From Marinifilum flexuosum (GTDB lineage: Bacteria; Bacteroidota; Bacteroidia; Bacteroidales; Marinifilaceae), in the NCBI RefSeq assembly GCF_003610555.1, contig NZ_RAPQ01000008.1, positions 612,490 to 676,489 of the forward strand: DNA of 64,000 nt, in the 5' to 3' direction. The translations under genes and the position numbers were made by a program. The notes beneath the pieces are model-generated. The model was not told where the DNA came from, did not search any database, and saw only the letters and a program-made list of their open reading frames with translations. Every line of letters begins with the position of its first letter. Position 1 is the stretch's first letter. Of the stretch, positions 1 to 64,000 are shown piece after piece.

Positions 1-271
1 TTTTAATATTGCATCCTATGCTTTACTTACCATGATGATGGCTCAGGTTTGTGATTTAGAGCTGGGTGAGTTTGTTCATACTTTGGGTGATGCTCATATT
101 TACATGAATCATTTGGATCAGGTTAAACTGCAATTAAGCAGAGAACCGAAAAGTTTGCCTCAGATGAAAATTAATCCTGATGTGAAGAGTATTTTCGATT
201 TTAAGTATGAAGATTTCTCATTGGAGAATTATGAAGCACATCCTCATATCAAAGGGGCAATCTCTGTTTAA
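1..271 (+). CDS. thyA: Thymidylate synthase, C-terminal part (cut by window edge)
   Basis: The reading frame is open from base 2 and ends with TAA at 269-271, so only the last 89 codons are present. They contain the family's C-terminal landmarks: [12 protein letters not shown], then GDAHIYMNH, whose His and Tyr contact the dUMP ribose in known structures, and a C-terminal [11 protein letters not shown] tail. Thymidylate synthase makes dTMP from dUMP, using methylene-tetrahydrofolate and releasing dihydrofolate. The next gene is dihydrofolate reductase, which recycles that product, so the pair forms the classic thymidylate cycle. The 106-bp gap between them holds an imperfect inverted repeat. 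Confidence 0.96.
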
Positions 272-280
272 TAATTATGA

Positions 281-350
281 ATGATTAATTATGAGTTATG
301 AATTAGAAGTTAAAACTGAATTTATAATTCATCATTTATAATTCATCATT
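281..350. repeat. AT-rich imperfect inverted repeat between thyA and folA
   Basis: The right arm is two direct copies of TTTATAATTCATCA (321-334 and 335-348). Its reverse complement resembles the left arm at about 281-308, which contains ATTAATTATGAGTTATGAAT, with a few mismatches. A transcript could fold into a stem of about 28 bp with a short loop. There is no clean T tract, so it is not an obvious terminator. A small extragenic palindrome of a dispersed family is possible but cannot be judged from one copy. Confidence 0.55.
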
Positions 351-377
351 TTTTAACTCATTTATAATTGTAGAATC

Positions 378-863
378 ATGAATTTAGCTATTATAGTTGC
401 CGCTTCGCGGAATAATGTTATTGGAAAAGACAACCAATTAATTTGGCGCCTTTCGGCAGATTTGAAAAGATTTAAAGCTTTAACTACAGGGCATACCATT
501 ATAATGGGAAGAAAAACTTTCGACTCAATTGGTAAGCCACTTCCGAATAGAACTTCGGTAATCATTACTCGCCAGGAAAATTACAAGCAGGAGGGATGTA
601 TTGTAGTTCATTCTTTGGAAGAAGCTTTGGATGCAGTTAAGGATCAGGATAAAGTATTTATTATTGGTGGCGGAACAATTTATGAACAAGCAATGGAAAA
701 AGCTGACGAATTGTACCTAACGCTGGTTCATAAAGAATTTGAAGGGGATACATTCTTTCCGGAAATTAAATCAGCACAATGGGAATCGATAACTCGAGAA
801 GATTGTATGCCAGATGAAAAGAATGAATATCCTTATTCATTTATCGATTACAAAAGAAAATAG
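378..863 (+). CDS. folA: Dihydrofolate reductase
   Basis: Reduces dihydrofolate to tetrahydrofolate with NADPH in the cytoplasm, regenerating the cofactor consumed by thymidylate synthase. The 161-residue length is typical of bacterial DHFR. Visible landmarks are the N-terminal strand with AASRNNVIGKDNQLIW (Met20-loop region), the MGRKTFDSIGKPLPNR segment around residues 43-58 that binds NADPH, and the FIIGGGTIYEQAM glycine motif near residue 95. It lies 106 bp after thyA on the same strand. A lipoprotein gene starts one base after its stop codon. Confidence 0.97.
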   Translation: MNLAIIVAASRNNVIGKDNQLIWRLSADLKRFKALTTGHTIIMGRKTFDSIGKPLPNRTSVIITRQENYKQEGCIVVHSLEEALDAVKDQDKVFIIGGGTIYEQAMEKADELYLTLVHKEFEGDTFFPEIKSAQWESITREDCMPDEKNEYPYSFIDYKRK

Positions 864-864
864 T

Positions 865-1716
865 ATGAATTTTAGATATTTAAAATTAGGCCTTGTTACT
901 TTTTTATTTGCAGGAACAATGAATTCTTGTTCTACAGGTTCTGATCCGGAAGATATTATTGATGATGTATTTACGGTTCCGGCGAAGTATTGCTTAACCA
1001 TTAATAATGGAATTAACGACATTGTAATGAATGTAAATGCCATTGTAATGAATAATTTGGATACCAAGAAGGATGTAATAGATGATGAGGTGCCAACCGG
1101 AGTTACACCAACCATATACAGAACCGGTGAAGTAATTGATTCGGTAGTTATAGATTATGGTGCTGATAAAACCATTTCATCTATTGGTGGAAAATTTAAA
1201 GGCAAAGTAGTTGTTGATCCTGTTGATGAAAAATTGCAGAAATTTGAGATTAGATTACAAGATCTTGAGGTAAATAATTTTGATGTCACTGGAGCATTCA
1301 ATTTTGATATTGTTGGAGATGTCGCAGGCAGAGATTTTTCAGTATCATCCAGTACCATAAAATTTTTAATTACTGATTCGGAAAGCAATGTAACTGAATT
1401 TCCGGTTACCTCTTTCGAGGCCGGTTACAAGTACGTAAGAAGTGAAAAAGATGATGTGGATTATGTAGATGATATTTATAATCTCACAAGCGATATTGAT
1501 ATTACATATCCTACTGGTGCTTTGATGTCATTGACCAATCAGTCTGATTTGTTGTATGCTTATGCATGTAAAAATGTTATTGGAGGTACTGCACTTTTTA
1601 CACTGCAGGATATTGGAGAAGGAAGCGTGAATTACGGAGGAGGCGATACCGTTGATAATTGCGATGGGGATGTAAGTGTAACTTCCCAGGGGTCTACAAT
1701 TACAATAAGTCTATAG
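865..1716 (+). CDS. Predicted lipoprotein, paralogue of the lipoprotein at 45927-46778
   Basis: A 283-residue protein starting at the ATG one base after the folA stop. A longer in-frame start exists inside folA, but only this one puts a signal peptide at the N-terminus. Residues 1-22 form a lipoprotein signal ending in a Ser-Cys lipobox (Cys22), followed by an acidic linker. The rest looks beta-rich. It shares ordered motifs with the lipoprotein at 45927-46778: NNFDVTG, then ACKNVIGGTALF, then a Tyr-Gly-Gly-Gly/Asp-Asn-Cys segment near the end. Function unknown. Export to the cell envelope is inferred from the signal alone. It is probably co-transcribed with folA and ends at the terminator at 1742-1760. 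Confidence 0.85.
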   Translation: MNFRYLKLGLVTFLFAGTMNSCSTGSDPEDIIDDVFTVPAKYCLTINNGINDIVMNVNAIVMNNLDTKKDVIDDEVPTGVTPTIYRTGEVIDSVVIDYGADKTISSIGGKFKGKVVVDPVDEKLQKFEIRLQDLEVNNFDVTGAFNFDIVGDVAGRDFSVSSSTIKFLITDSESNVTEFPVTSFEAGYKYVRSEKDDVDYVDDIYNLTSDIDITYPTGALMSLTNQSDLLYAYACKNVIGGTALFTLQDIGEGSVNYGGGDTVDNCDGDVSVTSQGSTITISL

Positions 1717-1741
1717 AGAAATTATTATAGTGTAAAAAAAA

Positions 1742-1768
1742 ACCGGAGATTAACTCCGGTATTTTTTT
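1742..1768. terminator. Bidirectional terminator between the lipoprotein and clpX
   Basis: Perfect 7-bp stem ACCGGAG (1742-1748) / CTCCGGT (1754-1760) with a 5-nt loop, A-rich before and T-rich after. It serves the plus-strand lipoprotein and the minus-strand clpX, which converge here. Confidence 0.9.
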
Positions 1769-1819
1769 TATATGATTCCGATACTATTATATGATTTTAA
1801 ATTTAAAACCTGGTATCGG

Positions 1820-3034
1820 TTATGCGACTTTTAAACGCTTTAGGTTTACTTTTTCAAGTTTCTCGCTAGCGTATTTGCTATCAATTGAAATTTTCTTGTC
1901 TTCTCCTGAAGGCAATTCAAACATTGCATCCATCATGATTGCTTCACAAATTGAGCGCAATCCACGAGCTCCCAGTTTGAATTCCACAGCTTTGTCTACA
2001 ATGTATTCCAATGCACTTTCTTCGAAAGTCAATTCAATATCATCAATTTTAAACAGCTTCGTATACTGCTTTACGATCGAGTTTTTAGGCTCTGTTAAAA
2101 TGTTACGAAGTGCCTCTCTGTTTAATGGCTCCAGGTAGGTTAAAACAGGCAAACGACCAATAATTTCAGGAATCAGTCCAAATGACTTCAAATCCTGAGG
2201 TGCAATGTACTGTAAGAAGTTTTCCTGATCAACTTGTTCTTTTTCCTTGCTTGCATTAAAACCAACAACCTGAGTGTTCATTCTTTGTGCAATTTTTCTT
2301 TGGATGCCATCAAAAGCTCCACCACAAACAAAAAGAATATTTTTCGTGTTCACAGGAATCATTTTCTGATCAGGATGTTTACGACCTCCTTGAGGTGGTA
2401 CATTTACAACCGAACCTTCCAACAATTTTAATAATCCTTGCTGAACACCTTCTCCCGAAACATCACGAGTGATCGATGGGTTATCACTTTTACGTGCAAT
2501 TTTATCGATCTCGTCAATGAATACAATTCCTTTTTCAGCAGCTTCAACATCGTAGTCAGATGCCTGAAGCAATCTTGTTAAAATTGATTCAATATCTTCA
2601 CCAACATAACCAGCTTCTGTTAATACAGTTGCATCAACAATGGTAAAAGGAACATGCAACATTTTAGCAATGGTTCTTGCCAAAAGAGTTTTGCCTGTAC
2701 CTGTTTCCCCTACAAGAATGATATTCGATTTTTCAATCTCTATATCTTCATCGTCTCTTTCCTGAAGTAATCTTTTGTAATGATTGTAAACCGCAACAGA
2801 AAGGTATTTTTTAGCTTCATCCTGACCAATTACATACTGGTCAAGGAAAGCCTTAATTTCCATTGGTTTCAATAATTTAATCTCTTTCAGGTTAAGATCC
2901 GATCGATTTTTTATTTCTTCTTGTACAATTGAATAGGCTTGGTCGATACAGCTATCGCAGATATGACCACTAATTCCTGCAATCAGAAGGTTAGTATCTT
3001 TCTTCTCTCTCCCGCAAAACGAGCATTTATCCAT
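1820..3034 (-). CDS. clpX: ATP-dependent Clp protease ATPase subunit ClpX
   Basis: AAA+ unfoldase that recognises tagged substrates and threads them into ClpP. All hallmarks are visible: an N-terminal C4 zinc domain (Cys4, Cys7, Cys26, Cys29), Walker A GETGTGKT at 109-116, pore loop GYVG at 142-145, Walker B VFIDEID at about 171-177 and the RKH loop near 218-220. At 404 residues it is a usual length. It is the third gene of the minus-strand tig-clpP-clpX set, 87 bp after clpP. That gap contains a perfect TAACTTTG promoter element, so clpX probably also has its own start of transcription. Confidence 0.98.
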
Positions 3035-3060
3035 GATATTGATTTATAGTACTAAAAATG

Positions 3061-3068
3061 CAAAGTTA
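3061..3068 (-). promoter_or_regulatory. Predicted -7 promoter element of clpX
   Basis: Minus-strand TAACTTTG followed by CA, a perfect match to the Bacteroidota TAnnTTTG element, 27 bp before the clpX ATG. No clear upstream TTTG box. Confidence 0.6.
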
Positions 3069-3121
3069 ATGATTTTACGATTAACTCTGCATTAGGTTTG
3101 TTTTGATTTTGAGATGATTGA

Positions 3122-3796
3122 TTATTTCTCGCGCGTTAGCACTTCATCAATCATACCATATTCTTTAGCTTCCATGGCTGTCATCCAGTAATCACGGTCA
3201 GAATCTTTTTCTACTTTTTCGTAAGTATTTCCTGAATGATCAGCAATAATGGTATACAATTCTTTCTTTAACTTCAAAATTTCACGAGCGGTAATCTCGA
3301 TATCCGAAGCTTGCCCTTGCGCTCCACCCATTGGTTGGTGAATCATGATTCGTGAGTGCTTTAATGCGGAACGCTTTCCTTTTGTACCTGCAGTTAGCAA
3401 TACAGCTCCCATTGATGCAGCCATACCTGTACAAATTGTTGCAACATCACATTTGATGTATTGCATGGTATCGTAAATACCTAAACCTGCATGAACCGAA
3501 CCTCCTGGTGAGTTAAAATAAATCTGAATATCCTTAGAAGGATCAGTAGATTCCAGGAACAATAGCTGAGCCATGATAATGTTAGCAACATAGTCATCAA
3601 TTGGCACACCAAGGAAGATGATTCTATCCATCATCAGACGAGAGAAAACATCCATTGATGCAACATTAAGCTGACGTTCCTCGATAATTGTTGGAGAAAT
3701 GTAGCTGTTGCTAATTGAAGTGTATTTATCTAATGTTAGGCTATTAATGCCCATGTGCTGCGTGGCAAATTTTCTAAATTCGTCTTTTGGTACCAT
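3122..3796 (-). CDS. clpP: ATP-dependent Clp protease proteolytic subunit
   Basis: Serine protease of the ClpXP/ClpAP machines, forming a double heptamer in the cytoplasm. The catalytic triad is visible: Ser128 in GMAASMG, His153 in MIHQPMGG and Asp198 in the VEKDSDRD segment. The 224-residue length includes an N-terminal extension of about 25 residues before the core, common in this phylum. It lies between tig and clpX on the minus strand, the usual arrangement coupling a ribosome-bound chaperone with protein quality control. Confidence 0.98.
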
Positions 3797-3891
3797 ATAG
3801 ATATGATTTTAAATTTCGTAGACCTAAATTAGTCAAATTTTCTCCATTTGAAAAGAATAGTTTAACAAAAACTAATTCAAGGATCAAAAAG

Positions 3892-3921
3892 AAAACCACG
3901 CCTCAAAAGAAGCGTGGTTTT
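3892..3921. terminator. Terminator downstream of tig
   Basis: 10-bp perfect stem AAAACCACGC (3892-3901) / GCGTGGTTTT (3912-3921) with a 10-nt loop, just past the tig stop on the minus strand and T-rich on both sides. It separates tig from clpP, so clpP transcription may rely partly on readthrough or on another start. Confidence 0.85.
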
Positions 3922-3943
3922 TTTTGTATTGTAAAAGTTCTTC

Positions 3944-5293
3944 TTATTCAAACATTTTGTTGAATTCTTCAGTAGAAACTTCTTTTTCTTCAATTTTGAT
4001 AGCACCTTTAAGGAACTCAACAATTTTGTTGTCGATCATACGTTCGTAGATCTTTCTTTGCTCTTCTTGATTTTGCATCATTTGCTGAGCGTAGTTTGTT
4101 AAGTATTCTTCAGGTACTTCCATCATTCCGTACTGCTGGAATTGCATTAAAGCTTGTTGTTTAGCAAACTCCATAACTTCTTCCTGCTCTACTTTAAGTT
4201 CGTTTTCTTCAGTCAATCTGTTTTTAATCAACTGCCATTTGAACTCGTCAACGTAGTTTGCAAAATCTTTTTCAACCTGCTCTTCATTCATTTCTTTGTT
4301 GGTAGCAATAATCCAACGCTTCAAGAATGCTTCAGGAAGATCCATTTTCGATTTCTTAACCAATTTCTCTTTTGCGTCGATCAAGAATTTGTAATCGCTA
4401 TCGTTAACCAATTGTTTTTCGATATCTTCTTTGATTCTGTTCTTGAATTCTTCTTCTGAAGAAACAGTTCCTTCACCAAATACTTTATCGAATAATTCTT
4501 GGTTCAATTCAGCGTTAACAAATTTGTTGATTTCTGTAATTGTAAATTGGAAATCAGCATCTAAAGTTTCAGCTTCTTCTTTAGAGATGTTAAGCATGGA
4601 AGCTAAATCAGTTTTGTTAGCGAAAGCTTTAGCTGGGTTAAATACCACAACGTCACCTTTTTTAGCACCAACAAATTTCTTTTTAGCATCTTCATCAGCC
4701 ATGTATTCTAATGAGATTGCTACATCTTCGCTAGTAATTCCTTCTTCAACAAGTTTACCTTCTGCGTCAACTTGTGCGTAGTTACCTTTCAAAAGTTCTT
4801 TTTCTTCAACAGCTTCAGCTGGCTCATTTGATCCGAAACGACGAGCGTGCATTTCAACACCGTTCTCAATCATTTTCTCATCAACAGCAATTTTGAAGAA
4901 AGTCATCTTATCTCTTTTGCTAAGGTTAAGAGTGTATTCTGGAGTTAAAGCAATATCGAAAGCGAATTCGAAATCAGTATCTTTTTCCCAGTTGATTTCT
5001 TTTTGCTCAGTTTCGTTAGGAAGTGGTTCGCCTAAAATTTTCAAATCATTTTCGCGAATGTACTTCATAAGCTCATCGCTAAGAAGTTTGTTCACTTCGT
5101 CAGCTAAAACAGGAGTACCATACATTTTCTTGATCACACCCATAGGTACTTTACCTTGGCGGAATCCATTGATATTTGCTTTTTTACGATAGTCTTTCAA
5201 AACATCGTTTACACGACTTTCATAGTCTTCTTTAACAATCTGTAATTTGATTACAGCGTTTAAATCATCAATGTTGGTTTTTGTGATGTTCAT
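3944..5293 (-). CDS. tig: Trigger factor, ribosome-associated chaperone
   Basis: Binds at the ribosome exit tunnel and shields nascent chains. The N-terminal ribosome-binding domain carries the signature NGFRQGKVPMGVI near residues 42-54. The middle PPIase-like region (about 150-250) is poorly conserved relative to FKBP domains, as usual in Bacteroidota, so isomerase activity is doubtful. The C-terminal half is highly charged and helical, matching the substrate-cradling arms. The 449-residue length is normal. It heads the tig-clpP-clpX order on the minus strand. The strong hairpin upstream is the tRNA-Leu terminator. Confidence 0.95.
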   Translation of the reverse strand: MNITKTNIDDLNAVIKLQIVKEDYESRVNDVLKDYRKKANINGFRQGKVPMGVIKKMYGTPVLADEVNKLLSDELMKYIRENDLKILGEPLPNETEQKEINWEKDTDFEFAFDIALTPEYTLNLSKRDKMTFFKIAVDEKMIENGVEMHARRFGSNEPAEAVEEKELLKGNYAQVDAEGKLVEEGITSEDVAISLEYMADEDAKKKFVGAKKGDVVVFNPAKAFANKTDLASMLNISKEEAETLDADFQFTITEINKFVNAELNQELFDKVFGEGTVSSEEEFKNRIKEDIEKQLVNDSDYKFLIDAKEKLVKKSKMDLPEAFLKRWIIATNKEMNEEQVEKDFANYVDEFKWQLIKNRLTEENELKVEQEEVMEFAKQQALMQFQQYGMMEVPEEYLTNYAQQMMQNQEEQRKIYERMIDNKIVEFLKGAIKIEEKEVSTEEFNKMFE

Positions 5294-5330
5294 TTTTTAG
5301 CTATTAAAAGATAAAACCTTATTAATTGAA

Positions 5331-5378
5331 AAAAAACCGCTCAACCATTGATACATTGTATCGTAGTATGGGCGGTTT
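5331..5378 (-). terminator. Terminator downstream of tRNA-Leu
   Basis: Outer arms AAACCGC (5334-5340) and GCGGTTT (5372-5378) enclose an inner perfect hairpin GATAC (5350-5354) / GTATC (5358-5362). On the minus strand the outer stem is followed by a run of T, a good intrinsic terminator 20 bp past the tRNA. Confidence 0.85.
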
Positions 5379-5397
5379 AAGGTTATTTTTTCTGTAG

Positions 5398-5479
5398 TGC
5401 GGATGAAGGGACTCGAACCCCCACGCCTTACGGCACTAGATCCTAAGTCTAGCGCGGCTACCAATTACGCCACATCCGC
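5398..5479 (-). tRNA. tRNA-Leu (anticodon UAG)
   Basis: Minus-strand cloverleaf of 82 nt. Acceptor arms GCGGATG and CATCCGC pair perfectly with discriminator A. The anticodon stem CTAGA/TCTAG encloses loop CTTAGGA with anticodon TAG. A long variable arm marks it as a class II tRNA, and GGTTCGAGTCC is the T-loop region. The bases after the discriminator are CTA, so CCA is not encoded and must be added enzymatically. Confidence 0.97.
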
Positions 5480-5494
5480 GGGTTAATTGCGGTG

Positions 5495-5502
5495 CAAATA
5501 TA
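5495..5502 (-). promoter_or_regulatory. Predicted -7 promoter element of tRNA-Leu
   Basis: Minus-strand TATATTTG followed by CACC, a perfect TAnnTTTG match 15 bp before the mature tRNA 5' end. Confidence 0.6.
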
Positions 5503-5619
5503 GAGTTGTTTTTTATTATTTGCAACAGCAATTAGAAAAAAAATGAAGATTTTTTTGAGAAAAAAAATGCAATGAAAATCTATAAGTAAAATACAAAGCT
5601 GTAAACCTATTGGAAGCCT

Positions 5620-6354
5620 TTATTTTACTGGTTTTCTAAGCTCAAAATTCTTTCCTAGGTATACTCTTCTTACATCTTCATCGGCTGCTAATTCTTCAGC
5701 AGTTCCAGATTTTAAGATGTTTCCTTCGAACAATAAATATGCTCTTTCGGTAATTGAAAGAGTTTCCTGTACATTGTGGTCCGTAATTAATATGCCAATG
5801 TTCTTATCCTTTAAATGGCGAACGATATCTTGAATATCTTCTACTGCGATAGGATCAACTCCTGCAAAAGGTTCATCTAAAAGAATAAATTTTGGTTTGA
5901 TCGAAAGTGCCCTGGCAATTTCTGTTCTTCTTCTTTCTCCACCTGACAACTGAATACCCAGACTTTTTCTGATTTTCTGAAGACTGAATTCATTCAGCAT
6001 TTCTTCTAATCGATGAGCTTGATATTCTTTTGAGAAATCGGACATTTCCAAAACCGATTTAATGTTGTCTTCGACACTTAGCTTCCTGAAAACAGAAGCT
6101 TCCTGCGCCAAATACCCCACACCAAGCTGAGCTCTTTTGTAAACAGGCTCATTGGTAATTTCCCGATCATCAAGAAAGATTCTTCCTCCGTTTGGTTGAA
6201 TCAATCCTACTATCATATAAAAAGATGTAGTTTTACCGGCTCCATTTGGTCCTAGTAGTCCAACAATTTCACCTTGTTTTACATCAACCGAAACACCTTT
6301 TACAACAGTACGGCTCTTGTATCGTTTAATTAAATTTTCAGCTCTTAATATCAT
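5620..6354 (-). CDS. lptB: LPS export ABC transporter ATP-binding protein LptB
   Basis: Cytoplasmic ATPase powering lipopolysaccharide extraction from the inner membrane by the LptBFG complex. Walker [10 protein letters not shown] lies at 35-43, the Q-loop follows, the signature LSGGE is at 136-140, the Walker B aspartate-glutamate pair near 160-161, and the H-loop is in ITDHNVQET. The 244-residue length matches the family. The closest alternative is a LivF-type amino-acid ATPase, but the [15 protein letters not shown] segment and lack of transporter neighbours favour LptB. LptF/LptG are not nearby. A TATATTTG element precedes it. Confidence 0.93.
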
Positions 6355-6388
6355 CCTTTTCCAATTGTTTTAATGGTTTGGAGTTGTG

Positions 6389-6396
6389 CAAATATA
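6389..6396 (-). promoter_or_regulatory. Predicted -7 promoter element of lptB
   Basis: Minus-strand TATATTTG followed by CAC, 34 bp before the lptB ATG, in the short gap after the DUF5686 gene. Confidence 0.55.
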
Positions 6397-6408
6397 AAAA
6401 AGATATCC

Positions 6409-8913
6409 TTAGAAAGTGATTTGTAGCATGGCTCTAATCCCAAAATCTTCAAAATCTTGGTAAGGGTTATCATCCAAGTGAGTTAATCGCCACATGGCAT
6501 CAATTCTGATAAATTTGAAAATGTTCTCGATTCCTACACTTGCCTCGAAATATGGTTTGCTAACATCTGACAATCCTTGAGGAAATTGCATGTATGCTTC
6601 AGTGTTAGTCAAAGATCCATTGTTTTTATCGCTTAATTTACCAATTAAGCCTTTCCCTGAAACTACAGTTCTCCATTTTAGCTTTCTAAATAAGGGAATT
6701 CGATTTAATATCAATCCATTAAAATGATGCTCTACAAATAAGCTTGCATATTGGTCACTTGCAAATTCATAGTAGTTCATCATATTAAATGCATAGGGAT
6801 CGAAAGCATAAGTTTCGTTTCCTTCGTGTAGGTGCAATAAAGGGTAAGGAACTTTACCAAAAAGTTTACCCCCTGAGGCCAAGAAGTACAAGTTTCCAAG
6901 AGGCGGAAGTTCAAATGTGTGTTCAACACTTAGGTCAATTTTCTGATAATCGTAATTTGAACCAAGTACATTTTTCATTCCCATGGTTAGATATAAATTC
7001 ACAATAGGAACAGGTCCGCCTAAATGAACGCGTTCAAATTCTCCCATGACAACTTTTTCGTTTTTTGTCCAGCGTGTTCTCAATTCCAATTCAGAAGCGG
7101 TGATTCTTGATATTGGATTTCCGAAGCGATCCTCAAAAGGAACGAATTCGGTAGGCTTAATATCGCGATATCTAAACTTCAACGTATTTGAAAACCCTTG
7201 AAACCACTCTTTTTCGTAATGGGTTTCAAACTGGTTCAGCATGGTAAGTTTATTGTTCGGGTTTCGCTTTAACAGCGAAGCCAAAATATTTCCTTCGGTA
7301 AAAGCGTTTGGACTTTTACCCAATTGATGGATATCGTGTTTGTACTGCATCCCAAATGTTTCTCGGGGCAGTTTGTTAATCATGTACAGAAATCCAAGTC
7401 CATATTTAAAATTTTCATCTTTTGTACCGTAAGCCACATGTCCATTTAGCATGATTTTAGTACTGAAATCATTTGAGGTTCTTCCTCCAAACATGAATCG
7501 GTTACCTTCAATTTCGTTGAAACTATATAGTTTATAATATGGACCATATTCGAATTTCCCATGAATGTAATACCCCGTTATGAATGTCGTAACAACATCA
7601 ACAATGTTTTTATATAGAGGCACATTTTGTATGGAATCTACCATTGCATAAATACCAGATTCTCTCTCTGATAACTTATATGGACGAGCATCGTTCCAAT
7701 ATTCCCGGGGTTGTGATAATGCATCTTCGTTTACGATAACATTATTGTCTAGTTTTATAATCTCTTCTCTTAAGGGAACATTAACTTCTACATTTTTATA
7801 CGATACGGTTTTTCTACCAAAGAAACCCATTTGTTTGGTTGAATCTCTTTCGGTAAGCATGAAATCCACAAATAGGTTTTGCTTTTTAAGAAACCAGGTT
7901 GAATCATTTAATTTTTGAAATTCGTTATTGCTTACCAAATCTTTAACCCAATTTAGGTTTACATCTTTTGCAATACGCATTTGCATATTTTGAATGGCAA
8001 AAGTCGTATCGGCAACCCAAAAATCACCCACAAAAGTTGGTTCTTGTTTTCTTTTAGGTTTAAAAGACATGTGATAGCACCAATTGCCATCGCGGTATGC
8101 ACTATCTGTAAGGTAATACTTGTAGTATCTTAATCCTCCATCAGCAATTGGACTTACGAATCCCATATCGAATAGGTCGATGAAGTTTTCGTAAACATTT
8201 ACGTTTTGATGAAGTTGCCCGGTGAATTGAGCCAAACTGGCATTGTCTTGAATTCCCGACATTTGAGATGCCTTTATTATTTCTCGTTCAACTCTTGGTT
8301 TATCTTGGTAATAATAATCAGACAAAGATTCTGTAATAAAGATTGGTAAATAAGGTTTACCGGTAATCACGGAGGTGTCCATGTAATCGAAAACAAACTG
8401 GAACTGACGCATGATTTTTTTATCCTTAAAATCATCTTTAATATTATTCAGATCCATTTCCATCTTTGTATAAGTTTCTGCCTGAAAAGACTTGAAACGA
8501 GATGGATTGTTTTTCTTTTTGTTTTTTATGATTTTGCGTAAAAGTACATGAGCGGGATTCTCACCAGGAACAACTACAACTTCCTGAAGATCGAATGTTT
8601 CTGGTTCTAATTCAACATTCAAAGTTTGAAATTTGCCTTTTTGTACTATAAATGTTCTTTCTTTATAACCAACAAATGATATGTAAATAGAATCTCCCGG
8701 AGTTCTGGTTTCCAGAAAATAATTTCCATCAAAATCAGTAGTTGTGCCAATTGTTGTTCCTTTATACGCAATGTTTACAAAAGGTAATGCTTGCTTTGTC
8801 TTAGAGTCAACAACTTTTCCTCTTACTTTAGTAGATTGTCCTAAGGTGTTTAAACTTAGCAAGGTAAATGTAAGAACGCTTAAAAAGAAAAATCCTTTTT
8901 TTAGTATCTGCAT
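6409..8913 (-). CDS. Outer-membrane protein with carboxypeptidase-like domain (DUF5686 family)
   Basis: An 834-residue exported protein. Residues 1-25 are a signal peptide. About 29-105 form a carboxypeptidase-like regulatory (CarbopepD_reg-like) beta-sandwich, recognisable by KVRGKVVDSKTKQALPFVNI and a TTDFDGNYFL turn. The rest fits DUF5686: soluble segments, then many amphipathic strands ending in an aromatic C-terminus (LQITF), as expected for an outer-membrane barrel. There is no TonB plug domain, so it is not a SusC-type transporter. The function of DUF5686 proteins is not established. The neighbours lptB, tatC and kdsD are all envelope-related, but this does not prove a shared pathway. 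Confidence 0.85.
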   Translation of the reverse strand: MQILKKGFFFLSVLTFTLLSLNTLGQSTKVRGKVVDSKTKQALPFVNIAYKGTTIGTTTDFDGNYFLETRTPGDSIYISFVGYKERTFIVQKGKFQTLNVELEPETFDLQEVVVVPGENPAHVLLRKIIKNKKKNNPSRFKSFQAETYTKMEMDLNNIKDDFKDKKIMRQFQFVFDYMDTSVITGKPYLPIFITESLSDYYYQDKPRVEREIIKASQMSGIQDNASLAQFTGQLHQNVNVYENFIDLFDMGFVSPIADGGLRYYKYYLTDSAYRDGNWCYHMSFKPKRKQEPTFVGDFWVADTTFAIQNMQMRIAKDVNLNWVKDLVSNNEFQKLNDSTWFLKKQNLFVDFMLTERDSTKQMGFFGRKTVSYKNVEVNVPLREEIIKLDNNVIVNEDALSQPREYWNDARPYKLSERESGIYAMVDSIQNVPLYKNIVDVVTTFITGYYIHGKFEYGPYYKLYSFNEIEGNRFMFGGRTSNDFSTKIMLNGHVAYGTKDENFKYGLGFLYMINKLPRETFGMQYKHDIHQLGKSPNAFTEGNILASLLKRNPNNKLTMLNQFETHYEKEWFQGFSNTLKFRYRDIKPTEFVPFEDRFGNPISRITASELELRTRWTKNEKVVMGEFERVHLGGPVPIVNLYLTMGMKNVLGSNYDYQKIDLSVEHTFELPPLGNLYFLASGGKLFGKVPYPLLHLHEGNETYAFDPYAFNMMNYYEFASDQYASLFVEHHFNGLILNRIPLFRKLKWRTVVSGKGLIGKLSDKNNGSLTNTEAYMQFPQGLSDVSKPYFEASVGIENIFKFIRIDAMWRLTHLDDNPYQDFEDFGIRAMLQITF

Positions 8914-8930
8914 CTTAATAAATAAATAAT

Positions 8931-8952
8931 GCCTGAGATATTAGCTTCAGGC
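8931..8952. terminator. Weak hairpin between tatC and the DUF5686 gene
   Basis: Stem GCCTGA (8931-8936) / TCAGGC (8947-8952), 10-nt loop, followed on the minus strand by AT-rich sequence without a pure T run. A weak terminator or an mRNA processing hairpin. Confidence 0.4.
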
Positions 8953-8988
8953 TTTAATAATGTTTATTACAATTAGCTGGCAATAACT

Positions 8989-9819
8989 TTACTCTAAATC
9001 GAATTCGGCTTGTTGTTTTTTCTGAATTCGTTTTGAGATTTTAATGCCAATTTCATAAAGTAACATTAGCGGCAAACAAACCAATACCTGGCTAAAGATA
9101 TCGGGAGGAGTGATAATGGCTGATAAAATCAGAATTAACACCACAGAATGCTTTCTGTACTTTTTTAGAAAATCAGGAGTTACCAAACCAATTTTGCTTA
9201 AAAAGAAAATAAGAACTGGTAGCTCGAAAATAACTCCACTTGCCAAAACAATTGAAGTTATTGATGAGATGTAGGATTTTAAGTTTATTTGGTTCATTAC
9301 TTGGTCACTAACGCTGTAAGATCCCAAGAAGTGAACAGATAGTGGGGTAATTAGGTAATAGCCGAAAAGCACACCTAGAGCAAACAAAAAACTGGTGTAA
9401 AAAATTGATCCTCTTGCATGTTTCTTTTCGTTAGAATAAAGAGCTGGTTTTATAAAGCACCAAAACTCGTAAAATATATATGGAAAGCTTGCAATGATAC
9501 CAGCCACCAATGAAACACTGATGTGGGTAGCAAATTGACCTGCCATATTAATATTAATTACCTGAAATGGTGCTGTGTTTATTTTTAAAGCTTCAACTCC
9601 CGTAAATTCTGCTACTCTGGCAAACATTCTGTTTGTAAAGAAATCAGGATTTTTAGGAGCCAAAATCAAATAATCAAAAATGAAATCGTAAAATATAAAA
9701 GCAGCAACGGCAAAAACAAGTACCGCTATTACAGAACGCATTAGGTGCCATCTTAAAACTTCAAGGTGTTCTAGAAAGCTCATTTGATTCTCTTCTTGCT
9801 GTTGTTCTTTTTCTGACAT
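8989..9819 (-). CDS. tatC: Sec-independent (twin-arginine) protein translocase subunit TatC
   Basis: Polytopic inner-membrane receptor for twin-arginine signal peptides. The N-terminal cytoplasmic stretch carries MSFLEHLEVLRWHL, the conserved TatC start with its Glu and Arg residues. About six hydrophobic segments follow, with the family's FYEFWCFIKPAL segment near residue 120. The acidic N-terminal tail (residues 1-12) and lysine-rich C-terminus (about 262-276) are usual. No tatA/tatB gene is adjacent. It lies 27 bp after kdsD. That gap includes a perfect TAGCTTTG element, so it probably has its own promoter. Confidence 0.97.
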   Translation of the reverse strand: MSEKEQQQEENQMSFLEHLEVLRWHLMRSVIAVLVFAVAAFIFYDFIFDYLILAPKNPDFFTNRMFARVAEFTGVEALKINTAPFQVININMAGQFATHISVSLVAGIIASFPYIFYEFWCFIKPALYSNEKKHARGSIFYTSFLFALGVLFGYYLITPLSVHFLGSYSVSDQVMNQINLKSYISSITSIVLASGVIFELPVLIFFLSKIGLVTPDFLKKYRKHSVVLILILSAIITPPDIFSQVLVCLPLMLLYEIGIKISKRIQKKQQAEFDLE

Positions 9820-9833
9820 AGTTAATTATTTTG

Positions 9834-9841
9834 CAAAGCTA
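9834..9841 (-). promoter_or_regulatory. Predicted -7 promoter element of tatC
   Basis: Minus-strand TAGCTTTG followed by CA, 14 bp before the tatC ATG and partly within the short kdsD-tatC gap. The implied 5' leader is only about 8 nt. Confidence 0.5.
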
Positions 9842-9846
9842 AGATA

Positions 9847-10842
9847 TTAAACAATTCCTTCTTTTAAAATATCGTGCAGGTGAACCATGCCAATATATTT
9901 TCCTTCATCAACAACAGCAAGACCTGTAATGTTATTTTTTTCCATGATTTGGAATGCATTAATGGCTAAGACATCAGAGCTGGTAATTTTTGGAGTTGGT
10001 GTCATAATATCTTTTGCTGTAAGTTGACTCACATCCTCATTTCTTTCCAACATTCTACGAAGGTCACCATCAGTAATAATTCCCAATAATTCATCTTGTT
10101 TGTTTACAACAGCTGTTGATCCCATTCGTTTTGAAGAAATTTCAAGAATAATTGGTCTAATTTTTTCATCGATGACAACTTTGGGTGGATTTTCTTTAGA
10201 AACTAAATCACTTACACGTAAATACAATTTTTTACCTAAAGCACCACCTGGATGATATTTAGCAAAATCACGATCGGTAAACTGACGACATTCAAGTAGA
10301 GCAACAGCTAATGCATCACCCATAACCAGTTGAGCTGTTGTTGAATTGGTAGGGGCTAGGTTGTTTGGGCATGCTTCTTTTTCAACTTTAGCTTTAAGTA
10401 CATAATCAGAGTTTAATGCAAGAAAAGAATCAAGACCAGATACCATCGCAACTAAAGTATTTCCCATGTTTTTGATAAGTGGCACCAAAACTTTGATTTC
10501 TGGAGTATTTCCGCTTTTTGAAATACAGATGACGGTGTCACTTGGACGAATCATTCCTAAATCTCCATGAATTGCATCTGCAGCATGCATAAAAAGGGCA
10601 GGAGTTCCAGTGGAATTAAGGGTTGCGACAATTTTGTTTGCAATATTTGCACTTTTGCCAATACCCGTGATTACTACTCTTCCGTTGCTTTCTAGAATTA
10701 ACTCTACGGTTTTAACAAAATCTCCATCAATGTAATTTTTTAATTGATAAATGGAATTTGCTTCCTCTTCGATTGTTTGGATTGCAATATTTTTAATATC
10801 CTCTGATGACTTCACAGTTTCTTGATTTTTTTGTTTGTACAA
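9847..10842 (-). CDS. kdsD: Arabinose-5-phosphate isomerase (KpsF/GutQ family)
   Basis: Interconverts ribulose-5-phosphate and arabinose-5-phosphate, the first step toward Kdo for lipopolysaccharide. The SIS domain (about 45-185) contains GIGKSANIANK, the HAADAIHGDLGM segment and CISKSGNTPE. Two CBS domains follow (about 210-331), the second within VDEGKYIGMVHLHDI. Start is uncertain: the longest frame begins with TTG at 10842, but that codon overlaps a perfect TAGCTTTG promoter element. GTG at 10815, giving a protein nine residues shorter, therefore fits better and matches the usual N-terminus. Divergent from recQ. Confidence 0.94.
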   Translation of the reverse strand: MYKQKNQETVKSSEDIKNIAIQTIEEEANSIYQLKNYIDGDFVKTVELILESNGRVVITGIGKSANIANKIVATLNSTGTPALFMHAADAIHGDLGMIRPSDTVICISKSGNTPEIKVLVPLIKNMGNTLVAMVSGLDSFLALNSDYVLKAKVEKEACPNNLAPTNSTTAQLVMGDALAVALLECRQFTDRDFAKYHPGGALGKKLYLRVSDLVSKENPPKVVIDEKIRPIILEISSKRMGSTAVVNKQDELLGIITDGDLRRMLERNEDVSQLTAKDIMTPTPKITSSDVLAINAFQIMEKNNITGLAVVDEGKYIGMVHLHDILKEGIV

Positions 10843-10847
10843 AGCTA
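10840..10847 (-). promoter_or_regulatory. Predicted -7 promoter element of kdsD
   Basis: Minus-strand TAGCTTTG followed by TAC. It overlaps the most upstream possible start codon (TTG at 10842), which argues for translation starting farther in. Confidence 0.5.
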
Positions 10848-11009
10848 AATAAACTCATTTGTTTTGATTTATCTTATACAGTTAAAATCTGTTAAAAGCT
10901 AAAATCGTTTTGAATTGTACAAGTGTTTATCTAAATTTAAAATACAAAAGTATCTAATTTTTGTAATTCGGGGATTGAAGATGGAGTAAAATTCATCTCA
11001 TAAAAAATT

Positions 11010-11037
11010 TTTGGTCACTAATAAAATATTAATTTAG
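11010..11037 (+). promoter_or_regulatory. Possible recQ promoter
   Basis: TTTG at 11010-11013, 16 bp, then TAATTTAG at 11030-11037 (one mismatch to TAnnTTTG), 40 bp before the recQ ATG. The rest of the 235-bp kdsD-recQ gap shows nothing else I can name. Confidence 0.4.
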
Positions 11038-11077
11038 CGGGCCGCATAGCAAAATAGTAAGCATATCTAATTAAAGC

Positions 11078-13255
11078 ATGGGAAAAAACTTTGAATTATC
11101 ATCTAATTTAAAGAAGTATTTTGGATTTGAGCACTTCAAGGGGAATCAAGAGCCAGTTATTCAAAATATATTAGACGGTAAAGATACCTTCGTGTTGATG
11201 CCAACAGGAGGAGGAAAATCACTTTGTTATCAATTACCTTCATTAATGTTAGGAGGTACTGCAATCGTTATATCCCCACTTATTGCACTGATGAAAAATC
11301 AGGTGGATGCAATGAGGAATTTTGGTGAAGATGATGGAATTGCACATTTTTTGAACTCATCATTATCAAAATCAGCAACTTTAAAAGTTAAAGAGGATGT
11401 AATAGAAGGACGTACTAAATTGTTGTATGTCGCACCGGAATCGTTAACAAAGGAAAGCAATATTGAGTTTTTAAAACAGGTTAAGATTTCCTTTTACGCA
11501 GTGGATGAGGCTCATTGTATTTCAGAATGGGGGCATGATTTCCGGCCGGAATACAGAAAAATCAGACCGATAGTTCAGGAAATTGGGAATGCACCAATTA
11601 TTGCACTAACTGCAACTGCTACACCTAAAGTTCAGCATGATATTCAAAAAAATCTTGGGATGTTGGATGCAACGGTCTTTAAATCTTCATTTAATAGACC
11701 AAATCTTTACTACGAGGTGTTACCTAAGGTAAATGCAACTAAGGAGATTATAAAGTTTATTAAAGGTAATACTGGTAAATCCGGAATTATATACTGCTTA
11801 AGTAGAAAGAAAGTTGAAGAGTTGGCAGAAACGCTGCAAGTAAATGGAATTAAAGCTGTGCCTTACCATGCAGGTATGGATTCTTCGACCAGATCAGGAA
11901 ATCAGGATAAATTCTTGATGGAAGATGTAGATGTTGTAGTTGCTACTATTGCGTTTGGAATGGGTATTGATAAGCCTGATGTGCGTTTTGTAATTCACTA
12001 CGATATTCCAAAAAGTTTGGAAGGTTATTATCAGGAAACTGGTAGGGCTGGTCGAGATGGTGGCGAGGGGCGTTGTTTGACTTTCTATAGCTACAAGGAT
12101 ATACAAAAACTTGAAAAGTTTATGCAGGGTAAGCCTGTTGCTGAGCAAGAAATTGGTAAGCAACTTTTAATGGAAACAGTTTCTTATGCAGAATCTGCTG
12201 TTTGTAGAAGAACAGTTCTGTTGCATTACTTTGGAGAAAAGCATACGGACGAAAGCTGTGGTAATTGTGACAATTGCTTACATCCGAAAAAGGAATTTCA
12301 AGGAGAAGAATATGTGGTTAAGGCTTTAAATCTTGTTAAAGATGTAAAGGAAAGATTTAAAGTGGATCATCTAGTAAATATTTTAATTGGGTCTCAAAAT
12401 TCTGCAATAAAATCATATAAGCATGATCAACTTGCCTTGTATGGCGATGGTGATGATAAAGATCAGCATTTTTGGAATATGGTGTATCGCCGTGCATTAA
12501 TCAATTCATTTATTGAAAAAGACATCGAGCAATATGGTGTAATTAAAATTCGCCCTGAAGGACATGCCTTTTTGGAGAAGCCATATCCGTTCATGTTAAC
12601 TGATGATCATGATTTTGAGGGTGTAGATGCTGAAGCTCCAAAAAGTGGAGGAACGGCAGCAGTGGATGATGCTTTGTTGTCGATGTTAAAAGATCTTCGT
12701 AAAAAAGTCGCCAAGCAAAAAGATGTGCCTCCTTATGTGGTTTTTCAAGATCCTTCATTGGAAGAAATGGCAATTCATTATCCTACGGACATTGAAGAGT
12801 TATCCCATATTCAAGGTGTTGGAGCGGGTAAAGCCAAGAGATTTGGTAAAGAATTTGTTGCGCTGATTTCGAAGCATGTAGAGGAAAATGATATTGAAAG
12901 ACCTCAAGATATGGTTGTTCGTTCGGTAGCTGATAAATCAAAATTTAAGGTTTATGTTATCCAGAGTATTGATAGAAAATTAGATTTAGAGGATATTGCC
13001 GAAGCAAAAGGAATGGAATATGAAGATTTGCTGAAAGAGATGGAGGCAATAGTATATTCTGGAACCAAACTAAATTTGGATTATTACGTTGACGAAGTTA
13101 TTGATGAAGATAAGCAAGAAGAAATTTTGGATTATTTTTATGAAGCTGAAACAGATAATATAGAGGATGATCTTGATGAATTGGGTGAAGAAGATTATTC
13201 AGAGGAGGATATTCGTTTGATGCGAATTCTGTTTCATTCAGAAAATGGATTATAG
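11078..13255 (+). CDS. recQ: ATP-dependent DNA helicase RecQ
   Basis: 3'-5' DNA helicase for recombination and fork repair. The order of parts is complete: Walker A MPTGGGKS near residue 41, DEAH in YAVDEAHCISEWGHDFR near 148, helicase C-terminal domain with the GYYQETGRAGRDG motif near 317-329, a four-cysteine zinc site (CRR and the CGNCDNC cluster near 380-405), an RQC winged-helix region and an HRDC domain (about 525-605). A further acidic tail rich in Asp/Glu follows HRDC, so the 725-residue protein is longer than E. coli RecQ, as is common in this phylum. Confidence 0.97.
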   Translation: MGKNFELSSNLKKYFGFEHFKGNQEPVIQNILDGKDTFVLMPTGGGKSLCYQLPSLMLGGTAIVISPLIALMKNQVDAMRNFGEDDGIAHFLNSSLSKSATLKVKEDVIEGRTKLLYVAPESLTKESNIEFLKQVKISFYAVDEAHCISEWGHDFRPEYRKIRPIVQEIGNAPIIALTATATPKVQHDIQKNLGMLDATVFKSSFNRPNLYYEVLPKVNATKEIIKFIKGNTGKSGIIYCLSRKKVEELAETLQVNGIKAVPYHAGMDSSTRSGNQDKFLMEDVDVVVATIAFGMGIDKPDVRFVIHYDIPKSLEGYYQETGRAGRDGGEGRCLTFYSYKDIQKLEKFMQGKPVAEQEIGKQLLMETVSYAESAVCRRTVLLHYFGEKHTDESCGNCDNCLHPKKEFQGEEYVVKALNLVKDVKERFKVDHLVNILIGSQNSAIKSYKHDQLALYGDGDDKDQHFWNMVYRRALINSFIEKDIEQYGVIKIRPEGHAFLEKPYPFMLTDDHDFEGVDAEAPKSGGTAAVDDALLSMLKDLRKKVAKQKDVPPYVVFQDPSLEEMAIHYPTDIEELSHIQGVGAGKAKRFGKEFVALISKHVEENDIERPQDMVVRSVADKSKFKVYVIQSIDRKLDLEDIAEAKGMEYEDLLKEMEAIVYSGTKLNLDYYVDEVIDEDKQEEILDYFYEAETDNIEDDLDELGEEDYSEEDIRLMRILFHSENGL

Positions 13256-13271
13256 AGATTTATATTTATAT

Positions 13272-13306
13272 AAAAGAAAAGGCTGCAATTTGCAGCCTTT
13301 TCTTTT
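13272..13306. terminator. Bidirectional terminator between recQ and the GNAT-like gene
   Basis: A 16-bp perfect stem: A/G-rich arm ending in GGCTGCA (13272-13287), 3-nt loop, TGCAGCC then T-rich arm (13291-13306). The minus-strand gene's stop codon lies at its right edge. Confidence 0.92.
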
Positions 13307-14483
13307 ATTTTATAATTTCTGATCGTTTAAATTCTTTCTTCTCATCGAATAATTTACGATAAGTGTGATGAGTTTTGTATACTTCAGCGCCAATGTGTTT
13401 CATTAAATGGCTCATTCTAGGATTAAAATCACCAATCCAATTCATTTCTAAAGTTCGAAATGGGAATTTTTTATCCAAGCCCGATTTTGAGAATTCATAA
13501 ATCATAGCTGCTTCGATACCTCTTTTTTGAAACTCGGGTATGACGCCGAAAATTAAGCCTATTGCATTTTTGTTTCTTTGGAAGTATTTATAGTAAAGAA
13601 ATCTCAATTTTCCATAAAATGTAATTTTACCATTAATGTGTTGCAGGTATTCATTCAAATCCTGAATCATGATAAAAAATCCAATTGGCTGATCTTTGTA
13701 ATAGGCAAACCACATGAGTTTTTCATGAATGATTGGCTTAAGATCATTAAAAAGTGTTTGGGTTTGATGTTCTGTAATGCCTTCGATTCCAGGAATTTCT
13801 TTTACCCAGGCTTCGTTATAAATATGCACAAAATCCTTAATAAAACGTTGAGTTTTTGATTTAGAAAAATGCTCAACTCTGTAATCAGGATTTTTACTGA
13901 GTCTATCAGCTTTCCATTTAATGATATCGCTTAAGCTATCAGGCGAGAAAATAGTTTTGTAGGTAAATTGTTTAAAGTAAACCTGAAATCCATACTCTTC
14001 AAAAAACTCTTTATAGTAGGATTTATGATATGGCATATTGTAAACAGGTCTGTGTTCTCCTTCAACCTGCAAGCCCCACCATTGATGTCTTTCTCCAAAA
14101 TTTATTGGGCCATCCATGGCTTCGATATTTCTCTCTTGTAGCCAATTTTTACAATGATCGAAAAGAGCAAAAGCAGTTTTTTTATTTTCTATGCATTCGA
14201 AAAAGCCCATTCCACCAGTTGGCTGATTATTTAAATCTTTTGATTTGTGATCAATGAATGCAGCAACTCGTCCAATGGTTTCATTAGAGTCATTTGTCAT
14301 GATCCAACGACAACATTCTCCATGTTGAAACATTTTATTTTCCTTGGGATCGAATGTGTTGTTGATTTCAAAATCGAGTGGTCTAACCCAATTCTTTTCG
14401 TTTCGATACAATCGAACAGGTAATTCTAGAAATTCTTTTTTTGTAATGTCATCATTTACCTCTATGATCGTATATGTTCCCAT
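13305..14483 (-). CDS. Predicted GNAT-fold acyltransferase, unknown substrate
   Basis: A 392-residue cytoplasmic protein without a signal peptide. The C-terminal third has the GNAT look: a strand with IGLIFGVIPEFQKRGIEAAM (acetyl-CoA loop in a Q-x-R-G-I-x-A form) around 310-330, then TLEMNWIGDFNPRMSHLMKHIG, in which an Asn-Pro pair and the terminal Lys/Tyr-rich segment recur in relatives. The N-terminal part (residues 1-190) may be a second, degenerate GNAT unit. Substrate unknown. It sits one base downstream of the YbhN-like membrane protein gene and is probably translated with it, so a role in lipid or envelope modification is possible but unproven. Confidence 0.75.
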   Translation of the reverse strand: MGTYTIIEVNDDITKKEFLELPVRLYRNEKNWVRPLDFEINNTFDPKENKMFQHGECCRWIMTNDSNETIGRVAAFIDHKSKDLNNQPTGGMGFFECIENKKTAFALFDHCKNWLQERNIEAMDGPINFGERHQWWGLQVEGEHRPVYNMPYHKSYYKEFFEEYGFQVYFKQFTYKTIFSPDSLSDIIKWKADRLSKNPDYRVEHFSKSKTQRFIKDFVHIYNEAWVKEIPGIEGITEHQTQTLFNDLKPIIHEKLMWFAYYKDQPIGFFIMIQDLNEYLQHINGKITFYGKLRFLYYKYFQRNKNAIGLIFGVIPEFQKRGIEAAMIYEFSKSGLDKKFPFRTLEMNWIGDFNPRMSHLMKHIGAEVYKTHHTYRKLFDEKKEFKRSEIIK

Positions 14484-14484
14484 A

Positions 14485-15549
14485 TTAGGCTTTTGCTTTG
14501 TTGTTGATTAATTCTTTACGGTTGGCAAAAGGTAGAGCTATTACTGATAATGCTCCTACTATAATTATCATGGCAGTTTGTGCTCCGTGAACCACCAAAG
14601 CAAAACTTCTCGACATGCTTTCAATGTTGTTAACACCCGGAAGATATACCAATAATGTACCAATTACCATGAAATGCCATGCTCCAATTCCACCTTGTAC
14701 AGGTGCTACCATTCCAAAAGCACTCATCACGAAAACAGTTAGTCCTGCAAGTGCAGGTAGGTTGGAGGTGAAACCAAAACTAAAGAAACAAATGTAGGTC
14801 ATTAGGTAATACATTACCCAAATGAATACAGTGTGTAGAATAAATGGCCATTTGTTTTCTATTTTTTTTATGGTTCTAAAACCATCCATAAAGTTTTGAA
14901 GTGTTTGGTCAATTTTTTTGAAAAACCCAGTATGTCTAAATTTCTTTCTTAGTAACCAAATTGCTAGGGTAATTGCAATTAATGTGTACAAGGTATAAGC
15001 AGAGGTAAATACATTCGACAGTTTTTCACTTACTTCAGGGTTATTAGCGAAAAAGTTGGCAATTACAGAAAATTGGGTAGATAAGGCAATTAATAAGAAT
15101 ACGATAAGCATGATGATATCAAGAACTCTTTCTAGTACAACAGTTCCTACCAATTGAGAAAATGAAATTTTCTCATACTTGCTAATGATTCCACATCTGG
15201 AAATTTCTCCCATTCTAGGTAAAGCTAGGTTGGCAAAATAGCCGACCATTACTGCCAGGAATGTATTTACAGTTCTAGGTTTTTTACCTAATGACTCAAT
15301 TAATAGATTCCATCTTATGGTTCTGCTTATATGACTTAGTAAGCCAAAAAACAGAGAAAGAAGAATCCAGTAGTAATTTACATCGTTCTTTATGGTATGT
15401 ATTAATTCTGATGCATTTTGATCTCTGTAAGTGATCCAAAATAGAGATGCACCTATTGAAAAGAAGATTAAAAATTTAAGAGTATTTGCGAGCTTTTTCT
15501 TCAATTTTGATATTTTTAATGTTAGAATTTTTACAGAAAAAACTAACAA
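14485..15549 (-). CDS. YbhN/UPF0104-type membrane protein (lysylphosphatidylglycerol synthase TM-region family)
   Basis: A polytopic inner-membrane protein with about eight hydrophobic segments. The family signature appears as LALPRMGEISRCG near residue 110, and the late PVQGGIGAWHFMV glycine motif near 287. Related domains act as flippases or as the membrane part of MprF, but the substrate here is unknown. No ATG begins the frame: the longest version uses TTG at 15549 and another TTG at 15504 would remove 15 residues and leave a lysine-rich start. A perfect TATTTTTG element lies at 15625-15632. The stop is followed after one base by the GNAT-like gene. Confidence 0.85.
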   Translation of the reverse strand: MLVFSVKILTLKISKLKKKLANTLKFLIFFSIGASLFWITYRDQNASELIHTIKNDVNYYWILLSLFFGLLSHISRTIRWNLLIESLGKKPRTVNTFLAVMVGYFANLALPRMGEISRCGIISKYEKISFSQLVGTVVLERVLDIIMLIVFLLIALSTQFSVIANFFANNPEVSEKLSNVFTSAYTLYTLIAITLAIWLLRKKFRHTGFFKKIDQTLQNFMDGFRTIKKIENKWPFILHTVFIWVMYYLMTYICFFSFGFTSNLPALAGLTVFVMSAFGMVAPVQGGIGAWHFMVIGTLLVYLPGVNNIESMSRSFALVVHGAQTAMIIIVGALSVIALPFANRKELINNKAKA

Positions 15550-15595
15550 TGATTAATTTTTCGGCACGAATACCAACTTATTCGGTATTAAGTCC

Positions 15596-15603
15596 TAATT
15601 TTG
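15596..15603 (+). promoter_or_regulatory. Predicted -7 promoter element of rsmA
   Basis: TAATTTTG followed by CCG, a perfect TAnnTTTG match 121 bp before rsmA. It lies back to back with the opposite-strand element at 15625-15632. Confidence 0.5.
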
Positions 15604-15624
15604 CCGAGCATTAAATGTAAGCTA

Positions 15625-15632
15625 CAAAAATA
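15625..15632 (-). promoter_or_regulatory. Predicted -7 promoter element of the YbhN-like gene
   Basis: Minus-strand TATTTTTG, a perfect match, in the divergent gap. Transcripts from it and from the rsmA element would overlap at their 5' ends. Confidence 0.5.
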
Positions 15633-15724
15633 AGTAAATGTTTGAAATCTCCTTTGAAAAGCTGCCGTTTTTAACTTTAGTTAATTTAGAGGTGCATATT
15701 TAAAAGAGAATAAAAAGGATAGGT

Positions 15725-16516
15725 ATGGGATACGTTAGGGCGAAGAAAAATCTAGGACAACACTTTTTAAAAGACCTCAATATTGCAAAAAAAATTGTGG
15801 CAGGTTTAAAGGCTGATAATGTTTCTAAGGTTTTGGAGATTGGCCCCGGAATGGGTGTTTTGACACAATACTTACTGCAAAACGAAGCATTTGAAACGCA
15901 CGTAGTTGAGATTGATACCGAATCAGTAGCTTATTTAAAAGAGAATTATCCAAATCTATCTGATCGTATTATTGGAGAGGATTTTTTAAAGTATGATTTG
16001 TCAAAGATTTTTAATGAATCATTTGCTATAATTGGAAACTTCCCATACAATATATCATCGCAAATATTTTTTAAAATTCTTGAGCATCGTGATCAAATTC
16101 CGGAAGTTGTTGGAATGATTCAAAAAGAAGTTGCTGAACGTATGAGTGCTGTGCCAGGAAATAAAACTTACGGGATATTGAGTGTTTTAATGCAAGCGTT
16201 CTATGATATTGAGTACTTATTTACTGTAAGCGAAAAGGTATTTGATCCACCTCCAAAGGTAAAATCCGCTGTTATCAGAATGGCAAGAAATACAACGTCT
16301 AACTTGGAGTGCGATGAAAAATTATTCTTCCGAGTCGTGAAGACGGGGTTCAATCAACGCCGTAAAACTTTACGAAACTCCTTAAAATCGATATTGGGAG
16401 AATATAAACTTGAAGATGACTTGATGGCAAAAAGACCGGAACAGTTGAGCATTGAGCAGTTTGTGTACTTGACCAATAAAATTCAGGAGTTGCTAAATAT
16501 GCAGTTAAGAGAATAA
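15725..16516 (+). CDS. rsmA: 16S rRNA (adenine1518-N6/adenine1519-N6)-dimethyltransferase
   Basis: Dimethylates two adjacent adenines in the 3' hairpin of 16S rRNA, a late ribosome-assembly step. The N-terminus KKNLGQHFL is the family signature. The S-adenosylmethionine site is seen in [11 protein letters not shown] near residue 39, and the catalytic NxPY motif as [10 protein letters not shown] near 102. The C-terminal helical domain includes the [12 protein letters not shown] segment. The 263-residue length is normal. mgtE follows 24 bp later on the same strand. Confidence 0.97.
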
Positions 16517-16540
16517 AAATTACAACTAAAATTTATTGTT

Positions 16541-17899
16541 ATGCAATTTGAATTGACTCGCGAATATATCGATGAAATTAAAAGAGTAATCGAAGAAAAG
16601 AATGAAGCTGAGGCAATTGGTTTAATGGAAGAATTGCATCCAGCAGATATTGCCGAAATCTACGATGAATTAAGTATTGATGAGGCAACATTCCTATACC
16701 TATTACTTGACGGAGATACTGCCGCAGATGTATTGGCAGAATTAGAAGAGGACGATAGAGATCGTTTTGTGAAGACACTACCTGCAGAAGTAGTTGCTAA
16801 AAAGTTTATAGACAAGATGGACTCTGATGATGCTGCCGATGTTATTGGTGGTTTGTCTGATGAAAAACAAGAGGAGATTCTCTCCCATATTGAGGATATT
16901 GAGCAGGCAGGTGATATTGTTGACCTTCTGCATTACGATGAAGATACTGCCGGTGGTTTGATGGCAAAAGAGCTGGTCATTGTAAATGAAAACTGGACAG
17001 TTCTTACATGTTTAAGAGAATTAAGTCGTCAAGCCGAAGATATTGATGAAATATACTACGTATATGTTGTTGATGATGATGGAATTTTAAAGGGAACATT
17101 GTCCTTAAAAAAGATGATTCTGAGTCCAACTTCGGCCAAAATTATCAATATATACCAACCTGATGCCATGTCAGTTCACACTGATGAGGAAGATGAAGAG
17201 GTTGCACATATAATGGAAAAATACGATTTGGTTGCCATTCCTGTAGTTGATAGCATTGGACGATTGATGGGACGTATTACCATTGATGATGTTGTGGATG
17301 TAATTCGTGATGAAGCTGAGAAAGATTACCAAATGGCATCTGGTTTGGCTGAAGATGTTGAAGCTAGTGACTCGATTTGGCTACAGACAAGAGCACGTCT
17401 TCCTTGGCTAATTATTGGTTTGGTTGGTGGAATTTTTGCAGCCATGGTTATCCATAAGTACGAGGATGCTATTGGTCAGATTCCAGCTATGGCTATATTT
17501 ATTCCTTTAATTACTGCAATGGCAGGTAATGTTGGGGTTCAGTCGTCAGCAATAATTGTGCAAGGTATTGCCAATAATTCACTTGGTTTCGAAAGTGTTT
17601 TTAGCCGAATTATGAGAGAATTGGGAGGGGCTGTTATTAATGGTTTAACCTGTTCTGCATTGTTGTTTATTTGTAATTATTTTTATTCTGGTGAGTTTAC
17701 TCTGACAATTGCAGTTTCTGTTGCTTTGTTTTCCGTAATAATATTCGCTGCTATAGCAGGTACTTTAATTCCTTTAATGTTGAATAAAGCTAAAATTGAC
17801 CCTGCACTGGCAACAGGTCCGTTTATTACTACCCTAAATGATATTGTAGGTATTTTCATTTATTTTGGGATTAGTGTTTATTTCTTTAATTTATTGTGA
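16541..17899 (+). CDS. mgtE: Magnesium transporter MgtE
   Basis: Mg2+-gated inner-membrane magnesium channel. In order: an acidic superhelical N domain (about 1-130), two CBS domains (about 135-255) and a plug helix, then five transmembrane helices (about 280-452). The membrane part includes AMAGNVGVQSSAIIVQGIA with the conserved Asn and Gln near the pore, and a late DPALATGPFITTLNDI segment bearing the pore aspartate. The 452-residue length is standard. It may share a transcript with rsmA. No Mg-responsive leader is seen in the 24-bp gap. Confidence 0.96.
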   Translation: MQFELTREYIDEIKRVIEEKNEAEAIGLMEELHPADIAEIYDELSIDEATFLYLLLDGDTAADVLAELEEDDRDRFVKTLPAEVVAKKFIDKMDSDDAADVIGGLSDEKQEEILSHIEDIEQAGDIVDLLHYDEDTAGGLMAKELVIVNENWTVLTCLRELSRQAEDIDEIYYVYVVDDDGILKGTLSLKKMILSPTSAKIINIYQPDAMSVHTDEEDEEVAHIMEKYDLVAIPVVDSIGRLMGRITIDDVVDVIRDEAEKDYQMASGLAEDVEASDSIWLQTRARLPWLIIGLVGGIFAAMVIHKYEDAIGQIPAMAIFIPLITAMAGNVGVQSSAIIVQGIANNSLGFESVFSRIMRELGGAVINGLTCSALLFICNYFYSGEFTLTIAVSVALFSVIIFAAIAGTLIPLMLNKAKIDPALATGPFITTLNDIVGIFIYFGISVYFFNLL

Positions 17900-18030
17900 T
17901 TTTTTGAGGCGAGACTTATTTTCACTAATACGTTCATTTGTTTTATTATAACCTGTCTTAATTTATTATGATGGAATAAAAAAGGCAAATAAAAACTCTT
18001 TTCTTAAAGTGGATTTTTTTAGGTTTTTCT

Positions 18031-18038
18031 TAACTTTG
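18031..18038 (+). promoter_or_regulatory. Predicted -7 promoter element of purH
   Basis: TAACTTTG followed by CA, a perfect TAnnTTTG match. Transcription would start near 18045 and leave a leader of about 120 nt. Confidence 0.6.
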
Positions 18039-18082
18039 CATGAGGTTTTAGAGGGTCTTGTAAAATATTGTATATGAATGAT

Positions 18083-18117
18083 TTGCAAAACTGCTCGGCC
18101 GAAATAGTTTTTCGCAA
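18083..18117 (+). promoter_or_regulatory. Stem-loop in the purH 5' leader
   Basis: TTGCAAAACT (18083-18092) pairs with AGTTTT plus GCAA (18106-18117) with a 2-nt bulge. The loop holds the 8-bp palindrome TCGGCCGA. It sits in the middle of the predicted leader. A regulatory role is only a suggestion. Confidence 0.4.
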
Positions 18118-18166
18118 GGAAAATTAATTTATACCATTTTATAAAATACCTCCAAAAAAAAGAATT

Positions 18167-19699
18167 ATGAAGAGAGCTCTTATCAGTGTTTTTGATAAAA
18201 CAAATGTTGTTGAGTTTGCCAAGGAACTAACCGAAATGGGTTGGGAAATTATTTCAACAGGTGGCACATCTGCAAAGTTTAAAGCAGAGGGAATTCCTGT
18301 AATGGATGTGTCTGATTTGACTAAGTTTCCTGAGTGTTTTGATGGTCGTTTAAAAACCATTCATCCACATGTAGAGGGTGGTATTTTGGCAATTCGCGAC
18401 AATGAAATTCACCAAAAACAAATGGTTGAGTTGGGGATTGATCCAATTGATATTGTAGTTTGTAACCTTTATCCGTTCAAGCAAACGGTTTTAAACCCTG
18501 ATTCAAGTCATGAAGATATTGTTGAAAATATCGATATAGGTGGACCAACCATGTTAAGAGCTGCAGCTAAAAATTACAATTTTGTTTCAGTGATTACCGA
18601 TCCGGAAGATTATTCAAAAGTAATTGAAGAATTAAAGGAGTCAGGAGAAACTAGCAAGGAGACAAAAGAATATTTAGCAGCTAAGGTTTTTGAACACACA
18701 GCACATTACGATGCTTTGATTTCTGGTTATTTCAATAAAAAATTGAATGTGAAATCACCAAAAATTTTAACCTTAACATACGAAAAGAAACAAGATCTTC
18801 GTTACGGAGAAAACCCGCATCAAAATGCAGCCTTCTATACTCAGATTCAGGAAACAGAAGGAACATTAACTGCGGCAAATAAAATTCACGGTAAGGAATT
18901 ATCGTATAATAATATTGGAGACACCGATGGCGCTTTGGAAACATTAAAAGAGTTCGAAGAGCCAACCATTGTTGCTGCCAAGCATGCTAATCCATGTGGA
19001 ATTGGTAGTGCTGAGACCCTTGCTGAAGCGTTCCAGAAAGCTTACGATGCCGATCCGGTTTCTATTTTTGGTGGAATTGTTGCAGCAAACCGCGAAATTG
19101 ACAAGGCTACAGCTGAAATCATGAGTGGAATTTTCTTGGAAGTAATTGTTGCTCCTTCGTTTAGTGATGAGGCTCTTGAAGTGCTAACCAAGAAGAAAAA
19201 TTTGAGACTTTTGGAATTGCCAGAAATCCTTAAATCGGATTATACTGCTATGAAAGGCAGAACCGTATTGGGTGGGCTGTTAATTCAGGATCAGGATCAG
19301 AAATTGATTGGAGAAGAATTAAAAGTAGTTACCAAAAGACAGCCATCTGAAAAAGAGATGGAAGACTTGATGTTTGCATGGAAAACAGTTAAACATGCAA
19401 AATCGAATGGTATCGCCTTAGCAAAAGACAAAACCACTACTGGTGTTGGACCAGGACAGGTTAGTCGCATTTGGGCATTGGAAAATGCAATTCGTCAAGG
19501 AGCAGAAAGAATTCAGGGAAGCGTAATGGCTTCTGATGCCTTTTTTCCATTTTCGGATTGTGTTGAAGCAGCTCATAAAGCAGGAGTTACTGCAATTATT
19601 CAGCCAGGTGGATCGATAAGGGATGAAGATTCAATTAAAGCAGCTGACGAATTCGGTATTGCTATGGTGTTTACTGGAATGAGACATTTTAAACACTAA
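18167..19699 (+). CDS. purH: Bifunctional AICAR formyltransferase / IMP cyclohydrolase
   Basis: Catalyses the last two steps of de novo IMP synthesis. The N-terminal MGS-like cyclohydrolase domain (about 1-190) shows ISTGGTSAKF and the DGRLKTIHPHVEGG segment. The larger transformylase domain (about 200-510) shows LRYGENPHQNAAFY and AAKHANPCGIG, whose Lys-His pair belongs to the active site. The 510-residue length is normal. It stands alone with its own promoter and structured leader. purE and hpt lie elsewhere in the window, so purine genes are dispersed here rather than in one operon. Confidence 0.98.
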   Translation: MKRALISVFDKTNVVEFAKELTEMGWEIISTGGTSAKFKAEGIPVMDVSDLTKFPECFDGRLKTIHPHVEGGILAIRDNEIHQKQMVELGIDPIDIVVCNLYPFKQTVLNPDSSHEDIVENIDIGGPTMLRAAAKNYNFVSVITDPEDYSKVIEELKESGETSKETKEYLAAKVFEHTAHYDALISGYFNKKLNVKSPKILTLTYEKKQDLRYGENPHQNAAFYTQIQETEGTLTAANKIHGKELSYNNIGDTDGALETLKEFEEPTIVAAKHANPCGIGSAETLAEAFQKAYDADPVSIFGGIVAANREIDKATAEIMSGIFLEVIVAPSFSDEALEVLTKKKNLRLLELPEILKSDYTAMKGRTVLGGLLIQDQDQKLIGEELKVVTKRQPSEKEMEDLMFAWKTVKHAKSNGIALAKDKTTTGVGPGQVSRIWALENAIRQGAERIQGSVMASDAFFPFSDCVEAAHKAGVTAIIQPGGSIRDEDSIKAADEFGIAMVFTGMRHFKH

Positions 19700-19711
19700 G
19701 ATAATTGCGAT

Positions 19712-19742
19712 TTTGGATGCAGAAATAATTTTTGCATCCAAA
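19712..19742. terminator. Hairpin between purH and mreB
   Basis: Perfect 10-bp stem TTTGGATGCA (19712-19721) / TGCATCCAAA (19733-19742), 10-nt loop. No T tract follows on the plus strand, so termination may be incomplete. Confidence 0.5.
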
Positions 19743-19779
19743 TGCAACTAAAATAAGATAACAGAGATATAGCTACCAT

Positions 19780-20802
19780 ATGGGATTATTTTCATTTTTA
19801 ACTCAGGAGATTGCTATTGATTTGGGGACCGCTAACACGATCATTATCTGCAATGATAAAATTGTTGTTGACGAACCTTCGATTGTAGCTCTCGATCGCC
19901 GCACCGAAAAAATGGTTGCGATTGGTGAGAAAGCTCGCCAGATGCAAGGAAAAACACACGAAGATCTGAAAACCATTCGTCCATTAAGGGATGGTGTTAT
20001 TGCTGACTTTAATGCGGCAGAGCAGATGATTCGAGGGATGATCAAAATGATAAACAAAAAACCTCGATTGTTTCCTCCTTCGTTAAGAATTGTAGTTTGT
20101 ATTCCATCTGGTAGTACTGAGGTGGAGATGCGTGCGGTACGTGATTCATCGGAACATGCCGGAGGTAGGGATGTTTATATGATTTATGAGCCAATGGCGG
20201 CAGCTATAGGTATTGGAATTGATGTTGAAGCTCCAGAAGGAAACATGGTCGTGGATATAGGTGGTGGTACAACAGAAATTGCGGTTATTTCTCTGGGAGG
20301 TATCGTTACCAACAAATCAATTCGTATTGCAGGTGATGATTTGACTGTAGATATTCAAGAATACATGCGTCATCAACACAATATTAAAATTGGAGAAAGA
20401 ACTGCTGAAGAAATTAAGATTCATGTAGGTTCTGCTTTGTCAGAGCTCGAAGATCCACCAGCGGATTTCCGTGTTCAAGGTCCAAACCAGATGACAGCAT
20501 TGCCAATTGAAGTGCCAGTTTCATATCAAGAGATTGCTCACTGCTTAGAGAAATCAATCTCAAAAATTGAAATTGCAATTTTAAGTGCTTTGGAGCAAAC
20601 ACCACCAGAATTATATGCTGATATTGTAAATAGAGGTATCTATTTAGCAGGAGGTGGAGCTTTGTTGCGTGGTTTAGATAAGAGATTAACCGATAAGATT
20701 AATATTCCATTTCACATAGCAGAAGATCCATTGAGAGCTGTTGCGCGTGGAACTGGAATTGCCCTTAAAAATGTTGATAAATTTTCGTTCCTGAGAAGAT
20801 AA
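19780..20802 (+). CDS. mreB: Rod-shape-determining actin homologue MreB
   Basis: Membrane-associated actin-like filament that guides lateral cell-wall synthesis. The N-terminal phosphate loop is IDLGTANTIIIC near residues 14-25, the second phosphate loop is VVDIGGGTTEIAV near 157-169, and the adenosine motif is YLAGGGALLRGL near 288-299. The 340-residue length is standard. It opens a plus-strand cluster mreB-mreC-mreD-mrdA-rodA, the complete elongation-complex set apart from rodZ. This suggests rod-shaped growth. Confidence 0.98.
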   Translation: MGLFSFLTQEIAIDLGTANTIIICNDKIVVDEPSIVALDRRTEKMVAIGEKARQMQGKTHEDLKTIRPLRDGVIADFNAAEQMIRGMIKMINKKPRLFPPSLRIVVCIPSGSTEVEMRAVRDSSEHAGGRDVYMIYEPMAAAIGIGIDVEAPEGNMVVDIGGGTTEIAVISLGGIVTNKSIRIAGDDLTVDIQEYMRHQHNIKIGERTAEEIKIHVGSALSELEDPPADFRVQGPNQMTALPIEVPVSYQEIAHCLEKSISKIEIAILSALEQTPPELYADIVNRGIYLAGGGALLRGLDKRLTDKINIPFHIAEDPLRAVARGTGIALKNVDKFSFLRR

Positions 20803-20845
20803 TCAGGAGCGAAATCATATTTTATACTCAGGAATTGATTTTCGA

Positions 20846-21673
20846 ATGAAGAATCTGTTGCACTTTATCGTACGATTTCATTTTACGATTTTATTTATTG
20901 TATTCGAAATATTTTGCTTGCTGTTGTTAGTCAATTATAACAACTATCAAAAATCAGAATTCCTGAATTCAAGTAATGCCATTAGCGGAGGAATCTATCA
21001 AAAAGTATCCTCCGTTACTGACTACGTTTCTTTAGCCAAAACCAATGAGGAGTTGAATCGTGAAAATGTCAGGTTAAGAAATCTTTTACATTCATCTTAT
21101 AAATTAACGACCGATTCTTCTTTCGTTTTTTTAGATACAATTTACAAGCAGCAGTACATTTATCGCACGGCAAAAATTATTAACAACTCTGTTAATAAAC
21201 AATTGAATTACATTACCCTTAATAAAGGGAGAATTCACGGAATTGAGCGTGAAATGGCGGTTGTAACCGATAATGGTGTAGTTGGTGTTGTAAAAAGTGT
21301 TTCTGATAACTTTGCTTCGGTTATTTCTGTATTGAATGATCGATTGAGGATTTCGGCAAAGTTGAAAGGGAATAATTATCATGGATCATTAATTTGGGAT
21401 GGTGTTGATTATCGAAAGGCCATGCTTAAGGATATTCCATTTCATGTAAAAATTGCCAAAGGTGATACCATTGTAACAAGTGGCTATTCAGCTATTTTTC
21501 CTGAAGGACTTCAGTTAGGAGTGGTTGATGAAGTTATGACCTCTTCAGGTAGTAATTTTCAGAATATCAAAATTTTACTTTCGAATGATTTTAAAAGTTT
21601 GTCATACGTGAAAGTGGTGGGTGATTTAATGAAAGAGGAGCGATTAAAATTAGAGGAGGAAGCAACGGAATGA
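20846..21673 (+). CDS. mreC: Rod-shape-determining protein MreC
   Basis: Periplasmic scaffold tethered by one N-terminal membrane helix (about residues 10-30) and linking MreB filaments to the penicillin-binding protein. A short coiled coil (about 65-85) is followed by the beta-barrel domains with LNKGRIHGIEREMAVVTDNGVVGVV around 130-155. The 275-residue length is usual. The last four bases overlap the mreD start (ATGA), indicating coupled translation. Confidence 0.95.
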   Translation: MKNLLHFIVRFHFTILFIVFEIFCLLLLVNYNNYQKSEFLNSSNAISGGIYQKVSSVTDYVSLAKTNEELNRENVRLRNLLHSSYKLTTDSSFVFLDTIYKQQYIYRTAKIINNSVNKQLNYITLNKGRIHGIEREMAVVTDNGVVGVVKSVSDNFASVISVLNDRLRISAKLKGNNYHGSLIWDGVDYRKAMLKDIPFHVKIAKGDTIVTSGYSAIFPEGLQLGVVDEVMTSSGSNFQNIKILLSNDFKSLSYVKVVGDLMKEERLKLEEEATE

Positions 21674-22173
21674 ACATCATCTTAAAAAATACCATCCGAT
21701 TTGTTGTTCTTGTATTAATTCAAGTTGCAATTTTAAACAACATACAGGTAAGTGGATTTGTGAATCCTTACATGTATATTCTATTTATCTTGTTGTTGCC
21801 ATTCGAAATACCCAATTGGTTGCTGTTGTTACTTTCTTTTATTCTGGGGCTAAGCATTGATGTTTTCAGTGGTACAGTAGGGATGCATGCTTCAGCCTGT
21901 GTTTTTATGGCTTATGTTCGACCTTATGTATTGAATTATTTATCGCTTCGTGATGGTTATGAAGTAGGGACTTATCCGGGAATAGCGCATTTTGGTTTTG
22001 TATGGTTCTTTAAATATGCATTAACCTTAATTGTGGCTCATCATAGTTTCTTGTTTGTTGTTGAGGCATTTTCATTCGCCAATTTTAGTGAAACCATTAT
22101 GCGTATAATTTTTAGTACATTTTTCACGTTAACCTTAATAATTACCTCGCAATTTTTGATGTTTAAAAAATAG
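21670..22173 (+). CDS. mreD: Rod-shape-determining protein MreD
   Basis: A 167-residue polytopic inner-membrane protein with about five hydrophobic segments, including a glycine/aspartate-bearing one (SFILGLSIDVFSG) typical of MreD. Sequence identity in this family is low. Position between mreC (4-bp overlap) and mrdA is the strongest evidence. It acts with MreC and RodA in the elongation complex. Confidence 0.92.
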   Translation: MNIILKNTIRFVVLVLIQVAILNNIQVSGFVNPYMYILFILLLPFEIPNWLLLLLSFILGLSIDVFSGTVGMHASACVFMAYVRPYVLNYLSLRDGYEVGTYPGIAHFGFVWFFKYALTLIVAHHSFLFVVEAFSFANFSETIMRIIFSTFFTLTLIITSQFLMFKK

Positions 22174-22189
22174 ATCAATCTTATAGCAA

Positions 22190-24031
22190 ATGAATAATTT
22201 CTCGAATAGAATATATGTAATAGGAGGAATCTTTGTTTTGGTTGTTCTGATTTTTATGATCAAACTTTTTAATCTGCAAATTGTAGATGATTCCTATAAG
22301 TTATCAGCAGAAAATAATTCTCAACGTCAGGTAACCCAATATCCTGCTCGAGGATTAATTTATGATAGAAAAGGGGAGCTTCTTGTTTATAATCAGGCGG
22401 TTTATGATGTGATGATTATTCCTAGACAAGTGAAACGTTTCGATACACTTGATTTTTGTAAGCTTCTTGGGATAGAAAAATTAGATGCTATTAAAAAGCT
22501 TGAAAAGGCTAAGAATTACTCCTACAGAAGAGCATCTGTTTTTTTAAAGCAACTTTCCTCAGAGCAGTATGCTGTATTGCAGGAGAAGCTTTATAAATTT
22601 CCAGGGTTCTTTGTTCAGCCACGTACATTGCGTAAGTATCCTCGACAAAGTGCGGCACATGCACTGGGATATCTTAATGAAGTAAATAATAAGGAAATAA
22701 AAGCAGATTCTTACTACAGTCAAGGAGACTATATAGGTAAAAGTGGAATAGAATTGACCTACGAGAAGGACTTGCGTGGAGAGAAAGGTAAAAAGATCTA
22801 TTGGGTTGATGTTTACAATAGAATAAAAGGCTCATATCGAGATGGGAAATTTGATAAGCAACCTATCTCAGGTAATGATTTGATATCTACTTTGGATATT
22901 GATTTGCAGGAGTATGGTGAACTTCTAATGCAGAACAAAAAAGGTGGCATAGTTGCACTGGAGCCATCAACAGGAGAAATCTTGGCTAAAATATCTAGTC
23001 CAGGTTATGATCCTGAGATGTTGGTTGGTAGAGTTATGAGTAAAAATTACAGAGCATTGGTGCAAAATGATAGTTTAAAACCTTTGTTTGATAGAACATT
23101 GATGGCTCAATATCCACCAGGATCAATTTTTAAAATGGTGAATGCTTTAATTGGGTTACAAGAAAAGGTAATAAATCCATTTACCCGATTTGAATGTCAT
23201 AGTGGTTATCATGTTGGATCATTTACAATGGGATGTCATGCTCATGTTTCTCCTTTGGATTTACGAAGTTCAATAATGCATTCATGCAATGCTTATTATG
23301 CAAATACTTTCCGTTATATTGTAGAATCTCCAAAGTTTGGTTCAGTAAATAATGGTTACGATGTTTGGAGAAATCATGTAATGTCTTTTGGATTAGGAGA
23401 GCGTTTGGGAACAGATTTACCCAATGAATTGAGAGGTGGAATACCAACTTTAAAATATTATCTAAAGAAGTATAGGAGAAAAAATTTACGTGCACTTAAT
23501 ATGATTTCCATTTCAATTGGGCAAGGAGAGTTGTTGATTACTCCTTTACAGATGGCAAATATGTGCGCTGCAATTGCCAATCGAGGCCATTATTATACTC
23601 CTCATATTATAAAATCAATCGGAAAAGAGAAGGGTGTTGATGAAAAATTTACTGTCAAACATGAAACAAGTATTGATTCTTCTTATTTCTCTTCTGTAAT
23701 TGACGGCATGGAGATGGTTGTGACGGGAGGAGCTGGTAGTACAGGAGGTTTAGCTGCAGTACCCGGTATTCGTGTATGTGGTAAAACAGGAACTGTTCAA
23801 AATGCTCATGTTAAAGATCATTCAGTATTTGTAGCTTTTGCACCACGTGAAAATCCAAAAATTGCGATTTTGGTTTATGTTGAAAATGGGGTGTGGGGTT
23901 CACGATATGGAGCTCCAATTGCAGGTTTAATGATTGAAAAATACATACGAGGTGAGATTTCTGATAGTAAAAGGTGGATAGAAAAAAGAATGATTGAAGC
24001 TGATTTAATTAACCAGTCAGAAGAAAAGTAG
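22190..24031 (+). CDS. mrdA: Penicillin-binding protein 2 (peptidoglycan transpeptidase)
   Basis: Elongation-specific DD-transpeptidase, anchored by one helix (about residues 8-28) with a large periplasmic part. A dimerisation region with QYPARGLIYDRKG lies around 50-62. The transpeptidase domain has all three motifs: SxxK with catalytic Ser312, SCN at 365-367, and KTGT at 532-535. Cys336, Cys349 and nearby histidines resemble the zinc-binding cluster of E. coli PBP2; this is inference. The 613-residue length is typical. It precedes rodA, whose polymerase activity it complements. Confidence 0.97.
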   Translation: MNNFSNRIYVIGGIFVLVVLIFMIKLFNLQIVDDSYKLSAENNSQRQVTQYPARGLIYDRKGELLVYNQAVYDVMIIPRQVKRFDTLDFCKLLGIEKLDAIKKLEKAKNYSYRRASVFLKQLSSEQYAVLQEKLYKFPGFFVQPRTLRKYPRQSAAHALGYLNEVNNKEIKADSYYSQGDYIGKSGIELTYEKDLRGEKGKKIYWVDVYNRIKGSYRDGKFDKQPISGNDLISTLDIDLQEYGELLMQNKKGGIVALEPSTGEILAKISSPGYDPEMLVGRVMSKNYRALVQNDSLKPLFDRTLMAQYPPGSIFKMVNALIGLQEKVINPFTRFECHSGYHVGSFTMGCHAHVSPLDLRSSIMHSCNAYYANTFRYIVESPKFGSVNNGYDVWRNHVMSFGLGERLGTDLPNELRGGIPTLKYYLKKYRRKNLRALNMISISIGQGELLITPLQMANMCAAIANRGHYYTPHIIKSIGKEKGVDEKFTVKHETSIDSSYFSSVIDGMEMVVTGGAGSTGGLAAVPGIRVCGKTGTVQNAHVKDHSVFVAFAPRENPKIAILVYVENGVWGSRYGAPIAGLMIEKYIRGEISDSKRWIEKRMIEADLINQSEEK

Positions 24032-24063
24032 AAATTAATAATAGAAAAATCACAAAAACAGAT

Positions 24064-25488
24064 ATGACCAGAAGAGTAAGCTTGATTAAGAATTTAGATT
24101 GGTGGACAATTTTATTGTATGCTTTGCTTGTTTTTTTGGGATGGATTAATATTTACGCAGCTGTATTTAACGAGGAACATCAAAGTATTTTTGATATAAG
24201 TCAAAGGTATGGGAAGCAATTGATGTGGATTGGTGCCGCTGCTGTATTGGCAATTGTGATTCTTATTGTGGAGAGTAAATTTTATTCTGCTTTTGCTTAC
24301 CCCACCTATATTTTTATGCTGATACTTCTCGTTGCTGTTTTGGTGCTCGGACGAGATATTAAGGGAGCAAAATCATGGTTCGAATTGGGCCCAATTCGTT
24401 TTCAACCAGCCGAGTTTGCAAAGTTTGCCACTTGTTTGGCTATCTCCAGATACGTCACGCAGTATAATTTTAAAATTCACAAGATAAAATCGCTCTTTAT
24501 TTCCGGATTGATTTTGTTTACACCAATGGCATTAATTGTACTGCAAGGTGATGCTGGATCTGCATTGGTTTATTCCGTTTTCTTGCTGGTTTTGTATAGA
24601 GAGGGATTATCAGGGATTGTATTGTTTTTAGCATTTATAGCAGCCTTATTATTTGTATTTACCTTGTTATGGCCCAAATTCACGGTACTTTTAATATTAG
24701 TTTGCACGAGCCTTATAGTTTCAAAAGCTTATGGTTTAAAATGGTCAGCTTTTGTAAAGGCAATAATGATGTTAGCATCTGGTTTTGCTTTGGTGTGGTT
24801 AGTTGCAAAAGGATTGAAGATAGATGTTTCCAATTATCTTATTTTAATAATTTCTTTAGGATTAAGTGCTGTCCCTTTTTTGGTACATACCTATAAAAAC
24901 AAGCTGAAAAATGTTGCATGGGCTATATTCATTGTTTTTGGAAGCATCTTCTATACTTTTTCGGTGGGATATATCTTTGAAAATATCTTAGAGGTACACC
25001 AGCGTACCAGGATTAATGAACTTTTAGGTATTGAATCAGATCCTTATGGAGCAGGTTACAATGTAGCACAATCCAAGATTGCAATTGGTTCTGGAGGTTT
25101 TGCTGGTAAAGGGTTTTTAAATGGAACGCAAACTAAATTCAAGTTCGTTCCTGAACAAAGTACCGATTTTATATTTTGTACCGTTGGCGAAGAATGGGGG
25201 TTTTTAGGTTCAAGCTTTGTTTTGATTTTATTGCTTACGCTTATTTTACGCCTATTATTTTTAGCTGAACGTCAGCGATCGGCATTTAGTCGTGTTTACG
25301 GATATGGTGTAGCCTGTATTTTATTTTTTCACTTGGCCATTAACGTAGGAATGACCATTGGTTTAGCGCCAGTAATTGGTATTCCTTTGCCATTTTTTAG
25401 CTATGGAGGTTCATCTCTATGGTCTTTTACCATTCTGCTGTTTATTTTCCTTCGTTTGGATGCCAACCGTTTGGAGTTACTACGTTAA
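24064..25488 (+). CDS. rodA: Peptidoglycan glycosyltransferase RodA
   Basis: SEDS-family polymerase that makes glycan strands from lipid II, paired with PBP2. About ten hydrophobic helices. Landmarks are GAKSWFELGPIRFQPAEFAK near residues 101-120, the later GVACILFFHLAINVGMTIGL segment near 415-434, and PLPFFSYGGSS near 444. The 474-residue length exceeds E. coli RodA because of extra loops and helices in the middle, common in this phylum. The final 47 bp overlap the 3' end of the convergent AcpH-like gene. Confidence 0.97.
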   Translation: MTRRVSLIKNLDWWTILLYALLVFLGWINIYAAVFNEEHQSIFDISQRYGKQLMWIGAAAVLAIVILIVESKFYSAFAYPTYIFMLILLVAVLVLGRDIKGAKSWFELGPIRFQPAEFAKFATCLAISRYVTQYNFKIHKIKSLFISGLILFTPMALIVLQGDAGSALVYSVFLLVLYREGLSGIVLFLAFIAALLFVFTLLWPKFTVLLILVCTSLIVSKAYGLKWSAFVKAIMMLASGFALVWLVAKGLKIDVSNYLILIISLGLSAVPFLVHTYKNKLKNVAWAIFIVFGSIFYTFSVGYIFENILEVHQRTRINELLGIESDPYGAGYNVAQSKIAIGSGGFAGKGFLNGTQTKFKFVPEQSTDFIFCTVGEEWGFLGSSFVLILLLTLILRLLFLAERQRSAFSRVYGYGVACILFFHLAINVGMTIGLAPVIGIPLPFFSYGGSSLWSFTILLFIFLRLDANRLELLR

Positions 25489-26065
25489 TATTGTGTTCGT
25501 ATCGTACATATTTCAATATGTCTTCCATAAATAGTTTGAATTTATTTTCAAAATCTGCATAGTTTTCTTCCAATGACTTAATCGCATAAGTTGAATTATC
25601 AGGTAAACTGGTTCTTTTGGCCATGATATCAAGAGCTGTTTGCAAGCCATCCATATATGCATAGCTTTCTAATCTTCTACTCTGAATTAAGAAAGGCAGA
25701 AACATTTTTACTTTTTTAGGTAGCAAAAGGTAGTTTTTTACCAATGTTTCGTGGGAGCTTGTCACAAAATCTTTAATGGGTAATAAGTGATAATTTTGCC
25801 AGTGCTTGGCTAGAAAATGATCAAAAATTAAATCAACAACAACGCCAGAATATCTGCCATAACCGTCCTTTAACTTTTTCGAGCTATTAAGTACCAAGGG
25901 ATGTTTGTCTGTGAAATGATCAATATTTCGGTGTAAAATGATTCCCCTTTGGATATCGGGATGATACTTTTCGTACTTTTTTCCCTTGACATAGTCCCCA
26001 ATAAAGTTACCAACTCTCACCTTCTCCGAATCACCAGATAAATACAAATGCGCTAAAAAATTCAT
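25442..26065 (-). CDS. Acyl carrier protein phosphodiesterase-like protein (AcpH / DUF479)
   Basis: A 207-residue cytoplasmic protein beginning MNFLAHLYLSG, the conserved AcpH/DUF479 start. An ATG five codons upstream is less likely because a promoter element lies right before this one. Conserved His/Asp segments are present: GDYVKG near 26, HRNIDHFTDKHP near 47-58 and DLIFDHFLAKHW near 77-88. AcpH removes the phosphopantetheine arm from acyl carrier protein in E. coli. Many bacterial relatives are untested, so activity is inferred. Its C-terminal 15 codons overlap rodA on the other strand. Confidence 0.87.
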   Translation of the reverse strand: MNFLAHLYLSGDSEKVRVGNFIGDYVKGKKYEKYHPDIQRGIILHRNIDHFTDKHPLVLNSSKKLKDGYGRYSGVVVDLIFDHFLAKHWQNYHLLPIKDFVTSSHETLVKNYLLLPKKVKMFLPFLIQSRRLESYAYMDGLQTALDIMAKRTSLPDNSTYAIKSLEENYADFENKFKLFMEDILKYVRYEHNINVVTPNGWHPNEGK

Positions 26066-26069
26066 GAAA

Positions 26070-26077
26070 CAAAAATA
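26070..26077 (-). promoter_or_regulatory. Predicted -7 promoter element of the AcpH-like gene
   Basis: Minus-strand TATTTTTG, perfect match, only 4 bp before the ATG at 26065. Transcription would begin at or within the first codons, suggesting a leaderless mRNA. Confidence 0.5.
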
Positions 26078-26304
26078 CAAAAAGCAATTTAGATGAATAA
26101 ATAGCTCGTGTTATGATTATTTAAGTAAATGGTTAACCATAGAAGTTACGTTTAATTTGCGCCAATGTCAAGTTTTTATGCCGTGTTAAGCAACACGCAG
26201 TAAATTAGCGATTAAAATTCGATAAAATTAGCATAATTCCTTTAAAGTGATAATTTTATAAACTCATAAACTAAATGTGAAATTTAAATAAAGAAGGAGA
26301 GATT

Positions 26305-27660
26305 ATGGCTAAAAAAAATGTCATTATTGTTGGTGCTGCGGGTCGTGATTTTCACAACTTCAACACCTATTTCAGAGACAATTCAGAGTGCAATGTTGTT
26401 GCTTTTACAGCAGCTCAAATTCCAGACATTGATGGTAGAAAATACCCTGCGGAGTTGGCGGGTTCTTTGTATCCAGATGGAATTCCTATTTATGCAGAAG
26501 AAGATCTGCCTAAATTAATTAAGGAACATTGTATTGATGACTGCGTTTTCTCTTATTCGGATGTATCGTATAAGACTGTGATGAACGTAAGTGCAATTGT
26601 TAATGCAGCAGGATCGAACTTTAAATTATTAGGTCCTGGAGATACAATGATTAAAAGTCATAAGCCGGTTATTGCGGTTGTTGCAACTCGTACAGGTTGC
26701 GGTAAATCTCAAACATCACGTAAAGTTATTGAAGAGTTAATGGCAAAAGGATTAAAAGTAATTGCCATTCGTCACCCAATGCCTTATGGCGATTTAGTAG
26801 CTCAAAAGGTACAACGTTTTGCAACAGTAGAAGACTTGAAAAAACACAAGTGTACTGTTGAGGAAATGGAAGAATATGAGCCACATGTTACAAGAGGGAA
26901 TGTAATTTATGCAGGTGTAGATTATGAAGCAATTGTACGCGCTGCCGAAGAAGATCCTGATGGATGTGATGTAATTCTTTGGGATGGTGGAAACAATGAT
27001 TTCGCATTCTACAAGCCAGATATGACAATTACAGTTGCCGACCCTCATCGTCCAGGAGCTGAATTAAGTTATTACCCTGGTGAGGTGAACTTAAGAATGG
27101 CTGATGTTGTTGTTATTAATAAAATGGATTCTGCTGCACCTGAAGGAATTCAGAAAGTTCGAGAAAGTATTGCTTATGCAAATCCTAAAGCGCAGGTTGT
27201 TGATGGAGCATCTCCTATAAGTGTTGATGATCCTGAAATGATACGTGGAAAACGTGTCTTAATTGTAGAAGATGGACCAACTTTAACTCATGGAGAAATG
27301 AAGATTGGAGCAGGTACAATTGCGGCACGTAAGTTTGGTGCAGCTGAGGAAATTGATGCTCGCCCATATCTTGTAGGTAAACTAAAAGAGACTTACGAAA
27401 TCTATCCTGAAATTGGCAATATTTTACCAGCAATGGGATATTCTGATCAGCAGTTAAAGGACCTTGAAGCTACGATTAATGCCAGTGATTGTGATACTGT
27501 TATTATTGGTACTCCAATAGATTTGAATAGAATTATTAATATCAAGAAACCAAACACCCGTGTTTACTATGATTTAGAAGAAATTGGTTATCCAAAAATG
27601 TCACATATTATTAACCAGTTTGTAAAAGATCATAATTTGATTGAAGAAACTGTTGAGTGA
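26305..27660 (+). CDS. Cyclic 2,3-diphosphoglycerate synthase-like GTPase (COG2403)
   Basis: A 451-residue cytoplasmic P-loop protein. An N-terminal Rossmann-like domain (about 1-115) begins VIIVGAAGRDFHNF. The nucleotide-binding domain has Walker A ATRTGCGKSQ at 127-136, then LWDGGNNDF and VINKMDSA, which resembles a GTP-specificity NKxD motif. Length and layout match the archaeal cyclic 2,3-diphosphoglycerate synthetases, which phosphorylate and cyclise 2,3-bisphosphoglycerate. The role in bacteria is not established and no glycolytic partner is adjacent. It has a good AAGGAG ribosome-binding site, unusual for this genome, and stands alone between terminators or gaps. Confidence 0.8.
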   Translation: MAKKNVIIVGAAGRDFHNFNTYFRDNSECNVVAFTAAQIPDIDGRKYPAELAGSLYPDGIPIYAEEDLPKLIKEHCIDDCVFSYSDVSYKTVMNVSAIVNAAGSNFKLLGPGDTMIKSHKPVIAVVATRTGCGKSQTSRKVIEELMAKGLKVIAIRHPMPYGDLVAQKVQRFATVEDLKKHKCTVEEMEEYEPHVTRGNVIYAGVDYEAIVRAAEEDPDGCDVILWDGGNNDFAFYKPDMTITVADPHRPGAELSYYPGEVNLRMADVVVINKMDSAAPEGIQKVRESIAYANPKAQVVDGASPISVDDPEMIRGKRVLIVEDGPTLTHGEMKIGAGTIAARKFGAAEEIDARPYLVGKLKETYEIYPEIGNILPAMGYSDQQLKDLEATINASDCDTVIIGTPIDLNRIINIKKPNTRVYYDLEEIGYPKMSHIINQFVKDHNLIEETVE

Positions 27661-27687
27661 TTATATAATTGATTAAAGGTGATGATG

Positions 27688-27712
27688 GAGGAGCAGATTG
27701 TATCTGTTCCTC
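27688..27712 (+). terminator. Terminator after the cDPG synthase-like gene
   Basis: 11-bp stem from 27688-27698 pairs with 27702-27712 (one G-T pair), 3-nt loop, followed by TTGTTATATATT. It separates the gene from the histidine kinase. Confidence 0.7.
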
Positions 27713-27773
27713 TTGTTATATATTAGAGGTTGACTTATATCATTAATACAATATGTTATAAAATAGTTTTGTT

Positions 27774-27781
27774 AATGATAA
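27774..27781 (+). promoter_or_regulatory. Predicted -7 promoter element of the hybrid histidine kinase
   Basis: TAGTTTTG, perfect TAnnTTTG. Transcription would start at about 27788, just before the nested stem-loop at 27794-27862. Confidence 0.5.
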
Positions 27782-27793
27782 CCTTTTTAAAGG

Positions 27794-27862
27794 AATAGTA
27801 GTATAAAAGCTATTGCTGCCCTAAAGTAAAAGCAATAAAAACTATTACTAAAAACTACTATT
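27794..27862 (+). promoter_or_regulatory. Nested stem-loop in the histidine kinase 5' leader
   Basis: Outer perfect arms AATAGTAGT (27794-27802) and ACTACTATT (27854-27862) enclose inner perfect arms TATTGCT (27811-27817) and AGCAATA (27831-27837). The whole fold ends 13 bp before the start codon. It may stabilise the mRNA, control translation, or be an operator for a dimeric regulator. Confidence 0.5.
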
Positions 27863-27875
27863 TGAAATCTTACGT

Positions 27876-30377
27876 ATGAACGACTCTATTCTTCTTGGAC
27901 TCGTACAAAATGCAGCTATATTATTAAGCTTTAGTATTTTTTGCGAGTATGTATGGGTGAATGAAACTAAATTTAAGCCCCTATATCGTCAACTGATTTT
28001 TGGTGGTTTTATTGGGGTAATCGGTATCATTCTAATGATGACATCATGGAAGGGATCTTCAGGAATTGTATTTGATACAAGATCCATTATTCTTTCAATA
28101 TCTGGATTATTTTTTGGTGTGATACCAACAGCTATAGCAGTGCTTATTACTGGCATGTATAGGTTCTTTATGGGAGGAGATGGTATAACAATGGGGATAG
28201 CTGTAATAATTAGTTCGGGAACGATAGGGGTTATATGGAGAGAACTATTGACACGAGTAGGTAATCAACTAAAATGGGTAGAACTATTGCTAATGGGCTT
28301 GGTTGTGCATATTGCAATGTTGTTTTGTACTTTGCTTCTTCCTTCCGAAAAAATTTATTCAACGCTTTCATATCTTATTCTGCCTCTTTTAACAATTTAT
28401 CCAGTTGTAAATATGTTATTGGGCTTATTTATTCAGCGTCAAATGCAAAATGTGAAGAATAGAACTATCTTATCTTCAACCGAAGAAAAATATTCAAGAC
28501 TATATGGGAGTATGTCTGATGCTTATCTTGTAATGGATATAGAATATAATATACTTGAATGTAACAAAGCTTTACAAGATGTATTGGGGTATTCGGAAAA
28601 AGATTTATTGGCGACAAATTTTAAAAATATTACTCCTAAAAAGTGGATTCAAATCGATGAAATAATAATCAAGAACGAAGTTTTAATAAACGGGAGTTCT
28701 CAAGTGTATGAGAAGGAGTGTATAAAGAAAGATGGATCCGTAGTGTCTGTTGAATTAAGAGTTCATCTAATGAAAGACGAACAGGAGGAGGCTGTTGGTT
28801 ATTGGGCAATTTTAAGGGATATTAGTTCAAGAAAGAATGTTTTACAACAAATAGATAATGAAAGGGCCAGGTTGGAAACAATTTTGGAAACGGTTCCAGA
28901 AATGATTTGGTTGAAGAGTACAAAAGGAAATTATCTGGCTTGTAATAATAATTTTGCCGAATTTCTTGGAGTCAAGAAAGATGAATTAATCGGTAAATCT
29001 GATTTTATAATTTATAATAACAATGAGTTAGCAGATTTTTATTCTAAGAAAGATTTGGAAGTAATTCAATCTGCGAATACTATTCGATTTGTAAATTGGG
29101 CCAAATCGGTTAATGCAGATAATGAAATCCTTACTGAGACAATAAAGACTCCGATGTACGATTCTAATGGAAATATCACGGGAGTTTTGGGTGTTTCAAG
29201 AGATATATCTGAAATTAAAAAGACCGAAGAAGAACTTAGAAAAGCCAAAGAGCAAGCGGAGGAATCTGATAAGTTGAAATCGATATTCTTAGCCAATATG
29301 AGTCATGAAATTCGTACTCCTATGAATGCTATTATGGGGTTTTCGGAACTTTTGATTGATTCGGAAATTGAAGAAGTAGAGCGCATGCAATATGTTAATA
29401 TCATTCAACAGTCAGGTAATCGATTGGTGCAGATTATTGATGATATTGTTGATCTTTCCAAATTAGAAATGAGTCAAATTACGCTCAAAAATTCTGATTT
29501 TTATTTATTCTCATTGATGAAGGAAAGTATAGAGATTCATAAGAATCGTGGCCTTATTAAAAGTAAGCCCAATTTGGAATTGGCAATCAAATCAAGCCTT
29601 GAGCTCGAAGGTCTGGAATTGCATTCTGATAGCACAAGGATTCAGCAGGTTTTGGACAATTTGATTGAAAATTCAATTAAGTTTTCTGATTCTGGAAGAG
29701 TCGAACTAGGTTGTAATGTAATAGAATCAAATAATCAAGTATTTGTTGAGATATATGTAAAGGATGATGGTATTGGTATTCCAGAGGATAGACATGAAGT
29801 AATATTTGAAAGATTTAGACAAGGGGATGAGGAGCACTTTATTGATGGGACAGGTTTAGGCCTTAGTATCTGTAAAGGCTTGGTAGAACTACTTGGAGGA
29901 ACAATCCGATTTGAATCAGAGGTAGGAGTAGGAAGTACTTTTTATTTTACTATTCCGGTTGATAAATCGAAACTTCCAAATAGAAATGATGATTTGAATA
30001 ATGCTAAAGAGAGGATGGAATCCAAAAAAGTACTGGTTGCTGAGAATGACTACAATTCGTTTTTGTATGTAAAGAAATTGTTTGATGATCAGGATGTAGA
30101 GGTTATATTTGCTGAAAATAGTACTGAAATGCTTGATAAACTGAGACAATTATCTCCCGATTTATTAATTATGGATTTAGATATTCCAGGCAGAGATAGT
30201 TTAATATGTTTGGATGAAATTAAAAAATCAGAAATAGAAACAAAGATTATTGCCCAGAGTACGTATGTTTTTAAAGAGCAAGAGGAAAAATGTATGAGCG
30301 CAGGTTGTGATGGATATCTTACAAAACCTTTTACTAAGGAAGAGCTGTTTGCGCAAGTAAGAAAGGTGTTGGTATAA
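27876..30377 (+). CDS. Hybrid sensor histidine kinase with 5TM-LYT, two PAS and receiver domains
   Basis: An 833-residue membrane sensor. Residues 1-190 form a 5TM-LYT-type membrane sensor. Two PAS domains follow (about 205-320 and 335-450), then a short coiled coil. The kinase core has phospho-acceptor His477 in MSHEIRTPMN, N box NLIENS near 595-600, and glycine boxes DDGIGI near 630 and GTGLGLSI near 659. The C-terminal receiver (about 717-833) has probable phospho-Asp767 and Lys817 in LTKPF. Its first acidic pocket reads AEND instead of the usual EDD run, so metal binding may differ slightly. The ligand and the downstream regulator are unknown: no response-regulator gene is nearby. Confidence 0.93.
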   Translation: MNDSILLGLVQNAAILLSFSIFCEYVWVNETKFKPLYRQLIFGGFIGVIGIILMMTSWKGSSGIVFDTRSIILSISGLFFGVIPTAIAVLITGMYRFFMGGDGITMGIAVIISSGTIGVIWRELLTRVGNQLKWVELLLMGLVVHIAMLFCTLLLPSEKIYSTLSYLILPLLTIYPVVNMLLGLFIQRQMQNVKNRTILSSTEEKYSRLYGSMSDAYLVMDIEYNILECNKALQDVLGYSEKDLLATNFKNITPKKWIQIDEIIIKNEVLINGSSQVYEKECIKKDGSVVSVELRVHLMKDEQEEAVGYWAILRDISSRKNVLQQIDNERARLETILETVPEMIWLKSTKGNYLACNNNFAEFLGVKKDELIGKSDFIIYNNNELADFYSKKDLEVIQSANTIRFVNWAKSVNADNEILTETIKTPMYDSNGNITGVLGVSRDISEIKKTEEELRKAKEQAEESDKLKSIFLANMSHEIRTPMNAIMGFSELLIDSEIEEVERMQYVNIIQQSGNRLVQIIDDIVDLSKLEMSQITLKNSDFYLFSLMKESIEIHKNRGLIKSKPNLELAIKSSLELEGLELHSDSTRIQQVLDNLIENSIKFSDSGRVELGCNVIESNNQVFVEIYVKDDGIGIPEDRHEVIFERFRQGDEEHFIDGTGLGLSICKGLVELLGGTIRFESEVGVGSTFYFTIPVDKSKLPNRNDDLNNAKERMESKKVLVAENDYNSFLYVKKLFDDQDVEVIFAENSTEMLDKLRQLSPDLLIMDLDIPGRDSLICLDEIKKSEIETKIIAQSTYVFKEQEEKCMSAGCDGYLTKPFTKEELFAQVRKVLV

Positions 30378-31280
30378 TTATTTCTTTTTAGAAATGATAT
30401 CGGCCATGGTAATGGTTAAAATTCCCAGGATGGTTAAGCAACCACCTATCAGCTGATTCAAATTGGGAAGTATTCCCATTAAAAGAAAGGCACCGGCAAC
30501 AATAAAAATACTTCTCGATGTGCCAATTAAAGTTGTTATGGATGCATCTACATATTTTAGAGAAGCAAATGTTAGAAGTATTCCTAAGAAAGGACCAAAA
30601 AATGAGCCTGTTGTGATGTAGAAAACAGACTGAAGACTGTACGTTGGTAATTCTTGTTTTGCAATTAGGTAGCTTGCGAATCCAACAAACAGAAATAAGT
30701 TTCGGCAAACAGTTATGATTGTAGTTGGAATATTTTTGATTTCTGATCTGGCAAGCACAAGACTTACGCCATAGAATAGGGCAAATACCAAGGCACTAAT
30801 ACTAGCAGGAGTTAGTAAAGTTTGCCATTCGAAATCTAACTTATTGGTGTTCATTAAAAAAACACCGGATAATGTAATAATTACACCAAGAATAGAAGTA
30901 AATCCATATCTGATTTGATAGAATAAAAAACCAATAAGAATTACAAATATTGGACTGGTGTTGGCAAGAAAAGATACAATAGCAGGATTTTCGGTAAGAT
31001 TTATCGATAGAAAAAATGCTGTTATTGAGATGAACTCTGATAGGCCAATTAGGAGAAGAATTCTTTTTGATTTTTTCGTTAAACTACTTAGGCTTTGTCC
31101 TTGCGTGAAAAATCGGTTGTAAAGCAGATTGTAAATCAAAGCTAAACCAAACCAAAGTATTCCAAAAGAAGTCAAATCAACATCTTTCATGGCCATTTTA
31201 CTAAACAAATAAACATTTGAAAAGCTAATGGTTGCAACTAGTGCAAGAGCGATACCTTTGATTTTTGATTTGTAATTCAT
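30378..31280 (-). CDS. EamA/DMT-family transporter
   Basis: A 300-residue inner-membrane protein with about ten hydrophobic helices in two homologous EamA halves (about 8-145 and 160-295). The first half holds the AIVSFLANTSPIFVILIGFLF segment typical of the family, with an equivalent late in the second half. Such carriers export amino acids, nucleotide-sugar-like or other small metabolites. The substrate cannot be read from sequence. Its stop codon abuts that of the convergent histidine kinase with no gap. A perfect TACATTTG element lies 20 bp upstream. Confidence 0.88.
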   Translation of the reverse strand: MNYKSKIKGIALALVATISFSNVYLFSKMAMKDVDLTSFGILWFGLALIYNLLYNRFFTQGQSLSSLTKKSKRILLLIGLSEFISITAFFLSINLTENPAIVSFLANTSPIFVILIGFLFYQIRYGFTSILGVIITLSGVFLMNTNKLDFEWQTLLTPASISALVFALFYGVSLVLARSEIKNIPTTIITVCRNLFLFVGFASYLIAKQELPTYSLQSVFYITTGSFFGPFLGILLTFASLKYVDASITTLIGTSRSIFIVAGAFLLMGILPNLNQLIGGCLTILGILTITMADIISKKK

Positions 31281-31300
31281 TGTGTGTTGAATAAGGGCAA

Positions 31301-31308
31301 CAAATGTA
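31301..31308 (-). promoter_or_regulatory. Predicted -7 promoter element of the EamA gene
   Basis: Minus-strand TACATTTG, perfect TAnnTTTG match, 20 bp before the EamA ATG. Confidence 0.5.
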
Positions 31309-31374
31309 TCTAAAATTTGATGATTTATTTAACTAGCTTGCACTTTGCCAATAATTATTGATATATTCGTTTGT

Positions 31375-31677
31375 ATGGAACTAAATTTGATATTGGCAGC
31401 AATGGCAACTTATGTACTGAATTTGCCATTTGGCTATGTTCGCCAGGGATTTAAAAAGTTTTCGGTGATGTGGTTTATTGCCATTCATGCTCCAATTCCC
31501 TTTGTTGTTTTGTTTCGTCATTTGTTTGGATTAGGGTTTGAGTTGTATACCTATCCAATAATGGTGAGTGCATTTTTTCTGGGACAGTTTACTGGTAAAA
31601 AGGCCAGAATTTATTTAGACAATAGGAGGGTAATAGAAGATGTGGAAATTTACGATACAAAAAAAGACCGGAACTAA
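31375..31677 (+). CDS. Small membrane protein, function unknown
   Basis: A 100-residue protein from the ATG at 31375; a TTG ten codons upstream is less likely. Two or three hydrophobic stretches alternate with a basic loop (GYVRQGFKKFS near 21-31), and the charged tail ends DTKKDRN. I recognise no family beyond similar small membrane proteins in Bacteroidota. The stop codon lies in the loop of the terminator at 31661-31689, so the last codons form the terminator's left arm. Confidence 0.72.
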   Translation: MELNLILAAMATYVLNLPFGYVRQGFKKFSVMWFIAIHAPIPFVVLFRHLFGLGFELYTYPIMVSAFFLGQFTGKKARIYLDNRRVIEDVEIYDTKKDRN

Positions 31678-31689
31678 TCCGGTCTTTTT
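31661..31689. terminator. Bidirectional terminator overlapping the small membrane-protein gene
   Basis: A 12-bp perfect stem (31661-31672 with 31678-31689): A5 then GACCGGA, loop ACTAA, TCCGGTC then T5. It serves the plus-strand small gene and the minus-strand pgi. Confidence 0.92.
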
Positions 31690-31708
31690 AATATCATCAA
31701 GTTAGATT

Positions 31709-33049
31709 TTATAATCTTTCTTTGATTTTTGCAGATTCTTCTTCGAAACCTGGTTTCTCAAGCAATGCAAACATATTGCTCTTGTATGCTTCCACACCTG
31801 GTTGATCGAACGGATTTACATCCAAGATGTATCCACTAACACCACAAGCAATTTCGAAAAAGTAAAGCAACTCACCCAAATAGAATTCATTTAGTTGAGG
31901 CATTTCAATTTTAAGGTTAGGAACACCACCATCAACATGTGCCAATTGAGTTCCCAACTCAGCCATTTTATTTACTTCATCAACACGTTTTCCGGCAAGA
32001 TAATTTAACTTGTCCAAGTTGTCTTTATCTTCAGGAATATATACAGTGTGATTAGGCTTGGCAACAGAAATAACAGTTTCGAAAATATTTCTCTGTCCTT
32101 CCTGAATATACTGTCCCATTGAGTGAAGATCACTTGTAAAATCAACACTTGCAGGGAAAATACCTTTGTTTTCTTTTCCTTCACTTTCACCGTAAAGTTG
32201 TTTCCACCATTCTGCCACATTGTGAAGTTTAGGATTGTAATTGGCAAGAATTTCTATGCCTTTTCCTTTTTGGTATAAAGCATTTCTTGTAGCAGCATAA
32301 AGCAATGCCGGGTTTTCTTCGAATGCTGCTGCAACCGAATAATCTTGCATTGATTTTGCTCCGTTTACCAAGGCTTTAATATCGTGACCAGCAACTGCAA
32401 TTGGCAACAATCCAACAGGAGTTAACACAGAGTAACGCCCACCTACATTGTCAGGAATTACAAAAGTTTTATAACCTTCCTGATCGGCAAGAGTTCTTAA
32501 AGCACCTTTAGATTCATCGGTAATGGCAACAATTCTTTCACGAGCTTCTTCTTTACCAACTTGCTCTTCCAACATTTCTTTCAACAAACGGAAAGCGATA
32601 GCAGGTTCAGTTGTAGTTCCTGATTTTGAAATTACACAAATACCAAATTCGATGCTTTTCAAAATATCAGTTAATTCGTATAAGTAATCTTCACTAATGT
32701 TCTGACCAGCGTATAGTACCAAAGGATTTTCGTCGCCAGAATTAAGATGATCAAAACTGTGAGCAAGTGCATCATTAACAGCTTTTGCACCAAGATATGA
32801 ACCACCAATGCCCACAACTACCAATACTTCAACTTTATCTTTCAATGATTTTGCAGTAGCTTCAATGTCATTTAATTCTGCTTCAGTAATTCTTGAAGGC
32901 AAATCAACCCAGCCAACAAAATCATTTCCTTTTCCGGTTCCTTCGTGAAGGGAAATAAGGTGTTTCTTACTGCTTTCTTCAAACTTAAAAATCTCTTCCT
33001 TACTAACAAAGTTAAGAGATTTGTCAATACTCAATTTAATGTGTTCCAT
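31709..33049 (-). CDS. pgi: Glucose-6-phosphate isomerase
   Basis: Interconverts glucose-6-phosphate and fructose-6-phosphate in glycolysis. Visible features: [19 protein letters not shown] near residues 78-96, [16 protein letters not shown] near 138-153 (phosphate-binding SIS site) and [14 protein letters not shown] near 202-215. The catalytic Glu is in the [13 protein letters not shown] segment near 290-302. At 446 residues it is of the short bacterial type. A leader of about 110 nt follows a TATTTTTG element at 33169-33176. Confidence 0.97.
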
Positions 33050-33168
33050 TGTGTAGAAATTAAGCCTTACATTTTACCTCTATCTGAACCGATACCCCTC
33101 CAAATAGTTTGATAGATGTAGAATGTAAAAGTTGTATTTAAAAAGTTAATTCTTACGTATATCTGCTG

Positions 33169-33176
33169 CAAAAATA
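33169..33176 (-). promoter_or_regulatory. Predicted -7 promoter element of pgi
   Basis: Minus-strand TATTTTTG followed by CAGC, perfect TAnnTTTG, 119 bp before the pgi ATG. Confidence 0.5.
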
Positions 33177-33192
33177 CAGCTAAAATTCAAGT

Positions 33193-34188
33193 CTAACGTA
33201 AATCCTCTGTTAATAATTTTACTTCTATAGTAGGAGAAATACGTTCATATAAAATATTGTAAACAGCCATGGTAATTGGCATATTTACATTGTAGTGATC
33301 ATTGATTTCTTTGATACATTTTACTGCATAATAGCCTTCTGCAATCATGTGCATTTCAAGTTGTGCCGATTTTACTGTATATCCTTTGCCGATCATGGTA
33401 CCAAAGGTACGGTTACGACTAAACTGTGAATAACATGTTACCAATAAATCGCCTAGATATGCAGAACTCTTGATGTCGCGAGAAATTGGGTGCACTGTAT
33501 CAACAAAACGTTTAATTTCTTGAATTGCATTCGAAATAAGAACTGCCTGAAAGTTATCGCCGTAACGAAGACCATGACAGATTCCTGCTGCAATTGCAAA
33601 TACATTTTTTAGTACAGCCGCATACTCAGTACCATAAATATCATCCGAAATGGTAGTTTTGATATAAGGACATTCCAAGTTAAGCGCTAAAGATCTGGCT
33701 TTTCTAGTATCCTGGCAAGCGATGGTTAGATACGAAAGGCGTTCCATAGCTACCTCTTCGGCGTGACAAGGCCCTGAGATAACACCAATGCTATCTAATG
33801 GTACGTTGTAATGTTCATTAAAGAATGTACCAATAATCATATTTTCATCAGGAACAATACCTTTAATCGCCGAAACAATAATCTTATCTTCTAAACTAAC
33901 CGTTAATCTTTTTAAAGCATCTTTTAAGAATGCCGACGGAACTGCAAATATGATCACATCCGAATTTAGAACTGTTTCATCCAGATTGTTGTAGAACTCA
34001 ATGTGATTGAGGTCGAATTCAACTCCGGTAAGATATCTTGGGTTGTGACTAAGTTGTTTAAATTGATTGATGGTATCAAGGTTTCGCATGTACCAGTTAA
34101 GCTTCAGGTCGTTTTCGCGAAGTATTTTTGCGATTGCTGTAGCCCAACTACCACCTCCAATAATGGCAATTCTCGACGATTCGTTCAT
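33193..34188 (-). CDS. gpsA: NAD(P)-dependent glycerol-3-phosphate dehydrogenase
   Basis: Makes sn-glycerol-3-phosphate from dihydroxyacetone phosphate for phospholipids. The N-terminal Rossmann motif IAIIGGGSWATAIAK lies at about 7-21. Then come IIFAVPSAFLKDAL, the VISGPCHAEEVA motif near 136-147 (the usual sequence is SGPxxAxE) and the catalytic-lysine segment AAVLKNVFAIAAGI near 189-202. The 331-residue length is normal. It lies downstream of lysS on the minus strand behind a strong hairpin, so it may be partly insulated from it. Confidence 0.96.
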   Translation of the reverse strand: MNESSRIAIIGGGSWATAIAKILRENDLKLNWYMRNLDTINQFKQLSHNPRYLTGVEFDLNHIEFYNNLDETVLNSDVIIFAVPSAFLKDALKRLTVSLEDKIIVSAIKGIVPDENMIIGTFFNEHYNVPLDSIGVISGPCHAEEVAMERLSYLTIACQDTRKARSLALNLECPYIKTTISDDIYGTEYAAVLKNVFAIAAGICHGLRYGDNFQAVLISNAIQEIKRFVDTVHPISRDIKSSAYLGDLLVTCYSQFSRNRTFGTMIGKGYTVKSAQLEMHMIAEGYYAVKCIKEINDHYNVNMPITMAVYNILYERISPTIEVKLLTEDLR

Positions 34189-34257
34189 ATATTATTGCTA
34201 AGTCTTTTTAAAATAGAGAGTTGTTTTTGTAAGTAACAGATCTCTAATTTAATAAAT

Positions 34258-34290
34258 ATCGGAGGAAGGGAAAAATTCCCAACCTCCGAT
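34258..34290 (-). terminator. Stacked hairpin between lysS and gpsA
   Basis: ATCGGAGG (34258-34265) pairs with CCTCCGAT (34283-34290), and an inner GGGAA/TTCCC stem sits inside with A-A bulges. No strong T run follows, so it may attenuate readthrough to gpsA rather than stop it fully. Confidence 0.55.
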
Positions 34291-34316
34291 CATGTTATAT
34301 TCTTAATAAAAAAAGT

Positions 34317-36038
34317 TTAAGCTAACCACTCTTTTACTTCATCCTGACTAGGGTTTTTTAAACCCATTTTTAGTTTCTTGTTCAAGCCACAAATGTCTTG
34401 GTGTAGTTTGGTAGCCTTTTCTTCTTTAAGAGCTTCTACAGTTTGGAATCCAGCTTTACGAATAACAGGCATCCACTCTGGAGCAATACCTAATTCAATA
34501 AATTTTTCATCACTATCAACTGCAGCTTTTTTCTCTGGTCTCATTTGAGGGAAGAATAGTACATCCTGAATTGAATGAGAGTTGGTCATCAACATGGTTA
34601 AACGGTCGATACCAATACCCATACCTGATGTAGGAGGCATACCATATTCAAGAGAACGAACAAAGTCCATATCAATAAACATAGCTTCGTCATCTCCTTT
34701 TTCGCTCAATTTCATTTGTTCCTGGAATCTTTCCAACTGATCAATAGGATCATTCAACTCAGAGTAAGCATTACAAACTTCCTTACCGTTCACCATAAGC
34801 TCAAAACGCTCAGTTAACTCAGGATTGTCTCTGTGCTTTTTACAAAGAGGAGACATTTCGATAGGATAATCAGTAATGAAAGTTGGTTGAATGTAATTTC
34901 CTTCACACTTCTCACCAAAGATCTCATCAATTAACTTTCCTTTACCAAAAGTTTCGTCAACCTCAATGTTTAATTGCTTACAAACATCGCGAAGTTGATT
35001 TTCATCCATTCCGTTGATGTCAATTCCAGTGTGCTCTTTAATAGAGTCAATCATAGAAATGCGCTTGAATGGACGCTTGAAATCAATCTCTTTGTCTCCA
35101 ACTTGTACTTTAGTTGTACCGTGAAGATCCAAAGCAACTTTTTCAATCATCTCTTCGGTAAAATCCATCATCCAGTTGTAGTCTTTATAAGCTACATAGA
35201 TTTCCATTACCGTAAACTCAGGATTGTGAGTTCTGTCCATACCTTCGTTACGGAAATCTTTGGCAAACTCATAAACACCATCAAATCCACCAACAATAAG
35301 TCTCTTTAGATACAATTCGTTTGCAATACGCATATACAAAGGAATATCTAAAGCATTGTGATGAGTGATAAACGGACGAGCCGAAGCACCACCTGGAATT
35401 GCTTGCAATATTGGAGTTTCAACCTCAAGATATCCCTTGCTGTTGAACAACTCGCGCATTGAGTTGATGATTTTAGTTCTTTTCAAGAATACTTCCTTCA
35501 CATCTGGATTTACAACCAAATCAACGTAACGCTGACGGTAACGCAATTCAGGATCGCTAAAAGAATCATATACTTTTCCATCTTTCTCCTTCACAATTGG
35601 AAGTGGACGAACAGATTTTGAAAGAACAGTCATTTCAGTTGTGTGAACAGAAGTTTCACCAACCTTGGTTTTAAATACGTATCCCTTAATTCCAATAAAA
35701 TCGCCAATATCCAAAAGTTTTTTGAATACTGTGTTGTAAAGAGTTTTATCCTCTTCAGGGCAAATTGAATCGCGGGCAATGTATACCTGAATTCTTCCTT
35801 TTGAATCCTGAAGTTCAATAAAAGAAGCTTTACCCATAATTCTTCTGCTCATAATTCGACCTGCAATACAAACCTCTTGTAGGTTGTTTTTTTCAGGATC
35901 GAAATCTTTCAGAATATCTGTAGAATAATTATTTACATGATATTGTGCTGCAGGAAATGGGTTGATACCCAAATTCTGCATTTCCTTTAGGGAATTTCTT
36001 CTAATGATCTCTTGTTCACTAAGTTCTAACGCATTCAT
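34317..36038 (-). CDS. lysS: Lysine--tRNA ligase, class II, with C-terminal extension
   Basis: Charges tRNA-Lys. The start at 36038 ([11 protein letters not shown]) is preferred over an in-frame start 51 bp upstream because a TATCTTTG promoter element lies between them. The OB-fold anticodon domain spans about 50-160 and the class II core about 170-490, with [17 protein letters not shown] (motif 2 region) and [12 protein letters not shown] (motif 3). A tail of roughly 75 residues after motif 3, with an HhH-like segment ([20 protein letters not shown]), extends the protein to 573 residues. Similar tails occur in other Bacteroidota. Its role is unknown. Confidence 0.96.
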
Positions 36039-36066
36039 CTTAATCTCAATAAAGTTTATTCGGGTG

Positions 36067-36074
36067 CAAAGATA
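36067..36074 (-). promoter_or_regulatory. Predicted -7 promoter element of lysS
   Basis: Minus-strand TATCTTTG followed by CACC, 28 bp before the ATG at 36038. It decides the start: a longer frame would begin upstream of this element. Confidence 0.65.
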
Positions 36075-36089
36075 TAATAATCCGTGCAA

Positions 36090-36349
36090 TATGTGAATGC
36101 ATAAAAATAAATGCTTGTAAAAAAATAAACGAAATGTGATATTTCAAGCTAATCTTGTGGTGAAATGTCTGAATTTGAGTGTGTAGACTAAAAATATCCC
36201 AATTGCATCAGAATATTCATTGTAGTGAGATTATTATTTTTTAATATTGCATCACAATTGACGGTATTTAGATTGAGTTTAAATAATTCGACTACTTGTA
36301 ATTCGGTTAAAAACATACTGAATGGGTATAATAATTCAATCCTTTCGAA
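36090..36349. other. Divergent lysS-lipA gap, no gene seen
   Basis: Very AT-rich sequence between the lysS promoter and the lipA promoter. I found no open frame, repeat or strong hairpin here. Confidence 0.5.
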
Positions 36350-36357
36350 TACCTTTG
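36350..36357 (+). promoter_or_regulatory. Predicted -7 promoter element of lipA-lipB
   Basis: TACCTTTG followed by CA, perfect TAnnTTTG, about 105 bp before the lipA ATG. Confidence 0.55.
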
Positions 36358-36462
36358 CATGAATTGAAATTTTATTACAAGAATTATTAATTGTTGTAAG
36401 GTTTTAATGTTGATAATCAGTTGTGAAAAATAGATTGTTGACAGAAATAGGGAGAAGTAGAA

Positions 36463-37341
36463 ATGAAAATAAAAAGAAAGCCTGAATGGCTAAAAATACA
36501 ACTGCCAAAAGGTGATGATTATGCCTATGTAAATGGCATTGTTCAAGAACACGGATTGCATACTATTTGTTCGAGTGGAAAATGTCCGAATGTTGGAGAA
36601 TGTTGGGGAAATGGAACTGCGACATTCATGATTTTGGGCAATATTTGTACAAGAGCTTGTAAATTCTGTAATGTTCCTACCGGTAAACCACTTCCTGTTG
36701 ATACTAAAGAACCAAAGCGATTGGCACGATCAATAAAGCTAATGAAGCTAAAGCATGCGGTAATTACTTCCGTGGATCGTGATGATTTGGAAGATGGTGG
36801 ATCAGGCATTTGGGCGGAGTGTATTAAGGAAATAAAAGAAATTTGTCCAGGAACTACTTTGGAAGTTTTAATTCCAGATTTTAATGGGAAAGAAGAGGAT
36901 GTGCAGAGAGTTATCAATGAAAATCCAGAAGTAATTTCTCACAATCTTGAAACGGTTCGCCGTTTAACACCAGAAGTTAGGAGCCGTGCGAAATACGATC
37001 TTAGTTTAAAAGTGTTGAAACAGATTGCAGATTCAGGTATCGTAGCAAAATCAGGAATAATGCTTGGTTTAGGTGAAACCGAAGAGGAAATTTACCAAAC
37101 AATGGATGATTTGTTGGCTGTTGGAGTTAAAGTAATGACCATAGGTCAATATTTACAGCCAACTCGCAAGCACTTGGAGCTTCAAGAGTATGTAAATCCC
37201 GAACAATTTAAAAAATATGAGCAGGTTGGATTAGAGAAAGGTTTTTCATTTGTTGAAAGTACTCCACTAGTTCGTTCATCATATCACGCAGAACAACACG
37301 TTAACGCACTTAAATTAAAGCAGGTTTTAAAAAATGACTAA
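36463..37341 (+). CDS. lipA: Lipoyl synthase
   Basis: Radical SAM enzyme that inserts two sulfurs into octanoyl groups on lipoyl-dependent enzymes. Both iron-sulfur clusters are visible: auxiliary-cluster Cys36, Cys41, Cys47 and radical-SAM CxxxCxxC at Cys62, Cys66, Cys69. The C-terminal STPLVRSSYHA segment carries the serine that completes the auxiliary cluster. The 292-residue length is standard. The last 8 bp overlap lipB, so the two lipoylation enzymes are made together. Confidence 0.98.
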   Translation: MKIKRKPEWLKIQLPKGDDYAYVNGIVQEHGLHTICSSGKCPNVGECWGNGTATFMILGNICTRACKFCNVPTGKPLPVDTKEPKRLARSIKLMKLKHAVITSVDRDDLEDGGSGIWAECIKEIKEICPGTTLEVLIPDFNGKEEDVQRVINENPEVISHNLETVRRLTPEVRSRAKYDLSLKVLKQIADSGIVAKSGIMLGLGETEEEIYQTMDDLLAVGVKVMTIGQYLQPTRKHLELQEYVNPEQFKKYEQVGLEKGFSFVESTPLVRSSYHAEQHVNALKLKQVLKND

Positions 37342-38038
37342 TACAATTTTTAGAGATTTGGGCTCCATTGACTATCAAGAAGCCTGGGATTATCAGGAAA
37401 ACTTGTTCCAGGAAGTATTGCAATCGCGTCAGGCAAATGCAGAGCTTCCTGAAGAAGAAAAAAACTTAAGCAATAATTACTTGCTGTTTTGTGAGCATCC
37501 ACATGTTTATACATTGGGGAAAAGCGGTAAAGAGCAGAATATGCTGCTTAATATGCTGCAACTACAAGCAAAAGAAGCAAGTTTCTACAAAATAAACCGA
37601 GGTGGAGATATCACTTATCATGGACCGGGACAAATTGTAGGTTATCCAATTCTAAACCTGGAAACCTATGATATGGGTATCAAAAAATACATTGAAACCC
37701 TTGAACAGGCTGTGATTAATTGTATTGCTGATTATGGTTTGACAGGAACTCGATTGGATGGAGCTACAGGGGTTTGGTTAGATGTTGGAACACCAAAAGT
37801 TCGTAAAATTTGCGCCATTGGCGTTCGAGTAAGTCGATGGGTTAGCATGCATGGTTTTGCCTTTAATGTGAATACCGATTTGAAATATTTCGATTACATA
37901 AATCCATGTGGATTTGTTGATAAAGGAGTGACTTCATTAAAAAAAGAGCTAGGCAAAGAGCTTGATATTGAAGAGGTAAAACATAATTTAAAAAATCATA
38001 TTGCAAATCTGTTTGATATGAAGCTGGAAATTGACTAA
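37334..38038 (+). CDS. lipB: Octanoyl-ACP:protein octanoyltransferase
   Basis: Transfers octanoate from acyl carrier protein to lipoyl domains, providing the LipA substrate. The family motif RGGDITYHGPGQIVGYPI starts near residue 89. Catalytic Cys192 lies in NPCGF and the partner Lys158 in RKICAIG. At 234 residues it is slightly longer than E. coli LipB because of an insertion near 33-48. It overlaps lipA by 8 bp, and recJ starts 23 bp later. Confidence 0.97.
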   Translation: MTNTIFRDLGSIDYQEAWDYQENLFQEVLQSRQANAELPEEEKNLSNNYLLFCEHPHVYTLGKSGKEQNMLLNMLQLQAKEASFYKINRGGDITYHGPGQIVGYPILNLETYDMGIKKYIETLEQAVINCIADYGLTGTRLDGATGVWLDVGTPKVRKICAIGVRVSRWVSMHGFAFNVNTDLKYFDYINPCGFVDKGVTSLKKELGKELDIEEVKHNLKNHIANLFDMKLEID

Positions 38039-38061
38039 TTTGGCTAGCTAAAATCTTGCAT

Positions 38062-39771
38062 ATGGAAAAGAGATGGGTAATAAATGAGCCGGGCGATGAA
38101 GAAACGGTTGGCGCACTAATGGAATCATTGGGTGTTGACCGGGTGATTGCCAATCTGTTAGTTCAGAGAGGAATCACAAACTTCGATATGGCCAAAGCTT
38201 TTTTTCGTCCCAGTCTCGACGACTTGCATGATCCTTTTTTAATGAAAGATATGACCAAGGCGGTTGACCGATTGGTTATCGCAATGGAGAAACAAGAGCG
38301 TGTAATGGTGTATGGCGACTATGATGTTGATGGCACCACATCTGTAGCTCTTGTTTACACCTATCTAAAATCTCATTTCGATTTTATTGACTATTATATT
38401 CCTGATCGCTATTCGGAAGGTTATGGTATTTCCAAAACCGGTATCGATTATGCGGCAGAGAATAATATCAGTTTGGTTATCGCATTGGATTGTGGAATTA
38501 AAGCCATTGAAAAAATTGCTTACGCAAGCGAAAAAGGAGTTGATTTTATCATTTGTGATCACCATACGCCAGATGAAAATTTGCCCAATGCTGTTGCAGT
38601 GTTAGATCCGAAAAGAAGCGATTGTGAATATCCTTGTGATGTTCTGTCAGGTTGTGGTGTTGGATTTAAGTTGATGCAAGGATTGGCAAACAGGAAAAAA
38701 TGGCAGTTCGACACGTTAATTCCTCTTTTGGATTTGTTGGCAGTAAGTATTGCATCTGATATTGTTCCCATTACCGGAGAAAACCGGGTTTTAACCTACT
38801 TTGGGTTAAAGCAGCTGAATGAAAATCCTCGATTGGGATTAAAAACAATACTGAATCTGGCTGGTGTTACAAAAGATTTGAGCGTTAATGATATTGTTTT
38901 TAAAATTGGTCCAAGAATTAATGCTGCGGGTAGAATTCAATCGGGAAATCATGCGGTACAATTGCTGATTGCTGAGAGGGAAGAGGCGGCTACCCTAATT
39001 GGAGATACCATTAATGGATTGAACGAAGACCGAAAAGAGCTGGATCATAGCATTACCGATGATGCCCTGGAACGTGTAGCGAAAAGTAAAACTCTGCTAG
39101 AAAAGAAGAGTACAGTTTTGTTTGATCGCAATTGGCACAAAGGGGTGATCGGAATTGTGGCTTCTCGTATGATTGAAACCTATTACAAGCCAACAGTAAT
39201 TCTTACCGAGTCGAACGGATTTGCAACCGGTAGTGCTCGTTCGGTAGATGGTTTTGATTTGTATAATGCTATTTCGGCTTGTAGCGATTTGTTGGAAAAC
39301 TTTGGAGGACATAAATATGCTGCTGGCCTTACCATGAAAATTGAAAATGTTAGTGTTTTTCAGCAGCGTTTCGAAGAGTATGTTTGTGAAAATATTACCG
39401 ACGATATGCTGGTTCCTCAGATAAAGGTGGATGCCAGCATTAAACTTTCTGATATTACACCTAAGTTCTTCCGTGTTCTTAAGCAATTTGAACCTTTCGG
39501 ACCCAAAAATATGACACCTGTTTTCATTAGTGAAAAAGTGGTTGATTATGGATATAGTCGTCCGGTTGGTAGAAATAAGGAACACCTTAAGCTTTCGGTT
39601 GTTGATGATATCCGCGAAGGGGATGTAAAAGGTGGAATTGCCTTTTCAATGGGGAAGCTTTATTCTAAGATTTCCAGTGGTTCACCATTTGATGTATGTT
39701 ACTCATTACAAGAGAATGAGTATATGGGTAAGGTGGAAACACAACTGATGGTTCGTGATATCAAATTCTAA
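38062..39771 (+). CDS. recJ: Single-stranded-DNA-specific exonuclease RecJ
   Basis: 5'-3' exonuclease of recombination and mismatch repair. The ATG at 38062 (MEKRWVINEPG) is chosen over a TTG two codons upstream. DHH-domain motifs are visible: YGDYDVDGTTS with Asp86, Asp88 and Asp90, and CDHHTPDE with Asp166, His167 and His168. The DHHA1 domain follows with GGHKYAAGLT near 414, and an OB-like C-terminal domain ends the protein. The 569-residue length is usual. Confidence 0.97.
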   Translation: MEKRWVINEPGDEETVGALMESLGVDRVIANLLVQRGITNFDMAKAFFRPSLDDLHDPFLMKDMTKAVDRLVIAMEKQERVMVYGDYDVDGTTSVALVYTYLKSHFDFIDYYIPDRYSEGYGISKTGIDYAAENNISLVIALDCGIKAIEKIAYASEKGVDFIICDHHTPDENLPNAVAVLDPKRSDCEYPCDVLSGCGVGFKLMQGLANRKKWQFDTLIPLLDLLAVSIASDIVPITGENRVLTYFGLKQLNENPRLGLKTILNLAGVTKDLSVNDIVFKIGPRINAAGRIQSGNHAVQLLIAEREEAATLIGDTINGLNEDRKELDHSITDDALERVAKSKTLLEKKSTVLFDRNWHKGVIGIVASRMIETYYKPTVILTESNGFATGSARSVDGFDLYNAISACSDLLENFGGHKYAAGLTMKIENVSVFQQRFEEYVCENITDDMLVPQIKVDASIKLSDITPKFFRVLKQFEPFGPKNMTPVFISEKVVDYGYSRPVGRNKEHLKLSVVDDIREGDVKGGIAFSMGKLYSKISSGSPFDVCYSLQENEYMGKVETQLMVRDIKF

Positions 39772-39925
39772 TCTTCATTTCCGATATTTTATTGTTTAAA
39801 TCTTACTTAGATTGTGTCTGTTTAAGAAAAAAGTGATTTCTAGGCTGACGATTTCTAATCAAGGATCTAATTGATTTTTTTCGCATTCATGCACTCCTTT
39901 GCATTGATTTATTGAGTTTTTCGAA

Positions 39926-39956
39926 TTTGTCAGTTTCGGGAAGCTTATTATCTTTG
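39926..39956 (+). promoter_or_regulatory. Promoter of the uracil/xanthine permease gene
   Basis: TTTG (39926-39929), a 19-bp spacer, then TATCTTTG (39949-39956) followed by CG. This is the best two-part Bacteroidota promoter in the window, 30 bp before the ATG. Confidence 0.8.
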
Positions 39957-39986
39957 CGCCAATTTGTGAATTTTTAAATCCATTTT

Positions 39987-41225
39987 ATGATCCTTACTCA
40001 AGAAGCTACGGCTCCGGGATTCCAAAGTCCCACGAAAAGAATTATTTTGGGAGTACAATTTCTCTTTGTTGCCTTTGGTGCAACGGTACTAGTCCCATTG
40101 TTAGTTGGTATTGACCCAGCAGTCGCATTGTTTACAGCAGGAATCGGAACCTTGATTTTTCATTTAATCACAAAAGGTATGGTTCCTGTTTTTTTAGGCA
40201 GTAGTTTTGCCTTTATTGCTCCAATTGTTGCAGCAACAAAACTATATGGTTTGCCTGGAACTTTATCCGGCTTAATTGCGGTAGGTGTGGTTTACGGTTT
40301 GGTTTCCGGAATCATCAAAGTTTGGGGATTGCGAGTGATCGAGAAAATTTTCCCTTCCATTGTAGTTGGACCAGTTATCATGATTATTGGTTTGTCATTG
40401 GCTCCTGTAGCTGTTAATATGGCCAAAACCAATTGGATCATTTCTTCTATTGCTTTGTTAACTGCTATACTAATTGTGGTTTATACAAAAGGAATGCTAA
40501 AACTGATTCCTATTTTCTCAGCTATTGTTGTAGGATATGTTGTATCAGTGGTTTTAGGGCAAGTAGATTTTACGCCAATTAAAGAAGCTGCATGGTTTGC
40601 TTTACCAGAATTTGTTCGTCCTGAATTAAATTGGAGTGCAGTATTGTATATGATTCCTGTGGCATTTGCCCCGATTATTGAACATGTTGGCGATATGTAT
40701 GCCATTGGTGGTGTAGCAAACAAAGAGTTTGTTAAAAAGCCAGGTTTAAACCGTACTTTATTAGGTGATGGTGTTGCTACTGCTTTCGCAGGATTTTTTG
40801 GTGGACCACCAAATACAACTTATTCAGAGGTTACAGGTGCAATTGCATTGACTAAGGTAGTTGATCCTAGAGTATTGAGAATTGCCGCAGTTACTGCCTT
40901 GGTATTCTCATTAATTGGAAAGGTAAGTGCATTCCTTAAAACCATTCCTCAAGCTGTTTTGGGAGGTATCATGCTATTGCTTTTCGGTATGATTGCAGGT
41001 ATTGGTATTAAAACCCTTATCGATGCAAAAACAGATTTTACAAAAACCAGAAACCAGGTAATTGTGTCGGTTGTACTTACTGTTGGTATTGGTGGAGCAC
41101 AGATTTCTTACGGTAATTTTTCGTTGGCAGGAATTGGTTTGGCATCGGTTGTAGGTGTGGTTTTAAACCTGATTTTACCTGATAAATCGAAACCAATTAA
41201 GGGAAGTGAAGTTGTAGAAGAATAA
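39987..41225 (+). CDS. Uracil/xanthine permease (NCS2 family)
   Basis: Inner-membrane nucleobase symporter of the NCS2 family, 412 residues with about 12-14 helices. The early ILGVQFLFVAFGATVLVPLL segment, a mid-protein PIIEHVGDMYAIG motif with its substrate-site glutamate near residue 230, and GGPPNTTYSEVTGAIALTK near 270-288 fit the UraA-like uracil branch more than xanthine carriers. Exact substrate is inference. It has its own promoter and terminator. It is only distantly similar to the AzgA-like permease at 47015. Confidence 0.9.
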   Translation: MILTQEATAPGFQSPTKRIILGVQFLFVAFGATVLVPLLVGIDPAVALFTAGIGTLIFHLITKGMVPVFLGSSFAFIAPIVAATKLYGLPGTLSGLIAVGVVYGLVSGIIKVWGLRVIEKIFPSIVVGPVIMIIGLSLAPVAVNMAKTNWIISSIALLTAILIVVYTKGMLKLIPIFSAIVVGYVVSVVLGQVDFTPIKEAAWFALPEFVRPELNWSAVLYMIPVAFAPIIEHVGDMYAIGGVANKEFVKKPGLNRTLLGDGVATAFAGFFGGPPNTTYSEVTGAIALTKVVDPRVLRIAAVTALVFSLIGKVSAFLKTIPQAVLGGIMLLLFGMIAGIGIKTLIDAKTDFTKTRNQVIVSVVLTVGIGGAQISYGNFSLAGIGLASVVGVVLNLILPDKSKPIKGSEVVEE

Positions 41226-41321
41226 TTGATAATTAGATTATTATTTAAATTTTAATCTAGTTAATAAGTATTCTGTTAAAAAATGATTAAATTTGATTCT
41301 GTTAACCTGAATCTTGATTTA

Positions 41322-41371
41322 GGTTTTAACATCCCTTTTATATATAAAGCCCCTGCGAAGGGGCTTTTTTA
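41322..41371 (+). terminator. Terminator of the uracil permease gene (repeat copy 1)
   Basis: A 9-bp stem AAAGCCCCT (41346-41354) / AGGGGCTTT (41359-41367), loop GCGA, then T6. The 24 bases before it (41322-41345) are also repeated at 42374, so the whole 50-bp block occurs twice. Confidence 0.88.
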
Positions 41372-41428
41372 GAATATTAGCACACTTAATTTAAGTGTTT
41401 TTTTCACTCTCGTATATGTCGAATAAGA

Positions 41429-42199
41429 TTAATTGGTTCTTGTAATTGTTGTTACACTTCTATAAAACAACATATGATGCCAAAAATATACTTTCCCTAA
41501 GTCTCTTTTTGAAAAGTTCTCATGGTTAAATACTTCAATTAGCAAAAAGGATTTGGAATCAATTGGTTTGCCATTTTGTTTTGCTGGTTCCCATTTGTAA
41601 TTTAATTCTTTTATAGTCTTAATCGCATTTTTATCTAAATTCTTGTTAATTGATTGTTCAATAGTTATATCCTTTAAGATACCTTTCTTACTAATAATAA
41701 AAGAATACAAACAGGATCCGGATTTGTGTTTTTCCATTAGTTCTGTCGGCAATTTAATTTTTTTTATCATATCAAATTCAGCCTGATTTTCGAATCCAAT
41801 ATATATTTGTGGGTTGTCAACTTTATCCAATACATATTTATCACCTTTTTTAATAAATGTAGAGTCAATTCTATTGCCACTGTTGTAACTTACCAGTTGG
41901 TTACGATCGTAATCATACTCTAAATGAGGGGTAGAATCCTTCTTGTAAAATTTCCATATACCTATTCGTTTATTGTTTAAATACTCACCGGTAACCAATG
42001 TATCTTTCGTCCTTGTATTAATGACATAGTAAAACCCTTCTTTTATTTTGCTTTTTTTATCTACTTGGTAAATTTCTTTGTGTAAGTGTGTGATTTGATG
42101 CTTAACCCTTTTATATTTTTTCTGTCCAAAGCATTGAGTTGAAATCAATAGTAAAGTAAAGGAAAAGAAAGTTGTGAAAGATGTTTTTGTTATTTTCAT
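41429..42199 (-). CDS. Exported protein with MORN-like and TonB C-terminal domains
   Basis: A 256-residue protein. Residues 1-25 look like a cleavable signal peptide (ending ISTQCFGQ) rather than a retained TonB anchor. A central EGFYYV...GEYLNNKRIGIWKFYKKD region resembles MORN-type repeats. The C-terminal part (about 160-245) fits the TonB C-terminal fold, with CLYSFIISKKGILKDITI and a NAIKTIKELNYKWEPAKQNG stretch. ExbB/ExbD are not nearby. A cleavable signal with no membrane anchor would be unusual for an energy transducer, so a periplasmic or surface role is as likely. The gene lies between two copies of one terminator block. Confidence 0.72.
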   Translation of the reverse strand: MKITKTSFTTFFSFTLLLISTQCFGQKKYKRVKHQITHLHKEIYQVDKKSKIKEGFYYVINTRTKDTLVTGEYLNNKRIGIWKFYKKDSTPHLEYDYDRNQLVSYNSGNRIDSTFIKKGDKYVLDKVDNPQIYIGFENQAEFDMIKKIKLPTELMEKHKSGSCLYSFIISKKGILKDITIEQSINKNLDKNAIKTIKELNYKWEPAKQNGKPIDSKSFLLIEVFNHENFSKRDLGKVYFWHHMLFYRSVTTITRTN

Positions 42200-42373
42200 G
42201 AAATTAAATTTAGTTGTGATTTTTGATTAGTATGATTAAAGGAATATTATATAATCTCTTTATTGAGATTGTTGTTTAATCAATGAATTTAATAAGGAAA
42301 CTTATTGATATTCATGTAGTATTTGTATTGATTAGGAATTAACTCAGGTTTATTTCATTCTATTTTTGATTTC

Positions 42374-42422
42374 GGTTTTAACATCCCTTTTATATATAAA
42401 GCCCCTTTCAGGGGCTTTTTTA
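42374..42422 (+). terminator. Second copy of the 50-bp terminator block
   Basis: 33 bases identical to 41322-41354, then a shorter loop (TTC instead of GCGA) and the same AGGGGCTTTTTTAG end. It is in plus orientation, yet no plus-strand gene precedes it; on the minus strand it lies past the 42465-43202 gene with only a weak T run. A duplication is the simplest explanation. Confidence 0.8.
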
Positions 42423-42464
42423 GTTTGAAGAGATGCTTATATGATAGTTGGTCTTATGGTTTTG

Positions 42465-43202
42465 TTATTCTATCCAAGTTGTAAAACTCTTAATAACTTT
42501 CCAACCCCCTTTATCCTTTTCTAAATAAAACCTCTCACCACTTGTGGTATAATCAACATCAACCAAAGCTTTGTTCTTTCTTTTATTGAAAGACACTTGT
42601 TTAATCACCCAATAATTCAAAATAGCAGCTTCACCTTCTGCAATATAAATTGGAATATAATTGGAAAGTTTCTTCAGTAGCGGATCAAACAACACAGGAG
42701 ATTCCCATTTGCTTATTCTTCCATTTCTCCATATGGGTTTATATTCTATTGATGAATTGATAAACTCGATGAAATTATTCAAAACCTGTTGGTTTCGTTT
42801 TGTTAAGAACAAGTGGTTTCTATCAATCTCTGGCCTAAATACAAATCTCTTATTTGAAGATTGCATTTCAATCTTATTAAATACATCAGGTGCCGAAAAA
42901 GATTTGTTAGTAATTTGAATCATTATTGAATCTTGAACCAATAAATAGCGATCATTTATACTATTGTTTTCACTATTAATTAGATTAAAAATCTCATGCG
43001 TATCTTTTATCAGATTAGATGGTTCATCGCTCACTTCTTCAATTTGCATTTTCTTAAAAATGACTTTTGTAATAGAATCCTCAGTGTTATTAATCCTATC
43101 AAATAATTCTAGTGTGATCTGTGAACTATTTTGATTGACTTGGGAGAAAGCCGAATAGACACAAAGATGTGATACAAGTAAAAAAATAAATATTCTTTTC
43201 AT
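42465..43202 (-). CDS. Exported protein of unknown function
   Basis: A 245-residue protein with a signal peptide (about residues 1-20, ending VYSAFSQ). The mature part is rich in Asn, Ser and Lys, and ends with short strands such as KGGWKVIKSFTTWIE, resembling NTF2-like small beta/alpha domains, but I cannot assign a family. It starts 12 bp after the stop of the HExxH lipoprotein gene on the same strand, so the two are probably co-transcribed and may work together. Confidence 0.7.
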   Translation of the reverse strand: MKRIFIFLLVSHLCVYSAFSQVNQNSSQITLELFDRINNTEDSITKVIFKKMQIEEVSDEPSNLIKDTHEIFNLINSENNSINDRYLLVQDSIMIQITNKSFSAPDVFNKIEMQSSNKRFVFRPEIDRNHLFLTKRNQQVLNNFIEFINSSIEYKPIWRNGRISKWESPVLFDPLLKKLSNYIPIYIAEGEAAILNYWVIKQVSFNKRKNKALVDVDYTTSGERFYLEKDKGGWKVIKSFTTWIE

Positions 43203-43214
43203 ATTATATCGATT

Positions 43215-44591
43215 TTAAAGAGGACAAGGAGTAGGTAGGCAATCATCCAAGTAGCTTGTAACCATGTCGTAATCCGCTTTGTTTTCGGAATAAAATTTAC
43301 TTCCATCAGAGGTGCGTTTTAAACCACCTCTTGCCATTACTTCAAATACAAAATCTAAATTTCTATTAGGTAGTACTTCATTCATTTGTTTGATGAATTT
43401 ACTTTTTTCTTCTTTATCATCCCAAGCCTTATATAATTCATGCAAATTCTTTTTCATTACGGATATATAATTAAGCATTATTTCATGCTGAGTTTCTCTT
43501 CCATATTTAACTTTTAAAGCATCATAAGTATTTTTGAAATCAATTTCATTACCAATTCTATGTGTATTTGCATCGTAAACTAAACAAAACAAATGGGCAT
43601 GGATAGTCTCATGCATAATTGTATTTGCAGTCCAAAGAAAGGATGTTGATTTCATATTATCAATAGAAATTGTGATATTGAATTGTCCAGAAGTTAAATT
43701 CTTATTTTTATCAACCGTAAGATTCACAGGGGTACATATTCCGTATTTTGTAGCGCCTAAAGATTCAGTTAAGTCATATTTGATCATTGCTTTAGAGTCA
43801 TTAAATTCAAATCCTCTTAGTAGTTCATTAAGCAAAGTTTCTGGAAGTAATCTATCTTGCACTCGCATGGCCTTATATAAACACCCGGCAATAGATTTGT
43901 CAAACTTTTGCGTTGTTTTCACAGGCGGAGCAGGAGATGGGCTAGGGCTACCACCACCAGGGTTTGAAAAGCTTCCACCATATTCACCATCTCCTCCATC
44001 TCTATCGGTTAACGCAAATGGTACGTTTGGAATAATTGTATAAAAACAATCTCGGCCTATGTAATGTCTATATCCTCCAGCGTATGAATATACATCATTG
44101 CATGTGAGTTTTGCAGCTTTTGTGTTAGTATCTTCAATGTTATTCACAGGTATAAACTCATATTTGTCGCTTTTTTCAAAAATCTCCTGCATAAAATATT
44201 CAAAAACCCAATCAAAGTCGGGAGTTGGATAATAATCTTGATCGTTAATATACATTCCGTATTGTAGTTCTAAGGGATCAACACCCAATACTAAAATGGA
44301 ATTTATTTCCATTTTATCTGGTTCGACGTAAGGGATCAGATACATTGTTTTGTTATTTGAAATGTATTTTACCTCTTTATCCCATATCGGAATTCCCCAA
44401 ATGTCTACATCAGTTTTTGATTTAATTTCCTCAGTGTTTCCATTTTTTAGATAATCATAGAATATTTTCACATCTAGATTATCAGGTTGTACTTTAAAGA
44501 ATTCATTCTCAGGAATTAATTCGCTTGTTTCATCTTTACCACACGACCATACCAACAGCAAAGTTGCTACGAATAATAATACTTTTCTCAT
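43215..44591 (-). CDS. Predicted lipoprotein metallopeptidase (HExxH)
   Basis: A 458-residue protein from the ATG at 44591; an in-frame start 33 bp upstream would bury the signal. The lipobox ends at Cys17 (LVWSC). A Gly/Pro/Ser linker lies near 205-224 and splits an N-terminal half of unknown fold from a C-terminal half with HETIH at 327-331. His369 in TQHEIM, 38 residues after the second His, could be the third zinc ligand, as in several zincin families. Proteolytic activity is inference: the substrate is unknown. It is transcribed ahead of the exported protein at 42465. Confidence 0.72.
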   Translation of the reverse strand: MRKVLLFVATLLLVWSCGKDETSELIPENEFFKVQPDNLDVKIFYDYLKNGNTEEIKSKTDVDIWGIPIWDKEVKYISNNKTMYLIPYVEPDKMEINSILVLGVDPLELQYGMYINDQDYYPTPDFDWVFEYFMQEIFEKSDKYEFIPVNNIEDTNTKAAKLTCNDVYSYAGGYRHYIGRDCFYTIIPNVPFALTDRDGGDGEYGGSFSNPGGGSPSPSPAPPVKTTQKFDKSIAGCLYKAMRVQDRLLPETLLNELLRGFEFNDSKAMIKYDLTESLGATKYGICTPVNLTVDKNKNLTSGQFNITISIDNMKSTSFLWTANTIMHETIHAHLFCLVYDANTHRIGNEIDFKNTYDALKVKYGRETQHEIMLNYISVMKKNLHELYKAWDDKEEKSKFIKQMNEVLPNRNLDFVFEVMARGGLKRTSDGSKFYSENKADYDMVTSYLDDCLPTPCPL

Positions 44592-44983
44592 TACAATTTG
44601 TGATTTAATTAATATTAACAACATCTAATTCCGATTATGCTTAAAAGGTAACCCAGCAAAATATATGTTATAGAACATTATTTATGTAATTTAATATTAA
44701 AGTGCTCCGTAATGCCTGTGTGCACTGGCAATAGATAACTACCTGATTAAGTAGAATGATTCTATATAGTAGTCATGTATTGATCTCTGGTATAATGTTC
44801 ACTAAGTTTATGTGTGTAATGATATAAACAACTGATAAAGAGCTACAATAAAAGTGAATAGTATCCCACGCATATAATTTATGAATATTACGCATTACAA
44901 GTGTAGTGCAATTTTAGAATAGGGTGTGTTGTGCCTTTTAACTCGCGCATGATGCATAGTAATAATTTTTAAAATTCAATATT
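44592..44983. other. Divergent intergenic region, no gene seen
   Basis: 392 bp of AT-rich sequence between the HExxH lipoprotein and the DUF4469-type gene. I see no TAnnTTTG element, repeat or open frame of note. How these two genes are transcribed is unclear. Confidence 0.4.
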
Positions 44984-45679
44984 ATGGAATATTCCTTGTA
45001 TGATTGTATGTTAACCAAAGACAATCCCAACGATAAGCTTGGGAAAGTGACGAACCAGAAGCCCAAAAACTTTGAAAATTTATTGGGTAATCTTACTGGC
45101 CCTGGTTCCATTTTAAAGGAAACGGAGTCGAAAGCTGTGATCGAAAAGTATTGGGAAACCATTATTGGCTTTGTTCGTGAAGGTTATGGTTATCACGACG
45201 ATCACATTAGTGTGAATTTGGACATTGCCGGTGTTTTCGAGGACGAAAACGATAGGTTCGATCCATCGCGACACAGCATTAATGTGAGCATTGTTCCTTG
45301 TAGTGAATTAAAGACAGCTACTCAGAACATTAAGCCTACCTATGTGAAACCTAATAAGGAAGTGCCGGAAATTCAAAAGGTTTACGACTGGGGAACTGAA
45401 AAAATGGATGAGTTTCTTACTCCTGGTGCAGCATTGGAGATTGAAGGCAGTGCACTTAAAATTTACGAGGAGATTGATGGGCAAGGTGTGTTTTTCATTA
45501 ACAAGGCCGATGGGGTAGAAACCAAGGCTGGCATGCCTAAATTAAATGAGCCCAAGAAACTGTCCTTAAAAGTTCCTGCTTTAAACCCAGGTCAATATAG
45601 AATAGAGATTCGCAATACTACCAGAAATGGGAAAATATTAAGAATCGGAATATCAACCGCATATTATACCGTCCAATAG
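44984..45679 (+). CDS. Bvu_2165/DUF4469-type protein with IHF/HU-like N-terminal domain
   Basis: A 231-residue protein without a signal peptide. Residues 1-120 look like the HU/IHF-like N-terminal domain of this Bacteroidota family (MEYSLYDCMLTKDNP start, then DDHISVNLDIAGVFEDENDRF). Residues 125-231 fit DUF4469, an Ig-like beta domain (LTPGAALEIEGSALKIYEE near 147-165, a late PGQYRIEIRNTTRNG). DNA binding is suggested by fold only. Such genes often sit in variable regions. The start lies in an AT-rich stretch with no ribosome-binding site. Confidence 0.75.
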   Translation: MEYSLYDCMLTKDNPNDKLGKVTNQKPKNFENLLGNLTGPGSILKETESKAVIEKYWETIIGFVREGYGYHDDHISVNLDIAGVFEDENDRFDPSRHSINVSIVPCSELKTATQNIKPTYVKPNKEVPEIQKVYDWGTEKMDEFLTPGAALEIEGSALKIYEEIDGQGVFFINKADGVETKAGMPKLNEPKKLSLKVPALNPGQYRIEIRNTTRNGKILRIGISTAYYTVQ

Positions 45680-45704
45680 GTTTTTCGCTCATTTACTTAC
45701 AACA

Positions 45705-45731
45705 GCCCGCACCTTATTCTAAGGTACGGGC
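45705..45731 (+). terminator. Terminator of the DUF4469-type gene
   Basis: 12-bp stem (45705-45716 with 45720-45731) with one C-A mismatch and a 3-nt loop, then TTATTTTA. Confidence 0.75.
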
Positions 45732-45754
45732 TTATTTTATGCTTTACTTTCTTT

Positions 45755-45869
45755 GAGCAAGGGCATGCTTCCACCGAGAGCAGGGTCGTGCTCCTACCGA
45801 GAGCAGGGGTGTGCTCCTATCGAGAGCAGGGGTGTGCTCCTACCGAGAGCAGGGGTATGCTCAAATGGG
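45755..45869. repeat. Five tandem 23-bp palindromic repeats
   Basis: Units start at 45755, 45778, 45801, 45824 and 45847. The unit is GAGCAGGGGTGTGCTCCTAC plus CGA. Each carries its own inverted repeat GAGCA...TGCTC with a 6-nt G-rich loop. Units 3 and 4 differ at one base; units 1 and 5 are the most diverged, and unit 5 keeps only its first 16 bases. The block is far more GC-rich than its surroundings, and lies between convergent genes. Confidence 0.93.
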
Positions 45870-45926
45870 TAATTGAACAATTAAAGTAAAAAACCGCTTA
45901 AAGCACTAAGAAAGTTTCCAATTGAA

Positions 45927-46778
45927 TTACTTCTGGTAACGAAACTGATACCTGCCATATTCGAAAGGGTATTGCTGGCCATCTTTGGTAAAGAATCCTT
46001 TGTTGTCGCACAAGCCATTGCCGTAGCTATAGGTACACGATTCGTTCTCTGCCGTAAACAATACTTCTCCTGAAGCAATAAATTCGCAGGCATGACTTAC
46101 TAACAAGGGTGTTAATATCTCTGATTGGTATTCCCTTCCTTCCGAGTTGATGCCGGAGGTGGTACCGCTAATAAAAAACTGATCATCCCAATGGTTGTTT
46201 GAGGTTTCGTATCCTTCAATCCATTCTTTGCTTAGCTTTCCGCTAAGGCTGTAGGTGTTTTCTTTTTCGTCGGTAAATAGGATCTCTTCGAATGTAACAT
46301 CGAAAGTTAAGTTTTCGGAGCTTGCCGATTTTCTACTGTCCACTTTAATGCTACCCGTAATGTTTAAATTGTTGATGTAATATTGCTCAAAACTTACGGT
46401 ATAGCAGCATTCTTCGCTTTTGAACTCACCTTCTATTTGGGTGGTGATACGTCCTCTTTTTAGCTTGCCTAAGTAATCGATGCTGTTTTGTTGTCCGTAG
46501 TTAATACTTAGTGTTTTTGTGTTTTCCTGATTGTTGTTATCAGCAATCTTTACAAAGGGTATGGAGTCTTGTTTTGTGGCAGTGCCATTGTCGATACTCA
46601 GCATGTTGTACTCCACTTCGTTCAGGATATTTTCCAGTATGGAATTTACCATTGCATTTTCTTCCACATTTACCGCGTTGGTAAGGTTCATTTCCAGTTC
46701 GTGTTCATTCGAATTGCACGAGTACATCACAAGCATAGAGGCTAACAAGTAGCATACTTTCTTCCCAAATCTCATCAT
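45927..46778 (-). CDS. Predicted lipoprotein, paralogue of the lipoprotein at 865-1716
   Basis: A 283-residue protein with a lipoprotein signal ending at Cys21 (LVMYSC); the next Met is also possible as start. The mature part looks beta-rich. Motifs shared in order with the lipoprotein at 865-1716 are NNLNITG, HACEFIASGEVLF and SYGNGLCDNKG near the end. Five or more cysteines, several paired in sequence (ECC, CEF, CTY, LCD), could form disulfides. No function known. The 23-bp repeat block lies past its 3' end. Confidence 0.8.
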   Translation of the reverse strand: MMRFGKKVCYLLASMLVMYSCNSNEHELEMNLTNAVNVEENAMVNSILENILNEVEYNMLSIDNGTATKQDSIPFVKIADNNNQENTKTLSINYGQQNSIDYLGKLKRGRITTQIEGEFKSEECCYTVSFEQYYINNLNITGSIKVDSRKSASSENLTFDVTFEEILFTDEKENTYSLSGKLSKEWIEGYETSNNHWDDQFFISGTTSGINSEGREYQSEILTPLLVSHACEFIASGEVLFTAENESCTYSYGNGLCDNKGFFTKDGQQYPFEYGRYQFRYQK

Positions 46779-46942
46779 TCAACTTCTTTTTTAGTGATAT
46801 GCAGTTGTTTACGGATTTGTTTAAGAAAAGTTATACCTGATTTTTCTGGATTTAAGCAAGTTAGATCATCAGTTTTTATGGGGAGATTTTGTTATTGATT
46901 TGTTGGATTATTAAGTCATTTGACTGTTCATGACTTTCAAAA

Positions 46943-46976
46943 AAAATCCCTCTCTACCGAAGTAAAGAGGGATTTT
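46943..46976 (-). terminator. Terminator of the purine permease operon
   Basis: Perfect 11-bp stem AAAATCCCTCT (46943-46953) / AGAGGGATTTT (46966-46976), 12-nt loop, T-rich on the minus strand. Confidence 0.85.
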
Positions 46977-47014
46977 GAATATGGAAAATTCTATTCTGAT
47001 TTTTGTGCTATCAA

Positions 47015-48313
47015 TTAGGCAAAATAGAATTTGATAATAAACAATACCACTATAACAATCATTACCGGGCTAATTTCTTTGTAACGACCCGTAAGTAATT
47101 TTAAAGTTACGTATGATAACATCCCGAAAACAATACCATCAGCAATACTGAAAGTTAATGGCATCATAATGATACAAAGGAATGCTGGAACCGCTTCTGT
47201 AAAGTCGTTCAAATCAACTTTCAAGATTGGCGACATCATGAATAAACCAACAATTACCAAAGCAGGAGCTGTAGCAGCTGAAGGAATCATGATAAATACA
47301 GGAGCAAATAACAATGCCAAAGCAAACATACCAGCAGTTGTAAGTGCTGTCATACCTGTTTTACCACCTTCTGATACACCTGCAGCACTCTCAACGTAAG
47401 TAGTTACAGTTGAAGTACCCAAGATAGATCCGAAGAATGTACCAACAGCATCGGCAAATAAAGCTTGTTTTACACGAGGTACACGACCATCTTTATCCAA
47501 CATGTCAGCTTTAGAAGCTACACCAACCAATGTTCCAACAGTATCGAACATATCCACAAATAGGAATGTGAATAATACGATAGCCATATCAATGGTGAAG
47601 ATTTGAGAGAAATCGAATTGGAAGAAGATAGGAGATACTGATGGAGGAAGACTTACAAATTTGTAGTTTTCCGGCATGTGAGTTACTCCTAAAATTAATG
47701 CCAATATGGTTGAGAAAAGGATACCAATTAAAAGAGATCCTTTTACGTTTCTTGCGAAAAGAACACCTGTTACCAAAATACCAACTAATCCTACAATTAC
47801 GCTTGGGCTTTTCATATCGCCTAAGCTTACCAATGTAGCAGGATTGTCAACAATAACACCAGCTCCTTTTAATCCAATAAATGCAATAAATAGACCGATA
47901 CCCACCGAAACAGAGTGTTTCAGGTTCAACGGAATGGAGTTAACGATTAGCTCGCGAATGTTGAAAGCTGTTAATAAAAGGAAGATGATACCTTCAAGGA
48001 ATACGGCAGTTAAAGCAAATTGCCAGCTGTATCCCATTCCTAATACTACGGTAAATGCGAAGAATGCATTTAATCCCATACCAGGAGCCAATGCGAAAGG
48101 TAATTTAGCAACCAAAGCCATAACTAAAGTTGCGATGATAGCCGAAATAGCAGTCGCTGTAAATACAGCACCTTTGTCCATTCCGGTTGCACTTAAAATA
48201 TCTGGGTTAACCGCAAGGATATATGCCATGGTCATGAAGGTAGTAATACCTGCAACAACCTCGGTACGAAGGGTTGACCCTAGTTTGGTAATGTTAAAAA
48301 ACTTATCTAACAT
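47015..48313 (-). CDS. Purine base permease (NCS2 family, AzgA-like)
   Basis: A 432-residue inner-membrane symporter for guanine/hypoxanthine or adenine. About 12-14 helices. The N-terminus GSTLRTEVVAGITTFMTMAY and the later FLFVDMFDTVGTLVGVA and ILGTSTVTTYVESAAGVSEG motifs mark the AzgA/PbuG branch rather than the UraA branch. It lies 23 bp after the DUF5020 channel-like gene on the minus strand, so one transcript likely supplies both an outer- and an inner-membrane step of purine uptake. Confidence 0.93.
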   Translation of the reverse strand: MLDKFFNITKLGSTLRTEVVAGITTFMTMAYILAVNPDILSATGMDKGAVFTATAISAIIATLVMALVAKLPFALAPGMGLNAFFAFTVVLGMGYSWQFALTAVFLEGIIFLLLTAFNIRELIVNSIPLNLKHSVSVGIGLFIAFIGLKGAGVIVDNPATLVSLGDMKSPSVIVGLVGILVTGVLFARNVKGSLLIGILFSTILALILGVTHMPENYKFVSLPPSVSPIFFQFDFSQIFTIDMAIVLFTFLFVDMFDTVGTLVGVASKADMLDKDGRVPRVKQALFADAVGTFFGSILGTSTVTTYVESAAGVSEGGKTGMTALTTAGMFALALLFAPVFIMIPSAATAPALVIVGLFMMSPILKVDLNDFTEAVPAFLCIIMMPLTFSIADGIVFGMLSYVTLKLLTGRYKEISPVMIVIVVLFIIKFYFA

Positions 48314-48336
48314 GATTACTAGTTTTTAATTGATGA

Positions 48337-48978
48337 TTAGAAATTCCACTTCACTGCAAGAGTTGGACGAACTTCGAAATCGTCACCTGCAAAGTTGTTA
48401 GAGATTTCAACCTCGCTACCAAAAGAGAAGTTTTTAGAAACATTGTACCATAATTGAGGCTCAGTTAAGAATACAGTGTCATCAGATAAACCATTTTCAG
48501 TCCAAAGGTCAGCAAAACCTGAGAAAGTCATTTTTCCATCGAAGAAGTTAACATACCAAGTACCAGTAATTTGGAAGTTAGCATCATCAGCATCTTTAAT
48601 AGCTTTGTAACCAGCATAAGTTGAGAATCCTGATTTAGCACCACCTTTTGCGTAGTTCACACCAAAAATCCATGCATCGTTAATGGTATAACCAAAGTTA
48701 TCAGCATTACCAACACCACCATTGTACTCAATGTGTAAACCAACTGGCATTTTCTCTGTTTTTAATACACGAGCAATCTCGAAGTATCCTTGGTTGATAC
48801 CGTTATCTGCATCGTAATCAAAATCAATGAATGTAAAAGTGTTACCCCACTTGTCCATTTTGAACATTTCAAAAGTAGTTGTGAAGTGTCCACGGTCGAA
48901 ATCGCGGTGTAATTGAAGGTTTTGTGCGTTAGCAGCAAAAGAAACCAAAACAGCGAAAATAGCAAGTAATTTTTTCAT
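48337..48978 (-). CDS. DUF5020 / Tsx-like outer-membrane channel
   Basis: A 213-residue protein with a signal peptide (about 1-18, ending ANAQ) and an alternating-strand mature part with a terminal aromatic LAVKWNF. The pattern DKWGNTFTFIDFDYDADNG near residues 42-60 fits DUF5020, related to the nucleoside channel Tsx. Its position directly upstream of a purine-base permease supports a role in nucleoside or base uptake. Ligand specificity is inference. Confidence 0.8.
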   Translation of the reverse strand: MKKLLAIFAVLVSFAANAQNLQLHRDFDRGHFTTTFEMFKMDKWGNTFTFIDFDYDADNGINQGYFEIARVLKTEKMPVGLHIEYNGGVGNADNFGYTINDAWIFGVNYAKGGAKSGFSTYAGYKAIKDADDANFQITGTWYVNFFDGKMTFSGFADLWTENGLSDDTVFLTEPQLWYNVSKNFSFGSEVEISNNFAGDDFEVRPTLAVKWNF

Positions 48979-49036
48979 GATAAATTAAATGATTGTTTAA
49001 TAGAATTTAATTAGTAAAAAATTTATAAATGGTTGT

Positions 49037-49675
49037 TTAATTCTTTGTGATCTCCTTTAAGTGGTTGACTACTGTAGGGCAACCAGTTTCCTTTAATTTT
49101 TGATAGGATTGATGTCCGGATGCAATTAAAATACAATTACAACCTAACTCTCTGGCAACTTCATAATCGTGTGTGGTGTCGCCAAACAGGCAAACCTCAC
49201 TGGCTTTTAGCTCATGTTTTTTCATCAACTGTAAGCCATTGTCAATTTTCGAACTTGCGTATATGTTATCAATTCCTGATATCTCATCAAAATACTTAAT
49301 AATATTCTCACTACGAGTTGATTCATTAAGCATGTTTTGTTCCATTGCTGATAAAATAAATTGCTTTTTCCCCTCCTTATTAAAGTGAGATAGCAAATTA
49401 ACAGCTTCAGGAAAAATTCCTGATTGTGGCAATAAAGATGTATAATGATCTATGAATTCATTTGCAGCTTTATCCCAATCTTCGGTCTCAAAATTAAATC
49501 CTACTACTTCGTAGTAACTTTTCACAGGAAAAGTAAATACTTCGCGATAGTGTTCGGTTGTTAGTAAAGGCAATCCTCTTTTGTTTAGCATTTTGTTGAT
49601 GCTAAGCACTCCAATCGACAAATCGTCGAGTAAAGTTCCGTTGTAATCCCAAATAATTGCTTTAAAATCTAACAT
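49037..49675 (-). CDS. HAD-family hydrolase
   Basis: A 212-residue Rossmann-like phosphatase. Nucleophile Asp10 lies in WDYNGTLLDD, where the second Asp of the DxDGT motif is replaced by Asn12, a variant also seen in other relatives. A Ser/Thr motif (ILSAMEQ) lies near 107-113, a Lys near 140 and the final acidic motif in CLFGDTTHDYEVARELG near 162-178. It is phosphoglycolate-phosphatase-like, but the substrate is not certain. Its ATG overlaps the end of the YbaK-like gene by 7 bp, so both are translated from one mRNA. Confidence 0.85.
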   Translation of the reverse strand: MLDFKAIIWDYNGTLLDDLSIGVLSINKMLNKRGLPLLTTEHYREVFTFPVKSYYEVVGFNFETEDWDKAANEFIDHYTSLLPQSGIFPEAVNLLSHFNKEGKKQFILSAMEQNMLNESTRSENIIKYFDEISGIDNIYASSKIDNGLQLMKKHELKASEVCLFGDTTHDYEVARELGCNCILIASGHQSYQKLKETGCPTVVNHLKEITKN

Positions 49676-50160
49676 GCCAGCTTTAGTTTAGGATTTGAGG
49701 TTCTACAAAGAGTTGCTTTTGTAATCGAGTGAAAGTCGATAGAATTTATTTTGATTTGTTTGTCTCTTAATCCTTCTTTTATTGAGAATTGTTTCAATTG
49801 TAATGCAAGGGTGTTGAGAAAAACAAGGTAATCCTTTTTCGGGTCTGGGAAAGAACATCCACCACAGATGTAACTGGTAAGTTCTTGAATATTTTTCAAG
49901 GCAGCCAAAGTACACTTTTGGTTTTCGCTAATTTGTACAATGGAATTTGGTTTAAGTTCGGACGAACCAGATATGCAGTCAACAACAACTCCCGTTTTGT
50001 TTTCGGAAAGTACAAGGGTTTTGTTGATGTATGGAACATGCAGATTTGTGTTCTCGCTTACACGCTCAGTTCCCACTTCGATAGGATCTGTATCGTAATC
50101 GATAATCGCATATTCTATGTCTGCTCGATCTATAATGCGAGCTGCATTGGTTTTCTTCAT
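49669..50160 (-). CDS. YbaK/EbsC-type aminoacyl-tRNA deacylase
   Basis: A 163-residue protein of the prolyl-tRNA editing domain family, which hydrolyses mischarged tRNAs (E. coli YbaK cleaves Cys-tRNA-Pro). Visible are VPYINKTLVL with probable catalytic Lys47, VVDCISGSSELK near 59-70 and the glycine-rich ICGGCSFPDPKK near 98-109. The exact substrate is unknown. A strong promoter with TTTG and TATTTTTG boxes and a leader of about 80 nt with a clear hairpin precede the gene. The HAD gene follows with a 7-bp overlap. Confidence 0.82.
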   Translation of the reverse strand: MKKTNAARIIDRADIEYAIIDYDTDPIEVGTERVSENTNLHVPYINKTLVLSENKTGVVVDCISGSSELKPNSIVQISENQKCTLAALKNIQELTSYICGGCSFPDPKKDYLVFLNTLALQLKQFSIKEGLRDKQIKINSIDFHSITKATLCRTSNPKLKLAC

Positions 50161-50175
50161 CCTTTCGTTTTTTGG

Positions 50176-50206
50176 CCCAATCTTGAAGGTTTTTCTTCCG
50201 ATTGGG
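50176..50206 (-). promoter_or_regulatory. Hairpin in the leader of the YbaK-like gene
   Basis: Perfect 7-bp outer stem CCCAATC (50176-50182) / GATTGGG (50200-50206) with a further GAAG/CTTC inner stem, ending 15 bp before the ATG. It could gate ribosome access. Confidence 0.5.
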
Positions 50207-50245
50207 AATTACCAGTTTCCCAGATGATATTTTTTTAATGAGCGG

Positions 50246-50274
50246 CAAAAATAGTAAAAATTTTAAATTTCAAA
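50246..50274 (-). promoter_or_regulatory. Promoter of the YbaK-HAD gene pair
   Basis: On the minus strand, TTTG (50274-50271), a 17-bp spacer, then TATTTTTG (50253-50246) followed by CCG. Confidence 0.7.
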
Positions 50275-50513
50275 ATTGTTTCGATTCAATTGCAAAACAG
50301 ATAAAGTGTAGAAGCCTTGTTTTTAAAGGGGATAAGTGATGAATAAAAAATGTTGTTTTAATTTTAAATGAATTAAAATTGCATTGCAAACAGCATTTAT
50401 TAGTTTCGTTTGGATTTTGGATAAGGGCCATCTTAATTTAAAATTATTTTTTAAACTGAATTTGGTATCTTTTATTATTCAATCATTTCTTATCGTCAAA
50501 TAAAAATTGAGTT
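50275..50513. other. Divergent gap before the RluA gene, no gene seen
   Basis: AT-rich sequence with no perfect TAnnTTTG element on the plus strand and no open frame. The promoter of the RluA-type gene is not identified. Confidence 0.4.
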
Positions 50514-51419
50514 ATGGTAGTTATTGAAGCTCATGTGGTTCCTGGGGGAACTGAAAGCATCCGTTTGCAAGAATATGCATTGCATATTTTCTCTGGAATC
50601 AATACAAATCAGGGAATCAAAAAAGCGATTAAGCGAGGTTTAATTCGGGTAAATGGATTACAGGCTTCAACTGGATTGTGGGTAAAAGCTGGTTTTAAAA
50701 TTGAACTGTGCGATTTGGAGCTGCCACCAAGTAAGATATATAAGTTGCCATTAGAAGTGGTTTATGAAGATGATCATATTGCTATAATTAATAAGCCTGG
50801 TGGGATTTCGGTAAGCGGTAATCAGTTTCGTACGGTACAAAATGCTTTGCCTTACAATCTTCGACCTTCGATGAGGAAGAATGCTTTGCCTGTTTTTCGT
50901 CCGGTTCACAGGATTGACAGTCCTACCTGTGGATTATTACTCGTTGCTAAAACGGCTGATGCATCTGCCAAATTGGGCAAACAGTTCGAAGATCGGTTGG
51001 TAAAGAAAAGATACAGAGCAGTAGTCATTGGCTCTTTGCACGAAAAAGGAAAAATTGATATGCAGGTGGATGACAAGGATGCGGTAAGCACATTTAAGTT
51101 GGTAAAAAAGTCACCATCTATTCGAAACAGATTTTTAAGTATGGTTGATTTGTATCCTGAAACGGGAAGAACACATCAATTAAGAATTCATATGGCCGGT
51201 ATCGGTAACCCAATTTTGGGAGATAAGATTTACGGTACAGAAGGGGAAATTCTTCGAGGGAAAGGATTGTTTTTATGTGCAGCCGAGTTGCAGTTTTCTC
51301 ATCCTGATTCTGGAGAGGAGATGAGTATTTCCATCGATCCTCCATATAAATTCGGTCGATTTATGGAGATGGAGGAAAAACGATGGGAGAAATACAATTC
51401 GGAAAGTGAGATTGTGTAA
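50514..51419 (+). CDS. RluA-family RNA pseudouridine synthase
   Basis: Isomerises uridines in rRNA or tRNA. Residues 15-62 form an S4-like RNA-binding domain, followed by the catalytic domain with Asp135 in PVHRIDSPTCG, the universal active-site motif. GRTHQLRIHMAGIGNPILGD near 219-238 is the second family motif. The 301-residue length is normal. The target uridine cannot be told from sequence: RluA, RluC, RluD and TruC share these features. Its stop lies 3 bp from that of the convergent thioesterase gene. Confidence 0.92.
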   Translation: MVVIEAHVVPGGTESIRLQEYALHIFSGINTNQGIKKAIKRGLIRVNGLQASTGLWVKAGFKIELCDLELPPSKIYKLPLEVVYEDDHIAIINKPGGISVSGNQFRTVQNALPYNLRPSMRKNALPVFRPVHRIDSPTCGLLLVAKTADASAKLGKQFEDRLVKKRYRAVVIGSLHEKGKIDMQVDDKDAVSTFKLVKKSPSIRNRFLSMVDLYPETGRTHQLRIHMAGIGNPILGDKIYGTEGEILRGKGLFLCAAELQFSHPDSGEEMSISIDPPYKFGRFMEMEEKRWEKYNSESEIV

Positions 51420-51422
51420 GCA

Positions 51423-51896
51423 TTACTCGTAAAAAGCCTCAATCCCTGGGTATTCAAATTTTTTAATAGCCATTTCTTGTGGGAAAATCATGTATTGAAC
51501 TTCAGCTTCAGAACACACTTTTCCGTCCGGATCAAGAATTTCTGCATGAATGGTTGCAAATCTTCGGTCTTTCGAAATTAGTTTGCCGCGAACGGTTAGC
51601 TTTCCTTTATCTGTAAAGGCGGAGTTTTTAAATTTGGCATTCAGAGCTGTAGTTACTCCAGCAGTTTCACATTTTACAAATACTACCCAACAAGCTATTT
51701 CGTCAAGAATTGTAGTTTGAATTCCACCATGTAAAACATTTTTAAAACCAGAAAGGTGAGTTTTTGGCTCCCATTGGGAAACAACATATTCGCCATCTTC
51801 AAAAAAATCCATTTGTAGGCCTTGTTCGTTGTCGGGCGAACAGCCAAAGCATTTTCCGTTTTCAGTGGAACGATATGGGTTGATGATCTTTCTCAT
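51423..51896 (-). CDS. PaaI-type hotdog-fold thioesterase
   Basis: A 157-residue cytoplasmic enzyme of the hotdog fold, which hydrolyses acyl-CoA or acyl-ACP thioesters. The pattern FKNVLHGGIQTTILDEIACW near residues 51-70 holds the PaaI-like His/Gly/Asp core, and AEVQYMIFP ends the sheet. An N-terminal Cys-x-x-Cys-like pair (KCFGCSPDNEQG) is usual in this subfamily. The natural substrate is unknown. Confidence 0.85.
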   Translation of the reverse strand: MRKIINPYRSTENGKCFGCSPDNEQGLQMDFFEDGEYVVSQWEPKTHLSGFKNVLHGGIQTTILDEIACWVVFVKCETAGVTTALNAKFKNSAFTDKGKLTVRGKLISKDRRFATIHAEILDPDGKVCSEAEVQYMIFPQEMAIKKFEYPGIEAFYE

Positions 51897-51960
51897 GATA
51901 CGATTTTAAGTTTTAATTTTAAGAATCCGAAAGTACAACAAGAAAATGATTGTGGAAAAT

Positions 51961-53994
51961 CTAAAATCGAAATTTTAGTTGAAGTTTTATATCTGATTTC
52001 GTATTGCCAAGAATCAAAGAAGTGCCTGATCCAATGCTTTCCGTGTTGGAATATTTTGTTTGAGCATATCTGGCATAAAGGGTAATATTATTACTGATTT
52101 TATAATTTAGGTTGAAATAAAATCTACTTCCTTTATTGTAATAGGCCGGAACGGAATAAGCGTATAAAATATCGTTTTCATAGGCATATATTCTTGTGTC
52201 GTAAGAATCGGTGTCGAATAATGCATATCGCAAACTGATGTTTAGTGGAAATTGAGAAAATCTGTAAATCAGGTCTTGATAAATGAGAAAGCCATTTTCG
52301 TTATTTTCTGCCTGCTTGTATTTTGAAAATTCTATTCTGTTTCGGATTTCCCAGTTCGCTGCAGGTTTTGCTGACAGGTGCAGTCGAAATTGAGTTTTCT
52401 TAAATTCAATAGGGGTATTTATAAAATCAGAGTTAACGTTATCAGCCTTGTTTTCTTGTTTGTATCTAAAATAAACCGATAGCTTATCACTTTTTGTATA
52501 TTCTATTTGGGAAAAATATTCATGACCATTGGTCGGCGAATTACTTGAATGTTTTAGCCAGGGAAATTCAAACTGATCGTAGTAGGCTTTTATGCTCCAT
52601 CTGGGAAATGGATGAAAATTAATACCAATGTAAATCCCTTCTTCATTTTGGTTTCTACTCTGTTCCGAAAAGGAATTTGAGTAATGAGCATGATATTCTT
52701 TATCGTATTTGCGGTAAATGGTCTCAAGATTGAATTGAGGATGAATTTGGATGTTTGCTCCTTGTAGTATTCCAATACCTCCCGATTTTGATTGGGCTGC
52801 TTCGCCAAATAAATGAATATTATTGATTCGTGTTTGATAGTTTATGCTTAGGTTGTAGTTGTTCTTACCCGTAAAATTGTAATGAGAATAAGCTTTTTTG
52901 GTGATTTTTATTTCTGGCGAATAGGAATACTGAATAAAAGCAGCACCAAGTTGAGTATTTTTTAAATTCCAGGTGAAATACCCACCCAACAACTTTTCTT
53001 TTAAAGCATCTTTTTTGTTCAACTCATTCCTGTTTCGGTGTAAACCTGTATTTACAATGCTTGATGCAAATGAAGAAATAGTGTCGGTATCAGCGCTAGC
53101 ATCTATCTTTTTATAAGAAGCAAATGCGGCAATATCAATTCCCTTTAAAGGAGATGTAATGATCGACATTCCTCGAAAAAATCGATTTTCATCAGTTGAT
53201 TTGTAGGATCTGATACCTTGGTATTTTCTTGCATTTTGAGTGGTGAAGGAAGATTTTTTACCTCCCATGCCTGACCATAAACTTAAGCCTTGGCCAAATT
53301 TGATTTGGTAATCGCCCAAATTGATCTGTTTGAAAAGACCATTTGATTTTTTTTGAACATGAGCCGAATAAAAATCGAATCCATTTGAGTTTTCATCCTT
53401 AAAAAAAGGTTCACCCTTATCGTTCTCAGCAGTAAAACCAAAGTTTATTCCTGATTTAGGAGATTGCATTTGGTACCTGCTGTAATATTTCCATGGATTT
53501 CCAAGGTATTTGGAATTTTCATCAGCTGTTTTATATCCTGCCTCTTTTTGAAAATTGTGTTCACATCTAATTAAGAGTTGATGTTGTAGCTTTTTTACAC
53601 TGATTGGTTTTGTTTTTGCCTTTGTGGAAATTAAAGGGGCGATGTTTTTAACCAGTTCAGCAGAGAAGCCTTTAATTAATTGCATTTCGTAAATGCTAAG
53701 TATTGCTCCGTTTTCTTCTCGATACTTAATTAATTGTTCTATTTGGTTTTGATTCAAAAAGTATAGCTTTCCCAGTTCAGTGAAATTAGCCGTGTTGATG
53801 TTTAATGGGTTTTGAATCAATTTGGTGATTTCTTCCAATAAATTGGTGTAATCAGGATTTTCTTCCTCTTGTTCTGCGATATTCTCAATGATCTGCTCTA
53901 TTAAATCTTGCTCTCCCGTTGTATTCTGTGCATTAGCGATACCTATAAAAGAAAGGAATAGTGCCAATAGTAATATGCTGCGAATTTGTTTCAT
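51961..53994 (-). CDS. Outer-membrane barrel protein with helix-hairpin-helix domain
   Basis: A 677-residue exported protein. The signal peptide ends near residue 22 (GIANAQ). Residues about 60-130 form a ComEA-like helix-hairpin-helix domain (PLNINTANFTELGKLYFLN and then YEMQLIKGFSAELV). The rest is mostly alternating strands ending LQLKFRF, as in outer-membrane barrels. HhH domains usually bind DNA, so a DNA- or polymer-handling surface protein is possible, but proteins with this layout are uncharacterised. It is transcribed 9 bp after the PorV-like gene; the two are probably an operon. Confidence 0.83.
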   Translation of the reverse strand: MKQIRSILLLALFLSFIGIANAQNTTGEQDLIEQIIENIAEQEEENPDYTNLLEEITKLIQNPLNINTANFTELGKLYFLNQNQIEQLIKYREENGAILSIYEMQLIKGFSAELVKNIAPLISTKAKTKPISVKKLQHQLLIRCEHNFQKEAGYKTADENSKYLGNPWKYYSRYQMQSPKSGINFGFTAENDKGEPFFKDENSNGFDFYSAHVQKKSNGLFKQINLGDYQIKFGQGLSLWSGMGGKKSSFTTQNARKYQGIRSYKSTDENRFFRGMSIITSPLKGIDIAAFASYKKIDASADTDTISSFASSIVNTGLHRNRNELNKKDALKEKLLGGYFTWNLKNTQLGAAFIQYSYSPEIKITKKAYSHYNFTGKNNYNLSINYQTRINNIHLFGEAAQSKSGGIGILQGANIQIHPQFNLETIYRKYDKEYHAHYSNSFSEQSRNQNEEGIYIGINFHPFPRWSIKAYYDQFEFPWLKHSSNSPTNGHEYFSQIEYTKSDKLSVYFRYKQENKADNVNSDFINTPIEFKKTQFRLHLSAKPAANWEIRNRIEFSKYKQAENNENGFLIYQDLIYRFSQFPLNISLRYALFDTDSYDTRIYAYENDILYAYSVPAYYNKGSRFYFNLNYKISNNITLYARYAQTKYSNTESIGSGTSLILGNTKSDIKLQLKFRF

Positions 53995-54003
53995 GATTTG
54001 GTC

Positions 54004-54816
54004 TTAAAATTGGAAACTAATATCGGCCGATGGAGTGTAGCCAAGAACAGGATGTCGCGAGAATGCAATGTTGGTTTTTAAGTTAGAGAAGTTATAGCCT
54101 ATTCCGAGGCTTATAGAATTTGGGTGGTTGTATGCTCCGGCCCGAAAGAATAATTTTTCATTTACAGGGTATTCTATTCCTGCTTTTACTTGTAGGTTAT
54201 CATCTATATTCTTTAATATTTCAGAGCTGATAATGGCTCCATTCGATAATTTCCATGAAATTCCAAATCTGCATATAGTTGGAATTTTATCATCGTAATC
54301 CCAGGTTTCGAATTTCTCCTGTGTAGGATTGGAAAGATGAAAGCCCATATAGAAATTGGAAGCAATTTCTGCTAACAATCCAAATTCGAATGTATACTTT
54401 GATTGTGATCCATATTCGGCATTAAGTTTTTTGCTAATTTGATTGAATTGTAAACCGGCCCAAAAGTGTTTTCCTAGGGCTCTTGAATATGAAAGTCCTA
54501 TTTTAGACTCTTTATAAAGTTCAAAGCCGAATTGAGTGTAGTTACCGGAAAAGCATCCAAATTTACTTGGAATGTTGATGTAGAATGATTTGGTACTTAG
54601 TTCTTTGTTTGTGAATCTGTTTTCGTAGTAAGCACCTAAAGATTTTTTCTTTAATAATGCGAGACTAGCTTGGTTGTGGAAACCTGACCATTCATCGTAG
54701 AGTGCAACGGATGCATTTCCCATTGCAAAATAACGTGCTCCCGCAGGCCTGTTTTCATTCGAACAGAAAACCTTTATCGAGATGAATAAAAGAATAAATA
54801 ATAAAATTTTGCGCAT
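54004..54816 (-). CDS. PorV/PorQ-like outer-membrane protein
   Basis: A 270-residue protein with a signal peptide (about 1-19) and barrel-like strands ending SADISFQF. Residues 23-55 have the family start: RPAGARYFAMGNASVALYDE and then a WSGFHNQASLALL stretch. PorV-type proteins sit in the outer membrane and help type IX secretion or surface attachment, but this one lacks more specific markers. It precedes the HhH-barrel gene with a 9-bp gap. No other T9SS gene is present in the window. Confidence 0.75.
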   Translation of the reverse strand: MRKILLFILLFISIKVFCSNENRPAGARYFAMGNASVALYDEWSGFHNQASLALLKKKSLGAYYENRFTNKELSTKSFYINIPSKFGCFSGNYTQFGFELYKESKIGLSYSRALGKHFWAGLQFNQISKKLNAEYGSQSKYTFEFGLLAEIASNFYMGFHLSNPTQEKFETWDYDDKIPTICRFGISWKLSNGAIISSEILKNIDDNLQVKAGIEYPVNEKLFFRAGAYNHPNSISLGIGYNFSNLKTNIAFSRHPVLGYTPSADISFQF

Positions 54817-54966
54817 AGTATATTAAAAAAAAACTGTTTTACAGGATATTTACATACCAATGTCTAATAAGTTAAGCTTAAAAGCCTTGCCTTATTATGC
54901 GCTCTGATTTTTATTTACACTTATTTTGGTTGATTGAGTTCAAAATTCAAGTTAAATTAAAATAAA

Positions 54967-54997
54967 AAATCTGCATATCATAACGAAATGCAGATTT
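54967..54997 (-). terminator. Terminator of purE
   Basis: Perfect 10-bp stem AAATCTGCAT (54967-54976) / ATGCAGATTT (54988-54997), 11-nt loop. On the minus strand it is followed by TTTTTTATTTT. Confidence 0.88.
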
Positions 54998-55023
54998 ATT
55001 TCTATAAATAGGGTTTTGCTTTC

Positions 55024-55530
55024 CTAATTAGTCTTGTAATCGTATTTTACAGTCGATAATTCTTCGTTTGCTTTAACGATTTTTTCTTTCAATCCTTCTT
55101 TGAATTCAATTACAGCTTCCTGAAGATTTTCGTCACCTACCGCAAGAATTTGTGCTGCAAGAATACCTGCATTCATTGCACCGTTGATTCCAACTGTTGC
55201 TACAGGAATTCCTGGAGGCATTTGCGCGATACTTAAAAGAGCATCCATTCCATCAAGTGATGCCTTAATTGGTACACCGATTACTGGAATTGAAGTCATA
55301 GCTGCAATTACACCTGGAAGGTGAGCCGCCATTCCTGCTCCGGCAATGATTGCCTGAATACCGTTTTCTTTTGCGTTTTTAGCAAATTTTTCAACTTGCT
55401 CAGGTGTTCTGTGTGCAGATAATGCATTGATTTCGAAAGGAATTTTGAAATCGTTAAGAACTTTTGCTGCTTTTTCCATAACTGGCAGGTCTGATGTGCT
55501 GCCCATTATAATGCTAACTTTTGCTTTCAT
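55024..55530 (-). CDS. purE: N5-carboxyaminoimidazole ribonucleotide mutase
   Basis: Rearranges N5-CAIR to CAIR in de novo purine synthesis. The start MKAKVSIIMGSTSD is chosen: a longer frame begins 96 bp upstream but lacks similarity. Landmarks are MGSTSDLPVM near residues 9-18, SAHRTPEQV near 42-50 and AGMAAHLPGVIAA near 70-82. The 168-residue length matches bacterial PurE class I. No purK partner is adjacent. It lies divergent from hpt, a purine-salvage gene. Confidence 0.97.
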   Translation of the reverse strand: MKAKVSIIMGSTSDLPVMEKAAKVLNDFKIPFEINALSAHRTPEQVEKFAKNAKENGIQAIIAGAGMAAHLPGVIAAMTSIPVIGVPIKASLDGMDALLSIAQMPPGIPVATVGINGAMNAGILAAQILAVGDENLQEAVIEFKEGLKEKIVKANEELSTVKYDYKTN

Positions 55531-55573
55531 TTGGTTTTTTCGTGGATTTAATAAATAAAATGACAAAAAATTG

Positions 55574-55581
55574 TACTTTTG
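55574..55581 (+). promoter_or_regulatory. Predicted -7 promoter element of hpt
   Basis: TACTTTTG followed by CAGC, perfect TAnnTTTG. Transcription from it would give a leader of about 235 nt containing the structured element at 55739-55805. Confidence 0.5.
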
Positions 55582-55738
55582 CAGCAAAATCAGGAATTGT
55601 TTTAATCCCAAAATGTGAACCTGCATCCGTCGCTAATTTTATAGCGTAAAAATGAAAAAAAAATATGTATGTTCCATGTGGAGTTGAAACATTTTTTATT
55701 TCCTGAAAAAAATAAGGATAAAATTACAATAACGATAG

Positions 55739-55805
55739 CTTAGGGCATTGCCTTAACCGCCCGATAACTCAGAAAAATTCTGACAGGGGAAGTCGGACAA
55801 CTAAG
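55739..55805 (+). promoter_or_regulatory. Candidate structured RNA (three-way junction) in the hpt leader
   Basis: CTTAG (55739-55743) pairs with CTAAG (55801-55805). Inside lie a short GGC/GCC hairpin (55744-55746 with 55750-55752) and a long arm: CCG-CCC (55757-55762) with GGG (55787-55789) and CGG (55794-55796), capped by TCAGAA/TTCTGA (55769-55774 with 55778-55783). A competing hairpin TTAGGGC/GCCTTAA (55740-55756) would break the closing stem. It is a GC-rich island ending 17 bp before the hpt ATG. No match to a riboswitch class I know. Confidence 0.5.
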
Positions 55806-55822
55806 ACAAATATTAAAGACTA

Positions 55823-56362
55823 ATGAAAACTGTAAAACTTCTTGATCGAGAATTTCGTGTATCAATTCCAGCAGAGGAAATTGACAAGGTAATTGCCCAA
55901 ATGGCTGAAACAATGAATAAAGAATTGGCAGGAAAAGATCCTTTGTTCATTTGTATTTTAAATGGTTCATTCATGTTTGCATCAGATTTGATGAAGCAAA
56001 TTACTGTTGAAAATGCACAAATCACTTTCATGCGTTTGTCATCTTACGAGGGAACAAGTACCACAGGTAAAGTGAAAAAATTAATGGGCTTTACTGAAGA
56101 CTTGAAAGATCGTACAGTTGTATTATTAGAAGATATTGTGGATACTGGAATTACAATCTCGAATACTTTAGAGCAGATCAAAGATTACGAAGCAAAAGAG
56201 GTGTTGGTAGCAACAATGTTGTTCAAGCCAAAAGCTTTAATCAGAGATGTGAAATTACACTATGTAGGAATGGAAATTCCAAATGATTTTATTGTTGGTA
56301 GAGGTTTGGATTATGATGGAATTGGAAGAAACCTACCAGATATCTACACTGTAATTGATTAA
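55823..56362 (+). CDS. hpt: Hypoxanthine phosphoribosyltransferase
   Basis: Salvages hypoxanthine (and often guanine) to IMP/GMP using PRPP. The PRPP loop is VVLLEDIVDTGITI near residues 94-107, preceded by an FMRLSSYEG flexible-loop segment. The 179-residue length is normal. It heads a plus-strand set hpt-adk-obgE-PAP2 with gaps of 3, 13 and 12 bp. The leader carries a GC-rich foldable element. Divergent purE makes this a purine synthesis/salvage locus. Confidence 0.97.
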   Translation: MKTVKLLDREFRVSIPAEEIDKVIAQMAETMNKELAGKDPLFICILNGSFMFASDLMKQITVENAQITFMRLSSYEGTSTTGKVKKLMGFTEDLKDRTVVLLEDIVDTGITISNTLEQIKDYEAKEVLVATMLFKPKALIRDVKLHYVGMEIPNDFIVGRGLDYDGIGRNLPDIYTVID

Positions 56363-56365
56363 ATA

Positions 56366-56971
56366 ATGTTGAATATTGTTTTGTTTGGACCTCCAGGTTC
56401 GGGAAAGGGGACGCAATCTAAATTAATACAAGATAGATTCGGTTTGATCCATCTTTCAACAGGAGATGTTTGCAGGGAGGAAATAAAGAAAGCTACACCG
56501 GAAGGGTTAGAAGCGAAAAGACTAATTGATGGGGGAAACTTTTTTCCAGATAAGTTGGCGTATCGCATTGTAGAGAAATTTATCGATTCGAATAACGAAG
56601 CGAGGGGTTTTGTGTATGATGGAATGCCTCGCCATGTTGGTCAGATTCCTGTTTTTGCAGATATGTTAGCCAAGAGAAACAGTATGGTTGATATTGTGGT
56701 TGAACTGAAGGTAGAAGAAGAGGAGTTGATTCAACGTTTGTTGAAAAGAGGAGAAACTTCGGGACGACCAGATGATAGCGGACGTGAAGTAATTGAAAAG
56801 CGTTTGCGAATTTATGATGATGTAACTGCGCCAATCGCAGAAGAATATAAAAAAGCAGGAGTTTACTTTTCTGTCGATGCAATGGGATCGATGGATGAAG
56901 TTTTAGACAGAATTTCGAAATTAATCGAAGAGAAATTGTCTATTAAGCCTGTACTTGCTAAGGTGCATTAG
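56366..56971 (+). CDS. adk: Adenylate kinase
   Basis: Equilibrates ATP + AMP with 2 ADP. P-loop GPPGSGKGTQ lies at 8-17. Then LSTGDVCREEI, the AMP-binding arginine region, YDGMPRHVGQ (where most relatives have DGFPRT) and a short LID segment RLLKRGETSGRPDDS. The 201-residue length is that of short-LID kinases. Three bases separate it from hpt. The YDGMPRH variant is unusual but leaves the arginine in place. Confidence 0.95.
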   Translation: MLNIVLFGPPGSGKGTQSKLIQDRFGLIHLSTGDVCREEIKKATPEGLEAKRLIDGGNFFPDKLAYRIVEKFIDSNNEARGFVYDGMPRHVGQIPVFADMLAKRNSMVDIVVELKVEEEELIQRLLKRGETSGRPDDSGREVIEKRLRIYDDVTAPIAEEYKKAGVYFSVDAMGSMDEVLDRISKLIEEKLSIKPVLAKVH

Positions 56972-56984
56972 AAAATAACAAACT

Positions 56985-57974
56985 ATGTCGGGATCTAATT
57001 TTGTTGATTACGTAAAGATTTTTTGTAGATCGGGAGCTGGAGGGAATGGTTCAACGCACCTTCATCGTGATAAGTTAACGATGAAAGGAGGTCCTGATGG
57101 TGGTGATGGTGGTCGTGGAGGTCACATCATTATTCGTGCAAATGCTCAGTTATGGACATTGATTCACCTGAAGTTTAGCCGTCACGTATTTGCTGGTGAT
57201 GGTGGATCGGGAAGCCAGAGTAGAAGTACTGGATTCGATGGTGAAGATAAGGTGATTGAAGTGCCTTTAGGAACTGTAGCGCGTGATGCTGAAACCGGAG
57301 AAGTTATTTTCGATGTTACCGAGGATGGAGAGGAAAAAGTTTTGGTAAAAGGTGGTCGTGGAGGTCTGGGAAACTGGCATTTTAGATCATCTACCAACCA
57401 AACGCCAAGATATGCACAAACAGGTGAGGAGAGAGTTGAGCGTTCGGTTATTTTAGAGCTGAAAGTTCTTGCTGATGTTGGTTTGGTTGGATTTCCTAGT
57501 GTTGGTAAATCAACTTTACTTTCTGTTGTATCTGCAGCTAAACCAAAAATAGCGGAATACCACTTTACAACCTTGGTTCCTAATCTTGGAATTGTTGCTT
57601 ATCGCGATGATCGTTCTTTTGTTATGGCCGATATTCCTGGAATTATTGAAGGAGCTCACGAAGGAAGAGGTTTGGGATTGCGCTTCTTACGTCATATCGA
57701 ACGAAATTCAGTGCTTTTGTTTATGGTAGCTGCGGATAGTGATGACATACATAAGGAATACAAAATTTTGCTGAATGAATTGAAACAGTTCAATCCTGAG
57801 TTGTTGGATAAGCAGAGATTGCTTGCCATCACCAAGTCCGATATGTTAGATGAGGAGTTGATGGATGAAATTAAGCAGGATTTGCCGGATGTTCCATGTG
57901 TTTTTATATCTTCGGTGGCTCAAAAGGGAATCATGGAGCTTAAAGACATGATTTGGAAAGCAATTAACGAATAA
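56985..57974 (+). CDS. obgE: Obg-family ribosome-assembly GTPase
   Basis: Essential GTPase of late 50S ribosome assembly and stress response. The glycine-rich Obg fold occupies residues 1-158 ([18 protein letters not shown], then [12 protein letters not shown]). The G domain follows with G1 GFPSVGKST near 167-175, G3 [14 protein letters not shown] and G4 TKSD near 285. The 329-residue length is the short bacterial form without a C-terminal extension. It sits after adk, as often in this phylum. Confidence 0.97.
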
Positions 57975-57986
57975 AATATATAGTGA

Positions 57987-58679
57987 ATGGATACCTTAAT
58001 TCAATTGGATAAAGAGCTTTTTATGTGGTTTAATAGCCACAATACACCATTTTGGGATGTTGTAATGATGTTTTTTACCCGAAAAGAATTTTGGATTCCA
58101 TTGTACCTTTTGCTTTTGTATCAGATTTACAAAGTAAAAGGAAAAGAAGCCATTTATTGGATTTTAGGTGCATTTTTACTTATATTTTTGTGCGACCAGA
58201 TTTCTACTCAACTATTCAAAAATGTGTTTGAAAGATTTCGCCCAAGTCACGATCCTAGTTTGAAAGGAGTTGTAAATTTGGTTAGTGGTTATACAGGTGG
58301 TCGATATGGATTTGTATCCTCTCATGCAACAAATTCATTCGGTTTTGCACTCTTTACATCTCTACTATTTAGAAATAAATTATACACATTCTTCATATTT
58401 TCTTGGTCTTTATTGGTAGTTTATACCCGTGTTTATCTGGGAGTTCATTTTCCGGGTGATATCATTGGAGGAATGATTTTAGGATTGATCATTGGATACG
58501 GCGTTTATCGATTAATCAAATGGTTTTCCAACTCACGCAAAGGACCAATAACTCGAGGAAGACGAAACATTCAATCTCTTTCTTATTCTGCAGCCTGGTT
58601 GCTTTTAGGAGTTGCTTCTTTCGAAATCATTACCATTTGCTTGGTGGTAAGAAAACTGTTGAAATACGGCTTGTTTTAG
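57987..58679 (+). CDS. PAP2-family membrane phosphatase
   Basis: A 230-residue inner-membrane protein with about five or six helices. The three-part acid-phosphatase signature is present: KNVFERFRPSHD near 85-96 (K-x6-R-P form), GRYGFVSSHATNSFG near 112-126 (PSGH-like, here SSHA) and RVYLGVHFPGDIIGG near 151-165 with the catalytic His. Relatives dephosphorylate phosphatidate, phosphatidylglycerol phosphate or undecaprenyl pyrophosphate. The substrate here is unassigned. It ends the hpt-adk-obgE run. Confidence 0.88.
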   Translation: MDTLIQLDKELFMWFNSHNTPFWDVVMMFFTRKEFWIPLYLLLLYQIYKVKGKEAIYWILGAFLLIFLCDQISTQLFKNVFERFRPSHDPSLKGVVNLVSGYTGGRYGFVSSHATNSFGFALFTSLLFRNKLYTFFIFSWSLLVVYTRVYLGVHFPGDIIGGMILGLIIGYGVYRLIKWFSNSRKGPITRGRRNIQSLSYSAAWLLLGVASFEIITICLVVRKLLKYGLF

Positions 58680-58711
58680 AAATCGGTTAAATTTATCGAC
58701 TGTCAAAAGGA

Positions 58712-59340
58712 GTAGCAAACTCCGGTTTGTAGGAAATTACTCTTGAAATTTGCTCAGAAACTCCGATCAGTCTATTCTCACTCTAGAGGAGAAGTTAGAA
58801 ATCCGGAGTAGCGAAATTTGCCTTGTAAATTGGATTGAGAAAGCCAGATTTGTAAAATTCCAGTGTGAAATCCTTTCAGAAACTCAGATTAATCCATTTT
58901 CATTGTAAAAAAGGAGTAAAATAAGCTGGAGAAATACAATTTACATTGAAAATAGGAGTGGGAAATATAGATTTCTAAAATTTAACCTGAAAATTCTATC
59001 AGAAACTCAGATTTTTCCTTTTTCACTCTAAAAAAGAGTGAGAAATCCAGATAAATGAAAATAAAATTGAAAAATGGAAGTAAGAAATCGAGATTTTAGA
59101 AATTTCAATATAAAACGCTTTCAGAAGAACAGTTTACTTGTGTTTTAAAGGGAAAAAGCTTTGCGAAACTTAGTTTTATAGAAAATACCATTGAAAATCG
59201 ACTCAGAAATTCAGATTTGGAAAAAAACAAGCAAAATTACATCCAGAAATATGACGGACTCTAATGTTCCATTTAAGAACTCTTGGAAACTCATATTTTT
59301 GAAAAAACGGAATGTAATTTCATTCCAATGAAATGGTGGT
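58712..59340. repeat. Degenerate 41-bp tandem array with 123-bp higher-order period
   Basis: A GAAA(C/T)TCCGATTT-like core recurs at about 58717, 58758, 58799, 58840, 58880, 58920, 58963, 59003, 59043, 59085, 59126 and 59166, then less evenly at 59247, 59287 and 59331. Spacings are almost always 40-43 bp. Every third unit is most alike: TCAGAAACTC blocks begin at 58754, 58876 and 58999, with a weaker one at 59122. All six frames contain stops. The array fills much of the 1,056-bp gap between the PAP2 gene and parE. Confidence 0.85.
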
Positions 59341-59709
59341 AAGCTGATAGAATTTTATTCTCAGGGTATTTCTTCAGGCATAAAAAAAACATGGAAATGA
59401 AACATGAAAAATGAGGACCAAGCAGATCATTTTTACTTTTTTATTATCCATTCATAGTCATGCTTCGATAGCTTGATTTAATGTCGATTTAGGTTTTAAA
59501 TTTTGTATTTCTCATGATTATGGTTAAGTTTAAGTGTTGAAATTTATTAAATTTAGAGCTTGTGTTAATTTGGAATGAATTTGATTTTTAATTCATTTAA
59601 ATTGATTTTTAGAGAAATAAGTTTTCACTATTGTTTTCTGAACGTATGATTCCTCTTGTCTTTTAACAGGCTGTTGATAAACTACTTTCTTAGGAATCGT
59701 TCTTTTAGC
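59341..59709. other. AT-rich upstream region of parE, no gene seen
   Basis: Between the repeat array and the parE promoter I see runs of A and T but no open frame, clear hairpin or further 41-bp units. Confidence 0.45.
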
Positions 59710-59717
59710 TATATTTG
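59710..59717 (+). promoter_or_regulatory. Predicted -7 promoter element of parE
   Basis: TATATTTG, perfect TAnnTTTG, 18 bp before the ATG. Confidence 0.55.
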
Positions 59718-59735
59718 TAAAAACGCGAAATTTTC

Positions 59736-61568
59736 ATGACTGCAAAATATTCTGAAGACTCAATACGTACACTCGACTGGAAAGAACACATCCGTAAACG
59801 TCCCGGGATGTATATCGGGAAATTAGGTGATGGATCTTCCCACGACGATGGTATCTACATTTTATTAAAAGAAGTAATTGATAACTCCATTGACGAATTT
59901 GCAATGGGTATTGGTAAGTCGATAGAAGTTACCATTACCGATCGTATCGTTACTGTTCGAGATTATGGACGTGGAATTCCATTAGGAAAGGTTATCGATG
60001 TTACATCTAAAATGAATACTGGGGCCAAATACGATTCAAAAGCTTTTAAAAAGTCTGTAGGATTAAATGGTGTAGGTATTAAGGCTGTGAATGCCTTGTC
60101 TGATGAATTTATTATTGAGTCCTTTCGCGAAGGAGAAGTTAAGAAAGCTCAATTTTCGAGGGGTGTACTTATAAAGGAAGAAGAAGTACAGCCAAGCGAA
60201 GAAAAGAATGGTGTTAAAATCACTTTTCATCCCGATGAGGAGATGTTTCCGAATTATAGATATATTTCGGAATACATCGAAACCATGCTGAAGAATTACG
60301 TGTATTTGAATGCAGGTCTTTCGATATACTTTAACGGAGAAAGATTCCTTTCAAGAAATGGTTTATTGGATCTTCTGACTGAGAATATGAATTCAGAAGG
60401 TTTGTACAACATTGTACACATGAAAGGTGATGATATTGAAATCGCACTTACTCATGGTCGTCAGTATGGCGAAGAGTATTACTCTTTCGTAAACGGACAG
60501 CATACAACCCAGGGAGGAACGCATCTTGCAGCATTTCGTGAAGCCGTAGTAAAAACGATTCGCGATTTTTACAAGAAAGATTTCGATACTTCGGATATTA
60601 GAACTTCAATTATTGCTGCAATTAGTATCAAAGTTGAAGAGCCTGTATTTGAATCGCAAACCAAAACCAAATTAGGTTCTAAAGATATTGGTCCAAATGG
60701 ACCATCGGTTCGTAATTTCATTATGGATTTTGTGACTTCTAACTTGGATAACTATTTGCACAAAAATCCAGAGGTTGCAGATATCTTGCATAAAAAGATC
60801 CTTGAAAATGAGAAAGAGCGAAAAGCCATTTCAGGAATCAAGAAAATTGCAAAGGAAAGAGCTAAAAAGGCCAACCTTCACAATAGAAAATTGCGCGATT
60901 GCAGGGTTCACTTTAACTCTAAGCATGAATCAAAATCGGAAACTTCTATTTTTATCACCGAGGGTGATTCGGCAAGTGGATCGATTACAAAATCAAGAAA
61001 TGTAAACATGCAAGCTGTATTTAGCTTGAAGGGGAAGCCATTAAATACATATGGATTAACCAAGAAGATTGTTTACGAAAATGAAGAATTTAATTTGCTG
61101 CAAGCAGCCTTAAATATTGAAGATGGTATGGAAGGATTGCGTTACAACAACGTAATTATTGCAACGGATGCCGATGTGGATGGTATGCACATCAGATTGT
61201 TGTTGATTACCTTCTTCCTTCAATTCTTTCCGGATTTGGTAAGAGGAGGACATCTTTACATTTTACAAACGCCTTTGTTTAGAGTAAGAAACAAGAAAAA
61301 AACTTATTATTGTTACTCTGATGAAGAAAGAGAAAAGGCAATTAAACGTTTGGGTGCAAAGCCCGAAATTACACGATTTAAGGGATTAGGTGAAATTTCG
61401 CCGGACGAATTCAAAAACTTTATTGGAAAAGACATAAGACTAGATCCTGTTGTGATGAAAAAAGATGATTCTGTTTCCGATATGTTAGAATTCTATATGG
61501 GAAAAAATACTCCTAAAAGACAGGAATTTATCATCGAGAATTTATATGTTGAGAAAGACGAATTGTAA
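59736..61568 (+). CDS. parE: DNA topoisomerase IV subunit B
   Basis: ATPase subunit of a type IIA topoisomerase that decatenates chromosomes. The GHKL ATP site shows [10 protein letters not shown] near 46-55 and [14 protein letters not shown] near 107-120. The TOPRIM domain shows [11 protein letters not shown] near 406-416 and the [12 protein letters not shown] metal site. At 610 residues it lacks the large GyrB insert. Pairing with a following parC-type gene 61 bp later supports topoisomerase IV rather than gyrase. It has its own TATATTTG element after a long repeat-bearing gap. Confidence 0.94.
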
Positions 61569-61629
61569 TCGTTGATATCCCCAAATCAGCAAATCGAATA
61601 ACTTAAACCATTAAACCCAAAAAATCTCT

Positions 61630-64000
61630 ATGAGTAGCGAAGAGAGACAAGATATGGAGAATCCGGAGGAGTTGGACAACGAGTTGAATGGCAAACAATC
61701 GGAAGCCATGAGAAATGTTACCTACTTAAAGGGTATGTATCAGGATTGGTTTCTTGATTATGCATCATATGTAATCCTGGAACGTGCAGTACCTTATGTG
61801 AATGATGGATTAAAACCGGTTCAGCGTAGGATTTTGCACGCCATGAAACAATTGGACGATGGTCGTTATAATAAGGTAGCGAACATTATTGGTAATACCA
61901 TGCAGTATCACCCTCACGGCGATGCCTCAATTGGTGATGCATTGGTTCAGTTGGGACAAAAAGATTTGTTGATCGATACTCAGGGAAACTGGGGAAATAT
62001 ACTTACTGGTGACTCTTCGGCAGCTCCTCGTTATATTGAGGCTCGCCTATCAAAGTTTGCATTAGAGGTTTTATTCAATCCTAAAACCACGAACTGGAAA
62101 CTTTCCTACGATGGTAGAAACAAGGAGCCAATTACGCTTCCTGTTAAATTTCCATTATTGCTGGCTCAAGGAGTAGAAGGGATCGCTGTTGGTTTGGCTT
62201 CAAAAATACTACCTCACAACTTTAATGAATTAATTCAGGCTTGTATTGCTTATCTTAAGGAGGAGGAATTTGAGCTTTATCCTGATTTTCCAACTGCTGG
62301 AATGATTGAGGTGAGTCGTTACAACGATGGCTTAAGAGGTGGTGCGGTTAAGGTTCGTGCCAGAATAGAGAAGGTTGATAACAAGACATTAAAGATATCT
62401 GAGATTCCTTATGGTAAGACAACTACCAGTCTTATTGATTCAATCATTAAAGCCAATGATAAGGGAAAAATCAAGATTAAGAAGATTGATGATAATACAG
62501 CTGCCGATGTTGAAATTTTAATTCACCTGGCAAATGGTATTTCTTCAGATAAAACCATTGATGCACTGTATGCATTTACCGATTGTGAAACATCAATTTC
62601 TCCAAATGCATGTATTATTGAAGATGATACACCAAAATTTATTGGAGTATCGGAAATTCTTAAGCGATCAGCCGACAATACCGTTGCTCTGCTGAAATTA
62701 GAGCTTGAAATACGTAAACGTGAGCTTGAGGAAGCATGGCATTATGCATCATTGGAAAGAATCTTTATTGAAAATAGAATCTATCGCGATATTGAGGAAT
62801 GTGAAACATGGGAATCGGTACTTGAAACCATTGATGAAGGATTAAAGCCCCATACACAGCATTTAATGCGTGCTGTTACTCAGGATGATATCGTTCGCTT
62901 AACAGAGATTAAGATTAAAAGAATTTCTAAGTTTGATATCGATAAGGCAAAAGATTTCATTCAGTCTATCGAGGATGAGATCGAAGAAATTAAGGTTCAC
63001 ATTGCTAATATTATTCCTTTTACAATTCGTTATTTCCAGGCAATTAAAAAGAAATACGGAAAAGGAAAAGAGAGAAAAACAGAAATCAGAAGCTTCGAGA
63101 ATATTGTTGCAACTAAGGTTGTTGTTGCAAATCAAAAACTATACATCAATCGCGAAGATGGTTTCATGGGAACCGGCTTGAAGAAAGATGAATATGTATG
63201 TGAATGCTCGGATATTGATGATATTATTGTTTTTAGAAAAGATGGTACCTATTTCGTGACCAAAGTTTCTGAAAAATCATTTATAGGTAAAAATATTCTT
63301 CACCTTACAGTCTTCCGTAAAAACGATAAAAGAACCATTTACAATGTAGCTTATCGTGACGGACGTGGTGGAATTTGCTATGTAAAACGTTTCTCGGTAA
63401 CAAGTATTACTCGTGACAAAGAGTATGATTTAACCAAAGGAACAGCAGGTTCAAGAATTCTTTATTTCACAGCCAATCCAAATGGAGAAGCAGAAATTAT
63501 TAGAGTAGTTCTTAAGCCGAAACCAAGATTAAAGAAATTAAACTTTGAGTTTGATTTTGCTGAATTGGCTGTTAAAGGGCGTGCATCAATGGGAAATATT
63601 CTTTCCAGAAATGATGTGCACAAGATTAGCTTGAAACATGAAGGAGTTTCAACCCTGGGAGGTCGTAAAATTTGGTTCGATCCGGATGTTTTGCGTCTGA
63701 ATACCGATCAGCGAGGAGATTTCTTGGGAGAATTTATGGGAGATGATAGAATTCTTGTGGTTAGCAGACCATCTACTTTCCATTTTACCAGCTTCGATTT
63801 AAGCAATCATTATTCGGATAAGATCAGTATTATTGAAAAATTTGATGCGGAGAAAGTATGGTCTGCTGTATTCTACGATGCAGATCAGGAATATTGGTAT
63901 TTGAAGAGATTTACCATGGAAGGAAATGGTAAACCAACCGGTTTTGTGGGTGATAATCCAGAGAACAAATTATTGATTCTTACTGATGAAAAACATCCGA
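61630..64000 (+). CDS. parC: DNA topoisomerase IV subunit A (5' part, runs off window)
   Basis: Cleaves and rejoins DNA together with ParE. About 790 codons are present and the 3' end is missing. The winged-helix cleavage domain has the active-site Tyr135 in SSAAPRYIEARL and the upstream YHPHGDASIGDAL motif near 93-105. A coiled-coil gate (about 340-470) and the start of the beta-propeller DNA-wrapping domain follow (VFRKDGTYFV, then later repeats). The acidic N-terminal tail (residues 1-28) is extra. It lies 61 bp after parE and is probably co-transcribed. Confidence 0.95.
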   Translation, partial: MSSEERQDMENPEELDNELNGKQSEAMRNVTYLKGMYQDWFLDYASYVILERAVPYVNDGLKPVQRRILHAMKQLDDGRYNKVANIIGNTMQYHPHGDASIGDALVQLGQKDLLIDTQGNWGNILTGDSSAAPRYIEARLSKFALEVLFNPKTTNWKLSYDGRNKEPITLPVKFPLLLAQGVEGIAVGLASKILPHNFNELIQACIAYLKEEEFELYPDFPTAGMIEVSRYNDGLRGGAVKVRARIEKVDNKTLKISEIPYGKTTTSLIDSIIKANDKGKIKIKKIDDNTAADVEILIHLANGISSDKTIDALYAFTDCETSISPNACIIEDDTPKFIGVSEILKRSADNTVALLKLELEIRKRELEEAWHYASLERIFIENRIYRDIEECETWESVLETIDEGLKPHTQHLMRAVTQDDIVRLTEIKIKRISKFDIDKAKDFIQSIEDEIEEIKVHIANIIPFTIRYFQAIKKKYGKGKERKTEIRSFENIVATKVVVANQKLYINREDGFMGTGLKKDEYVCECSDIDDIIVFRKDGTYFVTKVSEKSFIGKNILHLTVFRKNDKRTIYNVAYRDGRGGICYVKRFSVTSITRDKEYDLTKGTAGSRILYFTANPNGEAEIIRVVLKPKPRLKKLNFEFDFAELAVKGRASMGNILSRNDVHKISLKHEGVSTLGGRKIWFDPDVLRLNTDQRGDFLGEFMGDDRILVVSRPSTFHFTSFDLSNHYSDKISIIEKFDAEKVWSAVFYDADQEYWYLKRFTMEGNGKPTGFVGDNPENKLLILTDEKHP

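What the first reader, a model, noticed from the sequence alone, without database searches (positions are those of the whole stretch)
58712..59340. Decayed 41-bp tandem array with a 123-bp higher-order period upstream of parE
Direct reading shows a GAAA-x-TC-x-GATTT-type core about every 40-43 bp for at least 12 consecutive units. Units three apart resemble each other more than neighbours do (TCAGAAACTC blocks at 58754, 58876, 58999, weaker at 59122), giving a 122-123 bp superperiod. That is the signature of a triplet expanded after its three sub-units had diverged. All frames carry stops. 41 bp is close to four helical turns, so the phased A/T runs could bend DNA next to a topoisomerase gene; 123 bp is also 41 codons, so a decayed coding repeat is an alternative. 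Function is inference.
Basis: partly seen in the sequence, partly recalled or inferred. Interest (0 to 1): 0.72.

Follow-up and report, generated by a model that had tools for sequence, protein, structure and literature searches.

The report
Orphan copy of a gene-linked repeat array
The 41-base repeat stretch before parE is real and looks like a stray copy of a kind of repeat array that normally sits just upstream of genes for an uncharacterised protein family (DUF6261), a gene-plus-array pairing for which my paper searches found no description.

Summary
The array is real: autocorrelation at lags 122, 123 and 41 stands far above shuffles, about 15 units over 58682-59329. It is not a parE feature: three sister genomes have 269-273 bp between the same two genes, against 1059 bp here. 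At least two more arrays of the type lie in this genome, one just upstream of a DUF6261 gene. That led to the main result. DUF6261 genes carry an upstream array of 41-42 bp units: 38 of 49 reach z>=5, against 0 of 49 downstream regions and 0 of 94 other open frames; of 11 more genes, in genomes not used before, 7 reach z>=5, some in another class of the phylum. Unit sequences are mostly unrelated between paralogs, yet close relatives of a protein usually share unit type and orientation. The period stays near four helical turns, A/T steps are phased at a quarter unit, and many arrays, though not the window's type, match their own reverse complement. I read this as DUF6261 binding its cognate array as a phased nucleoprotein assembly, the window array being an orphan platform. 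The association is shown; binding is inferred.

The parts
58682..59329 (+). tandem array of about 15 units of 41 bp (type 'a'), superperiod 122-123 bp; an orphan array with no DUF6261 gene beside it
   Evidence: autocorrelation; unit alignment; none of the 10 own-genome matches lies in the window
58679..59515 (.). stretch absent from the orthologous gap of three sister species (gap about 790 bp longer here); left edge at the PAP2 stop codon, right edge uncertain (59514-59559)
   Evidence: gap 1059 bp here against 270, 269 and 273 bp in G001, G002, G003; alignments
58783..58904 (+). triplet 1 (sub-units B-C-A)
   Evidence: alignment A1; model R1 match
58905..59027 (+). triplet 2 (sub-units B-C-A)
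   Evidence: alignment A1; model R1 match
59028..59150 (+). triplet 3 (sub-units B-C-A, diverged end)
   Evidence: alignment A1; model R1 match
59192..59231 (+). terminal-type unit (CAGAAA.TCAGATTTGG..AAAAACAA), also near the same end of the mutS2 array and, with small differences, of the DUF6261-linked array
   Evidence: unit rows, compared by eye; not tested statistically
57987..58679 (+). flanking PAP2-family gene
   Evidence: Pfam PF01569
   Evidence: translation; one close match in each of 29 of 31 genomes

Best explanation
The window array is an orphan member of a gene-array system. In this system a roughly 240-residue helical protein (DUF6261, and at least one further unnamed family) is encoded just downstream of its own array of 41-42 bp units. 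Shown here: the gene-array association in several families and two classes of the phylum, the near-constant period, the tracking of unit type by protein relatedness, and insertion differences of orphan arrays between species. Inferred: the protein recognises its cognate units on DNA, side by side on one face of the helix (units near four turns, half-units near two turns in some arrays), and builds a nucleoprotein assembly. The array beside the gene would act as operator and nucleation site; orphan arrays such as the one at parE would be extra platforms that spread or were exchanged between loci and may affect neighbouring genes. The array has no job specific to parE.
For: Association: z>=5 at lag 41/42 upstream in 38 of 49 DUF6261 genes, downstream 0 of 49, other open frames of 200 aa or more 0 of 94 (3 of 97 controls scored high and all three were DUF6261 genes). 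Genomes not used before: 7 of 11 at z>=5, 9 of 11 at z>=4, downstream 0 of 11 at z>=4. Best lag where the maximum z is >=5: 41 in 20, 42 in 11, 81-84 in 8, 40 in 1. Cognate tracking: same-strand cross-score >=60 in 19 of 20 pairs with protein identity >=70%, 18 of 24 at 50-70%, 3 of 32 at 40-50%, 9 of 987 below 25%. DNA rather than RNA: no strand preference in folding (median z -2.1 and -2.3, Wilcoxon p 0.62); stem mismatches G.T 91 against A.C 103; A/T-step power raised at P/4 (geometric mean ratio 2.3, 35 of 62 arrays above 3); 34 of 51 arrays match their own reverse complement at 1.5 times or more the better of two controls that keep the tandem period. Orphans: mutS2 array in G000, G002, G003 and contig C246 of G004, absent in G001 (73 bp gap); parE array only in G000; an orphan in another genus, G714, which also has the cognate gene with its array.
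Against: No binding or expression data. The predicted DUF6261 fold is a generic helical bundle without a recognised DNA-binding domain and the proteins are acidic (median pI 5.2 of 60). The window's own unit type shows no self-complementarity (L097, L107, L156, L158 at background). A/T-step power is also raised at P/6 (ratio 3.1), and in the window array at P/3 (9.3, against 12.1 at P/4), neither a helical period. Two DUF6261 proteins 69% identical have unrelated units (L104, L105), likewise L198 and three relatives at 60-63%, and L117/L124 at 72% score low, hard to square with strict sequence recognition. Some arrays end 1-31 bp before the start codon, so those may be transcribed. Of five arrays seen in 464 kb of this genome, three (window, L200, L203) have no such gene beside them. 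A 43-bp array lies downstream of one DUF6261 gene (L149), outside the lags counted.
Confidence: 0.5

Rival explanations
1. [quoted passage not shown]
For: Array just upstream of one gene, as in ToxIN (PMC8860590, passages). Folding energies below shuffles on both strands (27 and 26 of 50 with z<-2). In one unit type G.T mismatches exceed A.C in stems (L115 13:1, L116 10:4). Some arrays abut the start codon.
Against: No strand preference overall; overall G.T 91 against A.C 103. Up to about 17 diverged units, against 3-5.6 repeats per ToxI cluster in that paper. Orphan arrays exist without a gene beside them.
Confidence: 0.2
2. Selfish or mobile element: arrays (alone or with DUF6261) are copied between loci, the protein or a helper does the copying, and no host function is served.
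For: Species-specific insertion at parE. The mutS2 array is missing in the sister G001 (tree). The M28-DUF5686 gap holds DUF6261-b with its array in G000 but an a-type orphan array in G714. Arrays in different loci share a terminal unit (by eye). A DDE-transposase gene follows the DUF6261 gene in G009 (L065).
Against: The parE array is only 66-71% identical to each of 12 other a-type arrays, not what a recent copy would show, while the nearest sister differs by 14% at third codon positions. No recombinase domain in DUF6261 itself. No match with one query protein each in viral contigs, plasmids and phages. Non-palindromic gene-linked arrays of close relatives keep one orientation.
Confidence: 0.2
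3. Ordinary decayed satellite or minisatellite with no function, expanded by slippage.
For: Low identity between units; superperiods of 2-3 units are the usual mark of expansion. Three of five arrays seen in 464 kb have no gene of these families beside them.
Against: Slippage alone would not place arrays of unrelated sequence but equal period upstream of one gene family and spare its downstream side and other open frames. A strict scan of 464 kb for lags 30-59 gave three hits at lag 42, one at 46 and none at other lags (the window array itself is too diverged for that threshold).
Confidence: 0.06
4. Intrinsically bent DNA that regulates parE.
For: A-tracts phased at 10.25 bp, p=0.002.
Against: Absent before parE in G001, G002, G003, G009 and G011 (gaps 259-273 bp). 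The array ends about 400 bp before the parE start, and the last stretch before parE is conserved in species without the array.
Confidence: 0.04

Closest known systems
F plasmid centromere sopC/parS-F with SopB (ParB-F)
   Same: Twelve 43-bp tandem repeats containing ten 16-bp inverted repeats bound by the partition protein (PMC6238139, passages); period close to 41-43 bp. That sopC lies beside the gene of its binding protein is recalled.
   Different: No ParA-type ATPase among eight neighbour proteins in four loci. No ParB family among the Pfam and NCBIfam hits of the DUF6261 proteins scanned. Array is upstream of a lone gene, chromosomal, with many paralogous pairs per genome.
Type III toxin-antitoxin (ToxIN)
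   Same: Tandem repeats upstream of a single gene; repeats differ in length and sequence between clusters (PMC8860590, passages).
   Different: Repeat length is nearly constant here; many diverged units; no strand-specific RNA signal overall; orphan arrays; protein modelled as a helical bundle.
DUF6261 (PF19775)
   Same: The linked genes were found by this Pfam family or by an alignment of its relatives.
   Different: I found no description of the array: the one paper naming DUF6261 is, by its title and abstract start in the search listing, about Streptococcus oralis daptomycin resistance. The a-type protein of this genome scores below the cut-off (20.5 against 27 bits).

Membership tests
DUF6261-linked array (as defined here) | 41-42 bp tandem units directly upstream of a DUF6261 gene | tested here: not met
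   No DUF6261 match lies in the window (own-genome search); the array shares unit type and triplet order with one that has such a gene. Hence 'orphan'.
DUF6261 (PF19775) | Pfam gathering score for the a-type linked protein | tested here: inconclusive
   Paralog b 45.4 and the G009 ortholog 36.8 bits pass 27; the a-type of this genome, 20.5, fails and the M. fragile ortholog has no hit; the other three align to the first at 38, 61 and 78% identity.
ParABS partition (sopC-like) | tandem repeats of about 43 bp carrying an inverted repeat | tested here: inconclusive
   Period close; self-complementarity in 34-39 of 51 arrays, depending on the control, but not in the window's type.
ParABS partition (sopC-like) | ParB-type binding protein and ParA ATPase gene nearby | tested here: not met
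   Pfam scan of four DUF6261 proteins and eight neighbour proteins in L055, L057, L058, L065 shows neither; other loci not scanned.
Type III toxin-antitoxin | toxin with the ToxN endoribonuclease fold | tested here: inconclusive
Type III toxin-antitoxin | terminator between repeats and gene; repeats transcribed and processed | not testable with these tools
   No expression data; terminators were not scanned.
Anti-phage defence | match to a PADLOC model | tested here: not met
   Eight proteins scanned, one match at E 0.036 only.

The most novel reading that the evidence does not exclude
A new class of chromosomal, single-protein, array-based DNA-organising system: paralogous helical-bundle proteins, each with a private helically phased array, that condense or mark chromosomal sites (including orphan arrays near housekeeping genes such as parE, mutS2 and lepA), with recognition diverging so that paralogs do not cross-talk.
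Probability: 0.3. Interest if true: 0.92.

Novelty: categorically new. Interest (0 to 1): 0.8.

Why it matters
It ties a protein family of unknown function to a specific DNA feature by a statistical link seen in several families and two classes of Bacteroidota, and so gives that family a testable hypothesis. Repeats that keep their length but not their sequence are an unusual pattern; it recurs with a second family that shows no profile similarity. If the proteins bind their arrays, one genome offers about a dozen parallel protein-DNA pairs for studying how recognition diverges.

Tried and rejected

DUF6261 genes without a clear array (z<4), 8 of 49: L102, L113 (but lag 84 z 6.1), L114, L127, L133, L137, L147, L158 (but lag 122 z 5.1). 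Three lie between 4 and 5: L120, L126 and, printed as 5.0, L162. Left out before that count: L109, L112, L121, L123, L128, L139 (a disrupted copy, no array), L157 (too little upstream sequence), the duplicates L155, L160, L163, and L143, L145, L146, L148, L150-L154 (second fetches of genes already counted). Downstream, one of 49 reaches z 4.0 (L097); the 43-bp array downstream of L149 falls outside lags 41/42. In one search, 2 of 13 new loci (L187, L192) were dropped because the script found no open frame; G618 and G525 share a genus with G077 of the first set. The hits in G040 and G047 were inspected and not counted as arrays of this kind; the G701 hit is short and weak. G004 (80% complete, 4% contamination) carries two mutS2 matches, so its arrays may come from another Marinifilum; G714 is 6% contaminated. 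Own-genome search with R1 scored 150 of 9498 candidates, so further arrays may exist.

Full report
What is there. The array upstream of parE is real. Profile alignment gives about 15 units of 41 bp over 58682-59329. Three sub-unit types repeat in fixed order, which makes the 122-123 bp superperiod. All frames carry stops, and Rfam at gathering scores found only a tRNA in the window, L002 and L003.

Where else it occurs. Searches of the window's own genome found two more arrays of this type (one search scored 150 of 9498 candidates, so more may exist). One lies right after the stop of a gene I take as mutS2 (name recalled from its sequence, not tested against a family library). The other lies about 150 bp upstream of, and antisense to, a 247-aa gene. 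The sub-unit order and a similar terminal unit recur there (by eye). Among 56 genomes of the family, the own one included, 7 have the type at E<=1e-5; one of these, G701, is short and weak. Named hits of the linked gene are mostly Marinifilum and Labilibaculum.

The parE copy is an insertion difference. The gap between PAP2 and parE is 1059 bp here, 269-273 bp in G001, G002 and G003, which have 97-98% identical ParE, and 259 and 270 bp in G009 and G011. A three-gene tree puts G001 as sister of G000 with support 100. The array beside mutS2 is present in G000, G002 and G003 and on one contig of G004, but absent in G001, G009, G011, G012, G014 and G015 and at the second mutS2 of G004. G001 has no match to the a-type model, and its two DUF6261 matches score far below the a type. 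An a-type array upstream of lepA occurs in G003 and G004 only, of ten genomes looked at. Orthologous mutS2 arrays are 78-83% identical (92% for G002 and G004), but the parE array is only 66-71% identical to each of 12 others. It is therefore not a recent copy of an array seen here; older origin, transfer and faster decay cannot be told apart.

The link to DUF6261. The 247-aa gene belongs to the DUF6261 group through its relatives: a paralog and an ortholog pass the Pfam cut-off, it does not itself. This genome has at least 13 copies: 10 plus three more, one of them disrupted. Eleven of the 12 others have z>=5 at lag 41/42 upstream, with units that look unrelated. In the control test 38 of 49 DUF6261 genes reached z>=5 upstream, 0 of 49 downstream (one at 4.0; a 43-bp array downstream of L149 is outside the lags counted), and 3 of 97 control open frames, all three being DUF6261 genes caught in the control loci. 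The Pfam family is rare: 5 of 295 genomes of the class and 11 of 395 of the phylum, the two samples overlapping. In genomes first met, 7 of 11 genes passed z>=5, including members of another class of the phylum. Many of the 49 are orthologs within one genus and so are not independent. Outside it, z>=5 was seen in 6 of 7 genes of G306, 3 of 3 of G163, 2 of 3 of G077, 0 of 1 of G088, 4 of 5 of G618 (the fifth 4.9), 2 of 2 of G655, 1 of 2 of G403, 0 of 1 of G525 (4.1) and 0 of 1 of G689.

Unit type follows the protein. Arrays of pairs with protein identity of 50% or more mostly match on the same strand (37 of 44); pairs under 25% rarely do (9 of 987). The a-type and b-type motifs are shared across genera. 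There are clear exceptions: L104 and L105 (69% identical), L198 with three relatives (60-63%) and, less so, L117 and L124 (72%). So units can be replaced while the period stays.

DNA or RNA. Of 51 arrays 38 score 35 bits or more against their own reverse complement. A control with the sequence only reversed or only complemented also reaches 35 in 21 of 51, so the fairer figures are 39 of 51 above both controls and 34 by 1.5 times. The window's type is not among them. Folding energies are lower than shuffles on both strands with no strand preference, and stem mismatches show no excess of G.T. A/T steps are phased at a quarter of the unit: geometric mean power ratio 2.3, 35 of 62 arrays above 3, window array 12.1. 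The sixth harmonic is raised more (3.1), and in the window array the third is also high (9.3). In the second family half-units of 21 bp are plain. I take this as favouring DNA-level recognition with helical phasing, without proof. Against it stand the acidic pI and the lack of any recognised DNA-binding domain in a confident all-helical model (pLDDT 91.8; searches).

A second family. A de novo scan of 400 kb of this genome plus the window found, besides the window array, four arrays of 42-43 bp. Two lie upstream of two related genes of about 236 aa with no Pfam match and no profile relation to DUF6261. The eight close members found (orthologs of two genes in five genomes) and two distant ones (L230, L232) have arrays upstream; two other distant ones (L224, L229) do not. 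Its fold prediction is all-helical at modest confidence (pLDDT 71, two sequences). The other two arrays (L200, L203) have no gene of either family seen beside them. The arrangement is thus wider than DUF6261, and orphans are common.

Orphans elsewhere. G714, of another genus, has the a-type gene with its array and, separately, an a-type array without a DUF6261 gene within the 3.1-kb locus held. That orphan lies between genes matching the M28-peptidase and DUF5686 genes (75% and 70% identical) whose gap in the window's genome holds DUF6261-b with its array.

Verdict. The best-supported account is a gene-array system in which a helical protein recognises its own phased array, with the window holding an orphan array. 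Shown: association, near-constant period, tracking, insertion differences. Inferred: binding, assembly and any effect on neighbours.

Noticed in passing
L211:15316-16625 and L218:18617-19946 (own genome C1 near 255-257 kb and 398-400 kb): Second family of about 236-aa proteins without Pfam match, each with an upstream 42-bp array, in several members with a 21-bp half-unit.
   Followed up: partly
L230 and L232, upstream of genes starting at 1237 and 1243 (gene strand): Distant relatives of that second family (235-243 aa, acidic tail), also with 42-43 bp arrays; in L232 the 21-bp half-unit dominates.
   Followed up: partly
L203:18362-18601 and L200:16337-16683: Two further 42-43 bp arrays with no DUF6261 or second-family gene seen beside them: one after a Bro-N gene, one at the 3' end of a minus-strand gene that looks rhodanese-like (by eye).
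   Followed up: no
L184 (G015), gap upstream of lepA: A lag-42 signal (z 7.2) that is not of the a type, before lepA in another genus; its neighbour genes were not looked at.
   Followed up: no
window 45755-45862: A 23-bp tandem repeat, 4.7 copies, with a GAGCA...TGCTC palindrome in the unit, between two genes.
   Followed up: partly
downstream of the a-type DUF6261 gene in L107 and of its remnant in L112: A strong repeat signal at lag 242-245 (z 13-19), not examined further.
   Followed up: no
L149, downstream of the DUF6261 gene: A 43-bp period signal (z 14.1) downstream of this gene, in addition to the upstream array.
   Followed up: no
L064 / G002:C17:255216-255500: In Marinifilum sp. D714 the a-type DUF6261 match covers only residues 153-247 and its array about four units, while the mutS2 array stays long.
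   Followed up: partly
L098 against L108, upstream regions: Between two species the b-type array (50-80%) and gene (75-87%) differ far more than the flank beyond them (96-100%), as if gene and array change together.
   Followed up: no
L065:7398-8294: A DDE-transposase gene follows the DUF6261 gene in G009.
   Followed up: no
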